Shown: positions 1 through 64,000 of the stretch, one piece after another
How the letters are laid out: each line of letters opens with the position of its first letter
Position numbering within the stretch: position 1 is the stretch's first letter
Translations under genes and position numbers: made by a program
NCBI RefSeq assembly: GCF_025151045.1
Contig: NZ_CP102285.1
Span: 868,001 to 932,000, forward strand
Length of the DNA stretch: 64,000 nt
Reading direction: 5' to 3'
DNA from: Parabacteroides johnsonii DSM 18315
Lineage (GTDB): Bacteria; Bacteroidota; Bacteroidia; Bacteroidales; Tannerellaceae
The notes under the pieces: generated by a model
The model's input: the letters and a program-made list of their open reading frames with translations, nothing else
Database searches by the model: none
What the model was told of the DNA's origin: nothing

Positions 1-17
1 TGACGGTTGTATTTTCC

Positions 18-304
18 ACTATCATACTATCATAAAAACAAGTACATTTTTACAGAAATCATATAGCTTATTTTCAGGCAACTGCCTATCTGTTTCTCCT
101 GACATCCGGGCCTCGATACCTTGGACATCCGGGTCTCAGGGCCATGCAGAAGGGGGTCATAACTCTGCTAAAACGAGGGATGTCGCGAAAAGATCCGCCT
201 GCTTTTGTCAAATTTGTCTGTTTCTTTTGGAAAAATCCAAAGGTGACAGGCTAACTATGATAGTGCAATGATAGTTGCATGATAGTTGAATTAGGAACTA
301 TCAT
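18..304. repeat. Array of ATGATAGT / ACTATCAT octamers
   Basis: The octamer ACTATCAT occurs at 18-25 and 26-33 as a tandem pair. Its complement ATGATAGT occurs at 257-264, 268-275 and 279-286, exactly 11 bp apart, and an inverted copy closes the set at 297-304. No coding region overlaps it. Evenly phased octamers on one DNA face resemble iterons or arm-type protein binding sites. Function is not known from the sequence. The rest of the 1-550 stretch holds a small inverted repeat (AGGCAACTGCCT at 76-87), the direct repeat listed next, and a 22-bp-type element before the LysR promoter. Confidence 0.6.
101..137. repeat. Direct repeat GACATCCGGGYCTC
   Basis: Two 14-bp copies, at 101-114 and 124-137, differ at one position (C or T) and are spaced 23 bp start to start. 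They lie between the two halves of the octamer array. The copies are plain in the sequence, but no function can be assigned. Confidence 0.5.
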
Positions 305-380
305 CCTTGATACCAAGAATACACGGTTTTAGGTTTGTCAAAATGTTCATTATTTATGTGTTTTGCAATCGGATTGTTAT

Positions 381-456
381 GTTAAAATATATTACCCGCT
401 TGGGTATTTTATTTTACCCGGCATATTAATCCGATTTACTCGGTAGGGGAGTGACA
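381..456 (-). repeat. GCGGGTAATAT repeat element, copy D (reverse)
   Basis: Read on the minus strand this stretch contains AAGCGGGTAATATATTTTAAC (381-400 and one flanking base), preceded by GCCGGGTAAAAT 22 bp away and by GTAAATCGGATTA further on. These match the copies at 22.0, 41.3 and 58.5 kb, with lower identity. It ends just before the -7 box of the LysR gene and occupies the place where a -33 box would be, which would suit an activator site. Confidence 0.5.
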
Positions 457-463
457 ATTTGAT

Positions 464-471
464 TATCTTTG
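464..471 (+). promoter_or_regulatory. Bacteroidetes -7 box for the LysR gene
   Basis: TATCTTTG matches the TAnnTTTG consensus exactly. No TTG lies 19-20 bp upstream; that place is taken by the repeat element. Transcription would start near 478, giving a leader of about 75 nt. Confidence 0.5.
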
Positions 472-553
472 CACAATTGGATTTCATGGAAAAAAGAGGG
501 ATTGACAGTTATGATACGTTAATGAGTTTGATAAAGTAGAAAGTAATATATGT

Positions 554-1441
554 ATGGATTTCCGTCTGAAAGTATTTCATAGCGTAGCTACGAATTTGAG
601 CTTTACGAAAGCGTCGAAAGAACTGTTTATCAGCCAGCCGGCTATCAGTAAACATATTCATGAATTGGAGGTGCAATATAAAACACCGTTGTTTGATCGT
701 GTGGGAAGTCGTATCGGGTTGACCCATGCCGGAGAATTGCTGCTGTCGCATACGAAACAGCTGTTGGCTGCATACCGGCAGATGGACTTCGAGATGAATC
801 TGTTGACGGATAATTTTGCAGGGGAACTGCGGTTGGGGGCAAGTACGACGATATCCCAATATGTGCTGCCGCCTGTTCTTGCCTCTTTTATCAAGAAGTT
901 TCCGGAGATAAAAGTCTCTTTGCTGAACGGGAACAGCCGTGATATCGAACAGGCGTTGCGGGAAGGAAAGATCACCCTCGGTCTGGTCGAAGGAACGGCA
1001 CATCAGAGTACGCTTCACTATACGCCTTTTATGAAAGACGAACTGGTCGTCGTGGCGCATACGGGCTGCTCGCTGGCGGCCTATGACGAGATTTCGCTCG
1101 AACAACTCCGTACGCTACCTCTTGTCCTGCGAGAAAACGGTTCGGGGACGCTCGATGTGGTGGAAGCTGCTCTGGCGGAACATCAGATTAAACTTTCGCA
1201 ACTGAATGTATTGTTGCAAATGGGGAGTACGGAAAGTATAAAGCTGTTTTTGGAAAACTCCGAGGCGTTGGGAATTGTTTCTATTCGTGCCGTAACCCGC
1301 GAATTGATGTCCGGCAGGCTGAAGGTGATCGAAGTGGACGGGTTCCATGCCGAACGGATGTTTACCTTTGCCGAGCCGCAGGGACAGAACGGGGGAGTGG
1401 AAGAGAGCTTTATCCGATATGCCTGCCAAAACTGGCGATAA
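554..1441 (+). CDS. LysR-family transcriptional regulator (CysB/CysL-like)
   Basis: The 295-residue protein has the standard LysR layout: an N-terminal winged helix-turn-helix (residues about 1-60, with SQPAISKHIHELE as recognition segment) followed by a two-lobed periplasmic-binding-like effector domain. It probably acts in the cytoplasm as a DNA-binding tetramer. The next gene in the same direction encodes a YeiH-type putative sulfate exporter. In many bacteria a LysR gene of this subfamily sits beside yeiH and controls it, so control of sulfur-compound export is the best guess. The effector is not deducible. The ATG at 554 has a weak Shine-Dalgarno, as is common in Bacteroidetes. Confidence 0.9.
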   Translation: MDFRLKVFHSVATNLSFTKASKELFISQPAISKHIHELEVQYKTPLFDRVGSRIGLTHAGELLLSHTKQLLAAYRQMDFEMNLLTDNFAGELRLGASTTISQYVLPPVLASFIKKFPEIKVSLLNGNSRDIEQALREGKITLGLVEGTAHQSTLHYTPFMKDELVVVAHTGCSLAAYDEISLEQLRTLPLVLRENGSGTLDVVEAALAEHQIKLSQLNVLLQMGSTESIKLFLENSEALGIVSIRAVTRELMSGRLKVIEVDGFHAERMFTFAEPQGQNGGVEESFIRYACQNWR

Positions 1442-1495
1442 CCTGGTGTTATACCCTATAAAAACATATTAGGAAAGGATAGAGGAAAAAAGGCT

Positions 1496-1503
1496 TACTT
1501 TTG
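1496..1503 (+). promoter_or_regulatory. -7 box upstream of the YeiH gene
   Basis: TACTTTTG fits TAnnTTTG and lies 42 bp before the ATG at 1545. It suggests that the exporter has its own promoter between the LysR gene and itself. Confidence 0.45.
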
Positions 1504-1544
1504 TCACGGTTTTAAAAAGTAATGGATTTTAAACTTGATTGAAT

Positions 1545-2591
1545 ATGTTTAGCGAAAAAAGGAGTAACGTACTTCATGGCATTCTGTTGATCGCCCTTTT
1601 CTCTTGTTCTGCTTTTTACATTGCAGAGTTTCCCTTTGTCAAAAATCTATCCTTCAGCCCTCTGATTGTCGGTATCCTGTTGGGGATGGTATATGCGAAC
1701 AGTTTACGCAACCATCTGCCTGAGACATGGGTGCCCGGTATTTTGTTTTGTACGAAGCAGGTACTGCGTGCCGGTATCGTGTTGTATGGTTTCAGGCTGA
1801 CATTTCAAAGCGTGGTCGAGATCGGGCTTCCGGCCATACTGATCGATGCGATTATAGTGACGGCTACCATCTTTATAGGTTTGTTTGTCGGGCGTTTGCT
1901 GAAGATGGATAGGGATCTCGCTTTGCTGACATCCACCGGTAGTGCGATCTGTGGAGCTGCTGCTGTATTGGGAGCTGAGCCGGTCGTGAAAAGTGAGCCG
2001 CATAAAACAGCGGTGGCTGTCTCGACGGTCGTTATTTTCGGAACTTTGTCAATGTTTATCTATCCGGCCCTATACCGTGCAGGCATATTGGACCTGACGC
2101 CTGAACAGATGGGACTTTATACCGGATCGACTTTGCACGAGGTGGCGCACGTCGTGGGAGCGGGGAATGCGATGGGAAAGGAAATTTCGGATACAGCCAT
2201 TATCGTGAAAATGATTCGTGTCATGATGTTGGCTCCTGTCTTGGTGATAATGAGTTTTGCTTTGGCACGTACCGCCGTGAAAGTTGTATCCGATGGCGTA
2301 AAGGGAACGGCAGCCGCTACCGCAAAACGGGGCAAGATCACGATTCCTTGGTTCGCTTTCGGTTTCCTGGCCGTGATCGGTTTTAATTCCTTTGACCTGT
2401 TGCCTCATACGGTTGTGGATGGGATCAATCATATAGATACATTTATGTTGACGATGGCTATGACGGCATTGGGTACGGAAACCAGCATCGAGAAGTTTAA
2501 GAAAGCCGGAGCGAAACCTTTTATTTTGGCGGCAGTATTGTATATCTGGTTGTTAGGCGGCGGCTATTTATTGGCGAAGTATTTGGTTTAA
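1545..2591 (+). CDS. YeiH/UPF0324 family putative sulfate exporter
   Basis: The 348-residue integral membrane protein has about ten hydrophobic segments and family hallmarks such as LSFSPLIVGILLGM near the N terminus, TSTGSAICGAAAV in the middle and STLHEVAHVVGAG. These place it in the YeiH family (UPF0324, putative sulfate exporters). The family's transport activity rests on little direct evidence, so the substrate is uncertain. The ATG at 1545 is preferred to a TTG two codons upstream. It follows the LysR regulator by 103 bp and is its likely target. Confidence 0.9.
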   Translation: MFSEKRSNVLHGILLIALFSCSAFYIAEFPFVKNLSFSPLIVGILLGMVYANSLRNHLPETWVPGILFCTKQVLRAGIVLYGFRLTFQSVVEIGLPAILIDAIIVTATIFIGLFVGRLLKMDRDLALLTSTGSAICGAAAVLGAEPVVKSEPHKTAVAVSTVVIFGTLSMFIYPALYRAGILDLTPEQMGLYTGSTLHEVAHVVGAGNAMGKEISDTAIIVKMIRVMMLAPVLVIMSFALARTAVKVVSDGVKGTAAATAKRGKITIPWFAFGFLAVIGFNSFDLLPHTVVDGINHIDTFMLTMAMTALGTETSIEKFKKAGAKPFILAAVLYIWLLGGGYLLAKYLV

Positions 2592-2671
2592 CATAAATTG
2601 CTTGATACTGTGGTGAAGGAGTGTCTTATAAATTATTACCTTTGTGCCCAAAACAAGAAAGATAGAGAAAA

Positions 2672-5017
2672 GTGGCTTCAAAGATAACAAAAGGTATTAT
2701 AATTTCGTTCTGGGTGTTGTTTGCCATAGCGGTAGGTGCTGTAGTTGTATTGTTTTCAGCAATAGCTAAAGGCTCGATAGGCTATATGCCGCCGGTCGAA
2801 CAGCTTGAAAATCCGATTGATAAATATGCTTCGCAAGTTGTGTCTGCCGATGGGAAAACACTCGGTATCTATGCACATAGCCAAGATAACCGCATCATGG
2901 TCAATTACAACGATCTCTCGCCCGATTTGGTGAAGGCGTTGATCGCGACGGAAGATGTTCGCTTTGCCGAACATAGCGGTATCGACGCGCAGGGACTGTT
3001 TCGTGCAGTTGTCAAGCGAGGCATTTTGATGCAGAAAAGTGGTGGCGGCGGCAGTACCATTACGCAGCAATTGGCAAAACAGTTGTTTTCTCCAAGCGTT
3101 GACAATATGATGGAACGTCTGTTCCAGAAACCGATCGAATGGGTGATTGCCGTCCAGCTTGAACGTTATTATACGAAAGAAGAGATCATCAATATGTATC
3201 TGAACAAGTTCGACTTCCTATATAATGCTGTGGGAATCCAGTCTGCTGCCCGTGTTTATTTCGGAAAGACACCCAAGACGTTGAAGATCGAGGAAGCGGC
3301 GACACTTGTCGGAATGTGTAAGAACCCCTCTTATTTTAATCCCAGACGCCATAACGAGCGGACACGCGGACGGCGCAATACGGTTTTGGAGCAAATGCAG
3401 AAAGCCGGCTATATAACGCAGGCGGAATGTGACTCGCTGAAAGCTTTGCCACTCACGCTCCATTTTAGCCGTATGGACCACAAGGAAGGATTGGCTCCTT
3501 ATTTCCGCGAATATCTGCGCCTGTTTTTGACGGCGAAGAAGCCCGAACGTAAAAACTACCGGGGATGGCAGATGCAACAATTCAGGGAAGATTCGGTTGC
3601 TTGGGAAACAAATCCGGCATATGGTTGGTGTAACAAGAACAAAAAAGCCGATGGCGAATTTTATAATTTGTATACGGATGGTTTGAAAATATATACGACC
3701 ATCGATTCCCGTATGCAGAAATATGCCGAGGATGCCGTCCGTGAGCATATCGGAGGTTATCTTCAGCCTGCATTTTTCAAAGAGAAGAGAGGAAAAAGTT
3801 ATGCACCGTTCTCCCGTGACTTACGTCAAGGTGAGGTGGATACGATCTTTATGCACGCTATGCACCAGACGGACCGCTATCGTGCCATGAAGAAGGCGGG
3901 AGCGAGTGAGAAAGAGATAAAGGCTGCCTTCAACGAACCGGTCGAGATGCGTGTGTTCAGTTGGGGGGGAGCTATAGATACGACGATGTCGCCATTGGAT
4001 TCGATTCGTTATCATAAGAGTTTCCTGCGTACCGGTTTCATGTCGATGGACCCGCGCACCGGCCATGTGAAAGCTTATGTGGGTGGTATTGATTATAATG
4101 ATTTCCAATATGATATGGTAAATGGAGGCCGTCGCCAGATAGGTTCGACCATTAAACCTTACCTCTATTCCCTTGCCATGATCGAAGGAATCAGTCCATG
4201 TGACGAGATGCTGCACGTACAACAGCGTCTGACCGATGAGAACGGACGGCTTTGGGAACCCCGTAACTCGAATAAGAAACGGATCGGTGAGATGGTCTCT
4301 GTTCAGTGGGGGTTGCAGAATTCCGATAACTGGGTGACGGCTTGGTTGATGAGCCAGTTATCTCCCTATACGTTTGTCCGTCTGCTGCATTCGTTCGGAT
4401 TGAAGAACGAAATGGACCCAGTGGTTTCGATTTGCTTGGGGACGCCGGATGTATCGGTCGGTGAAATGGTAAGTGGTTATACGACTTTTGCTAACAAGGG
4501 CATACGGGTCGAACCTTTGTATGTAACCCGCATAGAGGATGCTTACGGCAACACGATTGCGAATTTCAATTCGCAGATGAGTGAGGTCTTGACGGAAGAT
4601 GCTTCTTATAAGATGCTTCACATGTTGAAAAATGTGATAGACGGTGGTACAGGCGGCCGTATCCGTGCCCGTTATGGCATTACAGCGCCGATGGGAGGAA
4701 AGACCGGTACGACGCAGAATAACTCCGATGGCTGGTTTATGGGCTTTACGCCGAGCTTGGTGTCCGGTGTCTGGGTCGGAGGTGAAGACCGCTCTATTCA
4801 TTTCGACCGGATGTCGGAAGGACAGGGAGCCAGTATGGCTCTGCCGATCTATGGGCTTTATATGCAGAAAGTCTATGCCGACAAAACGTTGGGTTATTCG
4901 CAGGAAGAAGATTTCGATATTCCCGAACAATATCAGGATCCGTGCAAGATGACCACCGAAGAGGAACGGAAGCAGACGCCGACAGATGTGGGGGGTATCG
5001 ATAAGATGTTTGAGTAG
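2672..5017 (+). CDS. mrcA: Class A penicillin-binding protein (transglycosylase/transpeptidase)
   Basis: This bifunctional peptidoglycan synthase has 781 residues. It opens with one membrane anchor (about 9-32). A GT51 glycosyltransferase domain follows, with catalytic Glu94 in ATEDVRFAEHSG and the later STITQQLAKQ motif. The C-terminal transpeptidase domain has the active-site STIK (Ser492), SDN (551-553) and KTG (677-679). All three penicillin-binding motifs are intact. It polymerises lipid II and cross-links strands in the periplasm. The start is a GTG at 2672 after a purine-rich stretch. A TACCTTTG -7 box lies at 2637-2644. The symbol follows family usage; the PBP1a-type assignment is by similarity only. 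Confidence 0.94.
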   Translation: MASKITKGIIISFWVLFAIAVGAVVVLFSAIAKGSIGYMPPVEQLENPIDKYASQVVSADGKTLGIYAHSQDNRIMVNYNDLSPDLVKALIATEDVRFAEHSGIDAQGLFRAVVKRGILMQKSGGGGSTITQQLAKQLFSPSVDNMMERLFQKPIEWVIAVQLERYYTKEEIINMYLNKFDFLYNAVGIQSAARVYFGKTPKTLKIEEAATLVGMCKNPSYFNPRRHNERTRGRRNTVLEQMQKAGYITQAECDSLKALPLTLHFSRMDHKEGLAPYFREYLRLFLTAKKPERKNYRGWQMQQFREDSVAWETNPAYGWCNKNKKADGEFYNLYTDGLKIYTTIDSRMQKYAEDAVREHIGGYLQPAFFKEKRGKSYAPFSRDLRQGEVDTIFMHAMHQTDRYRAMKKAGASEKEIKAAFNEPVEMRVFSWGGAIDTTMSPLDSIRYHKSFLRTGFMSMDPRTGHVKAYVGGIDYNDFQYDMVNGGRRQIGSTIKPYLYSLAMIEGISPCDEMLHVQQRLTDENGRLWEPRNSNKKRIGEMVSVQWGLQNSDNWVTAWLMSQLSPYTFVRLLHSFGLKNEMDPVVSICLGTPDVSVGEMVSGYTTFANKGIRVEPLYVTRIEDAYGNTIANFNSQMSEVLTEDASYKMLHMLKNVIDGGTGGRIRARYGITAPMGGKTGTTQNNSDGWFMGFTPSLVSGVWVGGEDRSIHFDRMSEGQGASMALPIYGLYMQKVYADKTLGYSQEEDFDIPEQYQDPCKMTTEEERKQTPTDVGGIDKMFE

Positions 5018-5044
5018 AAGACAGGTTTGCCTTTGAATGTAATA

Positions 5045-5092
5045 AAATGCATGGTTGTGGAATTGTCGTTCCATGCCCATGCATTTCTTTTT
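5045..5092 (+). terminator. Rho-independent terminator after the PBP gene
   Basis: AAATGCATGG (5045-5054) pairs with CCATGCATTT (5077-5086), and CTTTTTT follows. It lies 28 bp after the PBP stop codon and separates it from the glycerol operon. Confidence 0.75.
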
Positions 5093-5147
5093 TATGCCCG
5101 TATGTTTCTTTTTTATGATGGCGGAACCATAATCGGAATTTATTTGT

Positions 5148-5155
5148 TAGATTTG
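5148..5155 (+). promoter_or_regulatory. -7 box of the glp operon
   Basis: TAGATTTG fits TAnnTTTG and lies 17 bp before the glpD start codon at 5172. No good -33 TTG is seen at the usual distance, so activation by a regulator is possible. Confidence 0.4.
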
Positions 5156-5171
5156 TAAGTGTTAACTTTTA

Positions 5172-6749
5172 ATGACGCGGGATATGGAACGGGAATCTAT
5201 CATTTCTCAATTGTATGACAAAGACAGGATATTTGATTTTGTCGTGATTGGCGGGGGGGCTACCGGTCTGGGTGTGGCGCTCGATGCCGTGACCCGCGGA
5301 TACAGCGTGGCTTTGTTTGAACGTTCGGACTTTACGAAGGGAACTTCCAGCCGGAGTACGAAACTGGTACATGGAGGTGTCCGTTATCTGGCGCAGGGCG
5401 ATATTGCTTTGGTTCGTGAAGCGCTTCGTGAACGGGGCTTGCTCCGGCATAATGCTCCGCATTTGGTGAAAGACCAACTCTTCCTGATCCCTTGCTACCG
5501 TTGGTGGGAGGGACCTTTTTATACGATCGGACTGGTTCTTTATGATCTGATGGCGCGTGGTCTCAGCCTCGGAAGGTCTGTCTGTATCGGCCCTAAACGG
5601 GTGGCCCGGACAGTTCCGATGCTCCGTCGTGAGGGGATGATGGCGGGGGTGCTTTATCATGACGGACAGTTTGACGATTCGCGCCTGGCCATTAATCTCG
5701 TCCGTACGGCGGTCGATGCCGGTGCATGTGTCTTGAATTATATGAATGTAATCTCTCTCCTGAAAGAAGCAGGTAAAGTATCCGGTGTGCAGGTACGTGA
5801 CGAAGAAACGGGGGCGATCTATTCCGTAAAAGCCCGTTCCGTTATCAATGCGACAGGTGTCTTTGCTGATGATATCCTGCAGATGGACAAGCCGGAAAAT
5901 CGTCCGACCGTGCGTCCGAGTCAGGGAGTACACTTGATTTTGGATGCATCTTTCCTGGAGAGCGATTGTGCCGTGATGATCCCGAAGACATCCGACGGAC
6001 GTGTACTCTTTGCCGTTCCCTGGCATAACAAAGTGGTGGTAGGTACGACCGACACTTTGATGGAGCATACCGAAACAGAACCGGTCGCACTCGAACAGGA
6101 AATACAATTTATACTCGACACTGCAGGGAAGTACCTGACACGGGTTCCCCGTCGAAGCGATGTCCTCTCCGTATTTGCCGGTCTCCGTCCGCTTGCGGCT
6201 CCCCGTAATGAAGGTAAGAAGACAAAGGAGATATCCCGGAGCCATAAACTGATCCGGGAAAAATCCGGTTTGATAACGATTATCGGTGGAAAATGGACAA
6301 CTTACAGGAAGATGGCGCAGGACACGTTGGACTATGCGATCCGTTATATGCATATCCCGACACGGGAGTGTGTGACGGAGCATTATCCTGTTCATGGTTC
6401 CCGTCCGAATCCGGACTTTTCCGATCCGTTGTATGTGTATGGGACAGATGCGGATGAGATACGGGCTTTGACGGATTCCTCGCCGGAGATGGCCGAGAGA
6501 CTGCATCCTCAATATGCTTTTACTAGAGGAGAGGTCACCTGGGTCGTCCGGAACGAAATGGCACGGACACTGGAGGATGTTTTGGCACGCCGGTTGCGTA
6601 TACTCTTTATGGATGCACGTGCCGCGATGCAAATGGCTCCCGCCGTGGCTGCTATTTTAGCAGAGGAACGGGGAAAGGACCATACATGGCGGAATGCCCA
6701 GTTAAAAGACTTTAACCGGGTAGCCTCCCATTATATATTGAATGAATAA
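5172..6749 (+). CDS. glpD: Aerobic-type glycerol-3-phosphate dehydrogenase
   Basis: This 525-residue FAD-dependent enzyme oxidises sn-glycerol-3-phosphate to dihydroxyacetone phosphate and passes electrons to the quinone pool at the inner membrane. The Rossmann FAD-binding motif VIGGGATGLGVALD sits near residue 20. The family signatures TKGTSSRSTKLVHGG and LVHGGVRYLAQGD follow. The C terminus has the helical DAO_C domain (HPQYAFTRGEVTWVVRNEMA). It is the first gene of glpD-glpK-glpF, with 18 bp to glpK. The start ATG at 5172 could instead be the ATG at 5184. The antisense strand is also open for 487 codons, which is a shadow. Confidence 0.94.
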   Translation: MTRDMERESIISQLYDKDRIFDFVVIGGGATGLGVALDAVTRGYSVALFERSDFTKGTSSRSTKLVHGGVRYLAQGDIALVREALRERGLLRHNAPHLVKDQLFLIPCYRWWEGPFYTIGLVLYDLMARGLSLGRSVCIGPKRVARTVPMLRREGMMAGVLYHDGQFDDSRLAINLVRTAVDAGACVLNYMNVISLLKEAGKVSGVQVRDEETGAIYSVKARSVINATGVFADDILQMDKPENRPTVRPSQGVHLILDASFLESDCAVMIPKTSDGRVLFAVPWHNKVVVGTTDTLMEHTETEPVALEQEIQFILDTAGKYLTRVPRRSDVLSVFAGLRPLAAPRNEGKKTKEISRSHKLIREKSGLITIIGGKWTTYRKMAQDTLDYAIRYMHIPTRECVTEHYPVHGSRPNPDFSDPLYVYGTDADEIRALTDSSPEMAERLHPQYAFTRGEVTWVVRNEMARTLEDVLARRLRILFMDARAAMQMAPAVAAILAEERGKDHTWRNAQLKDFNRVASHYILNE

Positions 6750-6767
6750 TCTAATGAGACGAAAGAT

Positions 6768-8273
6768 ATGAATTTCAGAAATAAATACGTACTGGCTATC
6801 GACCAGGGGACGACCTCTTCGAGAGCCATCCTTTTCAGCCATCAGGGCAATATCATCACGCTGGCGCAGAAAACATTCCAGCAGTATTTTCCTAAGCCCG
6901 GTTGGGTGGAACATGATCCGAACGAGATTTGGTACACACAATCGTCTGCTATAAAGGAGGCTATGGCTAAAGCGGATGTGACGGATGCGCATATTGCTTG
7001 TATCGGTATTGCCAACCAGCGTGAAACGACGATAATATGGGACCGGGAGACCGGTTTTCCGGTCTATAACGCCATCGTCTGGCAGGACAGACGTACGGCA
7101 GACTATTGCGAAGAATTGAAGGCAAAGGGATATGCTTCTCTGATCCAGCAGAAGACCGGATTGGTGATCGATGCTTATTTCTCCGCCACGAAGATACGTT
7201 GGATTCTGGATCATGTGAAGGGGGGCCGGGAACGTGCCGAGCGTGGAGAACTTTGTTTCGGTACGGTCGATTCCTGGCTGGTCTGGAAACTGACTCGCGG
7301 AACTGAATTCATTACGGATATCACGAATGCTTCCCGTACGATGCTGTTCAATATCCATACGCAGGAATGGGATAAGGAATTGCTCGACCTTTTCCAAATT
7401 CCGGCATCCATGATGCCGGAAGTAAAAAGCAGCAGCGAGGTGTATTGCGAGACTTCTACTCCTGTCTTTAAGACTGGTATTCCTGTTTCGGGGATGGCAG
7501 GTGACCAGCAAGCTGCCCTGTTCGGACAGTTGTGTACGGATATCGGCATGATCAAAACGACCTACGGGACAGGATGCTTTATGATCCTGAATACCGGAAG
7601 CAAGCCCGTTTTATCTCAAAATAATCTGTTGACGACGATTGCTTGGAAATTGAATGGAAAAGTGACATATGCATTGGAAGGAAGTGTTTTTGTCGGTGGA
7701 GCGGTCGTTCAATGGTTGCGTGACGAGTTAGGACTGATACAGAGCGCCGCTATCACGGAACAGTTGGCTAATTCCGTGCCGGATAACGGCGGGGTCTACT
7801 TTGTTCCGGCGCTGACCGGATTGGGAGCCCCTTACTGGGACCAGTATGCCCGTGGTGCCATTATCGGAATCACGCGCGGAACGAGTGCCGCCCATCTGAC
7901 CCGTGCTGCCCTGGAAGGTATTTGCTATCAGGTCTACGATGTCCTGATGGCTATGGAAAACGATATACATGCCAAGCCGAAAGAGATCCGTGTGGATGGT
8001 GGAGCGATTGCCAATAATTTTCTGATGCAATTCCAGGCAGATATCTGCCGTTGTCCGGTAGTCCGTCCTCGTGTTCTCGAAACAACAGCTTTGGGTGCCG
8101 CCTATCTGGCAGGGTTGGCGATCGGTTACTGGAAAGATGTGGATGAACTGAAAGAACAGTGGTCCTTGGATAATATCTTTAGTGCTGAAATGCATGAAGA
8201 AACGGCCGAGGCTTTGCTTACCGAATGGCATAAAGCGGTCGGTAGGAGCTTGAACTGGGCGGTTGACAAATAA
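6768..8273 (+). CDS. glpK: Glycerol kinase
   Basis: The FGGY-family kinase has 501 residues, the usual length, and phosphorylates glycerol with ATP to glycerol-3-phosphate in the cytoplasm. The N-terminal ATP-binding stretch [14 protein letters not shown], the substrate-site segment [12 protein letters not shown] and the C-terminal FGGY signature region ([13 protein letters not shown] and [17 protein letters not shown]) are all present. A purine-rich ribosome-binding region (GAGACGAAAG) precedes the ATG. It sits between glpD and glpF, so uptake, phosphorylation and oxidation of glycerol are encoded together. Confidence 0.96.
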
Positions 8274-8304
8274 ATCATAAATTAAAAATCATAAATCTAA
8301 TATC

Positions 8305-9042
8305 ATGACTCCATTCGTAGCGGAATTTTTGGGAACCATGCTTCTGATCCTGATGGGAGGAGGCGTTGTGGCAAACGTGTGCCTGAGCAAAACGAAAGGA
8401 CACGGTGCCGGCTGGATGGCGATTACGACAGCTTGGGCTTTGGGCGTGTTCATAGGAGTGGTGGTGGCGGGTCCTTATAGTGGGGCACATCTGAATCCGG
8501 CGGTTTCCATCGGGTTGGCTATCGGGGGGACTTTTCCCTGGTGCGACGTCTTTCAATATATCATTGCTCAAATGTTAGGTGCGGCCTTAGGAGCGCTTTT
8601 GGTCTGGCTTGTTTATAAAGACCATTTTGAGGCGACGGACGATCCGGACACCATGTTGGGTGTGTTTTGTACCAGTCCGGCGATAAAGAATCCGGCGATT
8701 AATTTCTTGACGGAAGCGGTTGGGACGTTTGCCCTGATGTTTGTCGTGTTCTATATCACCGGTGGTGAACTTTCTTTGAAAGATAGTAATAGCACGTTAC
8801 CGATCGGGTTGGGTTCCGTAGGGGCGTTGCCAGTGGCGTTTACGGTTTGGGTGATCGGACTGTCCCTGGGTGGTCCGACCGGCTATGCGATTAATCCGGC
8901 ACGTGACCTGGCTCCCCGTTGCATGCATGCTTTTTTGCCGATAAAGGGAAAAGGCGGAAGCCAGTGGGGATATGCCTGGATTCCGGTCTTAGGACCGATA
9001 GCCGGGGCAGCCGTAGCTGCTATGTTGTATTATATTCTATAA
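8305..9042 (+). CDS. glpF: Glycerol uptake facilitator (aquaglyceroporin)
   Basis: This 245-residue MIP-family channel has six predicted membrane spans and both NPA boxes: HLNPAVS in the first half and AINPARDLAPR in the second. The Asp after the second NPAR and the length fit glycerol facilitators rather than pure water channels. It lets glycerol cross the inner membrane passively, and GlpK then traps it. It follows glpK by 31 bp. The next gene starts only 9 bp after its stop codon and is probably on the same transcript. Confidence 0.93.
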   Translation: MTPFVAEFLGTMLLILMGGGVVANVCLSKTKGHGAGWMAITTAWALGVFIGVVVAGPYSGAHLNPAVSIGLAIGGTFPWCDVFQYIIAQMLGAALGALLVWLVYKDHFEATDDPDTMLGVFCTSPAIKNPAINFLTEAVGTFALMFVVFYITGGELSLKDSNSTLPIGLGSVGALPVAFTVWVIGLSLGGPTGYAINPARDLAPRCMHAFLPIKGKGGSQWGYAWIPVLGPIAGAAVAAMLYYIL

Positions 9043-9051
9043 TTATATACC

Positions 9052-11850
9052 ATGAATTTACGAAATAAAGTCTCTTTTCTTTTGTTTTCTTTTGTGGCGG
9101 TTCCATTGTTTGCACAGACACCGCAACAGGAATTGGAACGGCTTCAACAAAACTATATCCAGTCTTTTATATCGAATGACGACCGGACGGCTTCATTGGT
9201 GGAACTCTTGTCAGGCATACAGCCTGAAACGGAAATATCCGATCAGGTTGTTGTTGAACTCCACCAGCGTTATCCTTTCAACGTGGAGAAAATAACGGGA
9301 TATATGGAAACGATCCGGGAAGACGGTTCCTGGCCGGATATTAACTATAACGACCAGAAACGATCGGGCTGGTCTGTCAAGGAACATGCCGACCGGGTGC
9401 TGGAACTAGCCAAGCTGTACAGGGCTGAAGAGGGTGATTGTCATTGGGGACCGAAGCTCGAATCGGTCATTCACTTGGCATTGGGCTACTGGTTTCGGGA
9501 GAAACCGGTCTGTAAGAACTGGTGGTATAACCAGATCGGTGTTCCCAAGACATTGGGACCAGCTTTCCTCCTGATGAAAGAACAATTGAACCCGGAGGAA
9601 AAGGAAGCCGCCATCGAGGTGATGGAAAATGCCAAGTTCGGCATGACAGGACAGAATAAAGTCTGGCTTGCCGGGAATGTGTTGATGCGTGGACTGTTGC
9701 AGGATGATTTCGAATTGGTAAAGGCTGCCCGTGATACTATTGTATCCGAGATTACGACTGGTATGCAGGAAGGGATCAAAAGCGACTGGAGCTTTCATCA
9801 GCACGGACCGCAGCAACAATTCGGAAACTACGGATTGGCTTTCCTGACGGAGATGAGTTCTTATTCCGGCCTGTTTGCGGGAACCGTTTTTGCCCTGAAC
9901 AAGGAGCAACAGGGAATTTTGAATTCTTTCCTTCTGAACGGCTATCGTTGGATTGTCTGGAAAGGGTATATGGATGTCAATGCACTGGATCGGCAATTGT
10001 TTCATAGCGGGCAGATACATAAGGCATTCAGTCTGGCTTTTGCCACGAATGCCCTGATGCGTGGCAGTTCCGCCGAAGATATCCGGCAGATGAATGAGTT
10101 CTTGAAAGATAACTATGCTCCCGAAAGAAAAGGTAGCGCTTTCATCGGGCATAAACATTTCTGGGATTCTGATCAGACCGTTCATCGTTCCTCCACCTGG
10201 ATGGCTTCGGTCAAGATGGCCTCTGACCGGGTGATTGGCACGGAGTTGGTGAACGAAGATAATTTGAAAGGCTTTTATATGGGCGACGGTGCTCTTTATA
10301 CGTACTGTCGTGGTGACGAGTATCTGAATATTTTTCCTTTCTGGGACTGGCGGAAGATTCCAGGCATTACCGCTTATGAGAGCGAGGCTCCCGTTCCTGC
10401 TTTTTTCAATTATGGGGCGCATGTGAGGAATAAGACTGCCTTTGTCGGAGGTGTGACGGATGGTGAAACCGGAATGACGGCAATGGTCTTGGACCGGGAT
10501 GGTTTGCAGGCGCACAAGTCCTGGATCTTTACCCGCGATTATGTCCTTTGCTTAGGTGCTGGGATTCGTTCGGACAGCATTTTGGCGGTTACGACATCTG
10601 TAGACCAGCGGGTGAAACGGGGCGATTTGCTCCGATATGCCGATGGTAATTGGTTGCCGGTACAGGGAAAGTATGTTTCTTCTCCGGAGGAACAACGTTT
10701 CTTCCATGATAACACAGGGTATATTCTGTTACAACCTTCCGCATGTGTGGTCATTTCGGAAAAGCGATCCGGGCGCTGGTGTGATTTTATGGGATCATAT
10801 GCTCCTAAAACGGTAGAAGGAGAGATTGTTGGTCTCTATATCGATCATGGAAGAGAGGATAACGCCGATTACCAATATTTGGTCCTTCCAGCTTCTACCG
10901 CCGAAAAAACCGCAGCTTTTGCAGTACAGGATATCCGGGTGATCCGGAATGACACATCCATTCAGGCTGTTGCTGCCGGCAACTGTTTTTATGTGACGGC
11001 GTATGAGCCGCAGGTAGTAAACTTGCAAAAAGACTTGCAGGTCGATTTACAGACTCCGGGTATTTATATGTTCCGTCTGCATAATGGAAATTGGTTGATC
11101 GAAGCTGCCGATCCGACACACAAGCAACATTCCCTGTCGCTCAAAATGAATGGGAAGGATGTGAAGATCGTCTTCCCTCCCTGCCATGAACCGGGAAAAA
11201 GCATTTCTGCCCAACCGTTTATCAGTGCTCCTTTTTCCAAAGGAATCAAAGTGGATGGTAAACAAGACGACTGGAAAAACGTCCCGGCTGTAACTGGCCT
11301 GATCGCTCCCTGGGACGGGGCGGAAAAAGACAAAACCGCTTTTTATGCCTGTCATGATCAAAAGAACCTGTATTTCCTGTATGAGGTGTCTGATACTACT
11401 TTGGTTTATAATGACGAGAAGACGGAGGCTTCTGTCGGTAATGGAGACCGGATCGAGTTTTTTATGAGCAAGGATCCGGAGATGAAGACGTATTATTGTG
11501 CGGAGATCGATCCGAAGGGGAAAGTGATGGATTATGAAGCGCATAACTATCGTAAGTTTGATTTTAACTGGAACTTCAAGGATTTGAAGTTGGTAACTTC
11601 CGTCGGCAAAGATTCTTACCGTGTGGAAGGGAGCATTTCGTTGAAGACGCTAAGAAAATTAGGGTTGATTTCTCCGGAAGGTGAAATCCGCATGGGTGTT
11701 TACCGGGCCGATTATTTCGACGATGCCGGGGAGCGCGTGATCTGGTCGTCCTGGATCGTCCCTGATGCTGCCGAACCGGATTTCCATATCCCGTCTTCTT
11801 TGGGAATATTAAAACTGGAGAATTTCGTACCTTTGTCACGACTAAAATAA
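9052..11850 (+). CDS. Secreted polysaccharide lyase family 8 enzyme with C-terminal CBM9-like domain
   Basis: The 932-residue protein starts with a signal peptide (cleavage likely after LFAQ, about residue 22). An alpha/alpha toroid follows, carrying the PL8 catalytic set: His251 and Tyr260 in [15 protein letters not shown], and Arg314 in NALDRQ. The spacing equals that of His225, Tyr234 and Arg288 in chondroitin AC lyase, and a Glu (398 or 402) lies in the expected strip. PL8 enzymes split hyaluronan, chondroitin or xanthan by beta-elimination. The last 190 or so residues ([14 protein letters not shown] onward) look like a family 9 carbohydrate-binding domain. No SusC/SusD or sulfatase gene is near. 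It begins 9 bp after glpF. The substrate is unknown. Confidence 0.88.
11828..11835 (+). promoter_or_regulatory. -7 box inside the lyase 3' end, for pyrC
   Basis: TACCTTTG matches TAnnTTTG exactly and lies within the last codons of the lyase gene, 23 bp before the pyrC ATG. It may give pyrC a promoter independent of the glp operon. Confidence 0.4.
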
Positions 11851-11857
11851 AAGAAAT

Positions 11858-13198
11858 ATGAATAGAACGCTGATAAAAAACGCCACTATCATTAACGAAG
11901 GCCGCACCTTCACCGGTTCGGTACTGATCGAAGATGATAAGATTGCCGCAGTATATGAAGGGATAATTCCGGCTGAGTCCGGTGATGCGACCGTGATAGA
12001 TGCTACAGGTAAATACCTGCTTCCGGGTGCTATCGACGATCAGGTGCATTTCCGTGAACCAGGATTGACGCATAAAGGCGATATCGCCAGCGAAAGCCGT
12101 GCTGCCGTAGCCGGTGGGGTGACTACCTTCATGGATATGCCGAATACGAAGCCTCAGACGACAACTCTTGCCGATCTGGAATGGAAATTGCAACGGGGAG
12201 CTGAAACGTCGGTTGCTAACTATTCCTTCTTCTTCGGCGGGACGAACGACAATATGGATGAAATCCGTATACTGGATCGTAGCCGTGTGCCGGGTCTGAA
12301 ACTCTTTCTCGGTTCTTCCACCGGTAATATGTTGGTCGATAAGAAGGATAGCCTGGAACGTATTTTCGGCGAAGCCGGAATGCTTATCGCTATCCATGCC
12401 GAAAAGGAGGAGGTCATCAAACGGAACATCGCTCATTATACGGGCTTGCACGGTGACGACCTGGATATCTCCTTCCATAGTAAGATCCGTAGCGAGGAAG
12501 CCTGCTATGCTTCCTCGTCCGAGGCAGTCGAACTGGCTACCCGTCTCGGTTCCCGTCTGCATATTCTGCATCTTTCGACAGCAAAAGAACTTTCTTTGTT
12601 GAGCAATAAGCTTCCGCTTAGTGAAAAGAAGATCACAGGTGAAGTATGTGTGCATCATCTTTGGTTCCACGATGGCGATTATGAACAGTTCGGAAACCGT
12701 ATCAAATGGAACCCGTCGATTAAGACGCTGGCAGACCGTACAGCACTGCGTGAAGCCGTTAATAACAACACGATCGATATTGTGGCGACCGACCATGCCC
12801 CGCATCTCCTTTCCGAAAAGGAGGGAAGTTGCCTGAAAGCCGCTTCCGGAGGTCCGCTGATCCAGCATTCGCTCATTGTTATGCTGGAATTGGCGATGGA
12901 AGGCCGTTTCACTTACGAAAAAGTGGTGGAAAAGATGGCTCATATGCCTTCAGAACTTTTCCGCGTGGATCGCCGTGGCTATATCCGTCCAGGTTATTAT
13001 GCCGACCTTGTCTTGGTCGACCCGAAAGAAACCTGGACAGTGGCAAAAGAAAATATACTGTATAAATGCGGCTGGTCTCCTTTCGAAGGCTATACATTCC
13101 ATCATGCCGTCTGGAAAACATTCGTCAACGGGCAACTGGCCTATGACAATGGACGGGTGAATGATGAGGTTCGCGGGATGGAAGCTCGGTATAGTTGA
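11858..13198 (+). CDS. pyrC: Dihydroorotase
   Basis: This 446-residue amidohydrolase interconverts carbamoyl aspartate and dihydroorotate, the third step of pyrimidine synthesis. Visible signatures are [27 protein letters not shown], the bridging-lysine region [14 protein letters not shown], His-containing AIHAEKEEV and LHILHLST, and the catalytic-Asp motif [10 protein letters not shown]. The first His of the classical HxH motif is Gln here (DDQVHF); as I recall, other Bacteroidales dihydroorotases share this. Its TGA lies inside an inverted repeat that also covers the stop codon of the convergent queE gene. Confidence 0.92.
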
Positions 13199-13267
13199 AA
13201 AGTGAAAGGTGAAAGTTAATTTTACGTCTCTTTATAACTTTCAACTTTTACCTTTCACCTTTCAACT
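13193..13267. terminator. Bidirectional inverted repeat between pyrC and queE
   Basis: AGTTGAAAAGTGAAAGGTGAAAG at one end (13193-13215) is largely complementary to CTTTTACCTTTCACCTTTCAACT at the other (13245-13267). The arms are made of GTGAAAGGT-type heptamers. Both convergent genes end inside the arms, so it probably acts as a terminator in both directions. Confidence 0.55.
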
Positions 13268-13804
13268 GATATCAATAAGTTTGTGCGTTTGCAAGCTGAG
13301 GCGCCATTGGGGGTGGTGGAGGATGTACTCTACCACCTCTTTTGTATTCAGGCAGGAACAGGGTTGGAGGAAATGCCAGGTTGCTTCCAAGCCGGCGTAT
13401 TCCGTCAGGTCCTGTCCTGTATAGACCACTTTGACCTCATCTATATGTGCCAGCCTCAAGGGAAACCCTTTCGGGGAACAGGTCACCCAGTCGATGCCTT
13501 CCGGCAACGGGTTTGTCCCGTTAGTCTCGATGCAAATATATTTCCCTGCCATGTGTAGCAGATCGATAAAAGTCTGGTCGATCCAGAGCGAAGGTTCGCC
13601 CCCTGTCAAGATAACGACATTTGAAGGAAAGGCTGAAATAGCTTGTAAAATATCTTCATCAGACATCAAGATCCCTTCCTCGTGTCGGGTATCACAAAAA
13701 CTGCATTTCAGGTTGCATCCGGAGAAGCGGACGAAAACGGCAGGCGTACCCGTATGGAAACCTTCTCCTTGGAGACTGTAGAATATCTCGTTAATCTTTC
13801 TCAT
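13262..13804 (-). CDS. queE: 7-carboxy-7-deazaguanine synthase (radical SAM)
   Basis: The 180-residue enzyme converts 6-carboxytetrahydropterin to 7-carboxy-7-deazaguanine in queuosine biosynthesis. The radical-SAM cluster motif C-x3-C-x2-C appears as CNLKCSFC near residue 30, after the family signature YSLQGEGFHTGTPAVFVRFSG. The later segment VILTGGEPSLW is also typical. The length is that of the short QueE type. It starts inside the end of queD (14 bp overlap), so translation is probably coupled and the two successive enzymes are made together. Confidence 0.93.
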   Translation of the reverse strand: MRKINEIFYSLQGEGFHTGTPAVFVRFSGCNLKCSFCDTRHEEGILMSDEDILQAISAFPSNVVILTGGEPSLWIDQTFIDLLHMAGKYICIETNGTNPLPEGIDWVTCSPKGFPLRLAHIDEVKVVYTGQDLTEYAGLEATWHFLQPCSCLNTKEVVEYILHHPQWRLSLQTHKLIDIS

Positions 13805-14123
13805 AGATTGCCGTGTTTCCTTCTGATTCCTGAACTTCTACTTTGTAGCAGGTGGGAAGCTGGTCGCATATCCACCGGGCGATATTCTCGGCTGTCGGGT
13901 TAAAGGGGAGCACCTCGTTGAGGTTCCGGTGATCGAGTTGATCTTTTACGACCTGCTTGATATGGGTGAAATCGATCACCATGCCATCTGTGTTTAATTC
14001 TTTGGAACGGCAATGCACAGTGATAATCCAGTTGTGACCATGCAGATATTCGCATTTGCTCGGATAGGAAAGCGACAGACTGTGAGCTGCCGAAATCTCC
14101 ATACGTTTGATAACGGTATACAT
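13791..14123 (-). CDS. queD: 6-carboxytetrahydropterin synthase
   Basis: The 110-residue enzyme makes 6-carboxytetrahydropterin from dihydroneopterin triphosphate. Zinc ligands His14, His28 and His30 (AAHSL and YLHGHNW) and the catalytic Cys24 are present. The frame is open upstream to 14177, but MYTVIKRMEISAAHS at 14123 matches the family N terminus. A TAAATTTG -7 box at 14189-14182 would start transcription near 14175, supporting the shorter start. It forms a two-gene operon with queE. Confidence 0.93.
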   Translation of the reverse strand: MYTVIKRMEISAAHSLSLSYPSKCEYLHGHNWIITVHCRSKELNTDGMVIDFTHIKQVVKDQLDHRNLNEVLPFNPTAENIARWICDQLPTCYKVEVQESEGNTAIYEKD

Positions 14124-14482
14124 ACGATAAAACTGTTTTAGAATATTATGCCTGCACCTAATGTCACCTCGGTACAAGGTGCAAATTTACTGAAAAAATC
14201 GGGTTCCGAAGCGGTACTTAATGTATTGAAATATTAAAAATATCTGTAACTGTTTGTATGTATTTAAAACAAAGATCAGGGGAGGATCTATCGTAAAAAT
14301 GAACTTTTTTGTTGTGAAATAAAAATATTATGTATTAATTTGCTTCATAATCAAAGATATGAGGTGGTTTTAATGTCTCTGAACCAGTATTTCGGCAGCA
14401 GTCCTATATTGTTAAAAAATAGAAGAAGCTGCAAATAAGTTTCGATAATCTTAAAAATGTGTTTTATAATATCTTTTTTTAT

Positions 14483-14513
14483 TTGTTCAGTAATTTAAAA
14501 TGCCTCATCTTTG
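14483..14513 (+). promoter_or_regulatory. Orphan promoter facing a terminator-like hairpin
   Basis: TTG at 14483-14485 (part of TTTG), a 20-bp spacer and CATCTTTG at 14506-14513 give a near-consensus Bacteroidetes promoter on the plus strand. No plus-strand gene follows; transcription would run about 85 nt into the hairpin at 14572-14601. Confidence 0.45.
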
Positions 14514-14519
14514 CAAGCA

Positions 14520-14610
14520 GATAACCTAAACAATCTTTTTGCCTTAAAGACTAATACCTATTAAAACCTATAAAGAGGACCTTTGAGAAAAGGTCCTCTT
14601 TATGATTTTT
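14520..14610 (+). ncRNA. Candidate small RNA of about 85-90 nt
   Basis: A good promoter at 14483-14513 is followed by about 50 nt of unstructured AT-rich sequence. A perfect 10-bp hairpin then follows (AAAGAGGACC, loop TTTGAGAAAA, GGTCCTCTTT) with ATGATTTTT after it. No ORF of useful length lies inside. The arrangement fits an intergenic small RNA. The same hairpin also sits 15 bp after the stop codon of the convergent minus-strand operon, so it may only be that operon's terminator. Apart from this, 14178-14480 holds no feature I can name. Confidence 0.35.
14572..14601. terminator. Hairpin at the end of the ECF/FecR operon
   Basis: AAAGAGGACC (14572-14581) and GGTCCTCTTT (14592-14601) form a perfect 10-bp stem with a 10-nt loop. 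It lies just past the stop of the STN protein gene on the minus strand. Confidence 0.6.
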
Positions 14611-14616
14611 AGAGGG

Positions 14617-16185
14617 TTACTCTTCCGTTTCTTCTATTTTTGACGATATTTTCCCAATCGCATCATTGAGTTTTTCTTCAGGTGGGATCATGTTGAAGTT
14701 GCCCCAGAACTTTTCATCGTAAGTAAATCGGGTTTCCGCAAAGATTGTCCGTGTCGGTAATGCTTCGCTACGGGCAAAGCGGCTTACTCGGTTCGTGTCT
14801 ATTTTGCAGGTAACCATCTCGAACCAGGTATGCAGCGGAAAAGTTCCGAACAGTTGTTTCCTTTTCTTTATCCTGAAAAAGAGGTCGCCTCGGACATGGT
14901 TGATGTAATATTGGCCATTGTAAGGTTTGTATGTTACGGTATAGATCACTTTTTGGGGAGTGATCTTTAGGTTGCGACTCTTTTTCTCCACCAGCATCCC
15001 GGTAGCCTGTTTGATGTATTTGGGGTTGATTTCGAAGTGGGCGCGGAGCAATGCGTTGTTTTCCGTGTCGATATACAGTTCTCCCCGGTAAAGGGCGGAG
15101 TTGATGTCTCTTTTTTGTTCGAAATAGATCACATGGGCTAACCGGTTGTCGATCACGGCGATATCGGAAGATGCATACATATAAGACTCTATCTTTTCAT
15201 CTGTCAGAAGGAAGTCAGGCAATTCCTTTATCAAGTCCAGGCTCAGGCTGGCGTTGATTCCCGACTTCATCCGGGCGATGATCGTGTCTTTTTCCTGCTG
15301 GCTGATGATCCGGCGCATTTTGAGCAGTTTGACCTGGTCCGGTGCCGGATTGGGCTTGTAGGCCGGTTTGTAAATTTTGAATACAGCTTCCGTCAATCCT
15401 ACGAATTTATTTTTTCGTTCGATTCCTTCCCGGTAGAAAGTAGTCAGGTAAGCGGGTGATTGCGGGTAGTTTTTCCGGATGTTTTCTTTCATGTCTCGAA
15501 GCAGGCGGAGTGGGTTGACGATGCGCACTACGACTTCTTGGATCGGGATTATTTTGGCATCGAGCGTGATCACCGTGTGTTGTCCGGCGAGAAGAGAGGC
15601 CTCTATCTTGCGGGGTTCGTAGCCTAAGTGGGAGAAGTAGAGCGTAGACCGGCGAAGCGAGTCGGGCAGCGTGAGCCGGAACTCCCCGTTTGCATTGGTG
15701 ATGCTGCCGATTGAAGTAGCAAGGACTCCTATAGTGCCCGCCTCGATCGGTTCATTCGTCTGTTGGTCTTGTAGGATTCCTTTGACAATAAAATGGTTGT
15801 CTGCCTCTTTCGGAGGAATGGTCTCGGGAATGGCTGTTTGCCTAGCAGGTTGCGGTCCGGAGATCAGGATGTGATTGCCTATCACACGCAAGCTCAGTTC
15901 TTTGTTTCCTGTGATCAGGTAAATTGCCTGCCGGATGGTGTAGTCTCCTTTCGGGATGCGTACCGTTTTTTCATTATCGATCAGCTTGCTGTCATAGATA
16001 AAGAGAAAGCCGGTTTGTTCCGATACTTTGTCAAGCAGGCGGTAGACGGTATTTTTTTCTTTGGATAAGTGAATCATGCGGGCCAGAACATCATCGCCTT
16101 CCTCTGCGCATAACAGGCCTGTCGGAAGCAAAAGCATCCAAAAGCACAGACAGAGAAGGCGAAAAATCTGAATCATTAGCTTCAC
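14617..16185 (-). CDS. Outer-envelope protein with STN and carboxypeptidase-like regulatory domains
   Basis: The 522-residue protein has a signal peptide (to about residue 27, ending LLCAEE). A secretin/TonB N-terminal (STN) domain follows (about 40-110, NTVYRLLDKVSEQTGFLFIYD), then a carboxypeptidase-like regulatory beta-sandwich (about 130-215, VKGILQDQQTNEPIEAG). A long C-terminal region of about 300 residues is shared with the 422-residue protein at 17678-18946. STN domains usually sit on TonB-dependent transducers and talk to FecR, but no beta-barrel follows here. It is the last gene of the sigma-FecR operon, 21 bp after fecR, so it may be the signal partner of that pair. Molecular function is unknown. 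Confidence 0.8.
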   Translation of the reverse strand: MKLMIQIFRLLCLCFWMLLLPTGLLCAEEGDDVLARMIHLSKEKNTVYRLLDKVSEQTGFLFIYDSKLIDNEKTVRIPKGDYTIRQAIYLITGNKELSLRVIGNHILISGPQPARQTAIPETIPPKEADNHFIVKGILQDQQTNEPIEAGTIGVLATSIGSITNANGEFRLTLPDSLRRSTLYFSHLGYEPRKIEASLLAGQHTVITLDAKIIPIQEVVVRIVNPLRLLRDMKENIRKNYPQSPAYLTTFYREGIERKNKFVGLTEAVFKIYKPAYKPNPAPDQVKLLKMRRIISQQEKDTIIARMKSGINASLSLDLIKELPDFLLTDEKIESYMYASSDIAVIDNRLAHVIYFEQKRDINSALYRGELYIDTENNALLRAHFEINPKYIKQATGMLVEKKSRNLKITPQKVIYTVTYKPYNGQYYINHVRGDLFFRIKKRKQLFGTFPLHTWFEMVTCKIDTNRVSRFARSEALPTRTIFAETRFTYDEKFWGNFNMIPPEEKLNDAIGKISSKIEETEE

Positions 16186-16206
16186 TATATAAATAACATT
16201 TAATTG

Positions 16207-17055
16207 TCAATTGAATAAAAGGATCATGTTGTCCTGTCGTGTTTTTTTCAAATCGAGGGCAAGGCAGATCAGTTCAGCCATCGCTTCGGGTGTATCATTG
16301 GAGAAGGTGACGGTAAGCGTCCGGTTCCATAGCTCCGGTGTCGTTTCCAACCGGATATCCGGATTTTGCAGATTGATCACCCGCAGGATATTGCCTAATT
16401 TTTCGTCTTTGAACCTGATTCGTTTGGTATAGCGGTCGAATAGTGCCGGATCGGGAGTCATGCTCAATTGCAGTCTCCGGGAGAGAAGCGTGACGGTTTC
16501 CCCGGCTTTTACATGGATGTCCTGTCCGTCCTTCTTCAACGTCACTTTTACTTCCCCTCGCTGTACAGACAGTTCGAAAGGAGAGCTATCGTTACTTTTC
16601 ACATTGAAGGCCGTCCCTAACACTTCGATACGTGTATCTTCGGTTTCAATCACGAACGGCCGCTTACGGTTACCGGCTACCTCAAACAAGGCATTCCCCT
16701 GCAAGCTCACTTCCCGCCGGTCGGAAGAGAAATGTTCGGGAAACTTCAATGAAGTATTTCCTGCCAGGTAGACCACGGAACCATCCTCAAGGGTGGTTAC
16801 CAATGTCGTTGCCGTCTCACTGTTCCGACGGGTGAGCAGGTTCGGATCGGTATCCTGCCCGGACCTGTTCAGGTAGGTGACAGAGACAAGCAGACAAAGA
16901 AGGGCGACGGCAGCAGCGGCTACTCCTCTTTTCCATGCAAGGCTTCTGAATGGCGAAGCCGGTCTGCCCGAAAGCAAACCTTCTTCATCCAGGCGTTGGT
17001 ACAACGTATTCCAGGCCCGGTCTGTTTTTCTTTTATTTCTTTCTGTTTCAATCAT
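16207..17055 (-). CDS. FecR-family anti-sigma factor
   Basis: This 282-residue single-pass inner-membrane protein has a short cytosolic N-terminal part, a membrane segment (about residues 49-68, VAAAAVALLCLLVSVTYL), and a periplasmic FecR domain (TTLEDGSVVYLAGNTSLKFP and VLGTAFNVKS). It ends with a DUF4974-type domain that resembles STN (FKDEKLGNILRVINLQNPDI). FecR proteins hold the partner ECF sigma factor until an outer-membrane signal arrives. Its start overlaps the end of the sigma gene by 8 bp, which argues for coupled translation. Confidence 0.93.
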   Translation of the reverse strand: MIETERNKRKTDRAWNTLYQRLDEEGLLSGRPASPFRSLAWKRGVAAAAVALLCLLVSVTYLNRSGQDTDPNLLTRRNSETATTLVTTLEDGSVVYLAGNTSLKFPEHFSSDRREVSLQGNALFEVAGNRKRPFVIETEDTRIEVLGTAFNVKSNDSSPFELSVQRGEVKVTLKKDGQDIHVKAGETVTLLSRRLQLSMTPDPALFDRYTKRIRFKDEKLGNILRVINLQNPDIRLETTPELWNRTLTVTFSNDTPEAMAELICLALDLKKTRQDNMILLFN

Positions 17056-17599
17056 ATTTCATGTAAATCTCTAATTCGTCTCGTAGTGTTCGGAGTGCTT
17101 TCGTCATTTCGGCCTCGACTGTTTTGACTGAAAGGGAGAGGCTGGAAGCGATTTCCGCATATTTCTTTCCTTCGAAACGATGCATCCGGAATATGCGGAG
17201 ACGACGTTCGGGAAGCTTTTCGAGTGTCCGGTTTACCAGAGCTTCCAGTTCCTTGTATTCGATCTGCTCCTGTGGGTCGTCCGGTGTGTCGTCTTTATCC
17301 GGGTGGGAGAGGATGGCATCCCGATAACGGTTGCGTACATCCTGGTGTTCCCAGTACTGGAGGGATTGGTTACGCACGGCCCCATACAAATAGCTTTTTA
17401 TCGTATGAAACAATTGTAACCGTTCCCTTTCCTTCCAAAACACATAGAATAATTCTTGTACGATCTCTTCCGCAATATCCATTCTACCGGTTATGCTGGC
17501 TGCAAACATACAAAGAGGCATATAATACAGACGGAATACTTGTTCAAAAGCCTTGACGTCTCCATTTTTGATCTTTGTAAGTGTAAGCAGGTCTTTCAT
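17048..17599 (-). CDS. ECF RNA polymerase sigma factor paired with FecR
   Basis: The 183-residue protein contains sigma region 2 (FEQVFRLYYMPLCMFAASITG and the EEIVQELFYVFWKER core-binding stretch) and region 4 (LEKLPERRLRIFRMHRFEGKKYAEIASSLSLSVKTVEAEMTKAL). This is the Bacteroides-type extracytoplasmic-function sigma family. It heads the three-gene minus-strand operon sigma, FecR, STN protein. Its targets are unknown; the operon itself and the paralogous gene upstream are candidates. Confidence 0.94.
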   Translation of the reverse strand: MKDLLTLTKIKNGDVKAFEQVFRLYYMPLCMFAASITGRMDIAEEIVQELFYVFWKERERLQLFHTIKSYLYGAVRNQSLQYWEHQDVRNRYRDAILSHPDKDDTPDDPQEQIEYKELEALVNRTLEKLPERRLRIFRMHRFEGKKYAEIASSLSLSVKTVEAEMTKALRTLRDELEIYMKYD

Positions 17600-17614
17600 G
17601 TTTAATAATTATTC

Positions 17615-17679
17615 AATGTGCCAATTGAGAAATGTTGCTAATTTATACATTAATCTGCTCATTGGCAAATTGGCACATT
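17615..17679. repeat. Inverted repeat AATGTGCCAAT / ATTGGCACATT
   Basis: Perfect 11-bp arms lie at 17615-17625 and 17669-17679 in the gap between two minus-strand genes. The spacer is built from related words (CTCATTGGCAAATT). A sequence with the same vocabulary fills the gap at 37641-37692. It is a dispersed intergenic repeat of unknown role, perhaps a processing or termination structure. Confidence 0.55.
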
Positions 17680-18946
17680 ACCTATGTTGCTTCTTCAGTT
17701 TGTTGACAGCGTGTTCCAATGATTCTGTCGGCTCGATGATATTGTAGGAACCCCAGAAACCTTCATCGGCAAAATTGGAAACCTTGTCCGATAAGGACTG
17801 GCTGGATCTGAATGCCATCTTGTAGGGAATAGTGTTTATGCCGCTTTCCTTGCCATCTGTTACGACCATCTCCGAAAGGATGGTGTAATTGGTTGAGAAC
17901 AATTTGCGTTTCCAGTCGCATTTGAAGCGGACGCCGTTACGGATGTAGCTCAGATAAGTCAGCCCATTGCGTTCCTTGTAGTTGACCAGGAACGAGACTT
18001 CGACCGGTTTGAACCGTAACCCGAACGGTTTTTTCCGGAGGATCGCCTGCGTGGCCTTGTTGCGGTCGTTCATGTCGAGAAAGAATTCGGCCCGCGTGAA
18101 AGAGAGCCGTTCCTTGTCGATGTATAGTTTTCCATAATAAAGCGCATACGGTAATATGGCTTGCGGCTCGAAATTGATAACGTATTGTGGCCGGTCGTTG
18201 ATCGTTGTCGATTCTTCCATCCGGAATTTATAGTAAGGCAGGCTTTCCAGGTCGAGCAGTACATCCGGATTCTTCACCACATCCACATAGACGGACAGGT
18301 TCGGGCCTCCCAGCAGTTTGACGGCCAATGTGTCGCTCGCTTTCTGGCTGAGCAGCTTGCGCCCTTTGAATATCTGTACGCGATCGCGGTCTACTCCCTC
18401 GTCATAAGGAGTCTTGTAGATATCGATCACCGCTTCCGAGATGTTGATATACCGGCGCCCTTTCTGGGCCGTTTCACGATAGAATCCGGTTAGGAGGCTA
18501 TGCTTCGAACTGTAGTTGGCCGGAATCTTTTTGATTGCTTCTTCCACCAAGTAACGAGGATCGCGGGCATGGATGATAACTTCGTCGAGCATATTCGTGT
18601 AGGGGGTCAGCCACACGGTCTGTTCTTCCACATCCTTGCCGTTGAGTTCTATTTTACTGTTGAAATATCCGAGGTGCGAAATCTCTACTTCTTTGGCATG
18701 GATGGAATCCTTTACCTTGAAAGAAAACTCACCGTCGGCGTTCGTGACTGTGCCGGTCGTACTGCCCGGAATAGAAATATTGACATATTCCAGGCTCTTT
18801 TTGCTCTTTTTATCTTTTACGATACCACTGACCGTGATGTACCCCCCTTCGTCAGCCGAATCCGTTTGTGCCTGTAAAGGCGTGAATCCCGCCAGCGACA
18901 GTGTAATGAGCAAGTATCCCCATAGTTGTTTATGCATCGCTTTCAT
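17678..18946 (-). CDS. Carboxypeptidase-like regulatory domain protein, paralogue of the STN protein
   Basis: The 422-residue exported protein has a signal peptide (about residues 1-26, ending PLQAQ) and a carboxypeptidase-like regulatory domain (about 35-120, YITVSGIVKDKKSKKSLEYVNISIP). A region of about 300 residues follows that aligns with the C-terminal part of the protein at 14617-16185. Shared landmarks are SEAVIDIYK, LYIDKE, a FWGSYNIIEP-type motif and a closing ESLEHAVNKLKK. It lacks the STN domain. It lies upstream of the sigma/FecR operon on the same strand, with a 78-bp gap holding an inverted repeat. It may be an alternative partner or a regulated target of the sigma factor. Confidence 0.8.
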   Translation of the reverse strand: MKAMHKQLWGYLLITLSLAGFTPLQAQTDSADEGGYITVSGIVKDKKSKKSLEYVNISIPGSTTGTVTNADGEFSFKVKDSIHAKEVEISHLGYFNSKIELNGKDVEEQTVWLTPYTNMLDEVIIHARDPRYLVEEAIKKIPANYSSKHSLLTGFYRETAQKGRRYINISEAVIDIYKTPYDEGVDRDRVQIFKGRKLLSQKASDTLAVKLLGGPNLSVYVDVVKNPDVLLDLESLPYYKFRMEESTTINDRPQYVINFEPQAILPYALYYGKLYIDKERLSFTRAEFFLDMNDRNKATQAILRKKPFGLRFKPVEVSFLVNYKERNGLTYLSYIRNGVRFKCDWKRKLFSTNYTILSEMVVTDGKESGINTIPYKMAFRSSQSLSDKVSNFADEGFWGSYNIIEPTESLEHAVNKLKKQHR

Positions 18947-19068
18947 ATCTCATATAGTTTAATAAGTAAATACTCGTGCTTGTATTACTAAGATGGTTCA
19001 GCCGGCAAATACCCTATGCTTCGTCTCCGGATTTTTTTATTATGATGGACATAGTTTGAAAATTTGAC

Positions 19069-19076
19069 TATTTTTG
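19069..19076 (+). promoter_or_regulatory. -7 box for the second ECF sigma gene
   Basis: TATTTTTG fits TAnnTTTG and lies 25 bp before the ATG at 19101, in the 154-bp divergent gap between the two genes. Confidence 0.45.
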
Positions 19077-19100
19077 CGCAGGTTATACTAAGATGAGACG

Positions 19101-19664
19101 ATGACAGAGCAGGAGATAAGGAAATATTTAAGGCGGATCGAAGAAGAGAATTCCCAGACTGCTCTGCGTAGCTTTTATAATCTTTGCTTCGACCGTTTCT
19201 TTCGTATAGCCTACTACTATCTGCATACGGAAGAGTGGGCACAGGAGGTCGTCCTCGATGTATTCCTGAAAATATGGGAACGCCGCGAGTCTTTGCACCA
19301 TATAGCCAATTTGGAAGATTATTTCTTTATCACGATAAAAAATGCCTCTCTGAACTATCTCGAAAAGGAACAACGCCGGAAAGACATGACGGCGGATGCT
19401 TTTGACGGTGTGTCCATCTCCGGTGAATCGCCGGAAGACATCTTGGTCAGTGAGGAACTTTTCGCCCACTATGTCAAGGCCCTCGATCGTCTGCCGGAGC
19501 GATGTCGTGAAATATTTATCCGTGTACGTGAAGAAAAGCAGTCTTATGCCGAGGTCGCGAAAGACTTGGGCATAAGTGTCAATACGGTCGATGTACAGTT
19601 ACAGAAAGCGATCGGGCGGATGCGGGATATGTTGTCGCGTTATATAAGCGGAACCGAAAATTGA
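19101..19664 (+). CDS. ECF RNA polymerase sigma-70 factor
   Basis: This 187-residue protein has region 2 (LRSFYNLCFDRFFRIAYYYLHTEEWAQEVVLDVFLKIWE) and region 4 (ALDRLPERCREIFIRVREEKQSYAEVAKDLGISVNTVDVQLQKAI), typical of the Bacteroidales ECF family. No FecR gene is next to it; the divergent neighbour is the 422-residue envelope protein and the next gene downstream is a Crp/Fnr regulator. How its activity is controlled is not visible. The promoter region shared with the divergent gene suggests linked control. Confidence 0.93.
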   Translation: MTEQEIRKYLRRIEEENSQTALRSFYNLCFDRFFRIAYYYLHTEEWAQEVVLDVFLKIWERRESLHHIANLEDYFFITIKNASLNYLEKEQRRKDMTADAFDGVSISGESPEDILVSEELFAHYVKALDRLPERCREIFIRVREEKQSYAEVAKDLGISVNTVDVQLQKAIGRMRDMLSRYISGTEN

Positions 19665-19696
19665 ATATCTTTGTATTTGATTGAAAAGGTAATGAC

Positions 19697-20260
19697 ATGA
19701 AAGATATGGATAAATTCATCGCGCAGCAGCGTCTTCTCTATCCGTTGTCGGATGAATCGGTACTCAAATTGACGGAAGGGATGGAAGAAGTGTTTGCTCC
19801 GAAAGGCAGTTTTCCGGTGTATGAAGGAGATCGTGATCCGTATGTCTGGTTCGTCAAAGAAGGATTGGCCCGTTCGTTTGTAGAGCGGGATATGCGCGAC
19901 GTCACCTTATGGTTCGTGTCGTCCGGCGAAATCGTGAATATGTCTTACCGTGAAACCGCAGCTTATAATCTGGAAATGGTGGAAGATACCGTTTTGCTGC
20001 GTATTCCGGCGCGGCGTCTTGAAGAGCTTTGTGAACAGACGCTCGATCTGGCGAACTGGATGCGTAAGTTGTCGGATTATTACCTCCGTGAATATGAGAA
20101 TTACTTTATCAATGACAGTTGGAGTGATGCCCGTGAGCAATACGAGACCTTGCTGCGTACGCGCCCGGACCTTTTCCAACGGGTCCCGTTGAAGCATATT
20201 GCTTCATTCCTGCAAATTACCCCGCAGTCGCTTAGCCGGATACGTGCCTCTGTGAAATAG
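19697..20260 (+). CDS. Crp/Fnr-family transcriptional regulator
   Basis: The 187-residue protein has an N-terminal cyclic-nucleotide-binding beta-roll (about 20-110, KGSFPVYEGDRDPYVWFVKEGLARSF) and a short C-terminal helix-turn-helix (LKHIASFLQITPQSLSRIRAS). Cys residues for an Fnr iron-sulfur cluster are absent, so it belongs to the numerous small-ligand members of this family in Bacteroidetes, whose ligands are mostly unknown. It begins 32 bp after the sigma gene and probably shares its transcript. The dipeptidase gene follows 31 bp on. Confidence 0.9.
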   Translation: MKDMDKFIAQQRLLYPLSDESVLKLTEGMEEVFAPKGSFPVYEGDRDPYVWFVKEGLARSFVERDMRDVTLWFVSSGEIVNMSYRETAAYNLEMVEDTVLLRIPARRLEELCEQTLDLANWMRKLSDYYLREYENYFINDSWSDAREQYETLLRTRPDLFQRVPLKHIASFLQITPQSLSRIRASVK

Positions 20261-20291
20261 GAGTCTGATTTATCTTATAAATTACCATATC

Positions 20292-21920
20292 ATGAACAAA
20301 CTCAAATTAATTACCGTGATGCTTGCCGTAGCCGCACTTGTGCAGACCGGCGATGCCTGTACGGTCGTCATTGCCGGTAAGAAAGCGACAGTCGACGGCA
20401 GTGTGTTGAACTCGCATACCGATTGCGGTCCCGATTGCCGTATACAGGTAGTCCCCGGACAAAAATATCCCAAAGGGACGATGGCGCCTGTCTATTATGG
20501 CATCTTGACGCGTAACCGTCCGGAAATGGGAGAAGGGGAGATTCTGGGGTATATTCCGCAGGTGGAGGAAACCTATACCTATTTTCATTCTGCTTATTCC
20601 CATATTAACGAATATCAGCTTTGCATTGGGGAAAGCACTATGAGCCAGCGCCCCGAATTGCAGGTCGGCAAGGGAGAAGGCAAACAGATCATGACGGTGG
20701 AACAGGCGGCTGTTTTTGCCCTTCAGCGTTGTAAAACGGCAGAAGAGGCGTTGAGTCTGATTACCTCCTTGATGGAAAAATACGGTTTTCTGCCATCTTG
20801 CGGTCCCGAATCGGAATGTCTGACGCTTGCCGATCCGGATAAAGTGTGGGTTCTCGAACTTTTCAGTGTGGGAAAGGACTGGACGCCCGAAAGTGGTAAG
20901 CCGGGTGTTATCTGGGCTGCACAACGGTTACCGGACGATCAGGTGGCGATTATCCCGAATTGGAGTATTATAAAGGAAATCGATCTTAGTAAACCGGACC
21001 AGTTCAGGGCTTCGTCCAACTATATGCAGGAAGCAGTCGACCGGGGTTGGTATGATCCTTCCGGCAAACATCCGTTTGTATGGCAGGAAGTATATGCCCC
21101 GACGCCGCGTGAGTGGTCGACGAACCGTTTTTGGTTGTTTTATGAGACATTTGCCCCCGGAACGACCAGTATTCCCCGTCATACGAACGATCCGTTCAAG
21201 AACCTCGATCAATACACGCAGTATGTGGAACCGCTCGGCTCCTATCCGTTCTCCGTCGTCCCGGCAAAAAAGTTGGCGGTGCAGGATATCATGACTTTCC
21301 AGCGTTCCACGTTCGAAGGAACGATCTATGATAAAGAAAATGATGCCGCCTGGTACTATGTCGGTCCTGACGGAAAAGCGGTGAAGAGTAAATTGGCGAC
21401 TCCGTTCCCGACCCGTGAGATGCAGAAGCAGATGAAGACAACCCGTCGCCGCGCGGTTGCCCGTATGGATGGCGAATATGGAATGGTAGCCCAGCTGCGA
21501 AGTTGGCTTCCGCGTGAGATAGGGGGCCTCTATTGGGTGTTTGTCGATAATGCTTATACATCTCCTTATTTCCCGCTCTTTACCGGCACGACCGCTATTC
21601 CGGAAGTCTATCGTACTTATGATCCGAATGCTTACAGTGATCAGTCTGCACGTTGGGCCGTCGACTTTGTCGATAACATGCTTTATCTGAACTGGCAGGA
21701 CGGAAAGAAGGATTTGCTGGCTGCCCGTGCCCCGATGGAAGAGTCGTTTTTCTCACGCAATGCCGCGATCGAACAGGAATATATGGCTTTACAGAAGAAG
21801 AACCCCCAAAAGGCGACCGCTTTATTGAACAACTATGCACAAGAATGTGCCGACAAGATCATGCAGACATACCGGGAACTCCGGAACCTGTTGTTGGTGA
21901 AATATACGAATAACAAATAA
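20292..21920 (+). CDS. C69-family dipeptidase
   Basis: The 542-residue exported protein belongs to peptidase family C69 (N-terminal-nucleophile dipeptidases such as PepD and its secreted relatives). Cys23, directly after the signal-like segment (ALVQTGDACTVV), would be the catalytic N-terminal nucleophile after processing. The supporting signatures VDGSVLNSHTDCG, the long TESTMSQRPE-like region (CIGESTMSQRPELQ) and EVYRTYDPNAYSDQSARWAVDFVDN are in place. It would split dipeptides in the periplasm. It lies in line with the Crp/Fnr gene, so co-expression is likely but regulation is not shown. Confidence 0.88.
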   Translation: MNKLKLITVMLAVAALVQTGDACTVVIAGKKATVDGSVLNSHTDCGPDCRIQVVPGQKYPKGTMAPVYYGILTRNRPEMGEGEILGYIPQVEETYTYFHSAYSHINEYQLCIGESTMSQRPELQVGKGEGKQIMTVEQAAVFALQRCKTAEEALSLITSLMEKYGFLPSCGPESECLTLADPDKVWVLELFSVGKDWTPESGKPGVIWAAQRLPDDQVAIIPNWSIIKEIDLSKPDQFRASSNYMQEAVDRGWYDPSGKHPFVWQEVYAPTPREWSTNRFWLFYETFAPGTTSIPRHTNDPFKNLDQYTQYVEPLGSYPFSVVPAKKLAVQDIMTFQRSTFEGTIYDKENDAAWYYVGPDGKAVKSKLATPFPTREMQKQMKTTRRRAVARMDGEYGMVAQLRSWLPREIGGLYWVFVDNAYTSPYFPLFTGTTAIPEVYRTYDPNAYSDQSARWAVDFVDNMLYLNWQDGKKDLLAARAPMEESFFSRNAAIEQEYMALQKKNPQKATALLNNYAQECADKIMQTYRELRNLLLVKYTNNK

Positions 21921-22022
21921 CTCCTCCGTTTACATCTATCCAGACCGAAGTTCTTGTAGTTATTGTATGGTTTTCCAAAATCCCCGTTGGTCTAAATCGA
22001 AACAGTAGTGCATAAAATTTGA

Positions 22023-22087
22023 TTTTCTACCCCATTTATTTCAAATTACTATTGCGGGTAATATTTTTTAAGAAACCCGCAATAGTA
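22023..22087 (+). repeat. GCGGGTAATAT repeat element, copy C, ending in a 13-bp inverted repeat
   Basis: TTTTCTACCCCAT (22023 on) and ATTACTATTGCGGGTAATAT (22045 on) are 22 bp apart and match copies at 41.3 and 58.5 kb. Unlike those, this copy is followed by a perfect inverted repeat: TACTATTGCGGGT (22047-22059) and ACCCGCAATAGTA (22075-22087). It lies in the 590-bp gap between the dipeptidase and the Gly/Trp-rich protein gene. The remainder of that gap has the GC-rich hairpin at 22201-22219 and a promoter, and no credible gene. Confidence 0.6.
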
Positions 22088-22200
22088 TAAAATGTTGGAT
22101 GATAGATAAATATGAATATCGCTCTTTTGAAGGAGGTTATTGTATAATTTAACATTTCAAAAAGCCTGATTCGCCTTTTGGCTGGGGCGGACTATCCTGT

Positions 22201-22219
22201 TCCCGCGCTTGACGCGGGA
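22201..22219. other. GC-rich hairpin TCCCGCG-CTTGA-CGCGGGA
   Basis: A perfect 7-bp stem with a 5-nt loop stands in a locally GC-rich patch (about 22165-22225) inside otherwise AT-rich non-coding DNA. It has no U-tract, so it is not a clear terminator. Confidence 0.4.
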
Positions 22220-22373
22220 TCGCAAAGAAACAGACCTTATCCCCATGAATTATCGGGTGAACCCATTCCTTTCTGTATCCTGTGCAGCGTTTCTTTCTCC
22301 CCAAGCATCTTATTTATAAATGGGGATTATCGGACAATGAAGCTGTCCGGATGGTTAAAGTATATATAAATGC

Positions 22374-22403
22374 TTGGAAACTATTTGGAAACAGCTATAT
22401 TTG
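22374..22403 (+). promoter_or_regulatory. Full Bacteroidetes promoter for the Gly/Trp-rich protein gene
   Basis: TTG (22374-22376), a 19-bp spacer and TATATTTG (22396-22403) match the -33/-7 consensus. Transcription would start near 22410, about 100 nt before the ATG at 22510. Confidence 0.7.
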
Positions 22404-22509
22404 TGAATAAAATGGACAGTTTTATTAGTGAGGCAGAAAGGGTATTAAACCTACCCCCTTGTATTTAGTCTAAAGAGTAGAAATATTATAAAGTAGAGGA
22501 GAAACGAAT

Positions 22510-23853
22510 ATGAAACCCATGAAATTAACATCTTTGATGGTGATGCTTCTGGTAGGCTTCAGTGCCGCAGCCCAGGAGGAGTTCTTTGATGATGTGTATT
22601 TCTCTTCCAGCAAAAAAGATAAAAAAGAAAAAACAGAAGAGAAGGTCATACAGCCTAAAGAGGATGCTGAACGTACTACGATGACGTCTACATACAGCAC
22701 CAGCAAAAGAAAAAGTGCTGTGTCTGATGAAGAACGCGATGTAGATGAATATAACCGTCGCTATACTTCGATTGACGTGGAGGAGCCGTATGATGAAGAT
22801 TCAGACGGTGAAGTCTTGGCCGAATATAACGACGATATGGATAATGAAAAAACAGTCGCTTCCGATTCTAAAAAGGAACGTCGTTCGGATACGGAATATA
22901 CCGAGCGTATCATCCGTTACCATTCGCCGAGCAAGATTACGATTGCCGGAGCAGACCAAGTCGATCTGTATCTGAGTGACGGATATTATGCTTATGGCTA
23001 CGATACGGATTATTCCAACGGCAGTACCAACGTAAGTGTCAATGTGAACATCGGCAATGGCTGGGGCGGTTACTATGATCCGTGGTACAGCGGATGGTAT
23101 GGTGGCTGGTACGGCGGTTGGTATGATCCCTGGATTTACAGCCCGGCCCGCTATTGGGGCTACGGTCCATCCTTCGGTTTCGGCTGGGGTTGGGGTGGTT
23201 TCTATGCCGGCTACTGGGGCCCGTCTTGGGGCTGGGGTCCGAGTTATTGGGGACCTGGTTATTGGGGTGGTGGCTACTGGGGACATCATCACCATCATTA
23301 TGTTTCACCGTATAGACATAATTATATAGGATCACGTACATCTGCCGGACAGAGATCTTCTTATGCAAGTGCAAGTGGGAGATCACGTACTTCGGTTGGA
23401 AGTAGAACATCTGCAGGAAGCAGGAGTGCAACATCTTTGAGAAGTAGTAGTGCTGCACGAAGTCGTACAAGTACGGGAGTAAATGGACGTACGAGTACAG
23501 GTGTAAGAAATCGAACAAGTGTAGGGACTTCTGCACGTATGTCTTCTTCGACACGTTCTTCTGCAGTAACAGGAGGACGCACGCGGATATCTCGTGAAAG
23601 TGCAGTTAGTTCGGGTGCTTCTCGTTCTTCGAATCGCCAATATACGGCACCGGCAAGAAGTAGTAGTTCTTCCCGTTCTTATAATAATTATAGTGGGAAT
23701 TCTCAACGCAGTAGTAGCTCTTTTTCTCCTTCAAGAAGTAGTAGCGGTAGCCGGAGTTCATTTGGAACATCTTCGTCAGGAGGCTCCCGTTCATCAGGAG
23801 GTAGCTATGGTGGCGGAGGAAGCCGTTCCAGTGGTGGTGGACGCAGCAGATAG
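22510..23853 (+). CDS. Secreted low-complexity protein: acidic, Gly/Trp/Tyr-rich, then Ser/Arg-rich
   Basis: The 447-residue protein has a signal peptide (LMVMLLVGFSAAAQ). A charged segment (about 25-140) is rich in Lys, Glu and Asp, and a compact stretch (about 140-175) follows. A Gly/Trp/Tyr block (about 185-265) has GWYGGWYGG-like repeats and a run of five His near residue 262. The rest is Ser/Arg/Thr/Gly-rich, with repeats such as SRTSAG and a Gly-rich tail. Bacteroidales have similar low-complexity exported proteins, but I know no function. Aromatic-Gly blocks and Arg/Ser tails suggest adhesion to glycans, DNA or itself. Codon use becomes AT-richer after about 23330. A GGAGA Shine-Dalgarno supports the start at 22510. 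Confidence 0.75.
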   Translation: MKPMKLTSLMVMLLVGFSAAAQEEFFDDVYFSSSKKDKKEKTEEKVIQPKEDAERTTMTSTYSTSKRKSAVSDEERDVDEYNRRYTSIDVEEPYDEDSDGEVLAEYNDDMDNEKTVASDSKKERRSDTEYTERIIRYHSPSKITIAGADQVDLYLSDGYYAYGYDTDYSNGSTNVSVNVNIGNGWGGYYDPWYSGWYGGWYGGWYDPWIYSPARYWGYGPSFGFGWGWGGFYAGYWGPSWGWGPSYWGPGYWGGGYWGHHHHHYVSPYRHNYIGSRTSAGQRSSYASASGRSRTSVGSRTSAGSRSATSLRSSSAARSRTSTGVNGRTSTGVRNRTSVGTSARMSSSTRSSAVTGGRTRISRESAVSSGASRSSNRQYTAPARSSSSSRSYNNYSGNSQRSSSSFSPSRSSSGSRSSFGTSSSGGSRSSGGSYGGGGSRSSGGGRSR

Positions 23854-23880
23854 AAATAATTTTTGAGAGAGTCATATATT

Positions 23881-23909
23881 AAGGACACGCAAGTCGTGTC
23901 CTTGCTTTA
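23881..23909 (+). terminator. Hairpin between the low-complexity gene and the FadL-like gene
   Basis: AAGGACACG (23881-23889) and CGTGTCCTT (23895-23903) form a perfect 9-bp stem with loop CAAGT. A short T-rich tail (GCTTTATT) follows. Confidence 0.6.
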
Positions 23910-23936
23910 TTAAGATATTTAGAAATAAGAGAGACA

Positions 23937-25637
23937 ATGAAGAAGGTGATTTGTTTATGTGCATCAGCATTACTTTTAGGTAGTGGTTCAATGTTTGCAC
24001 AAGGTGAAATGGATGCTTATAAGTTCTCACAATATGATTTGAACGGAACTGCTCGTTATTTGTCTATGGGAGGGGCTTTTGGAGCATTAGGTGGTGATAT
24101 CTCAGCCATGAGAACTAATCCTGCAGGTTTAGCTATATATAGAAGTTCTGAGATCGTAACGACAGTGAGTTTATCTTCTATCAAAACAAAAACAGATTGG
24201 TTGGGCATTGAAATGGATGATAAAAAGACCCGATTTAATTTTGACAATATAGCTTATGTCGGCTATTTCCCTACTGGAAATGATGAAGGTGTGATTGGGT
24301 GGAATGTCGGGTTTTCTTATAATCGTGTGAAGAATTTTAATCGTCAGTACAGAATGGGACGAGGAGCCGGGGGGAATTCTATCACAGATTATTTGGCTGG
24401 CTATGCAAATCTGGGAATAGACTTAACAACAGGTAATAAGTTGACAGGGAATGATCTTTGGTCAACGGATACTTATAATCCCTATATTTCACAGGACTGG
24501 TTGCCTACATTAGCCTTTAATTCAGGTTTGATTGATTCGGATAATAGAAGCCAGGCGGGGAATTTCTTTTCTACTTTTGGTTATTTCGATGATGAACATC
24601 AATGGCAACCTTTGGAGGTACAAGCAGCCGATATGTTAGTGTCAGAAAAAGGTGCGATAGACAAGTATGACTTTTCATTTGCTACAAATATTTCTAATCG
24701 TTTCTTTATAGGAGCTACGGTTTCTGTAGCGGATATTGATTATAGCACAAGTTCTATTTATGATGAAGATTTCGGTTATTTTAATGCAGAGGCGGAGAAT
24801 GTAGGATTTAGGGATCATCTTTATTGGGATAACTATTCTTCAATGAATGGGACGGGATATTCTTTTAATTTAGGTGTGATTGCTCGTCCAACCGATTTTT
24901 TGCGTTTAGGGGTAGCTTACAATTCTCCGACATGGTATAAAATAACGAATTATTATAGTGCTGAAGCCGGTGCTTTTGTTTTTGATTATTTTAAAGAAAG
25001 GCAGAATCCAGTCGCTCCGAATAATCCAGATATGGATTGGGAAGCTAAAACCCCCACGGATTTTTATACGGAATATAAGCTTCGAACGCCGGATAAATGG
25101 ATTTTTAGTGCTGCAGCTATTTTAGGGCAAAATGCTCTTATTAGTGTTGATTATGAATTAACAAATTATAAATCTATGCATTTGCAGGATAGAGACGGAT
25201 ATGATCAAGAAGGAGATAATAGTCTAATTAAACGCGATTTTCGTACTAGTGGTATGTTAAAAGTTGGTGCGGAATATAAAGTTACACCACAATTTGCTAT
25301 TCGTGTAGGAGGAGCATGGCAAAATAGTCCAAGTCAAGATCATATGAAATATAGTGAAACTGGTAGTGTTGTAGAAGTGTTTCCTGCAGGAACGCGTACA
25401 GCTTATACGGTTGATCATCATATAAATTATTATACCGTTGGTTTAGGATATCGTTTTACTCCTAATTTTTATGTTGACATGGCTTGTGTCTATCGGATGC
25501 AGAAAGAAGATGTTTACCCATTTCCCCATCTTATAGGCGAGGTTGATAATGAACCGACTGTTCTGGTAGAATCCATTCCTGCAACACTGAAGACAAACAC
25601 GACAAAAGTGGTCCTTACATTAGGCTATAAGTTCTAA
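23937..25637 (+). CDS. FadL/OmpP1-like outer-membrane barrel protein
   Basis: The 566-residue exported protein has a signal peptide (to about residue 21, ending GSMFAQ). The N-terminal segment is typical of FadL/PorV-like barrels in Bacteroidetes: GTARYLSMGGAFGALGGDISAMRTNPAGLAIYRSSE. Many amphipathic strands and a terminal aromatic residue (LTLGYKF) fit an outer-membrane beta-barrel. FadL relatives take up hydrophobic molecules; the substrate here is unknown. The gene is clearly AT-richer than those upstream and downstream (codons such as TTA, AAT, GAT dominate), as if acquired or under different expression pressure. A strong terminator follows it. Confidence 0.82.
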   Translation: MKKVICLCASALLLGSGSMFAQGEMDAYKFSQYDLNGTARYLSMGGAFGALGGDISAMRTNPAGLAIYRSSEIVTTVSLSSIKTKTDWLGIEMDDKKTRFNFDNIAYVGYFPTGNDEGVIGWNVGFSYNRVKNFNRQYRMGRGAGGNSITDYLAGYANLGIDLTTGNKLTGNDLWSTDTYNPYISQDWLPTLAFNSGLIDSDNRSQAGNFFSTFGYFDDEHQWQPLEVQAADMLVSEKGAIDKYDFSFATNISNRFFIGATVSVADIDYSTSSIYDEDFGYFNAEAENVGFRDHLYWDNYSSMNGTGYSFNLGVIARPTDFLRLGVAYNSPTWYKITNYYSAEAGAFVFDYFKERQNPVAPNNPDMDWEAKTPTDFYTEYKLRTPDKWIFSAAAILGQNALISVDYELTNYKSMHLQDRDGYDQEGDNSLIKRDFRTSGMLKVGAEYKVTPQFAIRVGGAWQNSPSQDHMKYSETGSVVEVFPAGTRTAYTVDHHINYYTVGLGYRFTPNFYVDMACVYRMQKEDVYPFPHLIGEVDNEPTVLVESIPATLKTNTTKVVLTLGYKF

Positions 25638-25655
25638 AAATCATACTTTGTTTTT

Positions 25656-25702
25656 AAAAGCCCCCTGTTCGTACATAAAACGTACGGTCAGGGGGCTTTT
25701 TT
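25656..25702 (+). terminator. Strong Rho-independent terminator
   Basis: AAAAGCCCCCTG (25656-25667) pairs with CAGGGGGCTTTT (25689-25700) and T residues follow. An inner GTAC/GTAC pair tightens the loop. Confidence 0.9.
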
Positions 25703-25851
25703 ATGTAAAAATAAAGGAAATGTTTGCCTATTTAAAATACTTTTTGTTCTTTTGCCTTTGTAAATATAAATAATATTATTGTCTAACAATTTTAAATATC
25801 GTTGCCTATAGCATAAACATTACTCAAGAAAAAACTAAAAATATAGAAGTA

Positions 25852-26445
25852 ATGAAGACTTTAAGAATGATGACTGACGAAGAGCTGGTCGTTCTTTATG
25901 CAGAAGGTAATAATGCTGCTTTCGATGTATTGTTGAATCGTTACAAAAGTAGCATACACTCCTACATTTACTTTATAGTCCATAACAAAGATCTCACAGA
26001 AGATATCTTTCAGGAGACTTTTGTCAAGGTGATTATGACTATTAAACAAGGCCGTTATACAGAAAACGGTAAGTTTAAAGCATGGATTACCCGCATTGCT
26101 CATAACCTGATTATCGATAACTTCCGTCAGGAACGCAGTGAAAATACGGTTTCAAATGATGAAGTGGAAGTGGATCTTTTCAATAATATCAAACTTTGCG
26201 ACGGCACGATCGAAGATAACATCGTACGCCGTCAGGTATTGTCTGATGTGAAAAAGCTGGTGAAGCACCTTCCCGACAGCCAACGCGAAGTATTGGAAAT
26301 GCGTTATTATCAAGATCTCAGTTTTAAGGAAATTGCCGATATTACAGGCGTGAGCATCAATACGGCTTTGGGACGTATGCGTTATGCGATCTTGAATATG
26401 CGTCGTATGGCGGAAGAAAACAGTATCGAGCTGTCGATGGCTTGA
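25852..26445 (+). CDS. ECF RNA polymerase sigma factor
   Basis: The 197-residue sigma-70-family protein has region 2 (ALLVNR-type start AAFDVLLNRYKSSIHSYIYF, DLTEDIFQETFVKVI) and region 4 (VKHLPDSQREVLEMRYYQDLSFKEIADITGVSINTALGRMRYAI). It differs from the FecR-linked sigma factors in this window, and no anti-sigma gene is adjacent. It is followed by a short ORF and then rpe; as I recall, this order is common in Bacteroidales. The upstream 150 bp are AT-rich without a clear TAnnTTTG box at a good distance. Confidence 0.93.
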   Translation: MKTLRMMTDEELVVLYAEGNNAAFDVLLNRYKSSIHSYIYFIVHNKDLTEDIFQETFVKVIMTIKQGRYTENGKFKAWITRIAHNLIIDNFRQERSENTVSNDEVEVDLFNNIKLCDGTIEDNIVRRQVLSDVKKLVKHLPDSQREVLEMRYYQDLSFKEIADITGVSINTALGRMRYAILNMRRMAEENSIELSMA

Positions 26446-26611
26446 TAATAAAAGTTGAAAATTTATTTTCTTGTCATACAATAAGGAGATAGCCTGCCCG
26501 TTTTATTATCAAACAAGATAAAAAAACGAGTTGCCTATGAAGAGACTTTCTACTCAATGTATGAATGAAATAGAAAATAAAACAAACAGAAACCGAAAAG
26601 AAAGGAAAACA

Positions 26612-26713
26612 ATGCCGCGTCGGCAAACACTTGATTTCCTTACCCAATTTGCGAGGGTTTATCATTCAGAACCCGCTTTACGCACGGAACTCTGTGGTTT
26701 AGTAATGAACTGA
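26612..26713 (+). CDS. Very short ORF (33 residues) between sigma factor and rpe
   Basis: The ATG at 26612 follows a good purine-rich ribosome site (AAAGGAAAAC). The product starts MPRRQTLDFLTQFARVYH and ends CGLVMN. From memory, short ORFs with a QFARxYH core and a VLN/VMN end occur in Bacteroidales, which would make it a real small protein; I cannot verify this here. The frame is also open upstream to an ATG at 26537, which would give 58 residues, but the extension is Lys/Asn/Arg-rich and looks non-coding. Function is unknown. Confidence 0.45.
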   Translation: MPRRQTLDFLTQFARVYHSEPALRTELCGLVMN

Positions 26714-26741
26714 CGTCGTCTTGCAGAAAAGCAAAAAGAGT

Positions 26742-27392
26742 ATGAAACATAAAATAGCACCTTCTCTGTTAGCTGCTGATTTTCTGAACCTGCAGCGGGA
26801 AGTGGAAATGATCAACGAGAGTGATGCTGATTGGTTGCATCTGGACATAATGGACGGTGTGTTCGTTCCTAACATATCGTTTGGTTTTCCGGTTCTGGAA
26901 GCGTTGAAGCCAATCTGCAAGAAACCGATGGATGTACATCTGATGATCGTGGAACCGCAAAAGTTCATTCCGGAAGTGGCGGCTACGGGCGCTTATATGA
27001 TGAATGTGCATTATGAGGCTTGTACACATCTGCACCGTACAGTGGCGGCGATCAAAGAGGCGGGAATGAAGGCGGCTGTTACATTGAATCCGCATACGCC
27101 GATTTCCTTGTTGGAAGATATCTTGCAGGATTTGGATATGGTATTGCTCATGTCGGTAAATCCGGGTTATGGAGGGCAAAAGTTTATTGAACATTCGATA
27201 GATAAAACAGCTCGTCTGAAAGATATGATCCTGGCAAAAGGGTTGAATACCTTGATCGAAGTTGATGGCGGTGTCAATATGCAGACGGCGAAACCTTTGC
27301 TTGAGGTGGGGGCGGACGTGCTGGTTGCCGGTAGTTTTGTTTTCCGTTCCCCTGATCCGTTGAAGACGATCCGGGAACTGAAAGAATTATAA
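26742..27392 (+). CDS. rpe: Ribulose-phosphate 3-epimerase
   Basis: This 216-residue TIM-barrel enzyme interconverts ribulose-5-phosphate and xylulose-5-phosphate in the pentose phosphate pathway. Its signatures are IAPSLLAADF at the N terminus, the metal-site segment LHLDIMDGVFVPNISFG, VHLMIVEP, MSVNPGYGGQKFI and EVDGGVN. Together these carry the metal ligands (two His, two Asp). The frame extends upstream to a TTG at 26721, but the ATG at 26742 after AAAAAGAG gives the family's normal N terminus. Confidence 0.95.
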   Translation: MKHKIAPSLLAADFLNLQREVEMINESDADWLHLDIMDGVFVPNISFGFPVLEALKPICKKPMDVHLMIVEPQKFIPEVAATGAYMMNVHYEACTHLHRTVAAIKEAGMKAAVTLNPHTPISLLEDILQDLDMVLLMSVNPGYGGQKFIEHSIDKTARLKDMILAKGLNTLIEVDGGVNMQTAKPLLEVGADVLVAGSFVFRSPDPLKTIRELKEL

Positions 27393-27545
27393 TGTCGACT
27401 CGTAGGGGCGGGGTTCTACTCCGCCCAATCAGAAATCGTACCTTTATTGGATGCAATGAGCAGAGCAGAGCACTGCCCCTACGGAATGACGTCCTTTGTG
27501 CAATACCGATCAAGCCTTAAACCAACCATTTCAAAACCTTACATT

Positions 27546-28826
27546 ATGATAAAAGAATTACAGATCCGTCCCTTTGCCCGTCCGCTGCTTGTCTGGATTG
27601 CGGGGATTATGCTACAGACCGTTTTTTCGTGTTGTACTTATTCCTGGGTATTACTATTGCTCCCTGTTATTATCCTTACCACAGCCGGTCTTGCCTTGAG
27701 AGGGCAGGAGCATTTTTGTTATGAAACCCGTTGGCTGTGGGGAGTGGTTTTCTTGTCTCTGTTACTTTTCCTTTCGATACAAAAGACTGCTTGTTCGCAG
27801 TTTGAAGCCTTGTCGGAACATCCGGCTTCCCTTCTTTCCCGTTGGGCGCGGGAAGAACAGCAACGATTATTGGAGCCGATCGCAAAACTAAATCTGACCG
27901 ATGAAGAAAAATCTGTACTGGCCACTATTACTGTCGGTTACCGGCAAGCTATGAGTCGGGAGGTGCGGAACCGTTTTTCGGCTACGGGGGTAGCACATAT
28001 CCTGGCCGTAAGCGGCTTTCATGTGGCAATCGTCTGTGGCTTTTTATCTTTTCTTTTTTCTTTTCTCCCCAGGAATGGATGTTGCCGGTGGATTCGCTAC
28101 ATCTCGCTGCTTGTGCTATTGTGGGGATTTGCTGCGATAACGGGCTTGGCGGCCTCTTCTGTGAGGGCAGCGTTGATGCTTACAATGTATCTGACGGGCA
28201 GAGTGTTGGATAGGAGGGCGGAGCGTTATAATATATTGGCGGCTTCCGCTTTTTGCATGTTGGTTTATGAACCCTTGTACTTATTCGACATAGGTTTCCA
28301 GCTGAGTTATCTGGCCGTGCTGTCCATCCTTTATTTCCAGCCCCGATTGCAGGCGTTGATAAAGGTGCATAATCCGTTTTTGAGGACACCGTGGGGGTGG
28401 GTCACGGTCACCCTGTCGGCACAGGCGGGCACGACTTTTTTATGTCTGTATTATTTCGGGCAGTTTTCGACTGTCTTTTTGTTGACGAACTTGCCGCTTA
28501 CGTTTCTAGCGACTTTGTTGATACCGGCAAGTTTGGTCTATATGTTTTTGCCTGAATGGATTCCTGAGTATGGCTGGTTGCAGGTTGGGGTGGAATGGTT
28601 GGCACACGGCCTGCTTTGGGTTGTCGATGCTTTTAGCCGGGTACCGGGGGCGGTTTTCTCCTTCCGGTTCGATTTTCCTGCGATGCTGGTGGCGTATGGA
28701 ATGCTTTTGTCTATCCTGTTGTATGGTCATACCGGACGTTCGCGTTATTTGCTCGTCATTCTGTTTTTGTTGTTAATTATACTTCTTGTCCGGGTGATTG
28801 AGAATTTAAAGCTGTGTGGAATCTAA
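27546..28826 (+). CDS. ComEC/Rec2-family membrane protein, short form
   Basis: The 426-residue polytopic membrane protein has the ComEC competence-domain hallmark HILAVSGFHVAIVCGFL and GLAASSVRAALMLTMYL. The N-terminal part (about 1-130) holds two or three membrane spans and the small DUF4131-like region. The usual C-terminal metallo-beta-lactamase domain of full ComEC is missing; the protein ends in hydrophobic spans. Full ComEC moves one DNA strand across the inner membrane in transformation, so the role of this trimmed form is uncertain. The start was set at 27546 because MIKELQIRPFARPLL fits the family; the frame upstream to 27447 is spurious. Confidence 0.85.
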   Translation: MIKELQIRPFARPLLVWIAGIMLQTVFSCCTYSWVLLLLPVIILTTAGLALRGQEHFCYETRWLWGVVFLSLLLFLSIQKTACSQFEALSEHPASLLSRWAREEQQRLLEPIAKLNLTDEEKSVLATITVGYRQAMSREVRNRFSATGVAHILAVSGFHVAIVCGFLSFLFSFLPRNGCCRWIRYISLLVLLWGFAAITGLAASSVRAALMLTMYLTGRVLDRRAERYNILAASAFCMLVYEPLYLFDIGFQLSYLAVLSILYFQPRLQALIKVHNPFLRTPWGWVTVTLSAQAGTTFLCLYYFGQFSTVFLLTNLPLTFLATLLIPASLVYMFLPEWIPEYGWLQVGVEWLAHGLLWVVDAFSRVPGAVFSFRFDFPAMLVAYGMLLSILLYGHTGRSRYLLVILFLLLIILLVRVIENLKLCGI

Positions 28827-28835
28827 AAAAAGTAG

Positions 28836-28843
28836 TACCTTTG
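28836..28843 (+). promoter_or_regulatory. -7 box before the DHH phosphoesterase gene
   Basis: TACCTTTG matches TAnnTTTG and lies 21 bp before the ATG at 28865. It suggests a promoter for the DHH gene and those after it. Confidence 0.4.
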
Positions 28844-28864
28844 TCATTGAAAATAAGAGAATAT

Positions 28865-29914
28865 ATGATTACGAAAATCATTCACGAAGAGAAAATTCAG
28901 AAAGCCAAGAAGTACGTCGAGAAAGGCGAAAGTTTTGTAATAGTGACACATGTTACCCCTGACGGGGATGCTATAGGTTCCGCATTGGGACTGTACCATT
29001 TTCTGACAGCCTATGGAAAAGATAACGTGACGGTAGTGGTCCCTAACGATTTTCCCCAGTTCTATAAATGGATGCCGGGACATAAAGAAATCGTCATTCA
29101 TGAGAAATATCCTGATTTTGCCGAACAGCTGATCCGGGATGCGGATGTCATATTCTGCCTCGATTTCAACGAACCCAAGCGTATCGAAAAATTGGCTCCG
29201 GCTGTTGTGGCGGCAGAGGGGCGTAGAGTGATGATCGACCATCATCTGAATCCGGCCGATTTTTGCCGGGTTACGATGTCATATCCTGAAATGTCGTCTA
29301 CGAGCGAAATGGTTTTCCGTTTCATCTGTCGTATGGGGATGTTCGACCTGATCAATAAAGATTGTGCCGCTTGTATTTATACGGGTATGATGACGGATAC
29401 CGGTTCGTTTACCTACAATTCGAATAAGCCGGAAATTTATACGATCATAAGCGAACTGATCAAGAAAGGTATCGATAAGGATTTGATCTACCGGAAAGTG
29501 AACCAGGTATATTCGGAAAGCCGTTTACGGATGATGGGATACGTTCTGTATGAAAAAATGAAAGTTTATCCCGAGCAACATGCCGCTCTGATCACGCTTT
29601 CGCTGGAAGAGATGAACCGTTTCCATTATGTGACAGGTGATACGGAGGGATTTGTCAATCTGCCGTTGAGCATCGAAAATGTGGCTTTCAGTGTCTTTAT
29701 TCGCGAAGATAAGGATTATGTGAAGATTTCGCTTCGGTCTGTCGGTGATTTCCCCTGCAACCAGTTTGCAAGCCGCTATTTCAATGGCGGCGGACATAAA
29801 AATGCTTCGGGTGGAGAATTTTATGGCTCATTGGCCGATGCTGTTGCCGTATTTGAAAAAGGCCTGGAGGAATTTAATCCTAATAAAACAGAAGATTTAG
29901 ATAAACATGACTGA
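28865..29914 (+). CDS. DHH-family phosphoesterase (NrnA/nanoRNase type)
   Basis: The 349-residue protein has the DHH domain with the metal-binding motifs THVTPDGDAIGSALGL, FCLDFNEPKR and the name-giving MIDHHLNP. Next come TGMMTDTGSF and a C-terminal DHHA1 domain with FNGGGHKNASGG. Proteins of this type remove short oligoribonucleotides and often dephosphorylate 3'-phosphoadenosine-5'-phosphate or split cyclic-di-nucleotide products (pApA). Which of these applies cannot be told from the sequence. The ATG at 28865 is preferred to an upstream start at 28814 that would overlap comEC. Confidence 0.9.
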   Translation: MITKIIHEEKIQKAKKYVEKGESFVIVTHVTPDGDAIGSALGLYHFLTAYGKDNVTVVVPNDFPQFYKWMPGHKEIVIHEKYPDFAEQLIRDADVIFCLDFNEPKRIEKLAPAVVAAEGRRVMIDHHLNPADFCRVTMSYPEMSSTSEMVFRFICRMGMFDLINKDCAACIYTGMMTDTGSFTYNSNKPEIYTIISELIKKGIDKDLIYRKVNQVYSESRLRMMGYVLYEKMKVYPEQHAALITLSLEEMNRFHYVTGDTEGFVNLPLSIENVAFSVFIREDKDYVKISLRSVGDFPCNQFASRYFNGGGHKNASGGEFYGSLADAVAVFEKGLEEFNPNKTEDLDKHD

Positions 29915-29968
29915 GATATGGCGGAGATTGTATACATTTGCCATTCATTTACAATAAATAGGTAACAG

Positions 29969-30550
29969 ATGAAGAGAGGTTTTTATATCCTGTTGATTAT
30001 GTGCGCCGCCATAATGGTGGTGTCGTGTGACAAGACAAAGTCATACACTGATATGTTGAAGGCCCAGGAGAAAGCTATTGATCGTTTGCGTGCGGATAGC
30101 GGATTGGTTTTTCTGGAAGAATTTCCGACTGACAGTATTTTTAAGGAAAATGAATTTGTTGAGTTGGATAATGGTGTTTATCTGAATATCGTCAATAAAG
30201 GAAACAGTGAACGTGCGGTGCTGGGGCAAACGGCGATCCGTTCTCGTTTCATCGCCCGGATGTTTATGGAAAACAGTAGCATGGGAACCGGTACCGTCGA
30301 CCTGCTCGGTCCTAATTCAAACGGTACACATCCGGTAGAGTTCAGATATGGTTATTATACTTCTTTGAATCCTGATTACTCTTATACATGGGATATGTTT
30401 ATTTGTGAAGGTTTAGGTGCCGGACTTCCTTACGTGGGAGACAGCGCGGTTGTCAAACTAATCGTTCCGTTTAAACTGATGAGCAGTGATTTTCAAAGCT
30501 CAGGGACACCTGTGTTTTTTGAGAAAGTGAAGTATACTTTTATAAAATAA
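29969..30550 (+). CDS. DUF4827-like lipoprotein
   Basis: The 193-residue protein begins with a lipoprotein signal peptide ending MVVSC, so Cys20 is the likely lipidated residue. The rest resembles Bacteroidales DUF4827 proteins, whose second half looks like a peptidyl-prolyl isomerase (FKBP) fold (for example TVDLLGPNSNGTHPVEFRYGYY and GLPYVGDSAVVKLIVPFKL). Isomerase activity is unproven. It sits between the DHH phosphoesterase and the phosphosugar mutase, 10 bp before the latter, probably in one operon. Confidence 0.75.
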   Translation: MKRGFYILLIMCAAIMVVSCDKTKSYTDMLKAQEKAIDRLRADSGLVFLEEFPTDSIFKENEFVELDNGVYLNIVNKGNSERAVLGQTAIRSRFIARMFMENSSMGTGTVDLLGPNSNGTHPVEFRYGYYTSLNPDYSYTWDMFICEGLGAGLPYVGDSAVVKLIVPFKLMSSDFQSSGTPVFFEKVKYTFIK

Positions 30551-30560
30551 ATCTAACTAA

Positions 30561-31949
30561 ATGACACTGATTAAATCTATTTCTGGTATCCGTGGGACAA
30601 TAGGCGGGAACCCGGAAGACGGGCTCAATCCGTTGGCTATTGTTAAGTTTGTGGCTGCTTATGCTACATTCATTAAGAAAAACACGAAGGTGACAACAAA
30701 CAAGATCGTGGTAGGTCGTGATGCACGTATCTCCGGTCCGATGGTTAAACAAGTCGTTCTCGGTACGCTTACGGGAATGGGCTTTGACGTGGTAGATATC
30801 GATCTGGCTACTACTCCGACTACCGAGTTGGCTGTTGCCTGGGAAGAAGCTTGTGGCGGTATCATTTTGACTGCCAGCCACAATCCGAAACAATGGAATG
30901 CCCTGAAGTTATTGAACGAACGGGGGGAATTCTTGAATGCTGCCGAAGGTGCCGAGGTGCTGAAGATTGCTGCTGAAGAAAGTTTCGTATTTGCCGATGT
31001 CGACAATTTAGGAAAAGTCTATGTCAATAATACTTACAATCAAAAGCACATCGAGAGTGTGTTGAAGCTGGATTTGGTGGATGTCGAGGCTATCAAAGCT
31101 GCTAATTTCCGTGTCGCTATTGACTGTGTAAACTCGGTAGGCGGTGTTGTTATTCCTGAATTGCTTTCAGCTTTGGGGGTAAAGGAAATTTTCAAGTTGC
31201 ATTGTGCTCCTCACGGTAACTTTGCACATAATCCGGAACCGATCCCTGAAAACCTGACGGAGATCTCCGACCTGATGAAGCATGCCAAAGCCGATGTCGG
31301 TTTTGTTGTGGACCCGGACGTAGACCGTCTGGCTATTATCAGCGAAGATGGGGAGATGTTTGGAGAAGAATATACATTGGTGGCTGTCAGCGACTACGTT
31401 TTGAGTCATACACCGGGTAATACGGTCAGCAACCTGAGCTCAAGCCGTGCTCTGCGTGACGTTACCCGTGCTCATGGTTGCGAGTACAATGCGGCAGCAG
31501 TGGGCGAAGTGAATGTCGTAACGAAGATGAAAGCGACTAATGCTATTATCGGTGGCGAAGGCAATGGAGGTGTGATCTATCCGGCCAGCCATTACGGTCG
31601 TGATGCTTTGGTGGGTATCGCCTTGTTCCTGACTCATCTGGCAAAGAAGCAGATGAAGACAAGCGAACTGCGTGCTTCCTATCCTCCGTACTTCATTTCC
31701 AAGAAGAAAGTAGAACTGACTCCGGATATCGATGTAGATGCTATCTTGGCAAAAGTAAAAGAGAAATTTGCCCAGTATGATATCACCGATATCGATGGTG
31801 TGAAGATCGACTTCCCTGAAAAATGGGTGCATCTGCGTAAGAGCAATACGGAACCGATTATCCGTATTTATTCCGAAGCTCACACGATGCAGGAAGCGGA
31901 AGAGATTGGTGACGAGCTGATTCAGATCATTCGCGATATGTGTAAATAA
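30561..31949 (+). CDS. glmM: Phosphoglucosamine mutase / phosphohexomutase
   Basis: The 462-residue enzyme of the alpha-D-phosphohexomutase family has catalytic Ser106 in the loop TASHNPKQWNALK, the metal loop DPDVDRLAI, the sugar-binding loop GGEGNGGVIYP and the phosphate-binding SNTEPIIRIYSEA. It most likely makes glucosamine-1-phosphate for peptidoglycan and lipopolysaccharide. The metal loop DPDVDR is seen in both mutase subgroups, so phosphomannomutase activity is an alternative. A clear terminator follows. Confidence 0.85.
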   Translation: MTLIKSISGIRGTIGGNPEDGLNPLAIVKFVAAYATFIKKNTKVTTNKIVVGRDARISGPMVKQVVLGTLTGMGFDVVDIDLATTPTTELAVAWEEACGGIILTASHNPKQWNALKLLNERGEFLNAAEGAEVLKIAAEESFVFADVDNLGKVYVNNTYNQKHIESVLKLDLVDVEAIKAANFRVAIDCVNSVGGVVIPELLSALGVKEIFKLHCAPHGNFAHNPEPIPENLTEISDLMKHAKADVGFVVDPDVDRLAIISEDGEMFGEEYTLVAVSDYVLSHTPGNTVSNLSSSRALRDVTRAHGCEYNAAAVGEVNVVTKMKATNAIIGGEGNGGVIYPASHYGRDALVGIALFLTHLAKKQMKTSELRASYPPYFISKKKVELTPDIDVDAILAKVKEKFAQYDITDIDGVKIDFPEKWVHLRKSNTEPIIRIYSEAHTMQEAEEIGDELIQIIRDMCK

Positions 31950-31973
31950 TCTTTCATCAAGATAAAAAAGAAA

Positions 31974-32008
31974 AGAGGTTATGCAATCAAGCATAACCTC
32001 TTTTTTTG
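31974..32008 (+). terminator. Rho-independent terminator after glmM
   Basis: AGAGGTTATGC, loop AATCAA, GCATAACCTCT and seven further T residues give a textbook terminator. Confidence 0.92.
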
Positions 32009-32018
32009 TCTTTTTCAA

Positions 32019-32084
32019 AACATATATGTTTCGATTTCAAAACACCGATGTTTAATATAGAAAACACCGGTGTTTTAAAAACAA
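32019..32084. repeat. Three 22-bp units of the AACATATATG family
   Basis: Units begin at 32019, 32041 and 32063, each starting AACA and carrying a palindromic core: ACATATATGT, ACACCGATGT and ACACCGGTGT. The third extends to the 16-bp palindrome AAAACACCGGTGTTTT. The array fills the gap between the convergent glmM and purH-like genes, so it is not an upstream operator for either. A second array of the same family lies at 42498-42563. Confidence 0.7.
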
Positions 32085-32094
32085 GGGGTTCTTG

Positions 32095-33270
32095 TTAATG
32101 GTGGAATAACCGTATGCCTGTGAATGCCATTGTGATGCCGTATTTGTCACACGTGTCGATCACATGGTCGTCACGGACGGAACCGCCTGCTTGCGCGATA
32201 TAATCCACGCCGCTCTTATGTGCCCGTTCGATATTGTCGCCGAATGGGAAGAAGGCGTCGGAGCCCAATGAAACACCTTTCAGCGTGTCTAACCAGGTAC
32301 GTTTTTCTTCGCGTGTCAGGACTTCCGGCTTTTCAGTGAAGAATTGCTGCCAGATACCGTCGGCCAAAACGTCTTCGTGGTCGTCGCTGATGTAGACGTC
32401 GATCGTGTTGTCGCGGTCTGCACGGCGGATTTTCTCGATCCAGGGCAGGTTCATTACTTTCGGATGCTGGCGCAAGTACCAGATATCCGCTTTATTACCT
32501 GCCAGGCGGGTACAGTGGATACGGCTTTGCTGGCCGGCACCGATACCGATGGCCTGCCCATCCTTAACATAGCAGACTGAGTTACTCTGTGTATATTTTA
32601 GCGTGATAAGGGCGATGATCAGGTCACGCTTCGCTTCGTCCGGGAAGTTTTTGTTCTGGGTCGGGATGTTGGTCAACAGGCTTTCGTCTAACTTGATCTC
32701 GTTACGTCCCTGTTCGAATGTGATGCCAAAAACATCTTTGTGTTCGATGGAGGCAGGGCGGTAGTCCGGATCGATTTTGATGACATTATAAGTGCCTTTT
32801 CGTTTATTCTTCAGGATTTCAAGAGCTTCCGGCGTATAGTCAGGAGCAATGACACCGTCGGAAACTTCGCGGTTGATGAGGCGTGCAGTCGCTTCGTCGC
32901 ATGTGTCGCTGAGTGCGATGAAGTCGCCGTAAGACGACATGCGGTCGGCACCGCGGGCGCGGGCATAAGCGGTTGCAAGCGGAGTGAGTGGAAGATCGTC
33001 CACAAAATAGATTTTCTTCAACGTATCGCTCATCTCGATTCCCACGGCGGCTCCTGCTGGGCTTACGTGTTTGAAGGAAGCGGCGGCTGGCAGTCCGGTT
33101 GCTTCTTTCAGTTCTTTTACTAATTGCCAGCTGTTAAACGCATCCAGGAAGTTGATGTATCCGGGACGTCCGTTCAGGACTTCTATGGGCAGTTCCCCTT
33201 GCTGCATGAAAATGCGCGACGGCTTCTGGTTGGGGTTACAGCCGTACTTGAGTTCTAATTCTTTTGCCAT
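32095..33270 (-). CDS. Stand-alone AICAR formyltransferase (PurH C-terminal domain type)
   Basis: The 391-residue protein corresponds only to the transformylase half of PurH; there is no IMP cyclohydrolase (MGS-like) domain. Signatures include ELKYGCNPNQKPSR at the N terminus, SFKHVSPAGAAVG (the Lys-His active-site pair), YTQSNSVCY, GIGAGQQSRIHCT and the closing FPFGDNIERA, AGGSVRDD and TGIRLFHH. It would formylate AICAR with 10-formyltetrahydrofolate in purine synthesis. A cyclohydrolase must come from elsewhere in the genome, either a full PurH or a separate enzyme. It is transcribed towards glmM. Confidence 0.88.
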   Translation of the reverse strand: MAKELELKYGCNPNQKPSRIFMQQGELPIEVLNGRPGYINFLDAFNSWQLVKELKEATGLPAAASFKHVSPAGAAVGIEMSDTLKKIYFVDDLPLTPLATAYARARGADRMSSYGDFIALSDTCDEATARLINREVSDGVIAPDYTPEALEILKNKRKGTYNVIKIDPDYRPASIEHKDVFGITFEQGRNEIKLDESLLTNIPTQNKNFPDEAKRDLIIALITLKYTQSNSVCYVKDGQAIGIGAGQQSRIHCTRLAGNKADIWYLRQHPKVMNLPWIEKIRRADRDNTIDVYISDDHEDVLADGIWQQFFTEKPEVLTREEKRTWLDTLKGVSLGSDAFFPFGDNIERAHKSGVDYIAQAGGSVRDDHVIDTCDKYGITMAFTGIRLFHH

Positions 33271-33297
33271 TGCTTTATGCTTTAGTGTTTTTGCAGT

Positions 33298-33789
33298 TTA
33301 CATGAATAACCGTTTATATTCTCTTTCGAAGTTGGGGGTGAAAACTTCTTTCCCTATATTTTCAAGGATTTCGGTAGAGGACCAGAAACGTCCTCCGTCC
33401 AGTTCAGAAGGGTCGGGGGTGATCGGACCGTCGTAAGTGGTACGATAGGTGTTGACCAATTCTTTTTCTATAGCCGATTCGAATACATAACGGGTGATGA
33501 ATTGCGGGATGAAATCTGTTATCCCTAATTCTTCCCGTACTTCCCGGCGAAGGGCATCTTCGACCGTCTCACCATAATCGATATGGCCTCCCACGGCTGT
33601 ATCCCATTTACCGGGTTGGATATCTTTGTTCATCGAACGCTTTTGCAGGTAGAGGTCACCCGCGTCATTGAAAATATGCAGGTGCACTACCGGATGTAAC
33701 ATTTTTGATCCGCCATGGCACTCCTTACGGGTAGCTTTTCCTATTATCTCTCCCTCTTCATTGACCAAAGGGAACCATTCTTCTGTCAT
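33298..33789 (-). CDS. NUDIX hydrolase
   Basis: This 163-residue protein contains a complete Nudix box, GHIDYGETVEDALRREVREELG, with the catalytic RExxEE residues intact (about residues 59-81). The N-terminal segment WFPLVNEEGEIIGKATRKECH and LQKRSMNKDIQPGKWD resemble the isopentenyl-diphosphate-isomerase-like branch of Nudix enzymes. The substrate is unknown. The ATG at 33789 (MTEEWF) is chosen over an upstream start because the residues before it are not conserved-looking. It precedes the AICAR formyltransferase gene by 27 bp on the same strand. Confidence 0.9.
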   Translation of the reverse strand: MTEEWFPLVNEEGEIIGKATRKECHGGSKMLHPVVHLHIFNDAGDLYLQKRSMNKDIQPGKWDTAVGGHIDYGETVEDALRREVREELGITDFIPQFITRYVFESAIEKELVNTYRTTYDGPITPDPSELDGGRFWSSTEILENIGKEVFTPNFEREYKRLFM

Positions 33790-33854
33790 TGATTTTAGAT
33801 TTTGAGAACAAAGATAGAGAAATAAGGTTATCTTTACCAATAAATATATGATAT

Positions 33855-33980
33855 ATGGAATATAAAGAAATAAATGAACTGCCTAATCGTTTGCGTGAAC
33901 CATTGGTTGAGTATCATGCAAAACAGTCGTTTATTAGGAATCCAGACACATTAAACCATATTATTTCCCAATCCCACTAA
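33855..33980 (+). CDS. Possible small ORF or gene remnant (41 residues)
   Basis: ATG at 33855 opens a 41-codon frame ending TAA at 33980 (start MEYKEINELPNRLREPLVEY). Its end overlaps the end of the convergent topB gene by 20 bp. Composition is protein-like (Glu/Lys/Leu, no low complexity), but no ribosome site is seen. It may be a small protein, the stub of a larger lost gene, or chance. Confidence 0.25.
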   Translation: MEYKEINELPNRLREPLVEYHAKQSFIRNPDTLNHIISQSH

Positions 33981-36036
33981 TTACTTTAACTAATTCCTCA
34001 TCCGATAGCCTTTCCCCATAAGTGGCATAATCCAGGCGGAACGTACAACCACTCTTATATTCGGAACAGCCGTAAGCCGTTTTCCCACGCAGGATGTTGC
34101 CTTTCTTACAGATCGGGCATACTGGTTTTGCGGGAGCGGTTGCTGTTTCCGGTTGATTGGCTGTCTTATCCTTCTTGGCACGCGGTTTGCGCGGTTTTTT
34201 TTCTTTCGGTTCCTTTTTGGCTTGGGGCTTTTCCGGGGCAGTCTGCTCGATCGTGATGGTGCGTCCGGTTTGGTCGGAGAGGACATTGATCACTACTTGG
34301 TGGACCATCACCTTAAGCTCTTCCAAAAAAGTACGGGCCTCGTAGGTGCCTCGTTCGATCTGCCGGAGTTTCTTTTCCCAGAGGCCGGTCAGTTCGGCGC
34401 TTTTCAACAGCTCTTCCTGTATCGTGCCGATGAGTTCCACACCTGTAGCTGTAGGAAACAGGTTCTTGCGTTCCTTGCGGATATAGTTACGTTTGAATAA
34501 AGTCTCGATGATGGCGGCGCGAGTGGAAGGACGGCCTATGCCGTTTTCTTTCAATGCATCTCGCAATTCGTCATTGTCCACAAGTTTACCGGCGGTTTCC
34601 ATCGCGCGGAGTAACGTCGCTTCGGTATAGGGTTTGGGAGGCTGTGTCCATTTTTCGCCTAATGTCGGTTTGTGGGGGCCGCTTTCTCCTTTTACGAAAT
34701 CTGGCAATACACCTTCTTCGTCTGACGGTTCGGCATCCGGGTCCTTCTGCTCTGCCCCGAACACGACGCGCCATCCCGGTTTAAGTATCTGTTTACCTGT
34801 TACCTTGAAATCCACTTTGTCGACTTTGCCTAATACCGTAGTAGTTGAGATTTCGCAGTCCGGATAAAAAGCCGCGATGAAACGGCGGGCCACCAGGTCG
34901 TACACTTTCCGTTCGTTGTCTGTCAGGTTACGTGCCGGTACGCCGGTCGGGATGATGGCATGGTGGTCCGTTACCTTTGAATTATCGAATACGCGTTTAT
35001 CTTTCCGTATCTTCGCCTTCAGCAGCGGAGCTGTCAGGTCGGCATAATCGACTAAGCCACTGAGGGTGTTGGGTACTTTCGGGTAGATGTCATCACTTAG
35101 GAAAGTGGTATCGACACGCGGGTAGGTCGTCACTTTCTTTTCGTATAGTGATTGGATCAGTTTTAATGTATCGTCTGCCGTGAAAGCAAATTTCTTATTA
35201 CATTCCACCTGCAACGAAGTCAGGTCAAAGAGGCGGGGAGCATATTCCTTACCTTTCTTTTCAGATATGTCGGTGACGGTGAAATCTTTTTGCCGGACTA
35301 TTTCCAAGAAGGCTTCCCCTTCTTCTTTCTTTGTGAATTTGCCTTTGGTGGCCGAGAAGGTCGTGTTCCGGTAGACTGTTTTCAATTCCCAATAGGGTTC
35401 CGGCTTGAAATTGTCTATTTCAGCCTGCCGGTTTACGATAAGTGCAAGGGTAGGCGTTTGCACCCGTCCGATGGAGAGCACTTGCCGGTTTTGTCCGTAG
35501 CGAAGCGTGTAGAGGCGCGTCGCGTTCATCCCTAATAGCCAATCACCGATGGCACGGGAAAGACCGGCCTCATACAACTTGGTGAAATCGGACTGTTCTT
35601 TCAGGTGTTGGAAACCTTCGCGGATCGCTTCCTCAGTCAGCGAAGATATCCACAGGCGGTAGACCGGACATTTACAGCCGGCCTTTTGCATCACCCAACG
35701 CTGGATCAGTTCTCCTTCCTGGCCGGCATCCCCACAGTTGATGACCATTTCGGCCTTTTGCATCAGCTCTTCTATGGTTTTGAATTGCTGTTCGTATGTC
35801 GGGTTACTGATCAGCTTGATCCCGAACCGGGGTGGGATCATCGGGAGGGAAGCCAAGCTCCATCGTTTCCAGTTGTCCGAATAATCGTTGGGTTCTTTAA
35901 GAGTGCACAGATGTCCGAAGGTCCAGGTTACTTGGTACCCGTTTCCTTCCATATATCCATTCATCTTTTTGGTTGCCCCGAGAACTTCTGCGATTTCGCG
36001 CGCTACACTGGGCTTTTCAGCTATACATACCTTCAT
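33961..36036 (-). CDS. topB: DNA topoisomerase III (type IA)
   Basis: The 691-residue enzyme relaxes and decatenates DNA by single-strand passage. The N-terminal TOPRIM domain (MKVCIAEKPSVAREIAEVLG, INCGDAGQEGELI) is followed by the active-site region with LSIGRVQTPTLALIV and LYEKKVTTYPRVDT, which contains the catalytic Tyr. The C-terminal tail is Lys/Pro-rich (about 615-650) and ends in a zinc-finger-like module (CPICKKGN and CSEYKSGC). The length fits chromosomal TopB of Bacteroidetes. Confidence 0.95.
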   Translation of the reverse strand: MKVCIAEKPSVAREIAEVLGATKKMNGYMEGNGYQVTWTFGHLCTLKEPNDYSDNWKRWSLASLPMIPPRFGIKLISNPTYEQQFKTIEELMQKAEMVINCGDAGQEGELIQRWVMQKAGCKCPVYRLWISSLTEEAIREGFQHLKEQSDFTKLYEAGLSRAIGDWLLGMNATRLYTLRYGQNRQVLSIGRVQTPTLALIVNRQAEIDNFKPEPYWELKTVYRNTTFSATKGKFTKKEEGEAFLEIVRQKDFTVTDISEKKGKEYAPRLFDLTSLQVECNKKFAFTADDTLKLIQSLYEKKVTTYPRVDTTFLSDDIYPKVPNTLSGLVDYADLTAPLLKAKIRKDKRVFDNSKVTDHHAIIPTGVPARNLTDNERKVYDLVARRFIAAFYPDCEISTTTVLGKVDKVDFKVTGKQILKPGWRVVFGAEQKDPDAEPSDEEGVLPDFVKGESGPHKPTLGEKWTQPPKPYTEATLLRAMETAGKLVDNDELRDALKENGIGRPSTRAAIIETLFKRNYIRKERKNLFPTATGVELIGTIQEELLKSAELTGLWEKKLRQIERGTYEARTFLEELKVMVHQVVINVLSDQTGRTITIEQTAPEKPQAKKEPKEKKPRKPRAKKDKTANQPETATAPAKPVCPICKKGNILRGKTAYGCSEYKSGCTFRLDYATYGERLSDEELVKVISGIGK

Positions 36037-36165
36037 CCGTAAAACACTCTTTTTTGAAACAGTCTTGCAAAAATACGCTTTTCAAGCGGCTTTTACATTT
36101 TTTAGTTGCAAAATAGTTGCAAAAAGTTCAAAGACCTGTGTAGTTGATAATAGCCGCGTTTCTTT

Positions 36166-36714
36166 TTATTTGCTGACCTTTTCCGTGACAGGGACGCCGG
36201 TATCGGTTGTTATGCCTTGCAGCTCCACGTATTCCACGTTCAGCGGATTATTAGGGCTGGCCTTGACATACAAAGATTGTAGTATAGCCTGCCGATTGTC
36301 TATCTTGACACGGCAGACGAAGTGATCCCCCTCCCGGCAGATCGTCAGTTCCCTTTCCGGATAAGCCGTGAGGGTGATCGTGCAAGTATGTTCTGCCACT
36401 GAAACCACTTTGTAACCGTAGGCCATCTTCTTTTGTATGAAACTTAATCCGTTGGTTTTCCCCGGCTCCTTTTCCCGGTTCAGCCAGTAAACTTTTACGG
36501 GTTCTTTGGTGTCCAGCTTGCCATTGGCTTGGTTGGCATCATAGCAGACGAGGTTGCGATTCAAGCTACGTGCAATGTGGAAAAGACGGTTCGGTGTCGG
36601 GTATGTGGAGTTTGGGTCAGTATCTCGGTTGTGCGCATAAGCATGAATGGAAGTACTCCATAACAGGTAATATAGCAATGATAGTCTTGCCATAAAGTGG
36701 ATGATGTTGTTCAT
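36166..36714 (-). CDS. DUF4833-like exported protein
   Basis: The 182-residue protein has an N-terminal hydrophobic signal (LSLLYYLLWSTSIHAYA) and a single beta-rich domain. Segments such as LFHIARSLNRNLVCYDANQ and KEPVKVYWLNREKE fit, from memory, the DUF4833 family of Bacteroidetes; function is unknown. The start at 36714 (MNNIIHF) is chosen because it gives a normal signal peptide; an upstream start at 36762 is less likely. It stands alone between topB and the aromatic operon. Confidence 0.7.
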   Translation of the reverse strand: MNNIIHFMARLSLLYYLLWSTSIHAYAHNRDTDPNSTYPTPNRLFHIARSLNRNLVCYDANQANGKLDTKEPVKVYWLNREKEPGKTNGLSFIQKKMAYGYKVVSVAEHTCTITLTAYPERELTICREGDHFVCRVKIDNRQAILQSLYVKASPNNPLNVEYVELQGITTDTGVPVTEKVSK

Positions 36715-36846
36715 AATCGTTTGTTTTATGGTATGAATGTCATTAAATAAGTTGTTCCACAAGTGTGAGCTGGATGACTCACACCTATGGAACGATTTGT
36801 TGTTACCGAATTGTATCTTGAAAGCGGTGTGTCAAAATGTACTGTA

Positions 36847-37620
36847 TTATTCGATATTCTTCCTGATCTTTGTCAGGTATTCCTTCATTCCTTCCGAATC
36901 TTTGTCTTTGATGATCCCCTGTAAAATGTCCAGTTCCTCCTGGATGCGTGCAATCTGGTGAGGCGTGCGCGGGTTGAAAAGGATCTCCGTCAATAGATAA
37001 TCATCTTCGGAAAGCAGGCCTCTGGCGATCTTCATGTGACGTTTGAAGGTCGTACCCGGAGCATCCTGGTGTTTCATCGTGGCAGCGAACACCATTGTGG
37101 ATGCAAACGGAATGCCGAGCGAGTAAGCCACTACTTTGTCATGTTCCTCAAAAGTATATTCGCAGATATGCAGGCGCAGGCTGGAATAGATATCTTTGAA
37201 GAATATTTTTCCCAGATGATCCCCTTCGGAAATGATGATCGTATTTTCTTTTTCCAGTTGTCCCAGGTTGGCGAATGTCGGACCAAACATCGGGTGGGTA
37301 GAAACATACGGGAAGCCACATGTCTCGTAAAATTCTTTCAGGTGCGTCTTGACTGATGCGATATCCGAGATGATGCAGTAGGGTTGCAGGTAAGGCATGA
37401 CACTTTTGAACGCTTCGATCGTATAGCTTAACGTCACGCAGTTGATGACTAATTCTGGCTTGAACTCGGCTACTTCTTCCGGCTTTTGCAGGCGAAGGGC
37501 GTTATAAATGAAACGCATCCGCTTCGGATCGTTTTCAAGTACGGCCACTTCATGTTCAAAACTAAGCAAATCGGTGAAGAAAGATCCCATCTTCCCTGCA
37601 CCCAATATCAGTATTTTCAT
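36847..37620 (-). CDS. tyrA: Prephenate dehydrogenase
   Basis: The 257-residue enzyme has an N-terminal NAD-binding Rossmann motif (MKILILGAGKMGSFF) and the TyrA-type segments VINCVTLSYTIEAF, SDIASVKTHL and VSTHPMFGPTFANL. The helical C-terminal domain ends at about 255. It converts prephenate to 4-hydroxyphenylpyruvate, the Tyr precursor. It is the last gene of the operon pheA, aminotransferase, DAHP synthase-chorismate mutase, tyrA. No ACT or chorismate mutase domain is attached; the mutase activity comes from the preceding gene. Confidence 0.9.
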   Translation of the reverse strand: MKILILGAGKMGSFFTDLLSFEHEVAVLENDPKRMRFIYNALRLQKPEEVAEFKPELVINCVTLSYTIEAFKSVMPYLQPYCIISDIASVKTHLKEFYETCGFPYVSTHPMFGPTFANLGQLEKENTIIISEGDHLGKIFFKDIYSSLRLHICEYTFEEHDKVVAYSLGIPFASTMVFAATMKHQDAPGTTFKRHMKIARGLLSEDDYLLTEILFNPRTPHQIARIQEELDILQGIIKDKDSEGMKEYLTKIRKNIE

Positions 37621-37659
37621 TATCAATAATTGTTTAATGTACTAATGCGCCAATGAGCT

Positions 37660-37692
37660 AATTTGCCAATGGCACATTAGTATTGGCAAATT
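37660..37692. repeat. Inverted repeat AATTTGCCAAT / ATTGGCAAATT
   Basis: Perfect 11-bp arms lie at 37660-37670 and 37682-37692 between aroF and tyrA. The surrounding words (TGCGCCAATGAGC, GGCACATTAG) match those of the intergenic repeat at 17615-17679. Confidence 0.5.
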
Positions 37693-37693
37693 A

Positions 37694-38758
37694 TTATTGT
37701 TCATTCATGATGATCATCTGCTGACGGACGGATTCTTCATGGATTTCTTTCAGGATTTCTTTTACAAATTCCGTACTCAAATCCATCTGTTCACCCATGT
37801 TAGAACGCTTTTCCAGGATCTCGCTGTAGCGTGGTGATTGCAGGATCGGCATATTGTGTTCTTTCTTATACACACCGATCTCGCGGGAGATGCGCATACG
37901 TTTAGCCAACAACTCCAATAATTGTTCGTCGATACCGTCGATCTGGCGGCGGAGTTCGGCCAGGTTTTCCGTTGTCTGGTTGGAGTCGCGGATAACCAGT
38001 AAATTCAGAACGTAATCCAATACATCTGGGGTGATCTGCTGTGAAGCATCGCTCCAGGCGCAATCGGGGTTACAGTGCGATTCGATGATCAAGCCGTCGA
38101 AACTCAAATCCATAGCCTGCTGGCAGAGGGGAGCGACTAATTCGCGTTTGCCTCCGATATGGCTCGGATCGCAGAAGATCGGCAGGTTCGGCATACGGCG
38201 GCGAAGCTCGATAGGAATATGCCAGAGCGGGAGGTTGCGGTACATCTTCTTATCGTAAGAACTGAAACCGCGATGGATAGCGCCCAAGCGACGGATACCG
38301 GCTCCATAGAGACGTTGGAAAGCGCCGATCCACAACTCTAAATCCGGGTTAACCGGGTTCTTGATCAGAACCGGAATATCCACGCCTTTCAATGCATCTG
38401 CAATTTCCTGTACGGCAAATGGGTTAACCGTTGTACGGGCACCGATCCACAACACGTCGATCCCTGCTTTCAATGCTTCGAATACATGGTCTTTCGTTGC
38501 CACTTCGGTAGCCACGTACATGCCTGTTTCCTTTTTTACCCGTTTCAACCATTGCAAGCCTTCTGCACCGATTCCTTCGAATCCACCGGGTTTAGTACGA
38601 GGTTTCCAGATTCCTGCGCGGAACAGCTTGATGCCTTTATCGGCGATTCCTTTGGCTGTTTCCATTACCTGCTCTTCTGTCTCTGCGCTACACGGACCGG
38701 CGATTACAACAGGGCGCTGCGGGTCTATGCCGGGTAACATGATTGATTCTAATTCCAT
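37694..38758 (-). CDS. aroF: Bifunctional DAHP synthase / chorismate mutase
   Basis: The 354-residue fusion has an N-terminal DAHP synthase of the small KDPG-aldolase-like type (about 1-260: VVIAGPCSAETEEQV, GIWKPRTKPGGFEG, FCDPSHIGGKRE, IESHCNPD). It is joined to a C-terminal AroQ-type chorismate mutase (about 265-354: LAELRRQIDGIDEQLLELLAKRMRISREIGVYK). It thus catalyses the first step of the shikimate pathway and the first step of the Phe/Tyr branch. A mutase fused to this DAHP synthase often passes feedback from prephenate. It is the third gene of the aromatic operon. The symbol is a family-level choice. Confidence 0.92.
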   Translation of the reverse strand: MELESIMLPGIDPQRPVVIAGPCSAETEEQVMETAKGIADKGIKLFRAGIWKPRTKPGGFEGIGAEGLQWLKRVKKETGMYVATEVATKDHVFEALKAGIDVLWIGARTTVNPFAVQEIADALKGVDIPVLIKNPVNPDLELWIGAFQRLYGAGIRRLGAIHRGFSSYDKKMYRNLPLWHIPIELRRRMPNLPIFCDPSHIGGKRELVAPLCQQAMDLSFDGLIIESHCNPDCAWSDASQQITPDVLDYVLNLLVIRDSNQTTENLAELRRQIDGIDEQLLELLAKRMRISREIGVYKKEHNMPILQSPRYSEILEKRSNMGEQMDLSTEFVKEILKEIHEESVRQQMIIMNEQ

Positions 38759-38793
38759 ATCTTTATTTTTTTAATTCTTTAATTATTGATTCT

Positions 38794-39981
38794 TTAATTG
38801 TTAATCGAGACAATTCGTCGAAGCGCTTCCTCTAGGGTTTCGTTTTTGCAACAGAGCGAGATGCGGATGTATCGTTCGCCCTGGCTGCCGAATATAAATC
38901 CCGGTGTCAGGAAAACATTGGCTTCGTACAGAACTTTGTCGGCTATCGCTTCGCTGCCTTTTGCTTCGACGGGGATTTTTCCCCAGAGGAACATACCTAC
39001 CTGCTTTTCGTCATATTTGCATCCCAACGTGCGCATGATCTTTCCGGCGAGGTCGCGGCGACTGCGGTATACCCGGTTCATATTGTCATACCATTCCTTC
39101 GGGGCGCTCAATGCTTCGACGGCTGCGTGCTGCATCGGCTTGAACTGTCCGGAGTCGATATTGCTTTTCACTTTCAGGACCCACTGTACGAATTGAGCAT
39201 TGGAGGCAAGCATCGCCATACGCCAACCCGGCATATTGTGGGCCTTACTCATGGAGTTCATTTCGATACAGATGTCTTTGGCTCCCGGTACGGACAGGAT
39301 ACTTAACGGATGCTCGTTCAGGATGAAGCTATATGGGTTGTCGTTACAGATAATAATCCCATACTTTTTTCCGAAAGCGACCAACTTTTCGTATAGTTCC
39401 ATGCTGGCATTGGCTCCTGTCGGCATATTCGGGTAGTTGGTCCACATCAACTTGACATTCGACAAATCCATTTTTTCCAGCTCTTCGAAGTCCGGTTGCC
39501 AACCCAATTCTTCTTTCAGTTCGTAAGGGATCAGATTGGCCTCAACCAGTTTGCTTACTGAACTATAGGTCGGATAGCCGGGGTTGGGAACCAAAACTCC
39601 GTCGCCTGGATTCAGGAATGCCAGCGAGATATGCAGGATTCCCTCTTTGGAACCGATCAGCGGCTGGATCTCCGTTTTTGGATCGAGGTCTACGTCATAC
39701 CATTTTTTATACCAGTCGGCGAAGCCTTTACGCAGTTCAGGAATACCTATATACGGCTGGTAACCATGTTCGTTCGGCTGACGGGCATGTTCGCACAATG
39801 TCTCGATTGTCTGCTGCGAAGGAGGAAGATCGGGACTGCCCACACCGAGGTTGATCACGTTTTTGCCTGCGGCATTCATTTCGGCTACTTCTTTCAGTTT
39901 CCTGGAAAAGTAGTATTCTTGTACGCTACCTACGCGGTTAGCGGGTGTAATTGTTTTACACACTTTGTTTTCCTTCTGCAT
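38794..39981 (-). CDS. Class I/II aminotransferase (aromatic/prephenate type likely)
   Basis: The 395-residue PLP enzyme of fold type I has landmarks NLGVGSPDLPPSQQTIE, VPNPGYPTYSS, MWTNYPNMPTGA, ICNDNPYSFI and the PLP-Lys region EMNSMSKAHNMPGWRMAML (Lys in SMSK). It overlaps pheA by 26 bp and precedes the DAHP synthase gene. This position points to transamination of phenylpyruvate and 4-hydroxyphenylpyruvate, or of prephenate. Relatives in databases are often named LL-diaminopimelate or aspartate aminotransferases, so the substrate assignment rests on context. Confidence 0.85.
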   Translation of the reverse strand: MQKENKVCKTITPANRVGSVQEYYFSRKLKEVAEMNAAGKNVINLGVGSPDLPPSQQTIETLCEHARQPNEHGYQPYIGIPELRKGFADWYKKWYDVDLDPKTEIQPLIGSKEGILHISLAFLNPGDGVLVPNPGYPTYSSVSKLVEANLIPYELKEELGWQPDFEELEKMDLSNVKLMWTNYPNMPTGANASMELYEKLVAFGKKYGIIICNDNPYSFILNEHPLSILSVPGAKDICIEMNSMSKAHNMPGWRMAMLASNAQFVQWVLKVKSNIDSGQFKPMQHAAVEALSAPKEWYDNMNRVYRSRRDLAGKIMRTLGCKYDEKQVGMFLWGKIPVEAKGSEAIADKVLYEANVFLTPGFIFGSQGERYIRISLCCKNETLEEALRRIVSINN

Positions 39982-40801
39982 ATTCGCCTAATATTTTTAA
40001 GTCTTTTGTCAACGGTCTGATGGCATCCAATGCCTGTTTGTAGCGCAGGTAATCCGTAAATGTCAGATTGATATAGAACAGATACTCCCATTCGCGGCCG
40101 ATGATCGGCAAGGATTGTATTTTGGAAAGATTCATGTCGTAGAAAGAAAGGACAGAGAGAACTTTGGAGAGGCTGCCGGCTGTGTGGGGGAGGGCGAAAA
40201 CGACTGACGCTTTGTTTTTGTCTTCACCTTTGAGCATCTCGTCTGCCGTCCACCGGTCGGCTATTGCCAGGAAGCGGGTAAAGTTTCGTTTGTTTGTCTC
40301 GATCCCTTCGGCAAGAACTTCCATGTTGTAGATCTGGGCAGCCAGTTTCCCACAGATGGCGGCGTGTCCTTTCAGTTGGTTTTCCGAAATCCACCGGGCG
40401 CTCATGGCGGTGTCTTCCTTCTCGACCACTTTTGCGTTGGGCAACGTATCGAGGAAATCGGTACATTGCATCAAGGCGATCGGGTGGGAGTTGACCTCTT
40501 TGACATCGTGGATATTGGTCCCCGGAAGTGCAACCAGCGAGTGGGAGATACGCAATTTGTATTCGCCGATAACTTGTAAACCGCTTTCACGTATCAGTTC
40601 ATGGTTTTGCAACAAGCTACCAGCAATCGTATTTTCGATCGCCATCATTCCCAGAATGGAAGGATCTTTTTTGATGGTTGAAATAACATCTCTGAATGTA
40701 TTGCAACCGATAATTTCAATCTCTTCACCTTCGAAATAATTACGGGCGGCTATGTCGTGATACGAACCGGCTATTCCCTGGATTGCTACTTTCTTCTTCA
40801 T
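39956..40801 (-). CDS. pheA: Prephenate dehydratase with ACT domain
   Basis: The 281-residue enzyme turns prephenate into phenylpyruvate. The catalytic domain (about 1-180: VAIQGIAGSYHDIAARNYF, MMAIENTIAGSLLQNHELI, and NFTRFLAIA with the Thr-Arg-Phe motif) is followed by an ACT domain (about 195-275). The ACT motif that binds Phe in other dehydratases, usually ESRP, reads QSLP here (KIQSLPIIGREW). Phe feedback on the enzyme may therefore differ. It has no chorismate mutase domain. It is the first structural gene of the aromatic operon and is preceded by a Phe/Tyr attenuator. Confidence 0.93.
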   Translation of the reverse strand: MKKKVAIQGIAGSYHDIAARNYFEGEEIEIIGCNTFRDVISTIKKDPSILGMMAIENTIAGSLLQNHELIRESGLQVIGEYKLRISHSLVALPGTNIHDVKEVNSHPIALMQCTDFLDTLPNAKVVEKEDTAMSARWISENQLKGHAAICGKLAAQIYNMEVLAEGIETNKRNFTRFLAIADRWTADEMLKGEDKNKASVVFALPHTAGSLSKVLSVLSFYDMNLSKIQSLPIIGREWEYLFYINLTFTDYLRYKQALDAIRPLTKDLKILGEYAEGKQSV

Positions 40802-40858
40802 CTTCTCTTTGTTTTTTTGTCTTTCAAATTGTCAATTGTCAATTCTCAATTGTCCATT

Positions 40859-40891
40859 AAAAAAAAAGTCCCACCGAAACCGGCAGGACTT
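40859..40891 (-). terminator. Attenuator terminator of the aromatic operon
   Basis: On the minus strand AAGTCCTGCC, loop GGTTTC and GGTGGGACTT form a 10-bp stem (two G-U pairs), followed by an unbroken run of U residues. It stands 58 bp before pheA rather than after a gene. Its 5' arm (TCCTGCC, 40888-40882) is perfectly complementary to GGCAGGA inside the end of the leader ORF (40950-40944), which gives an alternative antiterminator pairing. Confidence 0.85.
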
Positions 40892-40931
40892 CATATTTTG
40901 TTATTGATATATACATTCATTCATCAACGCT

Positions 40932-41006
40932 TTACATACAAACTCCTGCCTTCACTCTGCTAAAGTAAAAGTAATAAAAGTAATATGTAAAGCTAAATCG
41001 ATTCAT
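40932..41006 (-). CDS. Phe/Tyr-rich leader peptide of the aromatic operon
   Basis: This 24-codon ORF starts MNRFSFTYYFYYFYF and ends KAGVCM. Residues 4-15 contain five Phe and five Tyr. A purine-rich ribosome site (AAAGAGAC) lies just before the ATG at 41006. The last codons contain GGCAGGA, the antiterminator arm. A ribosome stalled on Phe or Tyr codons would leave this arm free to pair with the terminator's 5' side and allow read-through into pheA. A ribosome reaching the stop codon would cover the arm and let the terminator form. This is classical amino-acid attenuation, here fitted to an operon that makes both Phe and Tyr. Confidence 0.88.
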   Translation of the reverse strand: MNRFSFTYYFYYFYFSRVKAGVCM

Positions 41007-41033
41007 TTTGTCTCTTTGTTTTTAAATACGCAG

Positions 41034-41062
41034 CAAAAGTAACGCTTTTTTGGAAACTACAA
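41034..41062 (-). promoter_or_regulatory. Promoter of the aromatic operon leader
   Basis: On the minus strand TTG (41062-41060), an 18-bp spacer and TACTTTTG (41041-41034) match the Bacteroidetes consensus. The transcript would start near 41027, about 20 nt before the leader ATG. Confidence 0.7.
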
Positions 41063-41245
41063 GCATAAAGTGATAATTTTTTTCATTGTATCCGAAAAAT
41101 TTATTTCGTCAGGGTGTCTTCTTTGCCAGATAGACATGAATTGGTCATATGTTTATTTCGCAGTACATCGGTGATTGTTTCCGTTTCTTTTTGCCTGTCG
41201 CAAAAATATTCGGGACTGTGATATCCGGCTATTTGTCAAAATGTC

Positions 41246-41317
41246 ACTGCTACCCTATGAAAAATGAATTAGTACCCCATATATTTGGAATTAGTATAGC
41301 GGGTAATATTTTTTAAC
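41246..41317 (+). repeat. GCGGGTAATAT repeat element, copy B
   Basis: Three 22-bp units begin at 41246 (ACTGCTACCCTAT), 41268 (ATTAGTACCCCAT) and 41290 (ATTAGTATAGCGGGTAATAT) and end in TTTTTTAAC. TTTGTCAAAATG lies just before them. It is nearly identical to copy A at 58.5 kb. It lies 180 bp upstream of the aromatic operon promoter, in the opposite orientation, and 14 bp before a decayed regulator-like ORF on the plus strand. Confidence 0.7.
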
Positions 41318-41330
41318 ATTACAAAATGGG

Positions 41331-41475
41331 ATGAAAACCGGCTTGAGAGGTATCATATTGTTATTCTTGTTGTTTTACTGTGTTTTTTTATTCCGGATAG
41401 TCTCTTGATTGATTTAGGTAAGTTGGATGATGCGGAGAGATATAGGACGAAAGCTGTTTTTGATTGCTCCCGTCC
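41331..41475 (+). pseudogene. Frameshifted remnant resembling the N terminus of a TPR regulator
   Basis: ATG at 41331 opens a hydrophobic signal-like stretch (MKTGLRGIILLFLLFYCVFL). A shift into the next frame near 41390 continues as IPDSLLIDLGKLDDAERYRTKA, which reads like the start of a TPR segment. The intact TPR-AraC regulator at 59295 has the same plan: signal peptide, then DDIPDSLL and helical repeats. The similarity is short, so decay from such a gene is a likely but unproven reading. The frame then runs into the antisense of oxyR. Confidence 0.4.
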
Positions 41476-41494
41476 CATGAAAAACAGTCCCGTT

Positions 41495-42421
41495 TCAAAC
41501 CACCCGCAACCCCGCTTGCAGCGTACGCATTTCTTTTGGAATAGATTTTCGGATACTTTCGATCAAAATACCGGCGACCGAATGCCGGATAAAATCTTTG
41601 CGGGTTACCCAGACGATTTCACGTGCCGGTTTGGGGATGGCAAACGGGCGTACCAGTTCTTTCTGCTGTTCGCTTAACTGATAGGTAGCCAGCTCCGGAA
41701 TGAAAGTGACGCCGTTGCCGCTTTCTACCATACGCATAAAAGTCTCCAGACTTCCCAGACGATAAGCTGCCTGGCGGAGTTTGACTTTTTCCATTTGACA
41801 GAAGCGCATTAGTTGATCGCGGAAACAATGTCCTTCATCCAGCAACCAAAGACGTTCGTCGCTGATATCGGCAGAACGGACCATCTCTTTCTTGAACACG
41901 CTTTCGTTGCGGGCTACATAAGCATAAAACTGTTCGTAGTATAGGATATCTCCCTGTAGCTGCATCTCCGTCGGTTGGTTCGCGATGATGGCGGCGTCTA
42001 TCTCTCCGTTCAGGAGGGCTTTCGTTGTAGGAGCCGTTTGCATTTCCAGGATACGGATATCCAGATCAGGATGCTTCTCCGATACTTGCTGGAAAAAGCG
42101 GGGAAGCAGATAAGGAGCGATCGTCGGTAATACAGCGAGGCGGAACGTACCTTTCAAAGATTGCTCTTCTTCATTTACGATATCTTTAATCAGAGAAGTC
42201 TGGTAGAGGACGACGCGTGCCTGGTCGATCACCTTACGACCGGCAGGGGTAGGACAGACCGGCTGGATATTGCGGTCGAAAAGTTTCACACCCAGTTCAT
42301 CTTCCAGTTTCTGGATCATCATACTTAATGTTGGTTGGGTTACGCGGCAATGTTCTGCAGCTTTGGCAAAATGGCGATAGGTGTCTACAGCCAGGATGTA
42401 TTCGAGTTGTTGTATATTCAT
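41495..42421 (-). CDS. oxyR: OxyR, hydrogen-peroxide-sensing LysR regulator
   Basis: The 308-residue LysR-type protein has an N-terminal helix-turn-helix (FAKAAEHCRVTQPTLSMMIQKLE) and an effector domain containing the redox pair Cys199 and Cys208 in GHCFRDQLMRFC. Numbering and spacing equal those of E. coli OxyR. Peroxide forms a disulfide between the two, turning the regulator on. Dps, a common OxyR target in Bacteroides, is encoded 4.8 kb away beyond two GH127 genes. It is divergent from the first GH127 gene; the 269-bp gap carries a three-unit repeat. Confidence 0.94.
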   Translation of the reverse strand: MNIQQLEYILAVDTYRHFAKAAEHCRVTQPTLSMMIQKLEDELGVKLFDRNIQPVCPTPAGRKVIDQARVVLYQTSLIKDIVNEEEQSLKGTFRLAVLPTIAPYLLPRFFQQVSEKHPDLDIRILEMQTAPTTKALLNGEIDAAIIANQPTEMQLQGDILYYEQFYAYVARNESVFKKEMVRSADISDERLWLLDEGHCFRDQLMRFCQMEKVKLRQAAYRLGSLETFMRMVESGNGVTFIPELATYQLSEQQKELVRPFAIPKPAREIVWVTRKDFIRHSVAGILIESIRKSIPKEMRTLQAGLRVV

Positions 42422-42497
42422 ATTCTTTGTTTGTTGTTACGGACTCTATATCGATAATTTTTACGAAGATAGGAAAAAATCATGAAATACAATGCGA

Positions 42498-42563
42498 AAC
42501 ATATATGATTCGATTTCAAAACATATATGTTTCGTATTCAAAGTATCTATGTTTTGAAAGCAA
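42498..42563. repeat. Three 22-bp units of the AACATATATG family
   Basis: Units begin at 42498 and 42520 (both AACATATATG) and at 42542 (AGTATCTATG). The first two differ at few positions. This array has the same period and core as that at 32019-32084. It lies between the divergent oxyR and GH127 genes, so an operator role is possible here, though not for the convergent copy. Confidence 0.7.
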
Positions 42564-42690
42564 AAGCAGGCCAGATGAAATATTTGTGTAAAAAAGACAT
42601 TTTATTGCCAAAATACTTTTATAAGTCTGAGAAATAGATTTTCTTTGTGTTTGTTAACTGAGATATATAACCATACAACAAATAAAGTCT

Positions 42691-45141
42691 ATGCTGCAAA
42701 AGTTAGTGTTAGCCATCGGAGTCGTAGTTGCCTTCAGCTCCTGTCATTCTACTTCGTATCATTCCGACGAACCTATAGTCGAGGTACCTTTTACAGAGGT
42801 GCATGTGACGGATCATTTCTGGGCACCCCGTATCGAGGTGAACCGGACTGTCTCTATCCCTTCCGCTTTCAGGCAGTGTGAAGCAAACGGACGTTTCGAT
42901 AACTTTGCTTTGGCTGGCGGTCTGATCAAAGGGGAGCATAAGGGAGATTTTCCGTTCGACGATACCGATCCTTATAAAATCATCGAAGGAGCGTCCTATT
43001 CACTTGCCATTAAATATGATCCGAATTTGGATGCTTACCTGGACAGTGTCATTACGTTGATCGGAGCTGCACAAGAACCGGACGGCTACCTGACTACCTG
43101 TGTGACGAATAAATGCGAACGGCTGAATCGCTGGTGGGGGACACGCCGTTGGGAAAAACTGAACAGCCATGAGCTCTATAACAGCGGGCATCTTTATGAG
43201 GCTGCCGTGGCCCATTATCAGGCGACAGGCAAACGTAGCCTGCTTGATGTCGCCATCAAAAATGCAGATTTGGTCTGTAAGGATTTCGGTCTGGACAAAA
43301 TGCAGAAACATGTACCCTCCGGCCATCCGATTATCGAAATGGGACTTGCCAAACTGTATAAAGTGACCGGAGACCGGAAATATCTGGATATGGCAAAATA
43401 TTTCGTTGAAGAAACCGGGCGGGGTACGGATGGGCATCGCCTGAATGCCTACAGCCAAGATCATATGCCGATTTTGCAGCAGGAGGAGATTGTGGGGCAT
43501 GCTGTCCGTGCCGGTTACCTGTATTCCGGTGTGGCCGATGTCGCGGCGTTGACGAAAGACACTGCCTATTTCCATGCGATCTGCCGGATATGGGATAATA
43601 TGGCGACAAAAAAACTATACATAACGGGAGGTATCGGATCGCGTGCGCAAGGAGAAGGTTTCGGTCCGGAATATGAATTGCACAATCATAGCGCCTACTG
43701 CGAGACTTGTGCCTCCATTGCCAATGTATATTGGAATCAACGTATGTTTCTGGCAACGGGAGATGCCAAATATATAGATGTGCTGGAACGTGCTTTGTAT
43801 AATGGCGTGATTTCGGGCGTATCATTAAGCGGGGACAAGTTCTTCTATGACAATCCTCTTGAATCGATGGGACAGCACGAAAGGGCTCCCTGGTTCGGCT
43901 GTGCCTGCTGTCCAGGTAATGTAACCCGTTTTATGGCCTCTGTTCCCAAATATATGTATGCGACACAGGGAAATAGTCTCTATGTGAATTTATATGTAGG
44001 TAGTGAGAGCCGGGTTGCTTTGGCGAACGATACGGTCACATTGGTTCAGGATACGGAATATCCCTGGGATGGACTGGTCAAATTGACTGTTTCACCGCGA
44101 AAGGCTTCTTCTTTCAGTTTGAAACTTCGTATTCCTTCTTGGACAGGTAATGAACCGGTTCCCGGAAGCGATCTATATACATATATAAAGAGAGACAGGG
44201 AACCTTGTGCTGTTTTTGTAAATGGAACACCCTTGAAAGAGAAAGCGCATCATGGATATGTCGTGATCGAACGGGAGTGGGAGCCGGGCGATGTCATCGA
44301 ACTTCGTATGCCAATGGATGTCCGGCGGGTAAAAGCGCATGAGAAGGTACGGGCAGATCAAGGTTTGCTGGCCGTTGAACGCGGGCCAGTCGTGTATTGC
44401 CTGGAGGGGGTGGATATGCCTGATCGTCATGTGTTCAATAAATATCTTCCGGAAGATGCCGATTTTACCTGTCAATATGAAAAAGAGAAGTTGAATGGTA
44501 TCGTGGAGCTAAGTACTACGGTAAAGGAATTAGATCGTAATAAAGAAAACGGTATGGTCTCGGAAACGGAGGTCCCGGTGAAACTGATTCCTTATTCAAC
44601 CTGGAATAATCGCGGTAATGCTGAAATGGCTGTCTGGATTCCGGCTTCAGCCGGTTATGCTAAACCGACGCCGGAGCCCGACATCGCTTCCCGTGCGAAG
44701 TCTTACACGATTGTCAGTGCGCCGATCCAAAAAGACGGCATTGCTTGTGAACGCCGTGAGTGGTGTTACGGAGTGAATGATCAATGGGACCCGAAGAGTT
44801 CGGATGATATGTCGAAACCTTACTGGTATTTTTGGTTGAAAGAAGGGACACAGGAATCGATCGAGTATGTGTTCGACCGTCCAGAGATGGTCCGGAATGT
44901 TCAGGTCTACTGGCTCGATTTCGATCATTACGATGGAAATTACCGTGTTCCGGCAAGCTGGAAAGTACAGTATAAGGCAGGAAGCGGCTGGAAGGATGTC
45001 GAGGCTAAAGGTGAATATGGTTGCAGGAAGGATTGCTATAATTCTGTCGATTTTACTCCTGTGAAAACTACCGGATTGAAGCTGGTTGTCCAGTTGCAGG
45101 AAGGTGAGTCGGGCGGTGTGATCGAATGGAAAGTAAATTGA
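42691..45141 (+). CDS. GH127-family glycoside hydrolase (beta-L-arabinofuranosidase type), lipoprotein
   Basis: The 816-residue exported protein has a lipoprotein-like signal (VVAFSSC). The GH127/DUF1680 (alpha/alpha)6 barrel carries the family's zinc and catalytic residues: Glu322 (GEGFG), Glu338 and Cys340 (AYCETC), and Cys406/Cys407 (FGCACCPGN). By analogy with HypBA1 the second Cys cluster supplies the nucleophile. The C-terminal 130 residues (from about 685) resemble a galactose-binding or F5/8-type domain. The enzyme would release beta-L-arabinofuranose or a related sugar from plant glycans. The second GH127 gene starts 8 bp after its stop. Confidence 0.9.
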   Translation: MLQKLVLAIGVVVAFSSCHSTSYHSDEPIVEVPFTEVHVTDHFWAPRIEVNRTVSIPSAFRQCEANGRFDNFALAGGLIKGEHKGDFPFDDTDPYKIIEGASYSLAIKYDPNLDAYLDSVITLIGAAQEPDGYLTTCVTNKCERLNRWWGTRRWEKLNSHELYNSGHLYEAAVAHYQATGKRSLLDVAIKNADLVCKDFGLDKMQKHVPSGHPIIEMGLAKLYKVTGDRKYLDMAKYFVEETGRGTDGHRLNAYSQDHMPILQQEEIVGHAVRAGYLYSGVADVAALTKDTAYFHAICRIWDNMATKKLYITGGIGSRAQGEGFGPEYELHNHSAYCETCASIANVYWNQRMFLATGDAKYIDVLERALYNGVISGVSLSGDKFFYDNPLESMGQHERAPWFGCACCPGNVTRFMASVPKYMYATQGNSLYVNLYVGSESRVALANDTVTLVQDTEYPWDGLVKLTVSPRKASSFSLKLRIPSWTGNEPVPGSDLYTYIKRDREPCAVFVNGTPLKEKAHHGYVVIEREWEPGDVIELRMPMDVRRVKAHEKVRADQGLLAVERGPVVYCLEGVDMPDRHVFNKYLPEDADFTCQYEKEKLNGIVELSTTVKELDRNKENGMVSETEVPVKLIPYSTWNNRGNAEMAVWIPASAGYAKPTPEPDIASRAKSYTIVSAPIQKDGIACERREWCYGVNDQWDPKSSDDMSKPYWYFWLKEGTQESIEYVFDRPEMVRNVQVYWLDFDHYDGNYRVPASWKVQYKAGSGWKDVEAKGEYGCRKDCYNSVDFTPVKTTGLKLVVQLQEGESGGVIEWKVN

Positions 45142-45149
45142 TATTGAAT

Positions 45150-47123
45150 ATGAAACGAATCTTATTACTTGCACTTGCCGGAATCAGTCTGGCTGGCGGT
45201 GCGCAGACACATGATGGCGGATATCCGATTACGCCTGTACCTTTCACATCTGTAAAAGTGACCGATAGCTTTTGGGGGCAAAGACTGAAAGCCAGCCGTG
45301 AGGTGACTATACCGCTTGCGTTCAGCAAATGCGAAGAGACCGGGCGATATGAAAACTTTGCAAAAGCGGCTCATCCCAGTAACGATTATAAGGTTGAAGG
45401 TTTCTCGTTTGATGACACGGATGTGTATAAAACAATCGAGGGGGCAAGCTATTCGATGCAGACTTACCCTGATAAGAAGCTGGACAAGTATATCGATAGC
45501 GTATTGATGGTAGTGGCGGCTGCACAGGAACCGGACGGTTATCTGTATACTGCCCGTACCATGAACCCGCAACATCCGCATGAATGGGCGGGTAGTAAAC
45601 GATGGGAAAAAGTGGAAGACCTGAGTCATGAGTTTTATAATCTGGGCCATATGGTCGAAGGAGCTGTCGCACATTATCAGGCAACCGGTAAAAGGACATT
45701 TTTGGATGTGGCGATCAAATATGCCGATTGTGTCGAGAAAGCGATAGGCGACAAGCCCGGGCAACTCGTCCGTGTACCGGGTCACCAGATTGCCGAGATG
45801 GCACTCTGTAAACTTTATTTGGTGACGGGACAGAAGAAATATCTCGACCTTGCCAAATTCTTCCTTGACAAACGGGGATATACGGAACGTAAGGATGCCT
45901 ATAGCCAGGCGCATAAACCTGTGTTGGAGCAGGATGAGGCAGTCGGGCATGCTGTCCGGGCCGCTTATATGTATTCCGGTATGGCAGATGTGGCTGCTTT
46001 GACGGGCGATACGGGATATGTCCATGCGATCGACCGTATATGGGAGAATGTGGTGACAAAGAAATTGTATATTACAGGCGGTATAGGCGCTACTAATAAT
46101 GGAGAGGCCTTTGGTAAGAACTACGAACTACCGAACCTATCGGCCTATTGTGAAACCTGTGCCGCAATCGGGAATGTATATTGGAACTATCGTTTGTTCC
46201 TGCTTCATGGCGAATCCAAATATTATGATGTGCTGGAACGTACCTTATATAACGGCCTGATTTCGGGTGTTTCCCTTGAAGGCAATGGATTTTTTTACCC
46301 GAACCCTTTGGCATCGACCGGTCAGCATCAGCGTAAACCTTGGTTCGGTTGCGCTTGTTGTCCGTCTAATATTTGCCGCTTTATTCCTTCGCTGCCGGGG
46401 TATATATATGCAGTTCATGACAAAAATGTATATGTCAATCTCTTTATGAGTAATTCTTCCGATCTGAAAGTTGGTGGCAAGAGCTTAAAGCTGACTCAAA
46501 GTACCGGATACCCCTGGGATGGCGATGTCCGTTTGGATGTGGCTCCTAAGGGTAAGCAAGATTTTACGTTGAAAATACGTGTCCCGGGTTGGGTAAGGGG
46601 CGAAGTGGTTCCGAGCGACCTGTATATGTTTTCTGATGGTAAACAATTGGGCTATTCTGTCAAGGTAAACGGTGAACCGGTGGAAAGTAATCTGGATAAA
46701 GGCTATTTCTCGATTACCCGCCAGTGGAAGAAAGGGGATGTGGTGGAGGTCCATTTCGATATGGAGCCTCGCACGGTCAAAGCCAACGTGAAGGTGGAGG
46801 CCGATCGCGGGCGTGTAGCCGTAGAGCGTGGCCCTGTCGTTTACTGTGCCGAATGGCCTGATAATAGCTTTGGTGTCATGAATGTATTAATGAACCGGAA
46901 ACCTGCATTTACGGTCGAACGCAAATCTGATTTATTGTATGGTATCGATGAGATCAAGGTGGCGGCGCAGGCTTTGAGCTATGGCCGGGACGGGCGTCTT
47001 TCTGCCGAAGATGTGACGTTGACCTTGATCCCTTACTATGCCTGGGCGCACCGTGGTAAAGGAGAGATGGCCGTTTGGCTGCCTCAGGAGGTGAATGCTG
47101 TGTCTCCGGCATCGGACCGGTAA
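45150..47123 (+). CDS. Second GH127-family glycoside hydrolase
   Basis: The 657-residue exported enzyme has a signal peptide (LLLALAGISLAGGAQ) and is a clear paralogue of the preceding gene product. The set Glu319, Glu335, Cys337 (AYCETC) and Cys403/Cys404 (FGCACCPSN) is conserved. It lacks the extra C-terminal domain of its neighbour. Tandem GH127 members often differ in specificity and attack successive linkages of one arabinose-containing glycan. The ATG at 45150 is preferred because the frame before it overlaps the first gene's end. No transporter or SusCD pair is near. Confidence 0.9.
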   Translation: MKRILLLALAGISLAGGAQTHDGGYPITPVPFTSVKVTDSFWGQRLKASREVTIPLAFSKCEETGRYENFAKAAHPSNDYKVEGFSFDDTDVYKTIEGASYSMQTYPDKKLDKYIDSVLMVVAAAQEPDGYLYTARTMNPQHPHEWAGSKRWEKVEDLSHEFYNLGHMVEGAVAHYQATGKRTFLDVAIKYADCVEKAIGDKPGQLVRVPGHQIAEMALCKLYLVTGQKKYLDLAKFFLDKRGYTERKDAYSQAHKPVLEQDEAVGHAVRAAYMYSGMADVAALTGDTGYVHAIDRIWENVVTKKLYITGGIGATNNGEAFGKNYELPNLSAYCETCAAIGNVYWNYRLFLLHGESKYYDVLERTLYNGLISGVSLEGNGFFYPNPLASTGQHQRKPWFGCACCPSNICRFIPSLPGYIYAVHDKNVYVNLFMSNSSDLKVGGKSLKLTQSTGYPWDGDVRLDVAPKGKQDFTLKIRVPGWVRGEVVPSDLYMFSDGKQLGYSVKVNGEPVESNLDKGYFSITRQWKKGDVVEVHFDMEPRTVKANVKVEADRGRVAVERGPVVYCAEWPDNSFGVMNVLMNRKPAFTVERKSDLLYGIDEIKVAAQALSYGRDGRLSAEDVTLTLIPYYAWAHRGKGEMAVWLPQEVNAVSPASDR

Positions 47124-47178
47124 TCTGTTTTATCGAAATACGATAGAGTATGTCTATTCCGGTATAAAAATTATCTGT

Positions 47179-47209
47179 TTGACAAGTACTTATATCTGAT
47201 GTATCTTTG
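47179..47209 (+). promoter_or_regulatory. Promoter of dps
   Basis: TTG (47179-47181) in TTTGAC, a 20-bp spacer and TATCTTTG (47202-47209) form a full Bacteroidetes promoter, with the ATG 46 bp further on. Confidence 0.75.
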
Positions 47210-47255
47210 CAATACAAGAAAAACAAAAAGTATAACAATTAAAAAGTAAAGTAGT

Positions 47256-47744
47256 ATGAAGACATTAGATTATATCCATTTGGACGCAGTTGCAACAGGC
47301 AAAGTAGTTGAAGCATTACAACAGTTATTAGCCGATTATCAGATATTCTATACCAACCTTCGTGGTTTTCACTGGAATATCAAGGGACACGGTTTCTTTG
47401 TTCTTCACAGCAAATTCGAAGATATGTATAATGATGCCGCCGAAAAGGTGGACGAACTGGCTGAGCGTATCCTGATGTTGGGTGGTATTCCTGTTAATAA
47501 ATTCAGTGAATATCTGAAAGTTGCCAAAGTAAAGGAAGTATCGGGCGTATCTTGTGCAGACGAAGCGTTGGAAAACGTTCTGAACACTTACGGGCAGTTT
47601 ATTGCAGAAGAACGTAAATTGCTTTCTCTGGCTTCCGAATCCGGAGACGAGGCGACAGTAGCATTGATGAGCGATTACCTGAAGGAACAGGAAAAATTGG
47701 TTTGGATGTTAGTGGCTTACTCTTCTTGCGACTGTAAGAAATAA
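47256..47744 (+). CDS. dps: Dps-type DNA starvation/stationary-phase protection protein
   Basis: The 162-residue ferritin-like protein has the Dps ferroxidase region FHWNIKGHGFFVLHSKFEDMYNDAAEKVDELAERI (His, Asp and Glu ligands in place). It should assemble into a 12-mer that stores iron using peroxide as oxidant and so protects DNA. It has its own promoter and terminator. In Bacteroides dps is under OxyR control; oxyR lies nearby on the other side of the GH127 pair. Confidence 0.93.
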   Translation: MKTLDYIHLDAVATGKVVEALQQLLADYQIFYTNLRGFHWNIKGHGFFVLHSKFEDMYNDAAEKVDELAERILMLGGIPVNKFSEYLKVAKVKEVSGVSCADEALENVLNTYGQFIAEERKLLSLASESGDEATVALMSDYLKEQEKLVWMLVAYSSCDCKK

Positions 47745-47785
47745 TAAGTGTGTAAGTAATTAATAATTTATTCGTTGCGTTTGGA

Positions 47786-47816
47786 AAAGGCGGCCTCGTG
47801 AGGAGACCGCCTTTTT
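47786..47816 (+). terminator. Rho-independent terminator after dps
   Basis: AAAGGCGG (47787-47794) and CCGCCTTT (47807-47814), with an inner CTC/GAG pair, form a stem followed by a T-run. Confidence 0.85.
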
Positions 47817-47830
47817 GTTGGAGTTTAATG

Positions 47831-48628
47831 TCAATTTACAACCGGTTGTAAAGATATCGTGAACGGTTCTTCTTCGGAGCCTTTCACCCCTTCGTCGGCG
47901 AAGGGGAAAGATTCGGAAGCCTTATAGATACCACTGGTCTGCAGGCTGTAATACATGAAGTAGACAGGTGCGTTTTCTCCTTTTTTACCTCGTATTTCAA
48001 ACTGGTACACTTTACGCCCATCTGTTTCGGTCAACGTCCCTACACCCCGGCATTCTTCTCCTACGAAGGCTGCCAGAATATCTTTGTCCCGTCGTTCGAA
48101 AGGCTGTGACTCGGCTAAAGCCACAGTGGCACTCATCACTTCCGGGTACTTTCCGGATTCTTCGAATGGAGGAATGGCCGGGTCGGAAATCTTGCCATAT
48201 GTGCCGTTTTGTACGAAGTCGAACAGCTCGTTGCAGACATATAATTTTTTGTTCTTGGCACTGTAATATTTGAGAGTCACTTTTTGTGTCTCAGCCGAGT
48301 TTCCCCGGATATAGAGGAAAAATAACTTTTCCCCGTTATATTCTTGTGCTTTGACTACACCCCGGCATTCATTGCCGATAAATGCAGAGACTTCGTCTGT
48401 CTCGTCTGCATATCCTTCGAGGAAATCGGACAGTTTCATTATGCCGGTCATACTGAACTGATAGATTCCGCTTTCCGGCATTTCCCATTCCGGTTCGGGA
48501 TCGTTTTCCACCAACTCCAATTTCCAATCCGGTTCTTCAACGACCGTCGGTTTAGGATCATCGTCCTGACAGCTCCACAAACATGTGGAGACTGCCAAGA
48601 TCATCATTTGATAAATGTATTGTTTCAT
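47831..48628 (-). CDS. Lipoprotein with two copies of an AFxGxECRG-type domain
   Basis: The 265-residue lipoprotein has lipobox LWSC, so Cys20 would be lipidated. After an acidic linker come two homologous domains of about 95 residues. One contains EVSAFIGNECRGVVKAQEYNGEKLFFLYIRG and the other DILAAFVGEECRGVGTLTETDGRKVYQFEIRG. Related segments occur twice in the giant protein encoded just upstream (DMLAAFDAGGRCIGV and GDRLLAYANGELRAE). It is the second gene of that operon, 12 bp after the giant gene's stop. It probably sits at the cell surface with its partner. Function is unknown. Confidence 0.75.
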   Translation of the reverse strand: MKQYIYQMMILAVSTCLWSCQDDDPKPTVVEEPDWKLELVENDPEPEWEMPESGIYQFSMTGIMKLSDFLEGYADETDEVSAFIGNECRGVVKAQEYNGEKLFFLYIRGNSAETQKVTLKYYSAKNKKLYVCNELFDFVQNGTYGKISDPAIPPFEESGKYPEVMSATVALAESQPFERRDKDILAAFVGEECRGVGTLTETDGRKVYQFEIRGKKGENAPVYFMYYSLQTSGIYKASESFPFADEGVKGSEEEPFTISLQPVVN

Positions 48629-48640
48629 CTTGTTTTTGTA

Positions 48641-51600
48641 TTACCTTTTACTGATTTTATAGACATGTCTTTCACCGTTTATGATGACTGTCGCCATGTA
48701 GATACCTTTCGACATATCGGCTGCTGCATGGTAGCGGTGATGTATGTAGCCGTCGGCAGCTGCCGTAGTCTGGTAGCGGTGGAACATTTGTCCAGCCATC
48801 GTGTAAAGCATGATTTCCACTTTATCGCCCGACTTGGCATTGAGCATGAAGTTCAGCTCGTGTTCGAACGGATTCGGATAAACCGATATTTCGAGGTCGT
48901 TGATAAAGTCGATGATCATCGGCTGTTCGATGTCACCTCTTACGGTATTGGCTGCATAGTCCAACATCGGAGATGTCTCTGCGATGATTTCCCCGCCACG
49001 CTCGAGAGCAAACGAAATGCCTTCGTTACGATCACCTCCTACACTGAGGAAGAAGAGCGATTCGCCATCGGACGGACGTTCTGTCACCATCGCTTCTGCT
49101 CTTAGCTCTCCATTAGCATAAGCCAGCAAGCGGTCTCCGGAATAAAGTGGCATATTGTCGGCGACTGTTGCGACTACAGACATATTGGCTGCATACTGTC
49201 CGGCCTGTTCGGCCATGGTTTCGACCGGCATACCGGCTGAACGGGTACTGATCGTACTGCGTGTAGTGGTTCCTGCCGTTACATCCGGGTAGGTCAATGT
49301 CGTTTTGTTCTTGCTGAACAACATATATCCTTTGCCCGGTTCCAGATATGTCAGACTGCCTAACCAACCGGTTGTTTCTCCATACATCGAGAAGCGGTCT
49401 TGCGATTTGATGATATCGCCTTCCATGGCCTCGAATCCGGCCAAAGCCTCTGAGATCGGTAGGTTGACGGTGCTCAGATAACTGATGTAGTTCCAGTTCG
49501 GGAGGATATCCAACTTCAGGTTTTCCTTTTCGTGGATCGCCAAACCTGAAACGCTTAATTTCTGTACCATCGGAGACTGAAGCAGGAACATATGGCGGTT
49601 GTCGAATTTCAATGCTTGGGCCGGATCGTTGTTGACCCATTGCTTCCGTACGCCGTCATACGTCATGTAGATACCGTTTGTCTCGTCTTTCACCTGTTCG
49701 TCGCCTGCAAAGATCGCTTTGCTCAAGACGCTTGCCGGGTCGGAGAACAGCTCGCTTGCTACGTTGTAGGATATCCAGTTCCAGCCCTTGATCAGGTCTA
49801 TATTCTGTACCACACGTTCTTCTCCGTCGAAGATGATCGGAGCGGAGGCCGTACCCCAAACCTTATCACTTTCGAATGAAATCTCTTCCGAAGGATAAGC
49901 CGTATAGACAAGTCCTGTGCTGGCATCCCATGAACGGAACTCGATCTGGTTTGCCGCCAAGCGGTTCGTGTTGCTGTAGACTGTCAGGAAGACGTACCAC
50001 ATATCATTATCCTTCAGATATTGGCTGTTCGCTACACCTATGCAACGTCCGCCTGCATCGAAGGCCGCCAACATGTCTTCAGCATCTGCAGAAAACAGTT
50101 TGTTGAAACGGATCCGTCCGTACACGTTCATGTTATAGGCGAAATCTCCCGGATTGACTGTCCAGTCTGGTTGTTCATCAAACACTTTCAATGTTACAGG
50201 CAGGGATTCGGCCACATTGTTGTCACCTTTGACATAGATCACTTCGTCATATCGGCCTACATTCGTCCCTTCGTCCACGGTAAAGAGGATTGTCTCCCGT
50301 CCCTGCGGATCAATAGAGCCGGATTCAGGCATGGCATCCAACCAGGCGGGTAAGCCTTCGATCGTGAAGTTCTTCACCGTTCCTCCGTGGTTCTCCACAT
50401 CCACGGCGAATGTCATGGTCGCGTTTAGCTTTTTCTCTTTCGTCACGGACTTTTCGCTCCACTTCAGCTGGTTACGGTCGATGTATGCGCTCCATGTAAC
50501 CGGGCTTTCCATCAAGTTGCCGTTCAAGTCGCTCACATCCTTCACCGTGAAATTGACAGTTGTCTTTTCGATCGCTTCGGGTGTGTCCATCAGATTGATC
50601 ACCAACGCATCCTTGTTTACGACGAATGTAAACGGAATGGATGTTTCGGGGGCTTTCTTGCAAACAGGAGGTACTTCGCTGGTCGCCACTGCTTTCTCCA
50701 GCGTAACCAAAGTCGAGTCGGTTACCAGGTCGTCTCCGCTGTAAACCAGTTCCTGTATATTGGCACTGTTCGTGATATACTTGCTGAACGGCAGGTACAT
50801 CATCAATCCCATCTCTGTTCCTTCCGGTGATATATTGTAGTTGTTGGAAACTGTCGAAGCCGGCAGGGCCATGTTCCAGATGCGCAATTCGTCGATCGCT
50901 CCGTCCAAATGCATATCCGTATGGTTGACTATCTGCTCTGCTTCCGTCCAGCGGCGTGCACCGGCATAGAGTTGTGTTGCACTGAAACCACCGACATTAG
51001 AAGCGTCGAAATAGCTGTTCAACACACCGTCCATGAAGATTTGGGCATTACCTGCCGTCCGGTTCACGGCCAGTACGAAATGGTGCCATGCGCCGTCACG
51101 GAAGTTACCTGCAACCTTTTGTTCATACCCGTTATTGCGGAATAAGAGTTCGTTATCTACGAAACCGACGAATACCTTGTTTGTATTTCCGTTACTTTCT
51201 TCGCCGACGCCCTTTCCGTTGGCCACCAAGGCGGCATCTTCTTTCTGATCGGCCGCTGCCTTGAACCAGAATTCCAGCGTGTAATCACTTGATCCGGTAA
51301 TTGCCACACGTGAAGAATTGACCACTGCGATTGCATCCTTACCGTTGAAAGAAAGCGATTTGCCGTCCTGCGTACTCCAGGTTGCACCGTACATATAGGC
51401 TGTCGCACCTTGCGATTTATCCATCGCCATGTCACCCTTGCCTTCGTTCATCCGGTAGTAGGCCAGTAATCCGGCTTCGCGTCCGGTGTAGATACGCAAC
51501 GAGTTGGCGATCAGGTCTGTCATTTCGACTACTTTGGTCCAGACGCGTGCTTCGTGCATCTGTCCGGCGAAGTAGTTTCCGCCCTTGAGGCTCCGTCCGA

Positions 51601-54600
51601 ATCTCATCGGGCCGATACCGCTGTAGGGGACGGTCTGTACGCCTGTCACTACCTCCTGTCCACTGAAGTAGACGGATAACTGCTGGTTGGCAGCTTGGTA
51701 GGTCATGGCTATGTGTTGCCATTCGTCCAGTTTTACGTTTAATCCTCTGGATGAGTATTCCAGTTCGCCGATACGGACTTTCAGCGTGTTGTCTTTTGCC
51801 AAAGTCAGTTCCAGTGCGTTGGTCGCGTCACCATGACTGAAGAGGGTCATATCTTGTCCGGAGGCAGATGGGTTGATCCACATTTCTACGGTCACGTCTT
51901 TGGCTTCGAGGTTGCGTGTCACCTGCGTTTCGAGGTACGAGTTGCGTCCGTCGAATGTCAGTGCCGTCGAGTGGTCACCGTTCGAGCCATTGCGGGTTCC
52001 GGTCACGCGGAAGTTCTTTACTTCTGTCATATACCCTTCGGCGATGGTCTCGTTGAAGGTCAGGCGGATTTCGTCCTCTACTCCCAACACACCGTCTGCC
52101 GGTTCGATATTGCCGAAGACGACAGGCCGTTTCGTATCCTTCACTCCGGTGATAACGGGTGATTCCTTCGTCACGAACTCGTTACCTACCTTTGAGAAGG
52201 TCACGGCGCGGATGTCGTAGTTCTGGTCCTCGGCTCCGAAGAAGCGGGTGGTGATGGTCGGACCTTCGATAAACGCTTTCGTGCCGGATGCCTCTTTGTA
52301 GTAGGCTGTGTCGGTGAAGAAGCTACAGATGTTCGTCCAGCGCGTGTCGGCTTCCGAAGAGGCCTTATACTGCACTTCGATGTGGTGGAATCCCTGGAAG
52401 TTCACGTCGAACCCGTCGATGGTCAACGGCATATAGTACTTGCCAGTCGAATCTTTCGACGAGTTGGTATTCAGCGTCCACTTGTCTGTCGGGCTTTTGA
52501 TGTTGATGTCCGAAGACGACGGGATGAAGTGGGCGGAGATGTAAACCGTGTCGGCGATGATTTCCTGGAAGCCGGTCGGGTCTGCCTGACACTGCGAACT
52601 GAGCACAATGGCCAGGTCTTCGTAGTCATACTCTGTACCTCGACGGATTTCCAATGTCTTTTGCAATACTTCGCCATAATTGACCAGGATACCACGCTTG
52701 TCTGCCAATGGTACACCGTCAATCGAAAATTTGGCACCTTTCTGGTTGGCAGCATCCACGATCGAGAGGTTGAAATAGCAACCTTCGGCTGCTTCTGACT
52801 CGTTGTAGAGGTTTAGCACGAACTTGGCTGCCTGATCGGACGGAACGTTGCTAACTACCGGTTTTTCAGCCGAGATCTTCGGGTTCTCGATTTTCAAGGT
52901 TGCTGTGTTGAGTAGGGTACCCGGATTGTAGTATTCCGTTCTCAGTTCGCCTTCATACGGACAACTGGTGGCGCCAGCTGTTGTGCGGAACACGAAGCTG
53001 CCATACTGCTTTCCTTTGACATATTCTCCCAAATCGCCGTTCCATTTGTTATTAAAATCGTCGTTTTCTTCTGGGGCTTTCACACGGAATACATCCACGC
53101 TCAGATAGTCGTCATCGCCCTCGTCAGCCAGAACGAAGCCTGCTGTGCGAGATTCTTCGGACGAACTGCTCTCTTCTGTGTCTTTCGTGCTGTAGCCCAA
53201 CTCTTCGATGGAGGCAATTAAACCAACACCGGCTACGCGGAAGCCTACATCACCTGTGGCACCTCCGCCGGCAATCAGGTTGTAGGTATAGGTATGTTCC
53301 GTCACGTGAGATAGTTGTTCAGCCTCTTCAAGCATACCACCGGCGTGGAATGAATAGTTTTTAACTAAGTCTGTTGCCTCGGCTTTTTCCCTTTCGTTTT
53401 GTGCCAACAAGTTTTCCCACTGTCGGATACTTTGGTTCAGGACATAGATGGTATCGGAAGTTCCGGAGTAAGCACCGTCGGGCCATACAACCATATAGCT
53501 ATCACCATTGGAAGCATATCCACCCTCATCCAGTTCGACGTTGTTTTCATTCTTATTGATTTTGTTGTCTTCACCATACCCTTTTTCATCGGCTTTCCGG
53601 TAGGTAATGTAGACCGGTTGATTCTGGGCATTTGCCATCGCTTTGGCTTGTGACTCCGTTGTGCCGAAAGGTGCGAACATGCTGTTACGCAGGGCACGGA
53701 TATTATTCAACAGCGTGTTCTTGATGTAAATTTGCGGGTAGGCAAAGAAGGTATCGTGATATAAACCAAGGCTTAATGCAATACGTTTTGCCAGAACAAA
53801 ATCGCCGGCTGTTGCCAATATCTGGTGCTCTTCACCATAGATACCACTATCGCTTCCGGCCTCCTCCAAACGTTTGTACTCCGTTTTGGTCATGACTGTG
53901 ATGTTATCAGCTGGGCCATAGACGATATTGCTGGTTGTGCCGAGGAACAGGTCGCCGTCGGCACCGACATACAACGGGTCATCGCTTGTCTGGTAGCGGT
54001 TGGTGGTCGTGACGGAGAAAGTTTCTCCATTGGCATTGCTGCTAGAGGCCTCCTGTTCTGCTACGATACCGACTGTGTTGATCGCTTCGTTCTTGGTGAT
54101 GAAGCCGACACCAGTCTCAAACTCACCGCCAAAATAGCTGTTGACCCGTTCGCTTCCTTTATGTGCCTTGCCGGTCGCGTACGAAGAGTGGTAGGTATAG
54201 GTCTGCCCCTTTTCACAATAGGAATAACTGTGGCTTCCGGGAGGATCGCGAAGGATGTTCATCAAGCGGATCGGACCAGCCGAGACGAAACTGCTACCGC
54301 GCGAACGTGAACCGAGAACGTAGGCTACCAACTGCTCTGCAGTAGTGCTGCCAACTGCGAAGTCCAGTTTCTTCAAGCCACCATTGGCTCCGCTAATGTC
54401 TGGGCTGTTCACCTCGATTTTCACTTCGGCCACTCCGGTATCATCGAGGGTGGCACTGCCTGCCGTTTCCTGGTTCATCTCGTTTGTGATCTTCAGGTCG
54501 CCACCTTGTGTCGGCACTTGATCTACCACGATGTTATCGCCAATGCTTTTCTTATTATAATAGTAATCCTCGTGGCTGGAAACACGGAAGATGTAGCTTG

Positions 54601-57600
54601 CTTTGTGGAAGACCGGCTTTCCAAACAGATAGCTCTTACTCTCTTTGTCGTAGAGCGTAACCTCTTGATTATCTCCATCCATAGTCGTTGTCATGAAGGT
54701 GGCATCGCCGAAGTATTCGAGTGGTTCGCCACCAGTGTATGCCAATTGCACGTAGGTCAGTGAGGGATTGACTCGGTGGTTGTAATTGAACTCAGAGTTG
54801 TAAGCGTAGCGGTGGGTTGTTCCCTCCTCGTCGGTGTATTCGGAAATTTCCCCCTCAAAGCAGTTATCCAACGTGAGTGTCTCGTTTTTTCCGTTTATAA
54901 GGTTGTCCCAACCGTCCACATGTACCTCTTCCACTTTGTATTTTTCAGGATAGAGCCAAACGATGAACTCACCGGTCTTTTTGTCCGCATGGATTAGGAT
55001 CTGCTGTTTTTGGTATTCCACATTATTGGAGTGCTTACTGTTGTAATGGACCATCAAGCTATCTTCCGGATTGGTATTCATCTCGGCAGAGGGGTATTCT
55101 TCCAAAGTCAGTTTCAGGCAGATGTTGTCGCCGAGGTTGTTTTTCGAAAGCGAGAAGCCAAGCGGTTTGTCTCTCTCGACTGTACCACCAGCCACGCGAC
55201 CGAGCAGTTTTACTTTCGTCTGATCCCAAAAGCGGAGGTCGCTCATCGGCTGTTCGAAATTGATATATTCGCCTGCTTCGCTGTTCTCGTTGATCAGCAC
55301 ACCGTCGTTTTTAAAGACGTGATTGTCTTTCACGACCTCGACACGCTGACGGCCGATAGGGACGCTGAACTCAAACTTGCCCTTATCGTTACTCCTTATC
55401 AGACTGCCGTCGCCACTGGTGGCTAATTCCCCGTTGATTTTGAACATGGCATTTTGTACTGGAATAGTACTGTTTTCGTAGAATACATAACCGTCAATCT
55501 TGATGGCTGAGTTGTCTGTAAAGTCTTGACCGGAGATTGAAGAAGTTGTGCTTCCTATGGTGACAGTCTTGGAACTCGGGTTGAACGTATGGTTCGGATA
55601 GGAGGGAGTCAGAGTGTAGGTTGAGCCATTCCCTTCGTAGGGGATACCGGTGACGGTGAATACGCCGTCTGTTCCGGTCACGCTTTTCAAACCTAACTGG
55701 TTGGAGTTTGGTACCACGTCACTGACTATGGCGTTGCTAATCGTACAGTGATTGGCATTGTAGGTCGAAGCGGTATAGGAGATGTCGTAACATTCATCTG
55801 TCACACCCTCATCGAAGCGCCAATAGGCTTTCAATCCTGTCTCGTTACCGTTTAACACGCGGTCGTAGGTACTCTTGATTTCATCCAACTCCATTGTCTT
55901 ATCCCAAAGGCGCACTTCATCGATATGTCCTTTGAAGCCTTTTCCGAGCGTTACTATGGACGGAGTAGGAGCCGGGCGGGTGGCAGGGTTTTGTGAAACC
56001 TTTTGGATGGTATCAATATAGAGTGTCCAGCTACCGGTGGTCGAATAGACGGCTGTCAGACTTGTAAAACTACCGACCTTGAGGGCTTCTGGGGCGGTCA
56101 CCCATGTTGTACCATTGTTAGCGCTGAATGCCGGTTTTCCATCTTGCAAACTTAAGCGATAAACGCTACTGTTGACGATTGTGGCATTCTGTCCTGCTGA
56201 TTCGGGACGGACGAATACCTGTACGGTGAAGTTTTCTGGTTGTTCCATCTTCTCTTTCGTCTGTACCGTACTGCTGCCGTCGAACTGCAAGCTATGTCCC
56301 GCTTGGATGTCTGTGCCGGTGAGTCTCACGACCACGCCGGGGGCGGCATCGCCGTAGGCAAAGGTAATCTTACCGCTGACTATACCGGTTGGGCTGCGGA
56401 AACCACGGTCGATAGGGGAGTTGTTGCTCACCTCTTTGCCTGCACAGATTGTTACGGCAGCGACTCGGTATTCATAGATGTAGCCAGGATGTCCTTTCTC
56501 GTCTGTATGAACATAGTTTTTTGTAGCTCCACCCTCTTTCATATCGATATTTTCCCAGTTGGCATCTTTGTCCTGCCCTTGCTTGTAGATGCGGCGGAAG
56601 ATGTAGAACTTATCGACAGCCTTGCCGTCAGTCGTCCAGTTGAGCTGTGTGTAACCGGGGTAGTAACCTTTGGAGGCGGTGAGCGTCTCAATCTGCCCCA
56701 ATACGGTCGGGACAATCGGCTCACCACTCAGTTGAGCCGGGATTTCGGATTGTATTTCAAAATTGCTGTTGCCGGGTTGTACGTAGACGGCATAGCTGTA
56801 TTCCGTACACATGGTGTTCAACTCATCGATATATTCCGTTTTCGTTGTGTCTCCTGCCGTCAGGAGGGTATGAGTAATACTTCCCATCCCGTTGTTCATG
56901 GTACGTTTGATCATAATTTTGGAATCTTTGCTCCATACGGCATTAAGACTATCCTTCTTGTTCTTCAATTCGTTTAATTTCCAAGTAATTCGAGCTTTGT
57001 TCTGCCCGTTAGGCCAATCGAAGCGTTCGGCAGTGGCGGAAACGACTTTCCGATGGGAAATGTTCTTGGTGATGGTGTCCTCTTCGCTGATATTCCATCC
57101 CCATGATTGTTGCTTGTTACGGCGGATGCGGTAGTATTGTTTCCCGTTGGCATTCTGATTGCCACTTTCATCAAGCATTTCGTAGACCTCTCTGTTTATT
57201 GAGAAATCGATAGAACCCACCAGCGTCGACGGATTGAAATCTGGGTTGTTCGCACGTTGGATTTCGAATTTGTCTCCTACTTGACAGTTTTTATCCTTGT
57301 TGTTGATTTTCCAGGTCAACTTGGTGTTACCGCCTTCCACATCCATAGCATCGAAGCCGATGGCTTGTTGGAAAGCTGGTATGGTCTGTTTGGTTGAGTA
57401 CCATTTACTATTATATTTTTTGTTCAGTTTGTATTGAACTTGGAAATCATACTCCCTTGATGTGTCATCAATATCTGCGAGCAGCGTGCCACTTGTGTTA
57501 GTGGAACTAATAGTTTTACTATCTTCAGAATTCCAAATATTGATCGGATTGTTTGGTATCGAGTAACTTAATTCATATTTTCCAGGGTTGTTACTGGAAA

Positions 57601-58210
57601 GTTGCGGGGGAGTTAATGTTGGATTGTTGAATGAACGGCCTTTAGCGGAACCTATTTCATCATTGAACTCCTGATCCTTTTGGTTGTTTACCGTAATATC
57701 TACATCTACCTTGAACTTCATATCTACCCCCTCATAATCTTTCGGATAGTACCAGTCGAAGGTCATATAGGTGATATACTTCCCATCGCGGTTAAATTCA
57801 TACCAGTGGTCTCCTCCTTCAGCTGTTTCTGTGCCATCTTTACTCTTGAATTCGAAATAGCCTTTGTGCAGGGTTACATTTGCTCTTGCTACAGGCACAT
57901 CCACACCTGTAGTTGGGGAGCCGTATGTCATGATTTCTGTACCATTGACATATAGATGTCCGTCTCCAGGTTTTACATATTCGTTATCTCCGTCATCATC
58001 ATAAAAGATAATCTTGAATGTCACATATCCATCTTGAGGATGATCTGTAACAACGTAATTGCTTTTTTTCGTCAGATTCCAGTCTGCCGCCTCAGCCTGC
58101 TGTCCTATCCCCAGCAGTACCATTCCCAGCAGCCAAATGCCGATTTTAGACCGGTATCGGTCTAAAACAAGCAATATTGTCGATTTTAGATTTTTTATTA
58201 ATAAATTCAT
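48641..58210 (-). CDS. Giant LamG-domain surface protein with T9SS type A sorting signal
   Basis: The 3189-residue protein has a signal peptide (about 22-42, LLGMVLLGIGQQAEA). Fibronectin-III-like segments follow (about 200-600), then carboxypeptidase-like regulatory modules (near 605 and 905) and three LamG-type jelly-roll domains (about 637-824, 2073-2279, 2280-2475). A bacterial Ig-like domain lies near 2030, a BACON-like segment near 2560-2680 and two AFxGGxC-type domains (about 2690-2800 and 3000-3090). The C terminus (3106-3189) begins VYPNPF and ends GIYMATVIINGERHVYKISKR-like, the hallmark of type IX secretion cargo. LamG domains bind glycans, so adhesion or matrix binding is likely. 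The start at 58210 was chosen because it gives a proper signal peptide; the frame is open to 58264. Confidence 0.85.
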   Translation of the reverse strand: MNLLIKNLKSTILLVLDRYRSKIGIWLLGMVLLGIGQQAEAADWNLTKKSNYVVTDHPQDGYVTFKIIFYDDDGDNEYVKPGDGHLYVNGTEIMTYGSPTTGVDVPVARANVTLHKGYFEFKSKDGTETAEGGDHWYEFNRDGKYITYMTFDWYYPKDYEGVDMKFKVDVDITVNNQKDQEFNDEIGSAKGRSFNNPTLTPPQLSSNNPGKYELSYSIPNNPINIWNSEDSKTISSTNTSGTLLADIDDTSREYDFQVQYKLNKKYNSKWYSTKQTIPAFQQAIGFDAMDVEGGNTKLTWKINNKDKNCQVGDKFEIQRANNPDFNPSTLVGSIDFSINREVYEMLDESGNQNANGKQYYRIRRNKQQSWGWNISEEDTITKNISHRKVVSATAERFDWPNGQNKARITWKLNELKNKKDSLNAVWSKDSKIMIKRTMNNGMGSITHTLLTAGDTTKTEYIDELNTMCTEYSYAVYVQPGNSNFEIQSEIPAQLSGEPIVPTVLGQIETLTASKGYYPGYTQLNWTTDGKAVDKFYIFRRIYKQGQDKDANWENIDMKEGGATKNYVHTDEKGHPGYIYEYRVAAVTICAGKEVSNNSPIDRGFRSPTGIVSGKITFAYGDAAPGVVVRLTGTDIQAGHSLQFDGSSTVQTKEKMEQPENFTVQVFVRPESAGQNATIVNSSVYRLSLQDGKPAFSANNGTTWVTAPEALKVGSFTSLTAVYSTTGSWTLYIDTIQKVSQNPATRPAPTPSIVTLGKGFKGHIDEVRLWDKTMELDEIKSTYDRVLNGNETGLKAYWRFDEGVTDECYDISYTASTYNANHCTISNAIVSDVVPNSNQLGLKSVTGTDGVFTVTGIPYEGNGSTYTLTPSYPNHTFNPSSKTVTIGSTTSSISGQDFTDNSAIKIDGYVFYENSTIPVQNAMFKINGELATSGDGSLIRSNDKGKFEFSVPIGRQRVEVVKDNHVFKNDGVLINENSEAGEYINFEQPMSDLRFWDQTKVKLLGRVAGGTVERDKPLGFSLSKNNLGDNICLKLTLEEYPSAEMNTNPEDSLMVHYNSKHSNNVEYQKQQILIHADKKTGEFIVWLYPEKYKVEEVHVDGWDNLINGKNETLTLDNCFEGEISEYTDEEGTTHRYAYNSEFNYNHRVNPSLTYVQLAYTGGEPLEYFGDATFMTTTMDGDNQEVTLYDKESKSYLFGKPVFHKASYIFRVSSHEDYYYNKKSIGDNIVVDQVPTQGGDLKITNEMNQETAGSATLDDTGVAEVKIEVNSPDISGANGGLKKLDFAVGSTTAEQLVAYVLGSRSRGSSFVSAGPIRLMNILRDPPGSHSYSYCEKGQTYTYHSSYATGKAHKGSERVNSYFGGEFETGVGFITKNEAINTVGIVAEQEASSSNANGETFSVTTTNRYQTSDDPLYVGADGDLFLGTTSNIVYGPADNITVMTKTEYKRLEEAGSDSGIYGEEHQILATAGDFVLAKRIALSLGLYHDTFFAYPQIYIKNTLLNNIRALRNSMFAPFGTTESQAKAMANAQNQPVYITYRKADEKGYGEDNKINKNENNVELDEGGYASNGDSYMVVWPDGAYSGTSDTIYVLNQSIRQWENLLAQNEREKAEATDLVKNYSFHAGGMLEEAEQLSHVTEHTYTYNLIAGGGATGDVGFRVAGVGLIASIEELGYSTKDTEESSSSEESRTAGFVLADEGDDDYLSVDVFRVKAPEENDDFNNKWNGDLGEYVKGKQYGSFVFRTTAGATSCPYEGELRTEYYNPGTLLNTATLKIENPKISAEKPVVSNVPSDQAAKFVLNLYNESEAAEGCYFNLSIVDAANQKGAKFSIDGVPLADKRGILVNYGEVLQKTLEIRRGTEYDYEDLAIVLSSQCQADPTGFQEIIADTVYISAHFIPSSSDINIKSPTDKWTLNTNSSKDSTGKYYMPLTIDGFDVNFQGFHHIEVQYKASSEADTRWTNICSFFTDTAYYKEASGTKAFIEGPTITTRFFGAEDQNYDIRAVTFSKVGNEFVTKESPVITGVKDTKRPVVFGNIEPADGVLGVEDEIRLTFNETIAEGYMTEVKNFRVTGTRNGSNGDHSTALTFDGRNSYLETQVTRNLEAKDVTVEMWINPSASGQDMTLFSHGDATNALELTLAKDNTLKVRIGELEYSSRGLNVKLDEWQHIAMTYQAANQQLSVYFSGQEVVTGVQTVPYSGIGPMRFGRSLKGGNYFAGQMHEARVWTKVVEMTDLIANSLRIYTGREAGLLAYYRMNEGKGDMAMDKSQGATAYMYGATWSTQDGKSLSFNGKDAIAVVNSSRVAITGSSDYTLEFWFKAAADQKEDAALVANGKGVGEESNGNTNKVFVGFVDNELLFRNNGYEQKVAGNFRDGAWHHFVLAVNRTAGNAQIFMDGVLNSYFDASNVGGFSATQLYAGARRWTEAEQIVNHTDMHLDGAIDELRIWNMALPASTVSNNYNISPEGTEMGLMMYLPFSKYITNSANIQELVYSGDDLVTDSTLVTLEKAVATSEVPPVCKKAPETSIPFTFVVNKDALVINLMDTPEAIEKTTVNFTVKDVSDLNGNLMESPVTWSAYIDRNQLKWSEKSVTKEKKLNATMTFAVDVENHGGTVKNFTIEGLPAWLDAMPESGSIDPQGRETILFTVDEGTNVGRYDEVIYVKGDNNVAESLPVTLKVFDEQPDWTVNPGDFAYNMNVYGRIRFNKLFSADAEDMLAAFDAGGRCIGVANSQYLKDNDMWYVFLTVYSNTNRLAANQIEFRSWDASTGLVYTAYPSEEISFESDKVWGTASAPIIFDGEERVVQNIDLIKGWNWISYNVASELFSDPASVLSKAIFAGDEQVKDETNGIYMTYDGVRKQWVNNDPAQALKFDNRHMFLLQSPMVQKLSVSGLAIHEKENLKLDILPNWNYISYLSTVNLPISEALAGFEAMEGDIIKSQDRFSMYGETTGWLGSLTYLEPGKGYMLFSKNKTTLTYPDVTAGTTTRSTISTRSAGMPVETMAEQAGQYAANMSVVATVADNMPLYSGDRLLAYANGELRAEAMVTERPSDGESLFFLSVGGDRNEGISFALERGGEIIAETSPMLDYAANTVRGDIEQPMIIDFINDLEISVYPNPFEHELNFMLNAKSGDKVEIMLYTMAGQMFHRYQTTAAADGYIHHRYHAAADMSKGIYMATVIINGERHVYKISKR

Positions 58211-58235
58211 ATTTATTACGTTTGTTGTTCTTTTG

Positions 58236-58427
58236 TTAATCTTTGTTTTGTTCAAACAGTACATCTTTTGTACTTAGATGAGCATTGTCCGCAGTTTTCA
58301 GCATCGGTTTTATCGCAAATGCGATTACAGTTACTACAGATCGCCATTTGATTAGCTGAATCAAATCATCCTTATTATTAACCGTCGCACTCTTGCCGGC
58401 CATCCAATCTTTGTGTGTGTTTAGCAT
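58236..58427 (-). CDS. Possible small protein upstream of the giant gene (63 residues)
   Basis: ATG at 58427 opens a 63-codon frame (start MLNTHKDWMAGKSATVNNKD) ending 25 bp before the giant gene's start. One hydrophobic stretch (SVVTVIAFAIKPML) is present. No ribosome site is visible and I recognise no family. It may be a small operon member or a chance frame in a long leader. Confidence 0.3.
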   Translation of the reverse strand: MLNTHKDWMAGKSATVNNKDDLIQLIKWRSVVTVIAFAIKPMLKTADNAHLSTKDVLFEQNKD

Positions 58428-58471
58428 ATTATATATTGTATAAATTAAAAATTTCGTTCTGTCAAAATGAT

Positions 58472-58543
58472 ACTACTATCCCATGTAAATCGGATTACTA
58501 CCCCATCTTTTTGGAATTACTATAGCGGGTAATATTTTTTAAC
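58472..58543 (+). repeat. GCGGGTAATAT repeat element, copy A
   Basis: Three 22-bp units begin at 58472 (ACTACTATCCCAT), 58494 (ATTACTACCCCAT) and 58516 (ATTACTATAGCGGGTAATAT), and the element ends TTTTTTAAC. CTGTCAAAATG precedes them. It is the best-preserved copy and lies in the divergent region between the giant gene and the TPR-AraC regulator. Confidence 0.7.
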
Positions 58544-58608
58544 GTTTCTTCTCGACATTGAATACCCCTTTTTCCTTGTCAGAATGTCAAACTGTTATTG
58601 TCTGGAAA

Positions 58609-58662
58609 AAGACGAAGCCCGGAGGTTTTCCGAATGTCGGCGGAATGGCCGGACTTCGTCTT
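58609..58662. other. Long hairpin in the divergent region
   Basis: AAGACGAAG (58609-58617) and CTTCGTCTT (58654-58662) pair perfectly, with an inner CCGG/CCGG. The loop contains a further TTTTCCG/CGGCGGAA-like pairing. No gene ends here, so it is not an ordinary terminator. It may belong to a small RNA or a 5' leader. Between this and 58930 the sequence has only the operator-like repeats listed next. Confidence 0.45.
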
Positions 58663-58742
58663 GTGGATATTGCGATTTGACCGGCTTATACCGGCGGGTT
58701 AGAATTGCGGCATAAAGGTCGGGGATGGATTCGGAATGACTA

Positions 58743-58843
58743 TGACAAATAGTCCCTATAGGCGATAAATACTCCCTCGAATGTGTGGTAGCGCTTGATT
58801 TTTAACCTTGAGGACAATTTGTCATAAACTTGTGACAAATTGT
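58743..58843. promoter_or_regulatory. Operator-like repeats TGACAAATnGT
   Basis: ACAATTTGTCA (58814-58824) and TGACAAATTGT (58833-58843) form a perfect 11-bp inverted repeat with an 8-bp spacer. A third half-site, TGACAAATAGT, is at 58743-58753. They lie 90-190 bp before the small membrane-protein ORF and some 450 bp before the TPR-AraC regulator. They are reasonable candidates for its binding sites. Confidence 0.45.
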
Positions 58844-58929
58844 GATATCTTACTGGTGGATTGGTTTGCAGGGAAATGAAAGAAATGTTTTTTTTGTGGT
58901 TTGTTATGCAACCCTTTAATTAATTAATC

Positions 58930-59136
58930 ATGAATTTTATACGGATAACAGCAGATGGAAATTTCCCCGAAACAATCACGCTCGATGCAGGAGAGATCCT
59001 GTTGCTTGTAGTCGTGATCCTGGTTTTGGTTGATATTGTCTTTCTGTTGGTCATGAAACATAAATATACGGTTAGGTTTAAAAACCGCAAACTCCGGGAT
59101 CTTATCGACGAGCTGATTCGTATGCGTGGCGGATGA
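58930..59136 (+). CDS. Small single-span membrane protein (68 residues)
   Basis: The predicted product has a polar N terminus (MNFIRITADGNFPE), one strong membrane segment (about 23-43, EILLLVVVILVLVDIVFLLV) and a basic C-terminal tail (KNRKLRDLIDELIRMRGG). The composition looks like a real membrane protein. No family is recognised. It lies in the same direction as the TPR-AraC regulator, 158 bp upstream, and may be functionally linked to it. Confidence 0.5.
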   Translation: MNFIRITADGNFPETITLDAGEILLLVVVILVLVDIVFLLVMKHKYTVRFKNRKLRDLIDELIRMRGG

Positions 59137-59267
59137 AGAGGAGGCGTGCTGTCTGCAACTGGTCAAAGTCGGTATGGCATGCGAAATGTTTGCCGTCAAC
59201 CAGCTTCCGTTGTGGGTACTGGAGTTTTTGTATTGAAGTAATGTTTCTGAATATAACTTTTTTGTAG

Positions 59268-59275
59268 TAAGTTTG
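59268..59275 (+). promoter_or_regulatory. -7 box for the TPR-AraC regulator
   Basis: TAAGTTTG matches TAnnTTTG exactly and is 20 bp before the ATG at 59295, giving a very short leader. Confidence 0.45.
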
Positions 59276-59294
59276 CCCCCCTAAAAACAAATAC

Positions 59295-61115
59295 ATGGTG
59301 AAGTTCTACAATACTCTATTCCTGTTGCTGATTTGCTTGTTCTTACCGGGTAAGAACATTAAGCAGGTGCATTGCACACCTGCTTATGATGATATACCGG
59401 ATAGTTTGCTGACAGTCGGGGAGATCCGGAAGACTGTCTTGTCGGACCCGGACAAGGCGTTGTATATGTTGGATGTGGCCGAGGAACGGAAATTGCTCCC
59501 GACTTATCAGATCAATTGGACACGTGCCCAGATATACGGTTCTGCCAAGAATATGGAACGTGTGGCGGTGAAATGGGGTAAATTGGTATTGGAAGACGAT
59601 TCGGTGCGTAACAACACGCAGTATTATTTCAATATGTGCAAGAACTTGGTGGAGTCGATGATTGCCACCGGCGAGTATGAGGAGGCGATCCGGTATGCAC
59701 GTTCTATGATTGATGTAATCGACCGGGCTGGCAAACAAAAGGATAACAATCATAATTCTTATTGGGCTATCGCCCGTGTCTATCGGGCTATGGGAAATCC
59801 GGAAGAGGCCTATAAGGCTATGGAGGAGGCGTTGCAGTTTTGCCGCCAACAGATCGAAAGGAAACGGGGAATGGGGCAGCCTGTTGTGTCAGACGAGATG
59901 AAACTTTACCTCTATTACCAAAATTTGTCGGAATGGTTGTGTGAAGATGGAAAGCTGGAGGAAGCACTTGAGGCAGTTTGTGAGATGCAGGCGTGTGTCG
60001 AAAGGCTGCGTCCCCTGAAAGGCGGAGCCTATCCACTGCAGATACCGGAGAAGGCCTTTCTTTCCAGAGAGGGGGTGGTGGACGGTAGGTTGGCAAACCT
60101 CTATGTGTTGCTGGGACAGGCAGGAAAAGGTAGGGAATGGTTCGCGAAGATGCGGGAAAATCCGTTGGTAGACAGTGATCCGGAGATGATCCGGCTGGAG
60201 ATCGATTATTACGAAGATATGCGGCAGTATGGCAAGCTGATCGAGAAAGCACTTCCCTTGACAGATGTTGCCCTGTATGAAGATAGTATCAGTGTACGGC
60301 GTAAGGAGGCCTGTTTGGTTTTGGCGGATGCTTACCTGCGTTCGGGAAAAAAAGAGGAGTCGGTAGTCTACTATAAAACCGCTTTGGCCCTGACCGATAG
60401 TTTGAACCATAGGAACAATGAAAATCATGCACTCGAGATGGCAACTCTTTTGGATACGCGTGAAAAGGAACGGCAGATCGAGTTGCAGGTGGAAGAGTTG
60501 AGATGGCACAGGGTGGTGACCTCTGTCGTGGCCGGGGTACTTGCTTTGGTCGGTGTCATCTTTATTTTGATCGTTCGCCATTCCCGGATTGTAGACCGTA
60601 AAAACAAACTGATGGCGCAGCAGATCGATCTTTATCTTTCTTACCGTAGTGAACTGCAAGTTGCACGTGAACGGATTCGTCAGTTGGAAGATATGGAGGA
60701 AGAACCTGTTACCTTTGATGTGGATGGCGGGATCGGGAACGATCGGGAAGCCGAAGCGGTGAAAGTGGAACCGGATGATGGCGACAGGAAATATTTTGAA
60801 GAATTGGATTTGAAAATCCGTGGTGAACAGTTGTTCTTGAATCCAGATCTGACGAGAGATATGATCCTCCGGCTAACTCCTGTTGGTAAAAACCGCATAT
60901 CCCCGCTGTTGCAAGCTTTTGCCGGGGAAAATTTCAATGGTTATATCAATAGCTTGAGACTTGAATACTCGCTTGTCTTGTTGAAAGATTTCGAAAATTA
61001 TACGGTCGAGGCGGTCGCTATCGATTCGGGTTTCAATAACGTGCGTACTTATCAGCGTATCTTCCGGGAAAAATACGGAATGACTCCGGCCGAGTATAGG
61101 AAGACCTTGAAATGA
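59295..61115 (+). CDS. Membrane-bound TPR sensor with cytoplasmic AraC-type DNA-binding domain
   Basis: The 606-residue protein has a signal peptide or N-terminal anchor (about 5-18). A long periplasmic region of TPR-like helices follows (about 35-390; for example YWAIARVYRAMGNPEEAYKAMEEAL and KLEEALEAVCEMQ), then one membrane span (about 405-426, VVAGVLALVGVIFILIV) and a coiled-coil linker. The C-terminal AraC-type helix-turn-helix (about 525-606) ends in VEAVAIDSGFNNVRTYQRIFREKYGMTPAEY. It would sense a periplasmic signal through the TPRs and act directly on DNA, a one-component design known in Bacteroidetes. Its position opposite the giant surface-protein operon makes that operon the likely target. 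Confidence 0.85.
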   Translation: MVKFYNTLFLLLICLFLPGKNIKQVHCTPAYDDIPDSLLTVGEIRKTVLSDPDKALYMLDVAEERKLLPTYQINWTRAQIYGSAKNMERVAVKWGKLVLEDDSVRNNTQYYFNMCKNLVESMIATGEYEEAIRYARSMIDVIDRAGKQKDNNHNSYWAIARVYRAMGNPEEAYKAMEEALQFCRQQIERKRGMGQPVVSDEMKLYLYYQNLSEWLCEDGKLEEALEAVCEMQACVERLRPLKGGAYPLQIPEKAFLSREGVVDGRLANLYVLLGQAGKGREWFAKMRENPLVDSDPEMIRLEIDYYEDMRQYGKLIEKALPLTDVALYEDSISVRRKEACLVLADAYLRSGKKEESVVYYKTALALTDSLNHRNNENHALEMATLLDTREKERQIELQVEELRWHRVVTSVVAGVLALVGVIFILIVRHSRIVDRKNKLMAQQIDLYLSYRSELQVARERIRQLEDMEEEPVTFDVDGGIGNDREAEAVKVEPDDGDRKYFEELDLKIRGEQLFLNPDLTRDMILRLTPVGKNRISPLLQAFAGENFNGYINSLRLEYSLVLLKDFENYTVEAVAIDSGFNNVRTYQRIFREKYGMTPAEYRKTLK

Positions 61116-61141
61116 TGAGGGGTTTGTCCGGTTTTCTGTTT

Positions 61142-61149
61142 ATATTTGT
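61142..61149 (+). promoter_or_regulatory. -7 box before the 519-residue protein
   Basis: TATATTTG fits TAnnTTTG and lies 17 bp before the ATG at 61167, in the 51-bp gap after the regulator gene. Confidence 0.4.
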
Positions 61150-61166
61150 CCGAAAATAGGATCTGA

Positions 61167-62726
61167 ATGATGGACAGGATGGAAAAAGAACCGCTTATAC
61201 TGGAAGGTAGGCGTCTTCCGGATGTGGCGGATGTAGACGGTTTGGTCTCTTTTATGGGCCGGTTGACGGAAGAACAGGAGAGTTTTTATCTTGATTTGCT
61301 GTTGGCTTCTCTGGTCCGTTTGCACCCGTTTATAAAATCGGATGATGTGAAACGTATGATGTCGGTTTTCGAATGGGCAGGAACTGTAATGGAAATGCCG
61401 GAAAGCGAGACAGGAGGGTTGGATAAGCTTACCGCATCTTTTCTGCTTGATTATGCCGAAATGCTTTCCGGGGCGGAAAAGCGTGCCAAAGGAGCAAAAC
61501 AACAACTTTATCAGGACTATAAACCCTATCTGGATCTTGTGAAGTTAGCTTTTAACCGGATAAAAGATTATAATACGTTGCCTTTGCTCTCGACACCGAC
61601 CCACCGTCCGGCTTGGATCGATCCGTCCGTGCTTGTCTCCCGGTTGTCGGAATATCAGAAAAAGGGTATCAAACCGGATAGTCTGGACTTTCAAATTGCA
61701 CTTTCGCGTGTGGCATTGGATGATACGGACGAGGCTGTCCGGTCAGTCGAACAAGCGCTGGCGGGCGAATATCGCGAGTTGTTGCTTTTCCTGTTCAAGC
61801 CGGAGGCACGTCCTAAGGGGTCTTTTACGTTTCAGGCTGTTTGGATGACTGCTGCTTTGGTCAAAAGCCCTGATACCATCTATGACGAGTTCGAGGATTT
61901 TCCTTATTCTGCTGTGAACCGGGCCTATCTGACGGGAGATATTCCCTGCGACGTATTTATTTTCGAAAAGCCGTTTGGAAAAGTCGATCGTATCTTGCAG
62001 TTGATTCCTCCGGCAAGCAAAAATGTTGCGATCAAATGGAGGTTTGGAGGTTATGCCTTATATATGACTTATCGGCCTTGTTCCCGTATTCCGCTTTTGG
62101 TGGAGACTTTTTGGAAGATACCTTTGAGGGAAAAGGATCTTAAGAGGTTTTTGTTGCTTTCTCCGAATGCACCTCGGATTTGGTTGGCCTTATTGGTGCG
62201 GGATCGCGTAAGGGATGCGTATTGGAACGATTTGGAACTGGCAAGGCTTAACCTGGTTGCCCTTGAGACTTTGCGCGAACTTGATTTGGAGTGGAGAGGG
62301 GGAATGGCTTTGACATATCTGGCAGTGTGTCTGTTGAGTATCGATCGCCCTGTTCGTTTGTGTGCGGCGGATCTTTGGGGGGAGCTTGTGGAAAAAGACC
62401 TGATAGACAATGTGGCTTTAGGCCGAGTGTTGGGTAAGATTCAATCGTTGGAATGGGCTCCTGCACAGAGAATTTCAGGTTTGGTTGTTGAGATGCTGAT
62501 AAATAGATCGTCTTTTCATAACAAAGAACTGTCTGTGCTGTTTGTCTCTTTTTTATCTTGCCTGCCGGAAAGCCCAGTGAAGGATTTAAAGCGCTTACTG
62601 GAGGTTTTTGCGGAGCTTCAGACAGTCAACAACTGGCCGAAGATAACATACGCCCCGCTTCTTTCTTTGCTTGAGACATGGAAGAAAAACAGCAAATTGA
62701 CAGAGATAATAGAATCTTTGTATTAG
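61167..62726 (+). CDS. Cytoplasmic helical-repeat protein of unknown function
   Basis: The 519-residue protein has no signal peptide or membrane span. It is almost wholly helical by composition, with repeating Leu-rich pairs (for example LTEEQESFYLDLLLASLVRL, MALTYLAVCLLSID, VRLCAADLWGELVEK) reminiscent of HEAT-type repeats. From memory the second half recalls the DUF6493 family, which in Bacteroidetes accompanies MoxR-ATPase/VWA/SWIM gene sets; no such partners are here, and full members are longer. It could be a stand-alone or shortened member. It follows the TPR-AraC regulator by 51 bp on the same strand and ends inside a hairpin. Confidence 0.6.
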   Translation: MMDRMEKEPLILEGRRLPDVADVDGLVSFMGRLTEEQESFYLDLLLASLVRLHPFIKSDDVKRMMSVFEWAGTVMEMPESETGGLDKLTASFLLDYAEMLSGAEKRAKGAKQQLYQDYKPYLDLVKLAFNRIKDYNTLPLLSTPTHRPAWIDPSVLVSRLSEYQKKGIKPDSLDFQIALSRVALDDTDEAVRSVEQALAGEYRELLLFLFKPEARPKGSFTFQAVWMTAALVKSPDTIYDEFEDFPYSAVNRAYLTGDIPCDVFIFEKPFGKVDRILQLIPPASKNVAIKWRFGGYALYMTYRPCSRIPLLVETFWKIPLREKDLKRFLLLSPNAPRIWLALLVRDRVRDAYWNDLELARLNLVALETLRELDLEWRGGMALTYLAVCLLSIDRPVRLCAADLWGELVEKDLIDNVALGRVLGKIQSLEWAPAQRISGLVVEMLINRSSFHNKELSVLFVSFLSCLPESPVKDLKRLLEVFAELQTVNNWPKITYAPLLSLLETWKKNSKLTEIIESLY

Positions 62727-62805
62727 AGTTACCCGAAACGATTTGAGTAACTCTAAATGCCTTGCCCTTTCAGGGGGCTGAATTATCCGACTTCGGAGGA
62801 TAATT
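62724..62805 (+). terminator. Two successive hairpins after the helical-repeat gene
   Basis: TAGAGTTAC (62724-62732, containing the stop codon) pairs with GTAACTCTA (62747-62755). AATTATCC (62781-62788) pairs with GGATAATT (62798-62805) and is followed by TTG. The second is the better terminator. Confidence 0.55.
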
Positions 62806-63000
62806 TTGTGAAAACGCATGGCTCGGAATCAAAGTTTTTAGTGTTCTCTCTATCCGTTATTTAAACTTTCATTGTAGTGGGAATATCAACTTAGAAGTGT
62901 AACTTCGCAGTGTGTTCCCCATGAAAAAAACACTACGGGTTTGCCCCAGCGGCAGGGGGCGCATAGCCCCTGAGAGCGTAGAATCAATTAGCAATACAAT

Positions 63001-63024
63001 AAAAAAGGAGACCGAAGTCTCCTT
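63001..63024 (-). terminator. Minus-strand terminator beside the IS30 remnant
   Basis: On the minus strand AAGGAGAC, loop TTCG and GTCTCCTT form a perfect 8-bp stem followed by T residues. No minus-strand gene ends next to it; the nearest is the symporter gene 470 bp upstream, with the IS30 remnant in between. The 62806-63000 stretch has no recognisable gene. Confidence 0.7.
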
Positions 63025-63036
63025 AGGATTAACTAT

Positions 63037-63266
63037 TGCCTTCTGTTCCCTTATAGGGGCAAAGGCGTTAAGACCATAACGACGGATAACGGCGGCGAGT
63101 TTGCCTGCCATGAACTCATAGAGAAAAAATTAAGAGCTACCGTCTATTTTACGGACAGTTATTGCTCCAGAAGAAGATCAACTGTAGACCTCGGGAAAAG
63201 CTGGGCTTCAGAAGCCCCAAAGAGTATTTTTTCGAGAAATGGGAGCAACAAAAACGGGTGATATAA
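63037..63266 (+). pseudogene. Decayed IS30-family transposase fragment with internal deletion
   Basis: The first part (63037-63168) reads LLFPYRGKGVKTITTDNGGE and on to ATVYFTDSYCS, the DDE-domain core of IS30-type transposases, including the second Asp (TTDNG). The second part (in a different frame, about 63171-63266) reads INCRPREKLGFRSPKEYFF and ends at a stop after KRVI, the transposase C terminus. The segment between them, normally some 40 residues starting WQRG and containing the catalytic Glu, is missing. No intact N-terminal part or clear terminal repeats were found, so the element is dead. Confidence 0.75.
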
Positions 63267-63496
63267 ATACCACCCGTACAAAAAGCCTTACTAATCATAG
63301 CCTGGCTTTGGTCAATAATTCTTTTTGTTTTTGCTGTCAAGGTTTCGGTTTCTTTTCATAGTTAGGGTTTTGATATGCACAATGTAAACGATTGTTTTAA
63401 AGTTTGCAAATCTTTATTGATTTTTCTTTTAATAATGACGATTTTTGGATGAATTTCATTTTTATGACTATAATTACACTTGCAGTTGACTCTACC

Positions 63497-64000
63497 TTAC
63501 CAGAAATACCAGTAGAATGCAGCTGTAATACCCAAGATGATTACGGAATGGATCACATCCCAATGATTCCAGCTTGCACGTGTGGCCGCCCGCTCTTCCG
63601 GTGTTGCTGTTCCAAATACCAGACCTTGTATTTTTCCAGCTTCGGGTGCTTTTGTGCAAAGGCTGACAACAATTGTCAGGATGATGCAGAAGAGGAACAT
63701 CCATCCGCAGAAGAACAGCCAGTTCATATCATAGAACAAGGCTTTGAACAGGTTGTCGGATGCGTCGACCGCATTGCTGTAATAAACTTTGGCTCCCAGG
63801 CGGGTAATACCGATGATGATACCAGCCAGCATCCCCCACATGCCTCCTTGGGCGGAAGTTCGTTTCCAACAAATACCCAACAGGAAAGCGGCGGCGATAC
63901 CTGGTGACAGTACGGATTGTACGTCTTGAAGATAATTATAGAGGACATCCCCGACACTGCGCATAATCGGAATCCAGAGTATACCCAGGATCACGATTAC
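63497..64000 (-). CDS. Sodium:solute symporter, C-terminal part (cut by window end)
   Basis: The last 167 residues of a polytopic transporter are visible; the 5' part lies beyond the window. Segments such as DVLYNYLQDVQSVLSPGIAAAFLLGI, KRTSAQGGMWGMLAGIIIGI and the Trp/Phe-rich last span (IILGITAAFYWYFW) fit the sodium:solute symporter family, and the sugar-transporting branch (SglT-like) seems closest. The substrate cannot be given from this fragment. The gene's downstream side holds the IS30 remnant, and no terminator directly follows the stop. Confidence 0.85.
   Translation of the reverse strand, partial: VIVILGILWIPIMRSVGDVLYNYLQDVQSVLSPGIAAAFLLGICWKRTSAQGGMWGMLAGIIIGITRLGAKVYYSNAVDASDNLFKALFYDMNWLFFCGWMFLFCIILTIVVSLCTKAPEAGKIQGLVFGTATPEERAATRASWNHWDVIHSVIILGITAAFYWYFW

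Follow-up and report, generated by a model that had tools for sequence, protein, structure and literature searches.

Our analysis of the window, by which we mean the whole stretch of 64,000 nucleotides, showed an aromatic operon on the minus strand. The operon had been proposed to make both Phe and Tyr, and Pfam matches agree with this, as they gave prephenate dehydratase, an aminotransferase, DAHP synthase with chorismate mutase, and prephenate dehydrogenase. A putative attenuator region extends from 41062 to 40859 on the same strand, upstream of pheA. The features identified are listed below in window positions.

41034 to 41062, minus strand: promoter, consisting of a −7 box TACTTTTG (41041-41034) and an upstream TTG (41062-41060); from the sequence.
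41006 to 40932, minus strand: leader ORF MNRFSFTYYFYYFYFSRVKAGVCM, 24 codons; from the sequence.
40962 to 40997, minus strand: regulatory codons 4-15 of the leader ORF, five Phe and five Tyr; from the sequence.
40963 to 41002, minus strand: 5′ side of the protector stem (FSFTYY and later Phe/Tyr codons); from the free-RNA fold and covariation.
40923 to 40957, minus strand: 3′ side of the protector stem, which includes the antiterminator arm; from the free-RNA fold and covariation.
40936 to 40950, minus strand: antiterminator 5′ arm GGCAGGAGTTTGTAT, within the leader ORF; from the fold (outer helix, 93.2% of alignment cells paired).
40903 to 40928, minus strand: antiterminator inner helix, 40928-40918 with 40913-40903; from the fold (63.6% of cells paired, the weakest part).
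40882 to 40896, minus strand: antiterminator 3′ arm, in common with the terminator 5′ arm; from the fold and covariation.
40859 to 40892, minus strand: intrinsic terminator with a 12-bp stem, a 4-nt loop and nine T; from the sequence (98.0% of cells paired).
39956 to 40801, minus strand: pheA, prephenate dehydratase (PF00800, 4.9e-53).
38794 to 39981, minus strand: class I/II aminotransferase (PF00155).
37694 to 38758, minus strand: DAHP synthase-chorismate mutase fusion (PF00793 and PF01817).
36847 to 37626, minus strand: tyrA, prephenate dehydrogenase (PF02153).

The leader ORF is present as the original prediction described it, with five Phe codons (4, 6, 10, 13 and 15) and five Tyr codons (8, 9, 11, 12 and 14) at codons 4-15. 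Ten of these 12 codons are Phe or Tyr codons, a cluster of candidate stall codons for the products of the downstream operon. The eight-codon Phe/Tyr run within it is the longest in the 4.75 Mb genome, the others having six or seven. A search for six-codon Phe/Tyr runs gave 20 overlapping matches in the genome, and a control pattern gave 34. Of the other Phe/Tyr runs, nine loci went to a frame check (six of them tabulated and four inspected closely), and no second leader with a terminator was found among these. Runs of five His codons were found three times in the genome, all in apparently coding stretches, and none of them is a his leader. At about 23150-23300 of the window (plus strand) there is a Gly/Tyr/Trp-rich, apparently coding stretch with a five-His run, which is not a leader.

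The −7 motif of Bacteroides promoters is TAnnTTTG, and we take TACTTTTG to be a fit to it. The promoter claimed at 41062-41034 has its −7 box. Of the 74 named loci, 72 carry the motif at most 90 nt before their leader; in the family set 39 of 59 carry it within the same distance, whereas shuffled versions of this set gave 8%. A sigma-70 scan of the region gave 10 sites, against 10.1 in shuffles.

The perfect complementarity noticed earlier between GGCAGGA (40950-40944) and the 5′ arm of the terminator (TCCTGCC, 40888-40882) was recovered, and the predicted fold widens it to 14 of 15 positions including G-U pairs (40950-40936 with 40896-40882). The terminator hairpin with its T-tract, which had been placed at 40891-40859 before pheA, has a stem in which 40892-40881 pairs with 40876-40865, and its nine T lie at 40867-40859. 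Covariation, given below, supports it.

We folded the leader with an assumed start site and an assumed ribosome footprint, and pairing across the ribosome was allowed. In this model the free leader RNA folds as protector plus terminator. The antiterminator wins when the ribosome is placed at codons 8, 9 or 12, and the terminator wins when it is placed at codons 16, 18, 20, 22, 24 or 25. At codon 15 the full-length fold is the terminator, and the antiterminator forms when only the 5′ arm of the terminator has been made. The Phe/Tyr codons themselves form the protector hairpin, a point missed in the original prediction, so the classical three-state layout is complete. A reading with no protector stem was dropped after the folding showed this hairpin. 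The stem features of leader-peptide attenuators are thus present in the sequence and the predicted fold, namely a terminator between ORF and gene, a mutually exclusive antiterminator and a protector. Over 58 families, the z score of the leader fold averaged −2.1 and was below −1 in 43.

The PheA protein of the window shows 98% identity to three Parabacteroides records. Among the best 80 of 252 named relatives, 73 have a leader (at least seven Phe/Tyr in 12 codons) together with a terminator-like hairpin before pheA. In four of the seven others the contig ends in this region, and a run of N interrupts a fifth; the last two (L068 and L071) have an aminotransferase after pheA, yet no leader.

Our PheA searches gave 87 matches in 296 genomes of the class, 88 in 198 genomes of the order and 172 in 198 genomes of the phylum. 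The DNA before pheA was taken from 86 of the 87 class match genomes and 74 of the 88 order match genomes. For the phylum search, automatic loci covered 30 of the 172 matches; 11 of these came from new genomes and were examined, two of them outside the class. Upstream DNA was read for 154 loci (L102-L255), the window's own genome included. With one locus per family code, 55 of 66 families have a Phe/Tyr leader with a terminator. The opposite strand gave this combination in 2 of 66, and three shuffles gave it in 3, 1 and 0. When at least seven Phe/Tyr were required, the count was 49 of 66, against 0 on the opposite strand and 0, 0 and 0 in the shuffles. Counting any locus of a family, it was 59 of 66. 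The only two loci examined outside the class (L281 and L290, the best-scoring there) have Phe/Tyr leaders and hairpins when read by eye. The short Phe/Tyr ORF is therefore conserved, which had been named as a check on the prediction: it was observed in 73 of the 80 named relatives and in 55 families out of 66. With only 2 of 66 on the opposite strand, the occurrence of the leader and terminator before pheA is not due to chance.

The covariation of the terminator, antiterminator and protector was assessed in an alignment of 74 sequences (A1), which leaves out L015, L030, L066 and L078 (contig ends), L053 (run of N), and L068 and L071 (no leader). Because the structures were taken from the fold of the window itself, they have an advantage over the slid versions, and the shuffles ignore relatedness. 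In the terminator 98.0% of cells were paired, against 37-63% in slid controls, and 7 of 12 pairs had two-sided changes. In the antiterminator 81.7% of cells were paired (outer helix 93.2%, inner helix 63.6%), against 38-44% in slid controls, and 15 of 24 pairs had two-sided changes. Some slid versions have at least as many two-sided cells (up to 58) as its 52, a number that was also attained in 5 of 500 shuffles. In the protector 81.9% of cells were paired (92.7% and 96.5% in the core helices, between 29.2% and 93.2% in the remaining ones), against 46-51% in slid controls. Two-sided changes were found in 17 of its 38 pairs and in 97 cells, against 57.4 cells in shuffles; one slid version also has 17 two-sided pairs, and the protector's number of pair types was attained in 61 of 500 shuffles.

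T-boxes occupy this place in many Firmicutes, and another sensor of tRNA or of a metabolite (a T-box or a riboswitch) beside an incidental ORF is thereby a conceivable alternative. It is extremely unlikely here, as the conserved part consists of the ORF and three competing stems. In addition, a search with the 4227 Rfam models, which we take to include the T-box and leader families, gave 0 matches at gathering score across the 64 kb window.

An alignment-free test was then applied to one locus from each of 59 families, in which the region after the last Phe/Tyr codon was scored against terminator arms. The mean score of own arm with own terminator was 20.4, against 14.5 with foreign ones (sd 0.39; maximum 16.1 in 2000 permutations). 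The own arm beat all 58 foreign arms in just 15 of the 59 families, and in two families 57 of the 58 foreign arms matched as well as the own arm. The competing stems thus covary among the 74 sequences and the arm tracks its own terminator over the 59 families, in line with the covarying alternative stems that the prediction had called for.

In 48 of the 59 families, the distance from the last Phe/Tyr codon to the start of the antiterminator arm is 7-14 nt (quartiles over the 59 are 9, 11 and 12, extremes 1 and 33 nt). Shuffled arm regions gave this spacing in 12.5 of 59 on average and in 22 at most (200 rounds). The position of the arm relative to the end of the ORF was far more variable (quartiles −22, −16 and −1). 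Given the size of a ribosome's footprint, the codon-to-arm distance fits a ribosome that would be halted on the last regulatory codon and would just leave the arm free. The placement of stall codons expected of a leader-peptide attenuator was accordingly found, both in the spacing of the 48 families and in the modelled states.

These results bear on a second alternative, which holds that a plain terminator follows a small gene whose 24-residue peptide or short RNA acts in trans, with pheA transcribed from another promoter. A trans role has been reported for the leader peptide peTrpL, and a sigma-70-like site (9 of 12) occurs at 40856, yet such sites are no commoner than in shuffles. The tail of the peptide is unconserved, with a frame shift in L065 and L072 and an earlier end of the ORF in L062 and L070, whereas the nucleotides of the arm are largely kept. 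The covariation and the codon-to-arm spacing also indicate a switch in cis, and we regard the trans explanation as very improbable.

We then compared the leader codons with the genes behind them in 151 usable loci; L212, which comes from the genome of L111, and L214 and L229, whose upstream regions are short, were left out. Of these loci, 141 were of the operon type, with an aminotransferase and/or DAHP synthase match after pheA, and 10 were without. A leader was detected in 119 of the 141, each with both Tyr (1 to 7 codons) and Phe (at least two) in its 12-codon core. The scan found no leader in the other 22 (eight loci in f17, four in f20, three in f21, two each in f2 and f66, and one each in f5, f58 and f30). 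Some of these are misses of the scan, as Phe/Tyr runs are present in the f2 loci L106 and L107, and f21 has a shorter core; others seem to be truly without a leader. The f21 loci L116, L117 and L157 have shorter leaders with the common core TYFWFYP (Tyr, Phe, Trp), before pheA operons with strong hairpins.

Where pheA stands without aminotransferase or DAHP synthase, leaders were found in 4 of the 10 loci (L149, L152, L231 and L242, from four families), with Tyr counts of 0, 0, 1 and 0. One of just these four, L231, has a weak arm and the single Tyr. No leader was found at the remaining six, including L176, in which tyrA adjoins pheA. The absence of Tyr differs between lone-pheA and operon-type leaders with a Fisher p of 1.3e-5 by locus, and by family it is 3 of 4 against 0 of 56.

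The genomes of the four lone-pheA leaders have Phe+Tyr leaders before their other aromatic genes: before tyrA-DAHP synthase (L257/L270), before tyrA (L261), before aminotransferase-DAHP synthase-tyrA (L268), and, at L260, two in a row before an aminotransferase with tyrA and DAHP synthase behind it. Among the six genomes with a leaderless pheA, three have Phe+Tyr leaders elsewhere, at L267 and L269 (aminotransferase-DAHP synthase-tyrA) and L272 (DAHP synthase). In the other three (L273-L275) no Phe/Tyr leader with a terminator was found before the other aromatic genes. These contents indicate that Tyr codons accompany the shared and Tyr-branch genes and not pheA alone. The near-loss of Tyr before a lone pheA, together with the Phe+Tyr leaders before other aromatic genes of these genomes, is the best evidence in the sequences that the leader would read both amino acids.

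In L272, the DAHP synthase apart from pheA has its own leader MNWHKAYFFYYSPSRD at 1329-1379 of the reversed strand, and a terminator-like hairpin comes after it. Before DAHP synthase in L273 (1163-1306) and L275 (1173-1304) there are short ORFs whose last residues are FYWYC and FYYWYC, with no clear terminator after them.

A third alternative is an attenuator that reads Phe only, or translation speed in general, in which the Tyr codons are present just because the protector stem calls for U/A-rich codons to pair. The protector in the fold is indeed made up of Phe and Tyr codons, and both suit U-A and U-G pairing. However, the lone-pheA leaders retain the U-rich Phe codons and nearly drop Tyr, whereas all 119 operon-type leaders have it. 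The alternation of Phe and Tyr also exceeds chance, with 256 changes against 221 expected (sd 9.5; p 0.0005, 2000 permutations, 56 families). We therefore consider the Phe-only explanation unlikely. Trp as a third signal was rejected as well: a Trp codon is present in 38 of the 119 leaders, and because random short ORFs would, by our judgement and not by computation, give about as many, no Trp signal is claimed.

The region is thus very probably a ribosome-mediated transcription attenuator which reads both charged tRNA-Phe and charged tRNA-Tyr. That the leader is built for both amino acids, as first proposed, is supported by the parts present in the sequence, their conservation, the covariation of three stems, the constant spacing, and the near-absence of Tyr before a lone pheA. 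In the mechanism proposed, without a ribosome the Phe/Tyr codons would fold onto the antiterminator arm as protector, and the terminator would form. When Phe or Tyr is short, a ribosome would stall among the Phe/Tyr codons and the protector would open. The freed GGCAGGAGTTTGTAT could then pair with the 5′ arm of the terminator, and RNA polymerase would read into pheA-aminotransferase-DAHP synthase/chorismate mutase-tyrA. When both amino acids are plentiful, the ribosome would get to the stop codon and cover the arm, and the terminator would stop transcription after about 165 nt. We infer the termination, the stalling, the coupling of ribosome and polymerase, and the derepression by either amino acid alone from these features. 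Judged by its sequence, the region is a complete and well-conserved attenuator of the classical kind, whose dual Phe/Tyr code tracks the genes of the operon.

Two units of leader plus terminator were found in 15 loci of 12 family codes (L122, L135, L137, L145, L153, L193, L222, L225, L243, L245, L248, L250, L252, L253 and L254). They sit about 110-390 nt upstream of pheA, and both ORFs are rich in Phe/Tyr. The second leader begins 14-43 nt past the first terminator in 14 of the 15 loci and 149 nt past it in one. A −7 box at most 90 nt upstream was found for the first leader in 10 of 15 and for the second in 0 of 15. The arms matched their own terminators with mean scores of 20.7 and 18.9, against 13.7 and 11.7 for the other terminator. 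In L245 and L248, the second unit is a poorer match to its own terminator than to the first one; in L250, the first unit matches both equally. L134 has a second Phe/Tyr run, but the scan gave no second unit. The features of the 15 loci suggest that they carry two attenuators in series on one transcript.

The pheA attenuator of E. coli and Salmonella combines competing stems with a short leader ORF that contains Phe codons, and it reads Phe only. The present leader is alike in these parts and in lying before pheA, but differs in that Phe and Tyr codons alternate and one operon makes both amino acids. The thr and ilvGMEDA attenuators of E. coli are alike in that a single leader responds to several amino acids connected with the operon behind it, although these are other than Phe/Tyr. 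The mechanism itself is of a known, classical kind. PMC1183508 names the pheA operon of E. coli and Salmonella, and also thr and ilvGMEDA of E. coli. Two leader-ORF attenuators in one leader RNA, as in the doubled relatives here, are described in part of the text on Salmonella mgtCBR (PMC3641672), where they respond to two different signals (ATP and proline), whereas both ORFs of the doubled relatives are Phe/Tyr-rich.

Table 7 of PMC1173090 (2005) gives a putative attenuator before pheA > hisHb > aroAI-beta-aroQ > tyrA in Bacteroides thetaiotaomicron, the same gene order as here. The source of that entry is a website list; the word leader is absent from the main text, and no codons or mechanism are given in the parts examined. 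PMC9723704 reports strong indications of leader-peptide attenuation upstream of amino-acid operons, and structured 5′ elements before pheA and hisG of Flavobacterium psychrophilum, the one before pheA being conserved. Its main-text parts examined give no codon content. Small ORFs in B. thetaiotaomicron 5′ UTRs resemble leader peptides according to part of PMC7366714. As stated in the main text of PMC2965389, such systems had before its Firmicutes case been shown in Proteobacteria and Actinobacteria only; Bacteroid*, pheA, phenylalanine and tyrosine do not occur in that main text, and neither Bacteroid* nor pheA occurs in the text of PMC8632094 as available. Our literature search, which covered titles and starts of abstracts of mainly open-access papers, gave no description of a Phe/Tyr leader peptide. 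Within the literature searched, there seems to be no description of the Phe/Tyr code, of how it tracks gene content, of its spread or of the doubled form. The original prediction had supposed little described work on a dual Phe/Tyr version in Bacteroidetes; this holds for the Phe/Tyr code, but not for the attenuator as such, which was tabulated in 2005 (PMC1173090) and has a counterpart in PMC9723704, as far as these sources were covered.

On balance, we favour the reading that this is an ancient aromatic attenuator of Bacteroidota, whose codons would have been rewired to the genes behind it, with Phe+Tyr before the full operon or before aminotransferase, DAHP synthase or tyrA genes and Phe alone before a lone pheA, and which would act as a sensor of either amino acid, doubled in some lineages for a steeper response. 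The predicted element would be a concrete and testable control of aromatic amino-acid synthesis by tRNA reading in a major gut phylum, and the split operons are a natural experiment that links leader codons with gene content. In transcript maps of Bacteroidota it would aid the interpretation of small ORFs and of premature 3′ ends, and it could be put to use in gut commensals as a control element responsive to Phe/Tyr.

Between the terminator and pheA (window 40827-40858) we also observed a AATTGACAATTGACAATT-like repeat with a 7-base period, with 5 overlapping matches against 0.15 expected. Among the upstream regions that were read, shorter forms are visible in L001 and L003 and none in the others. 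A LysR-type regulator gene lies in the same direction at 41495-42421 of the window (minus strand), about 430 nt upstream of the promoter.
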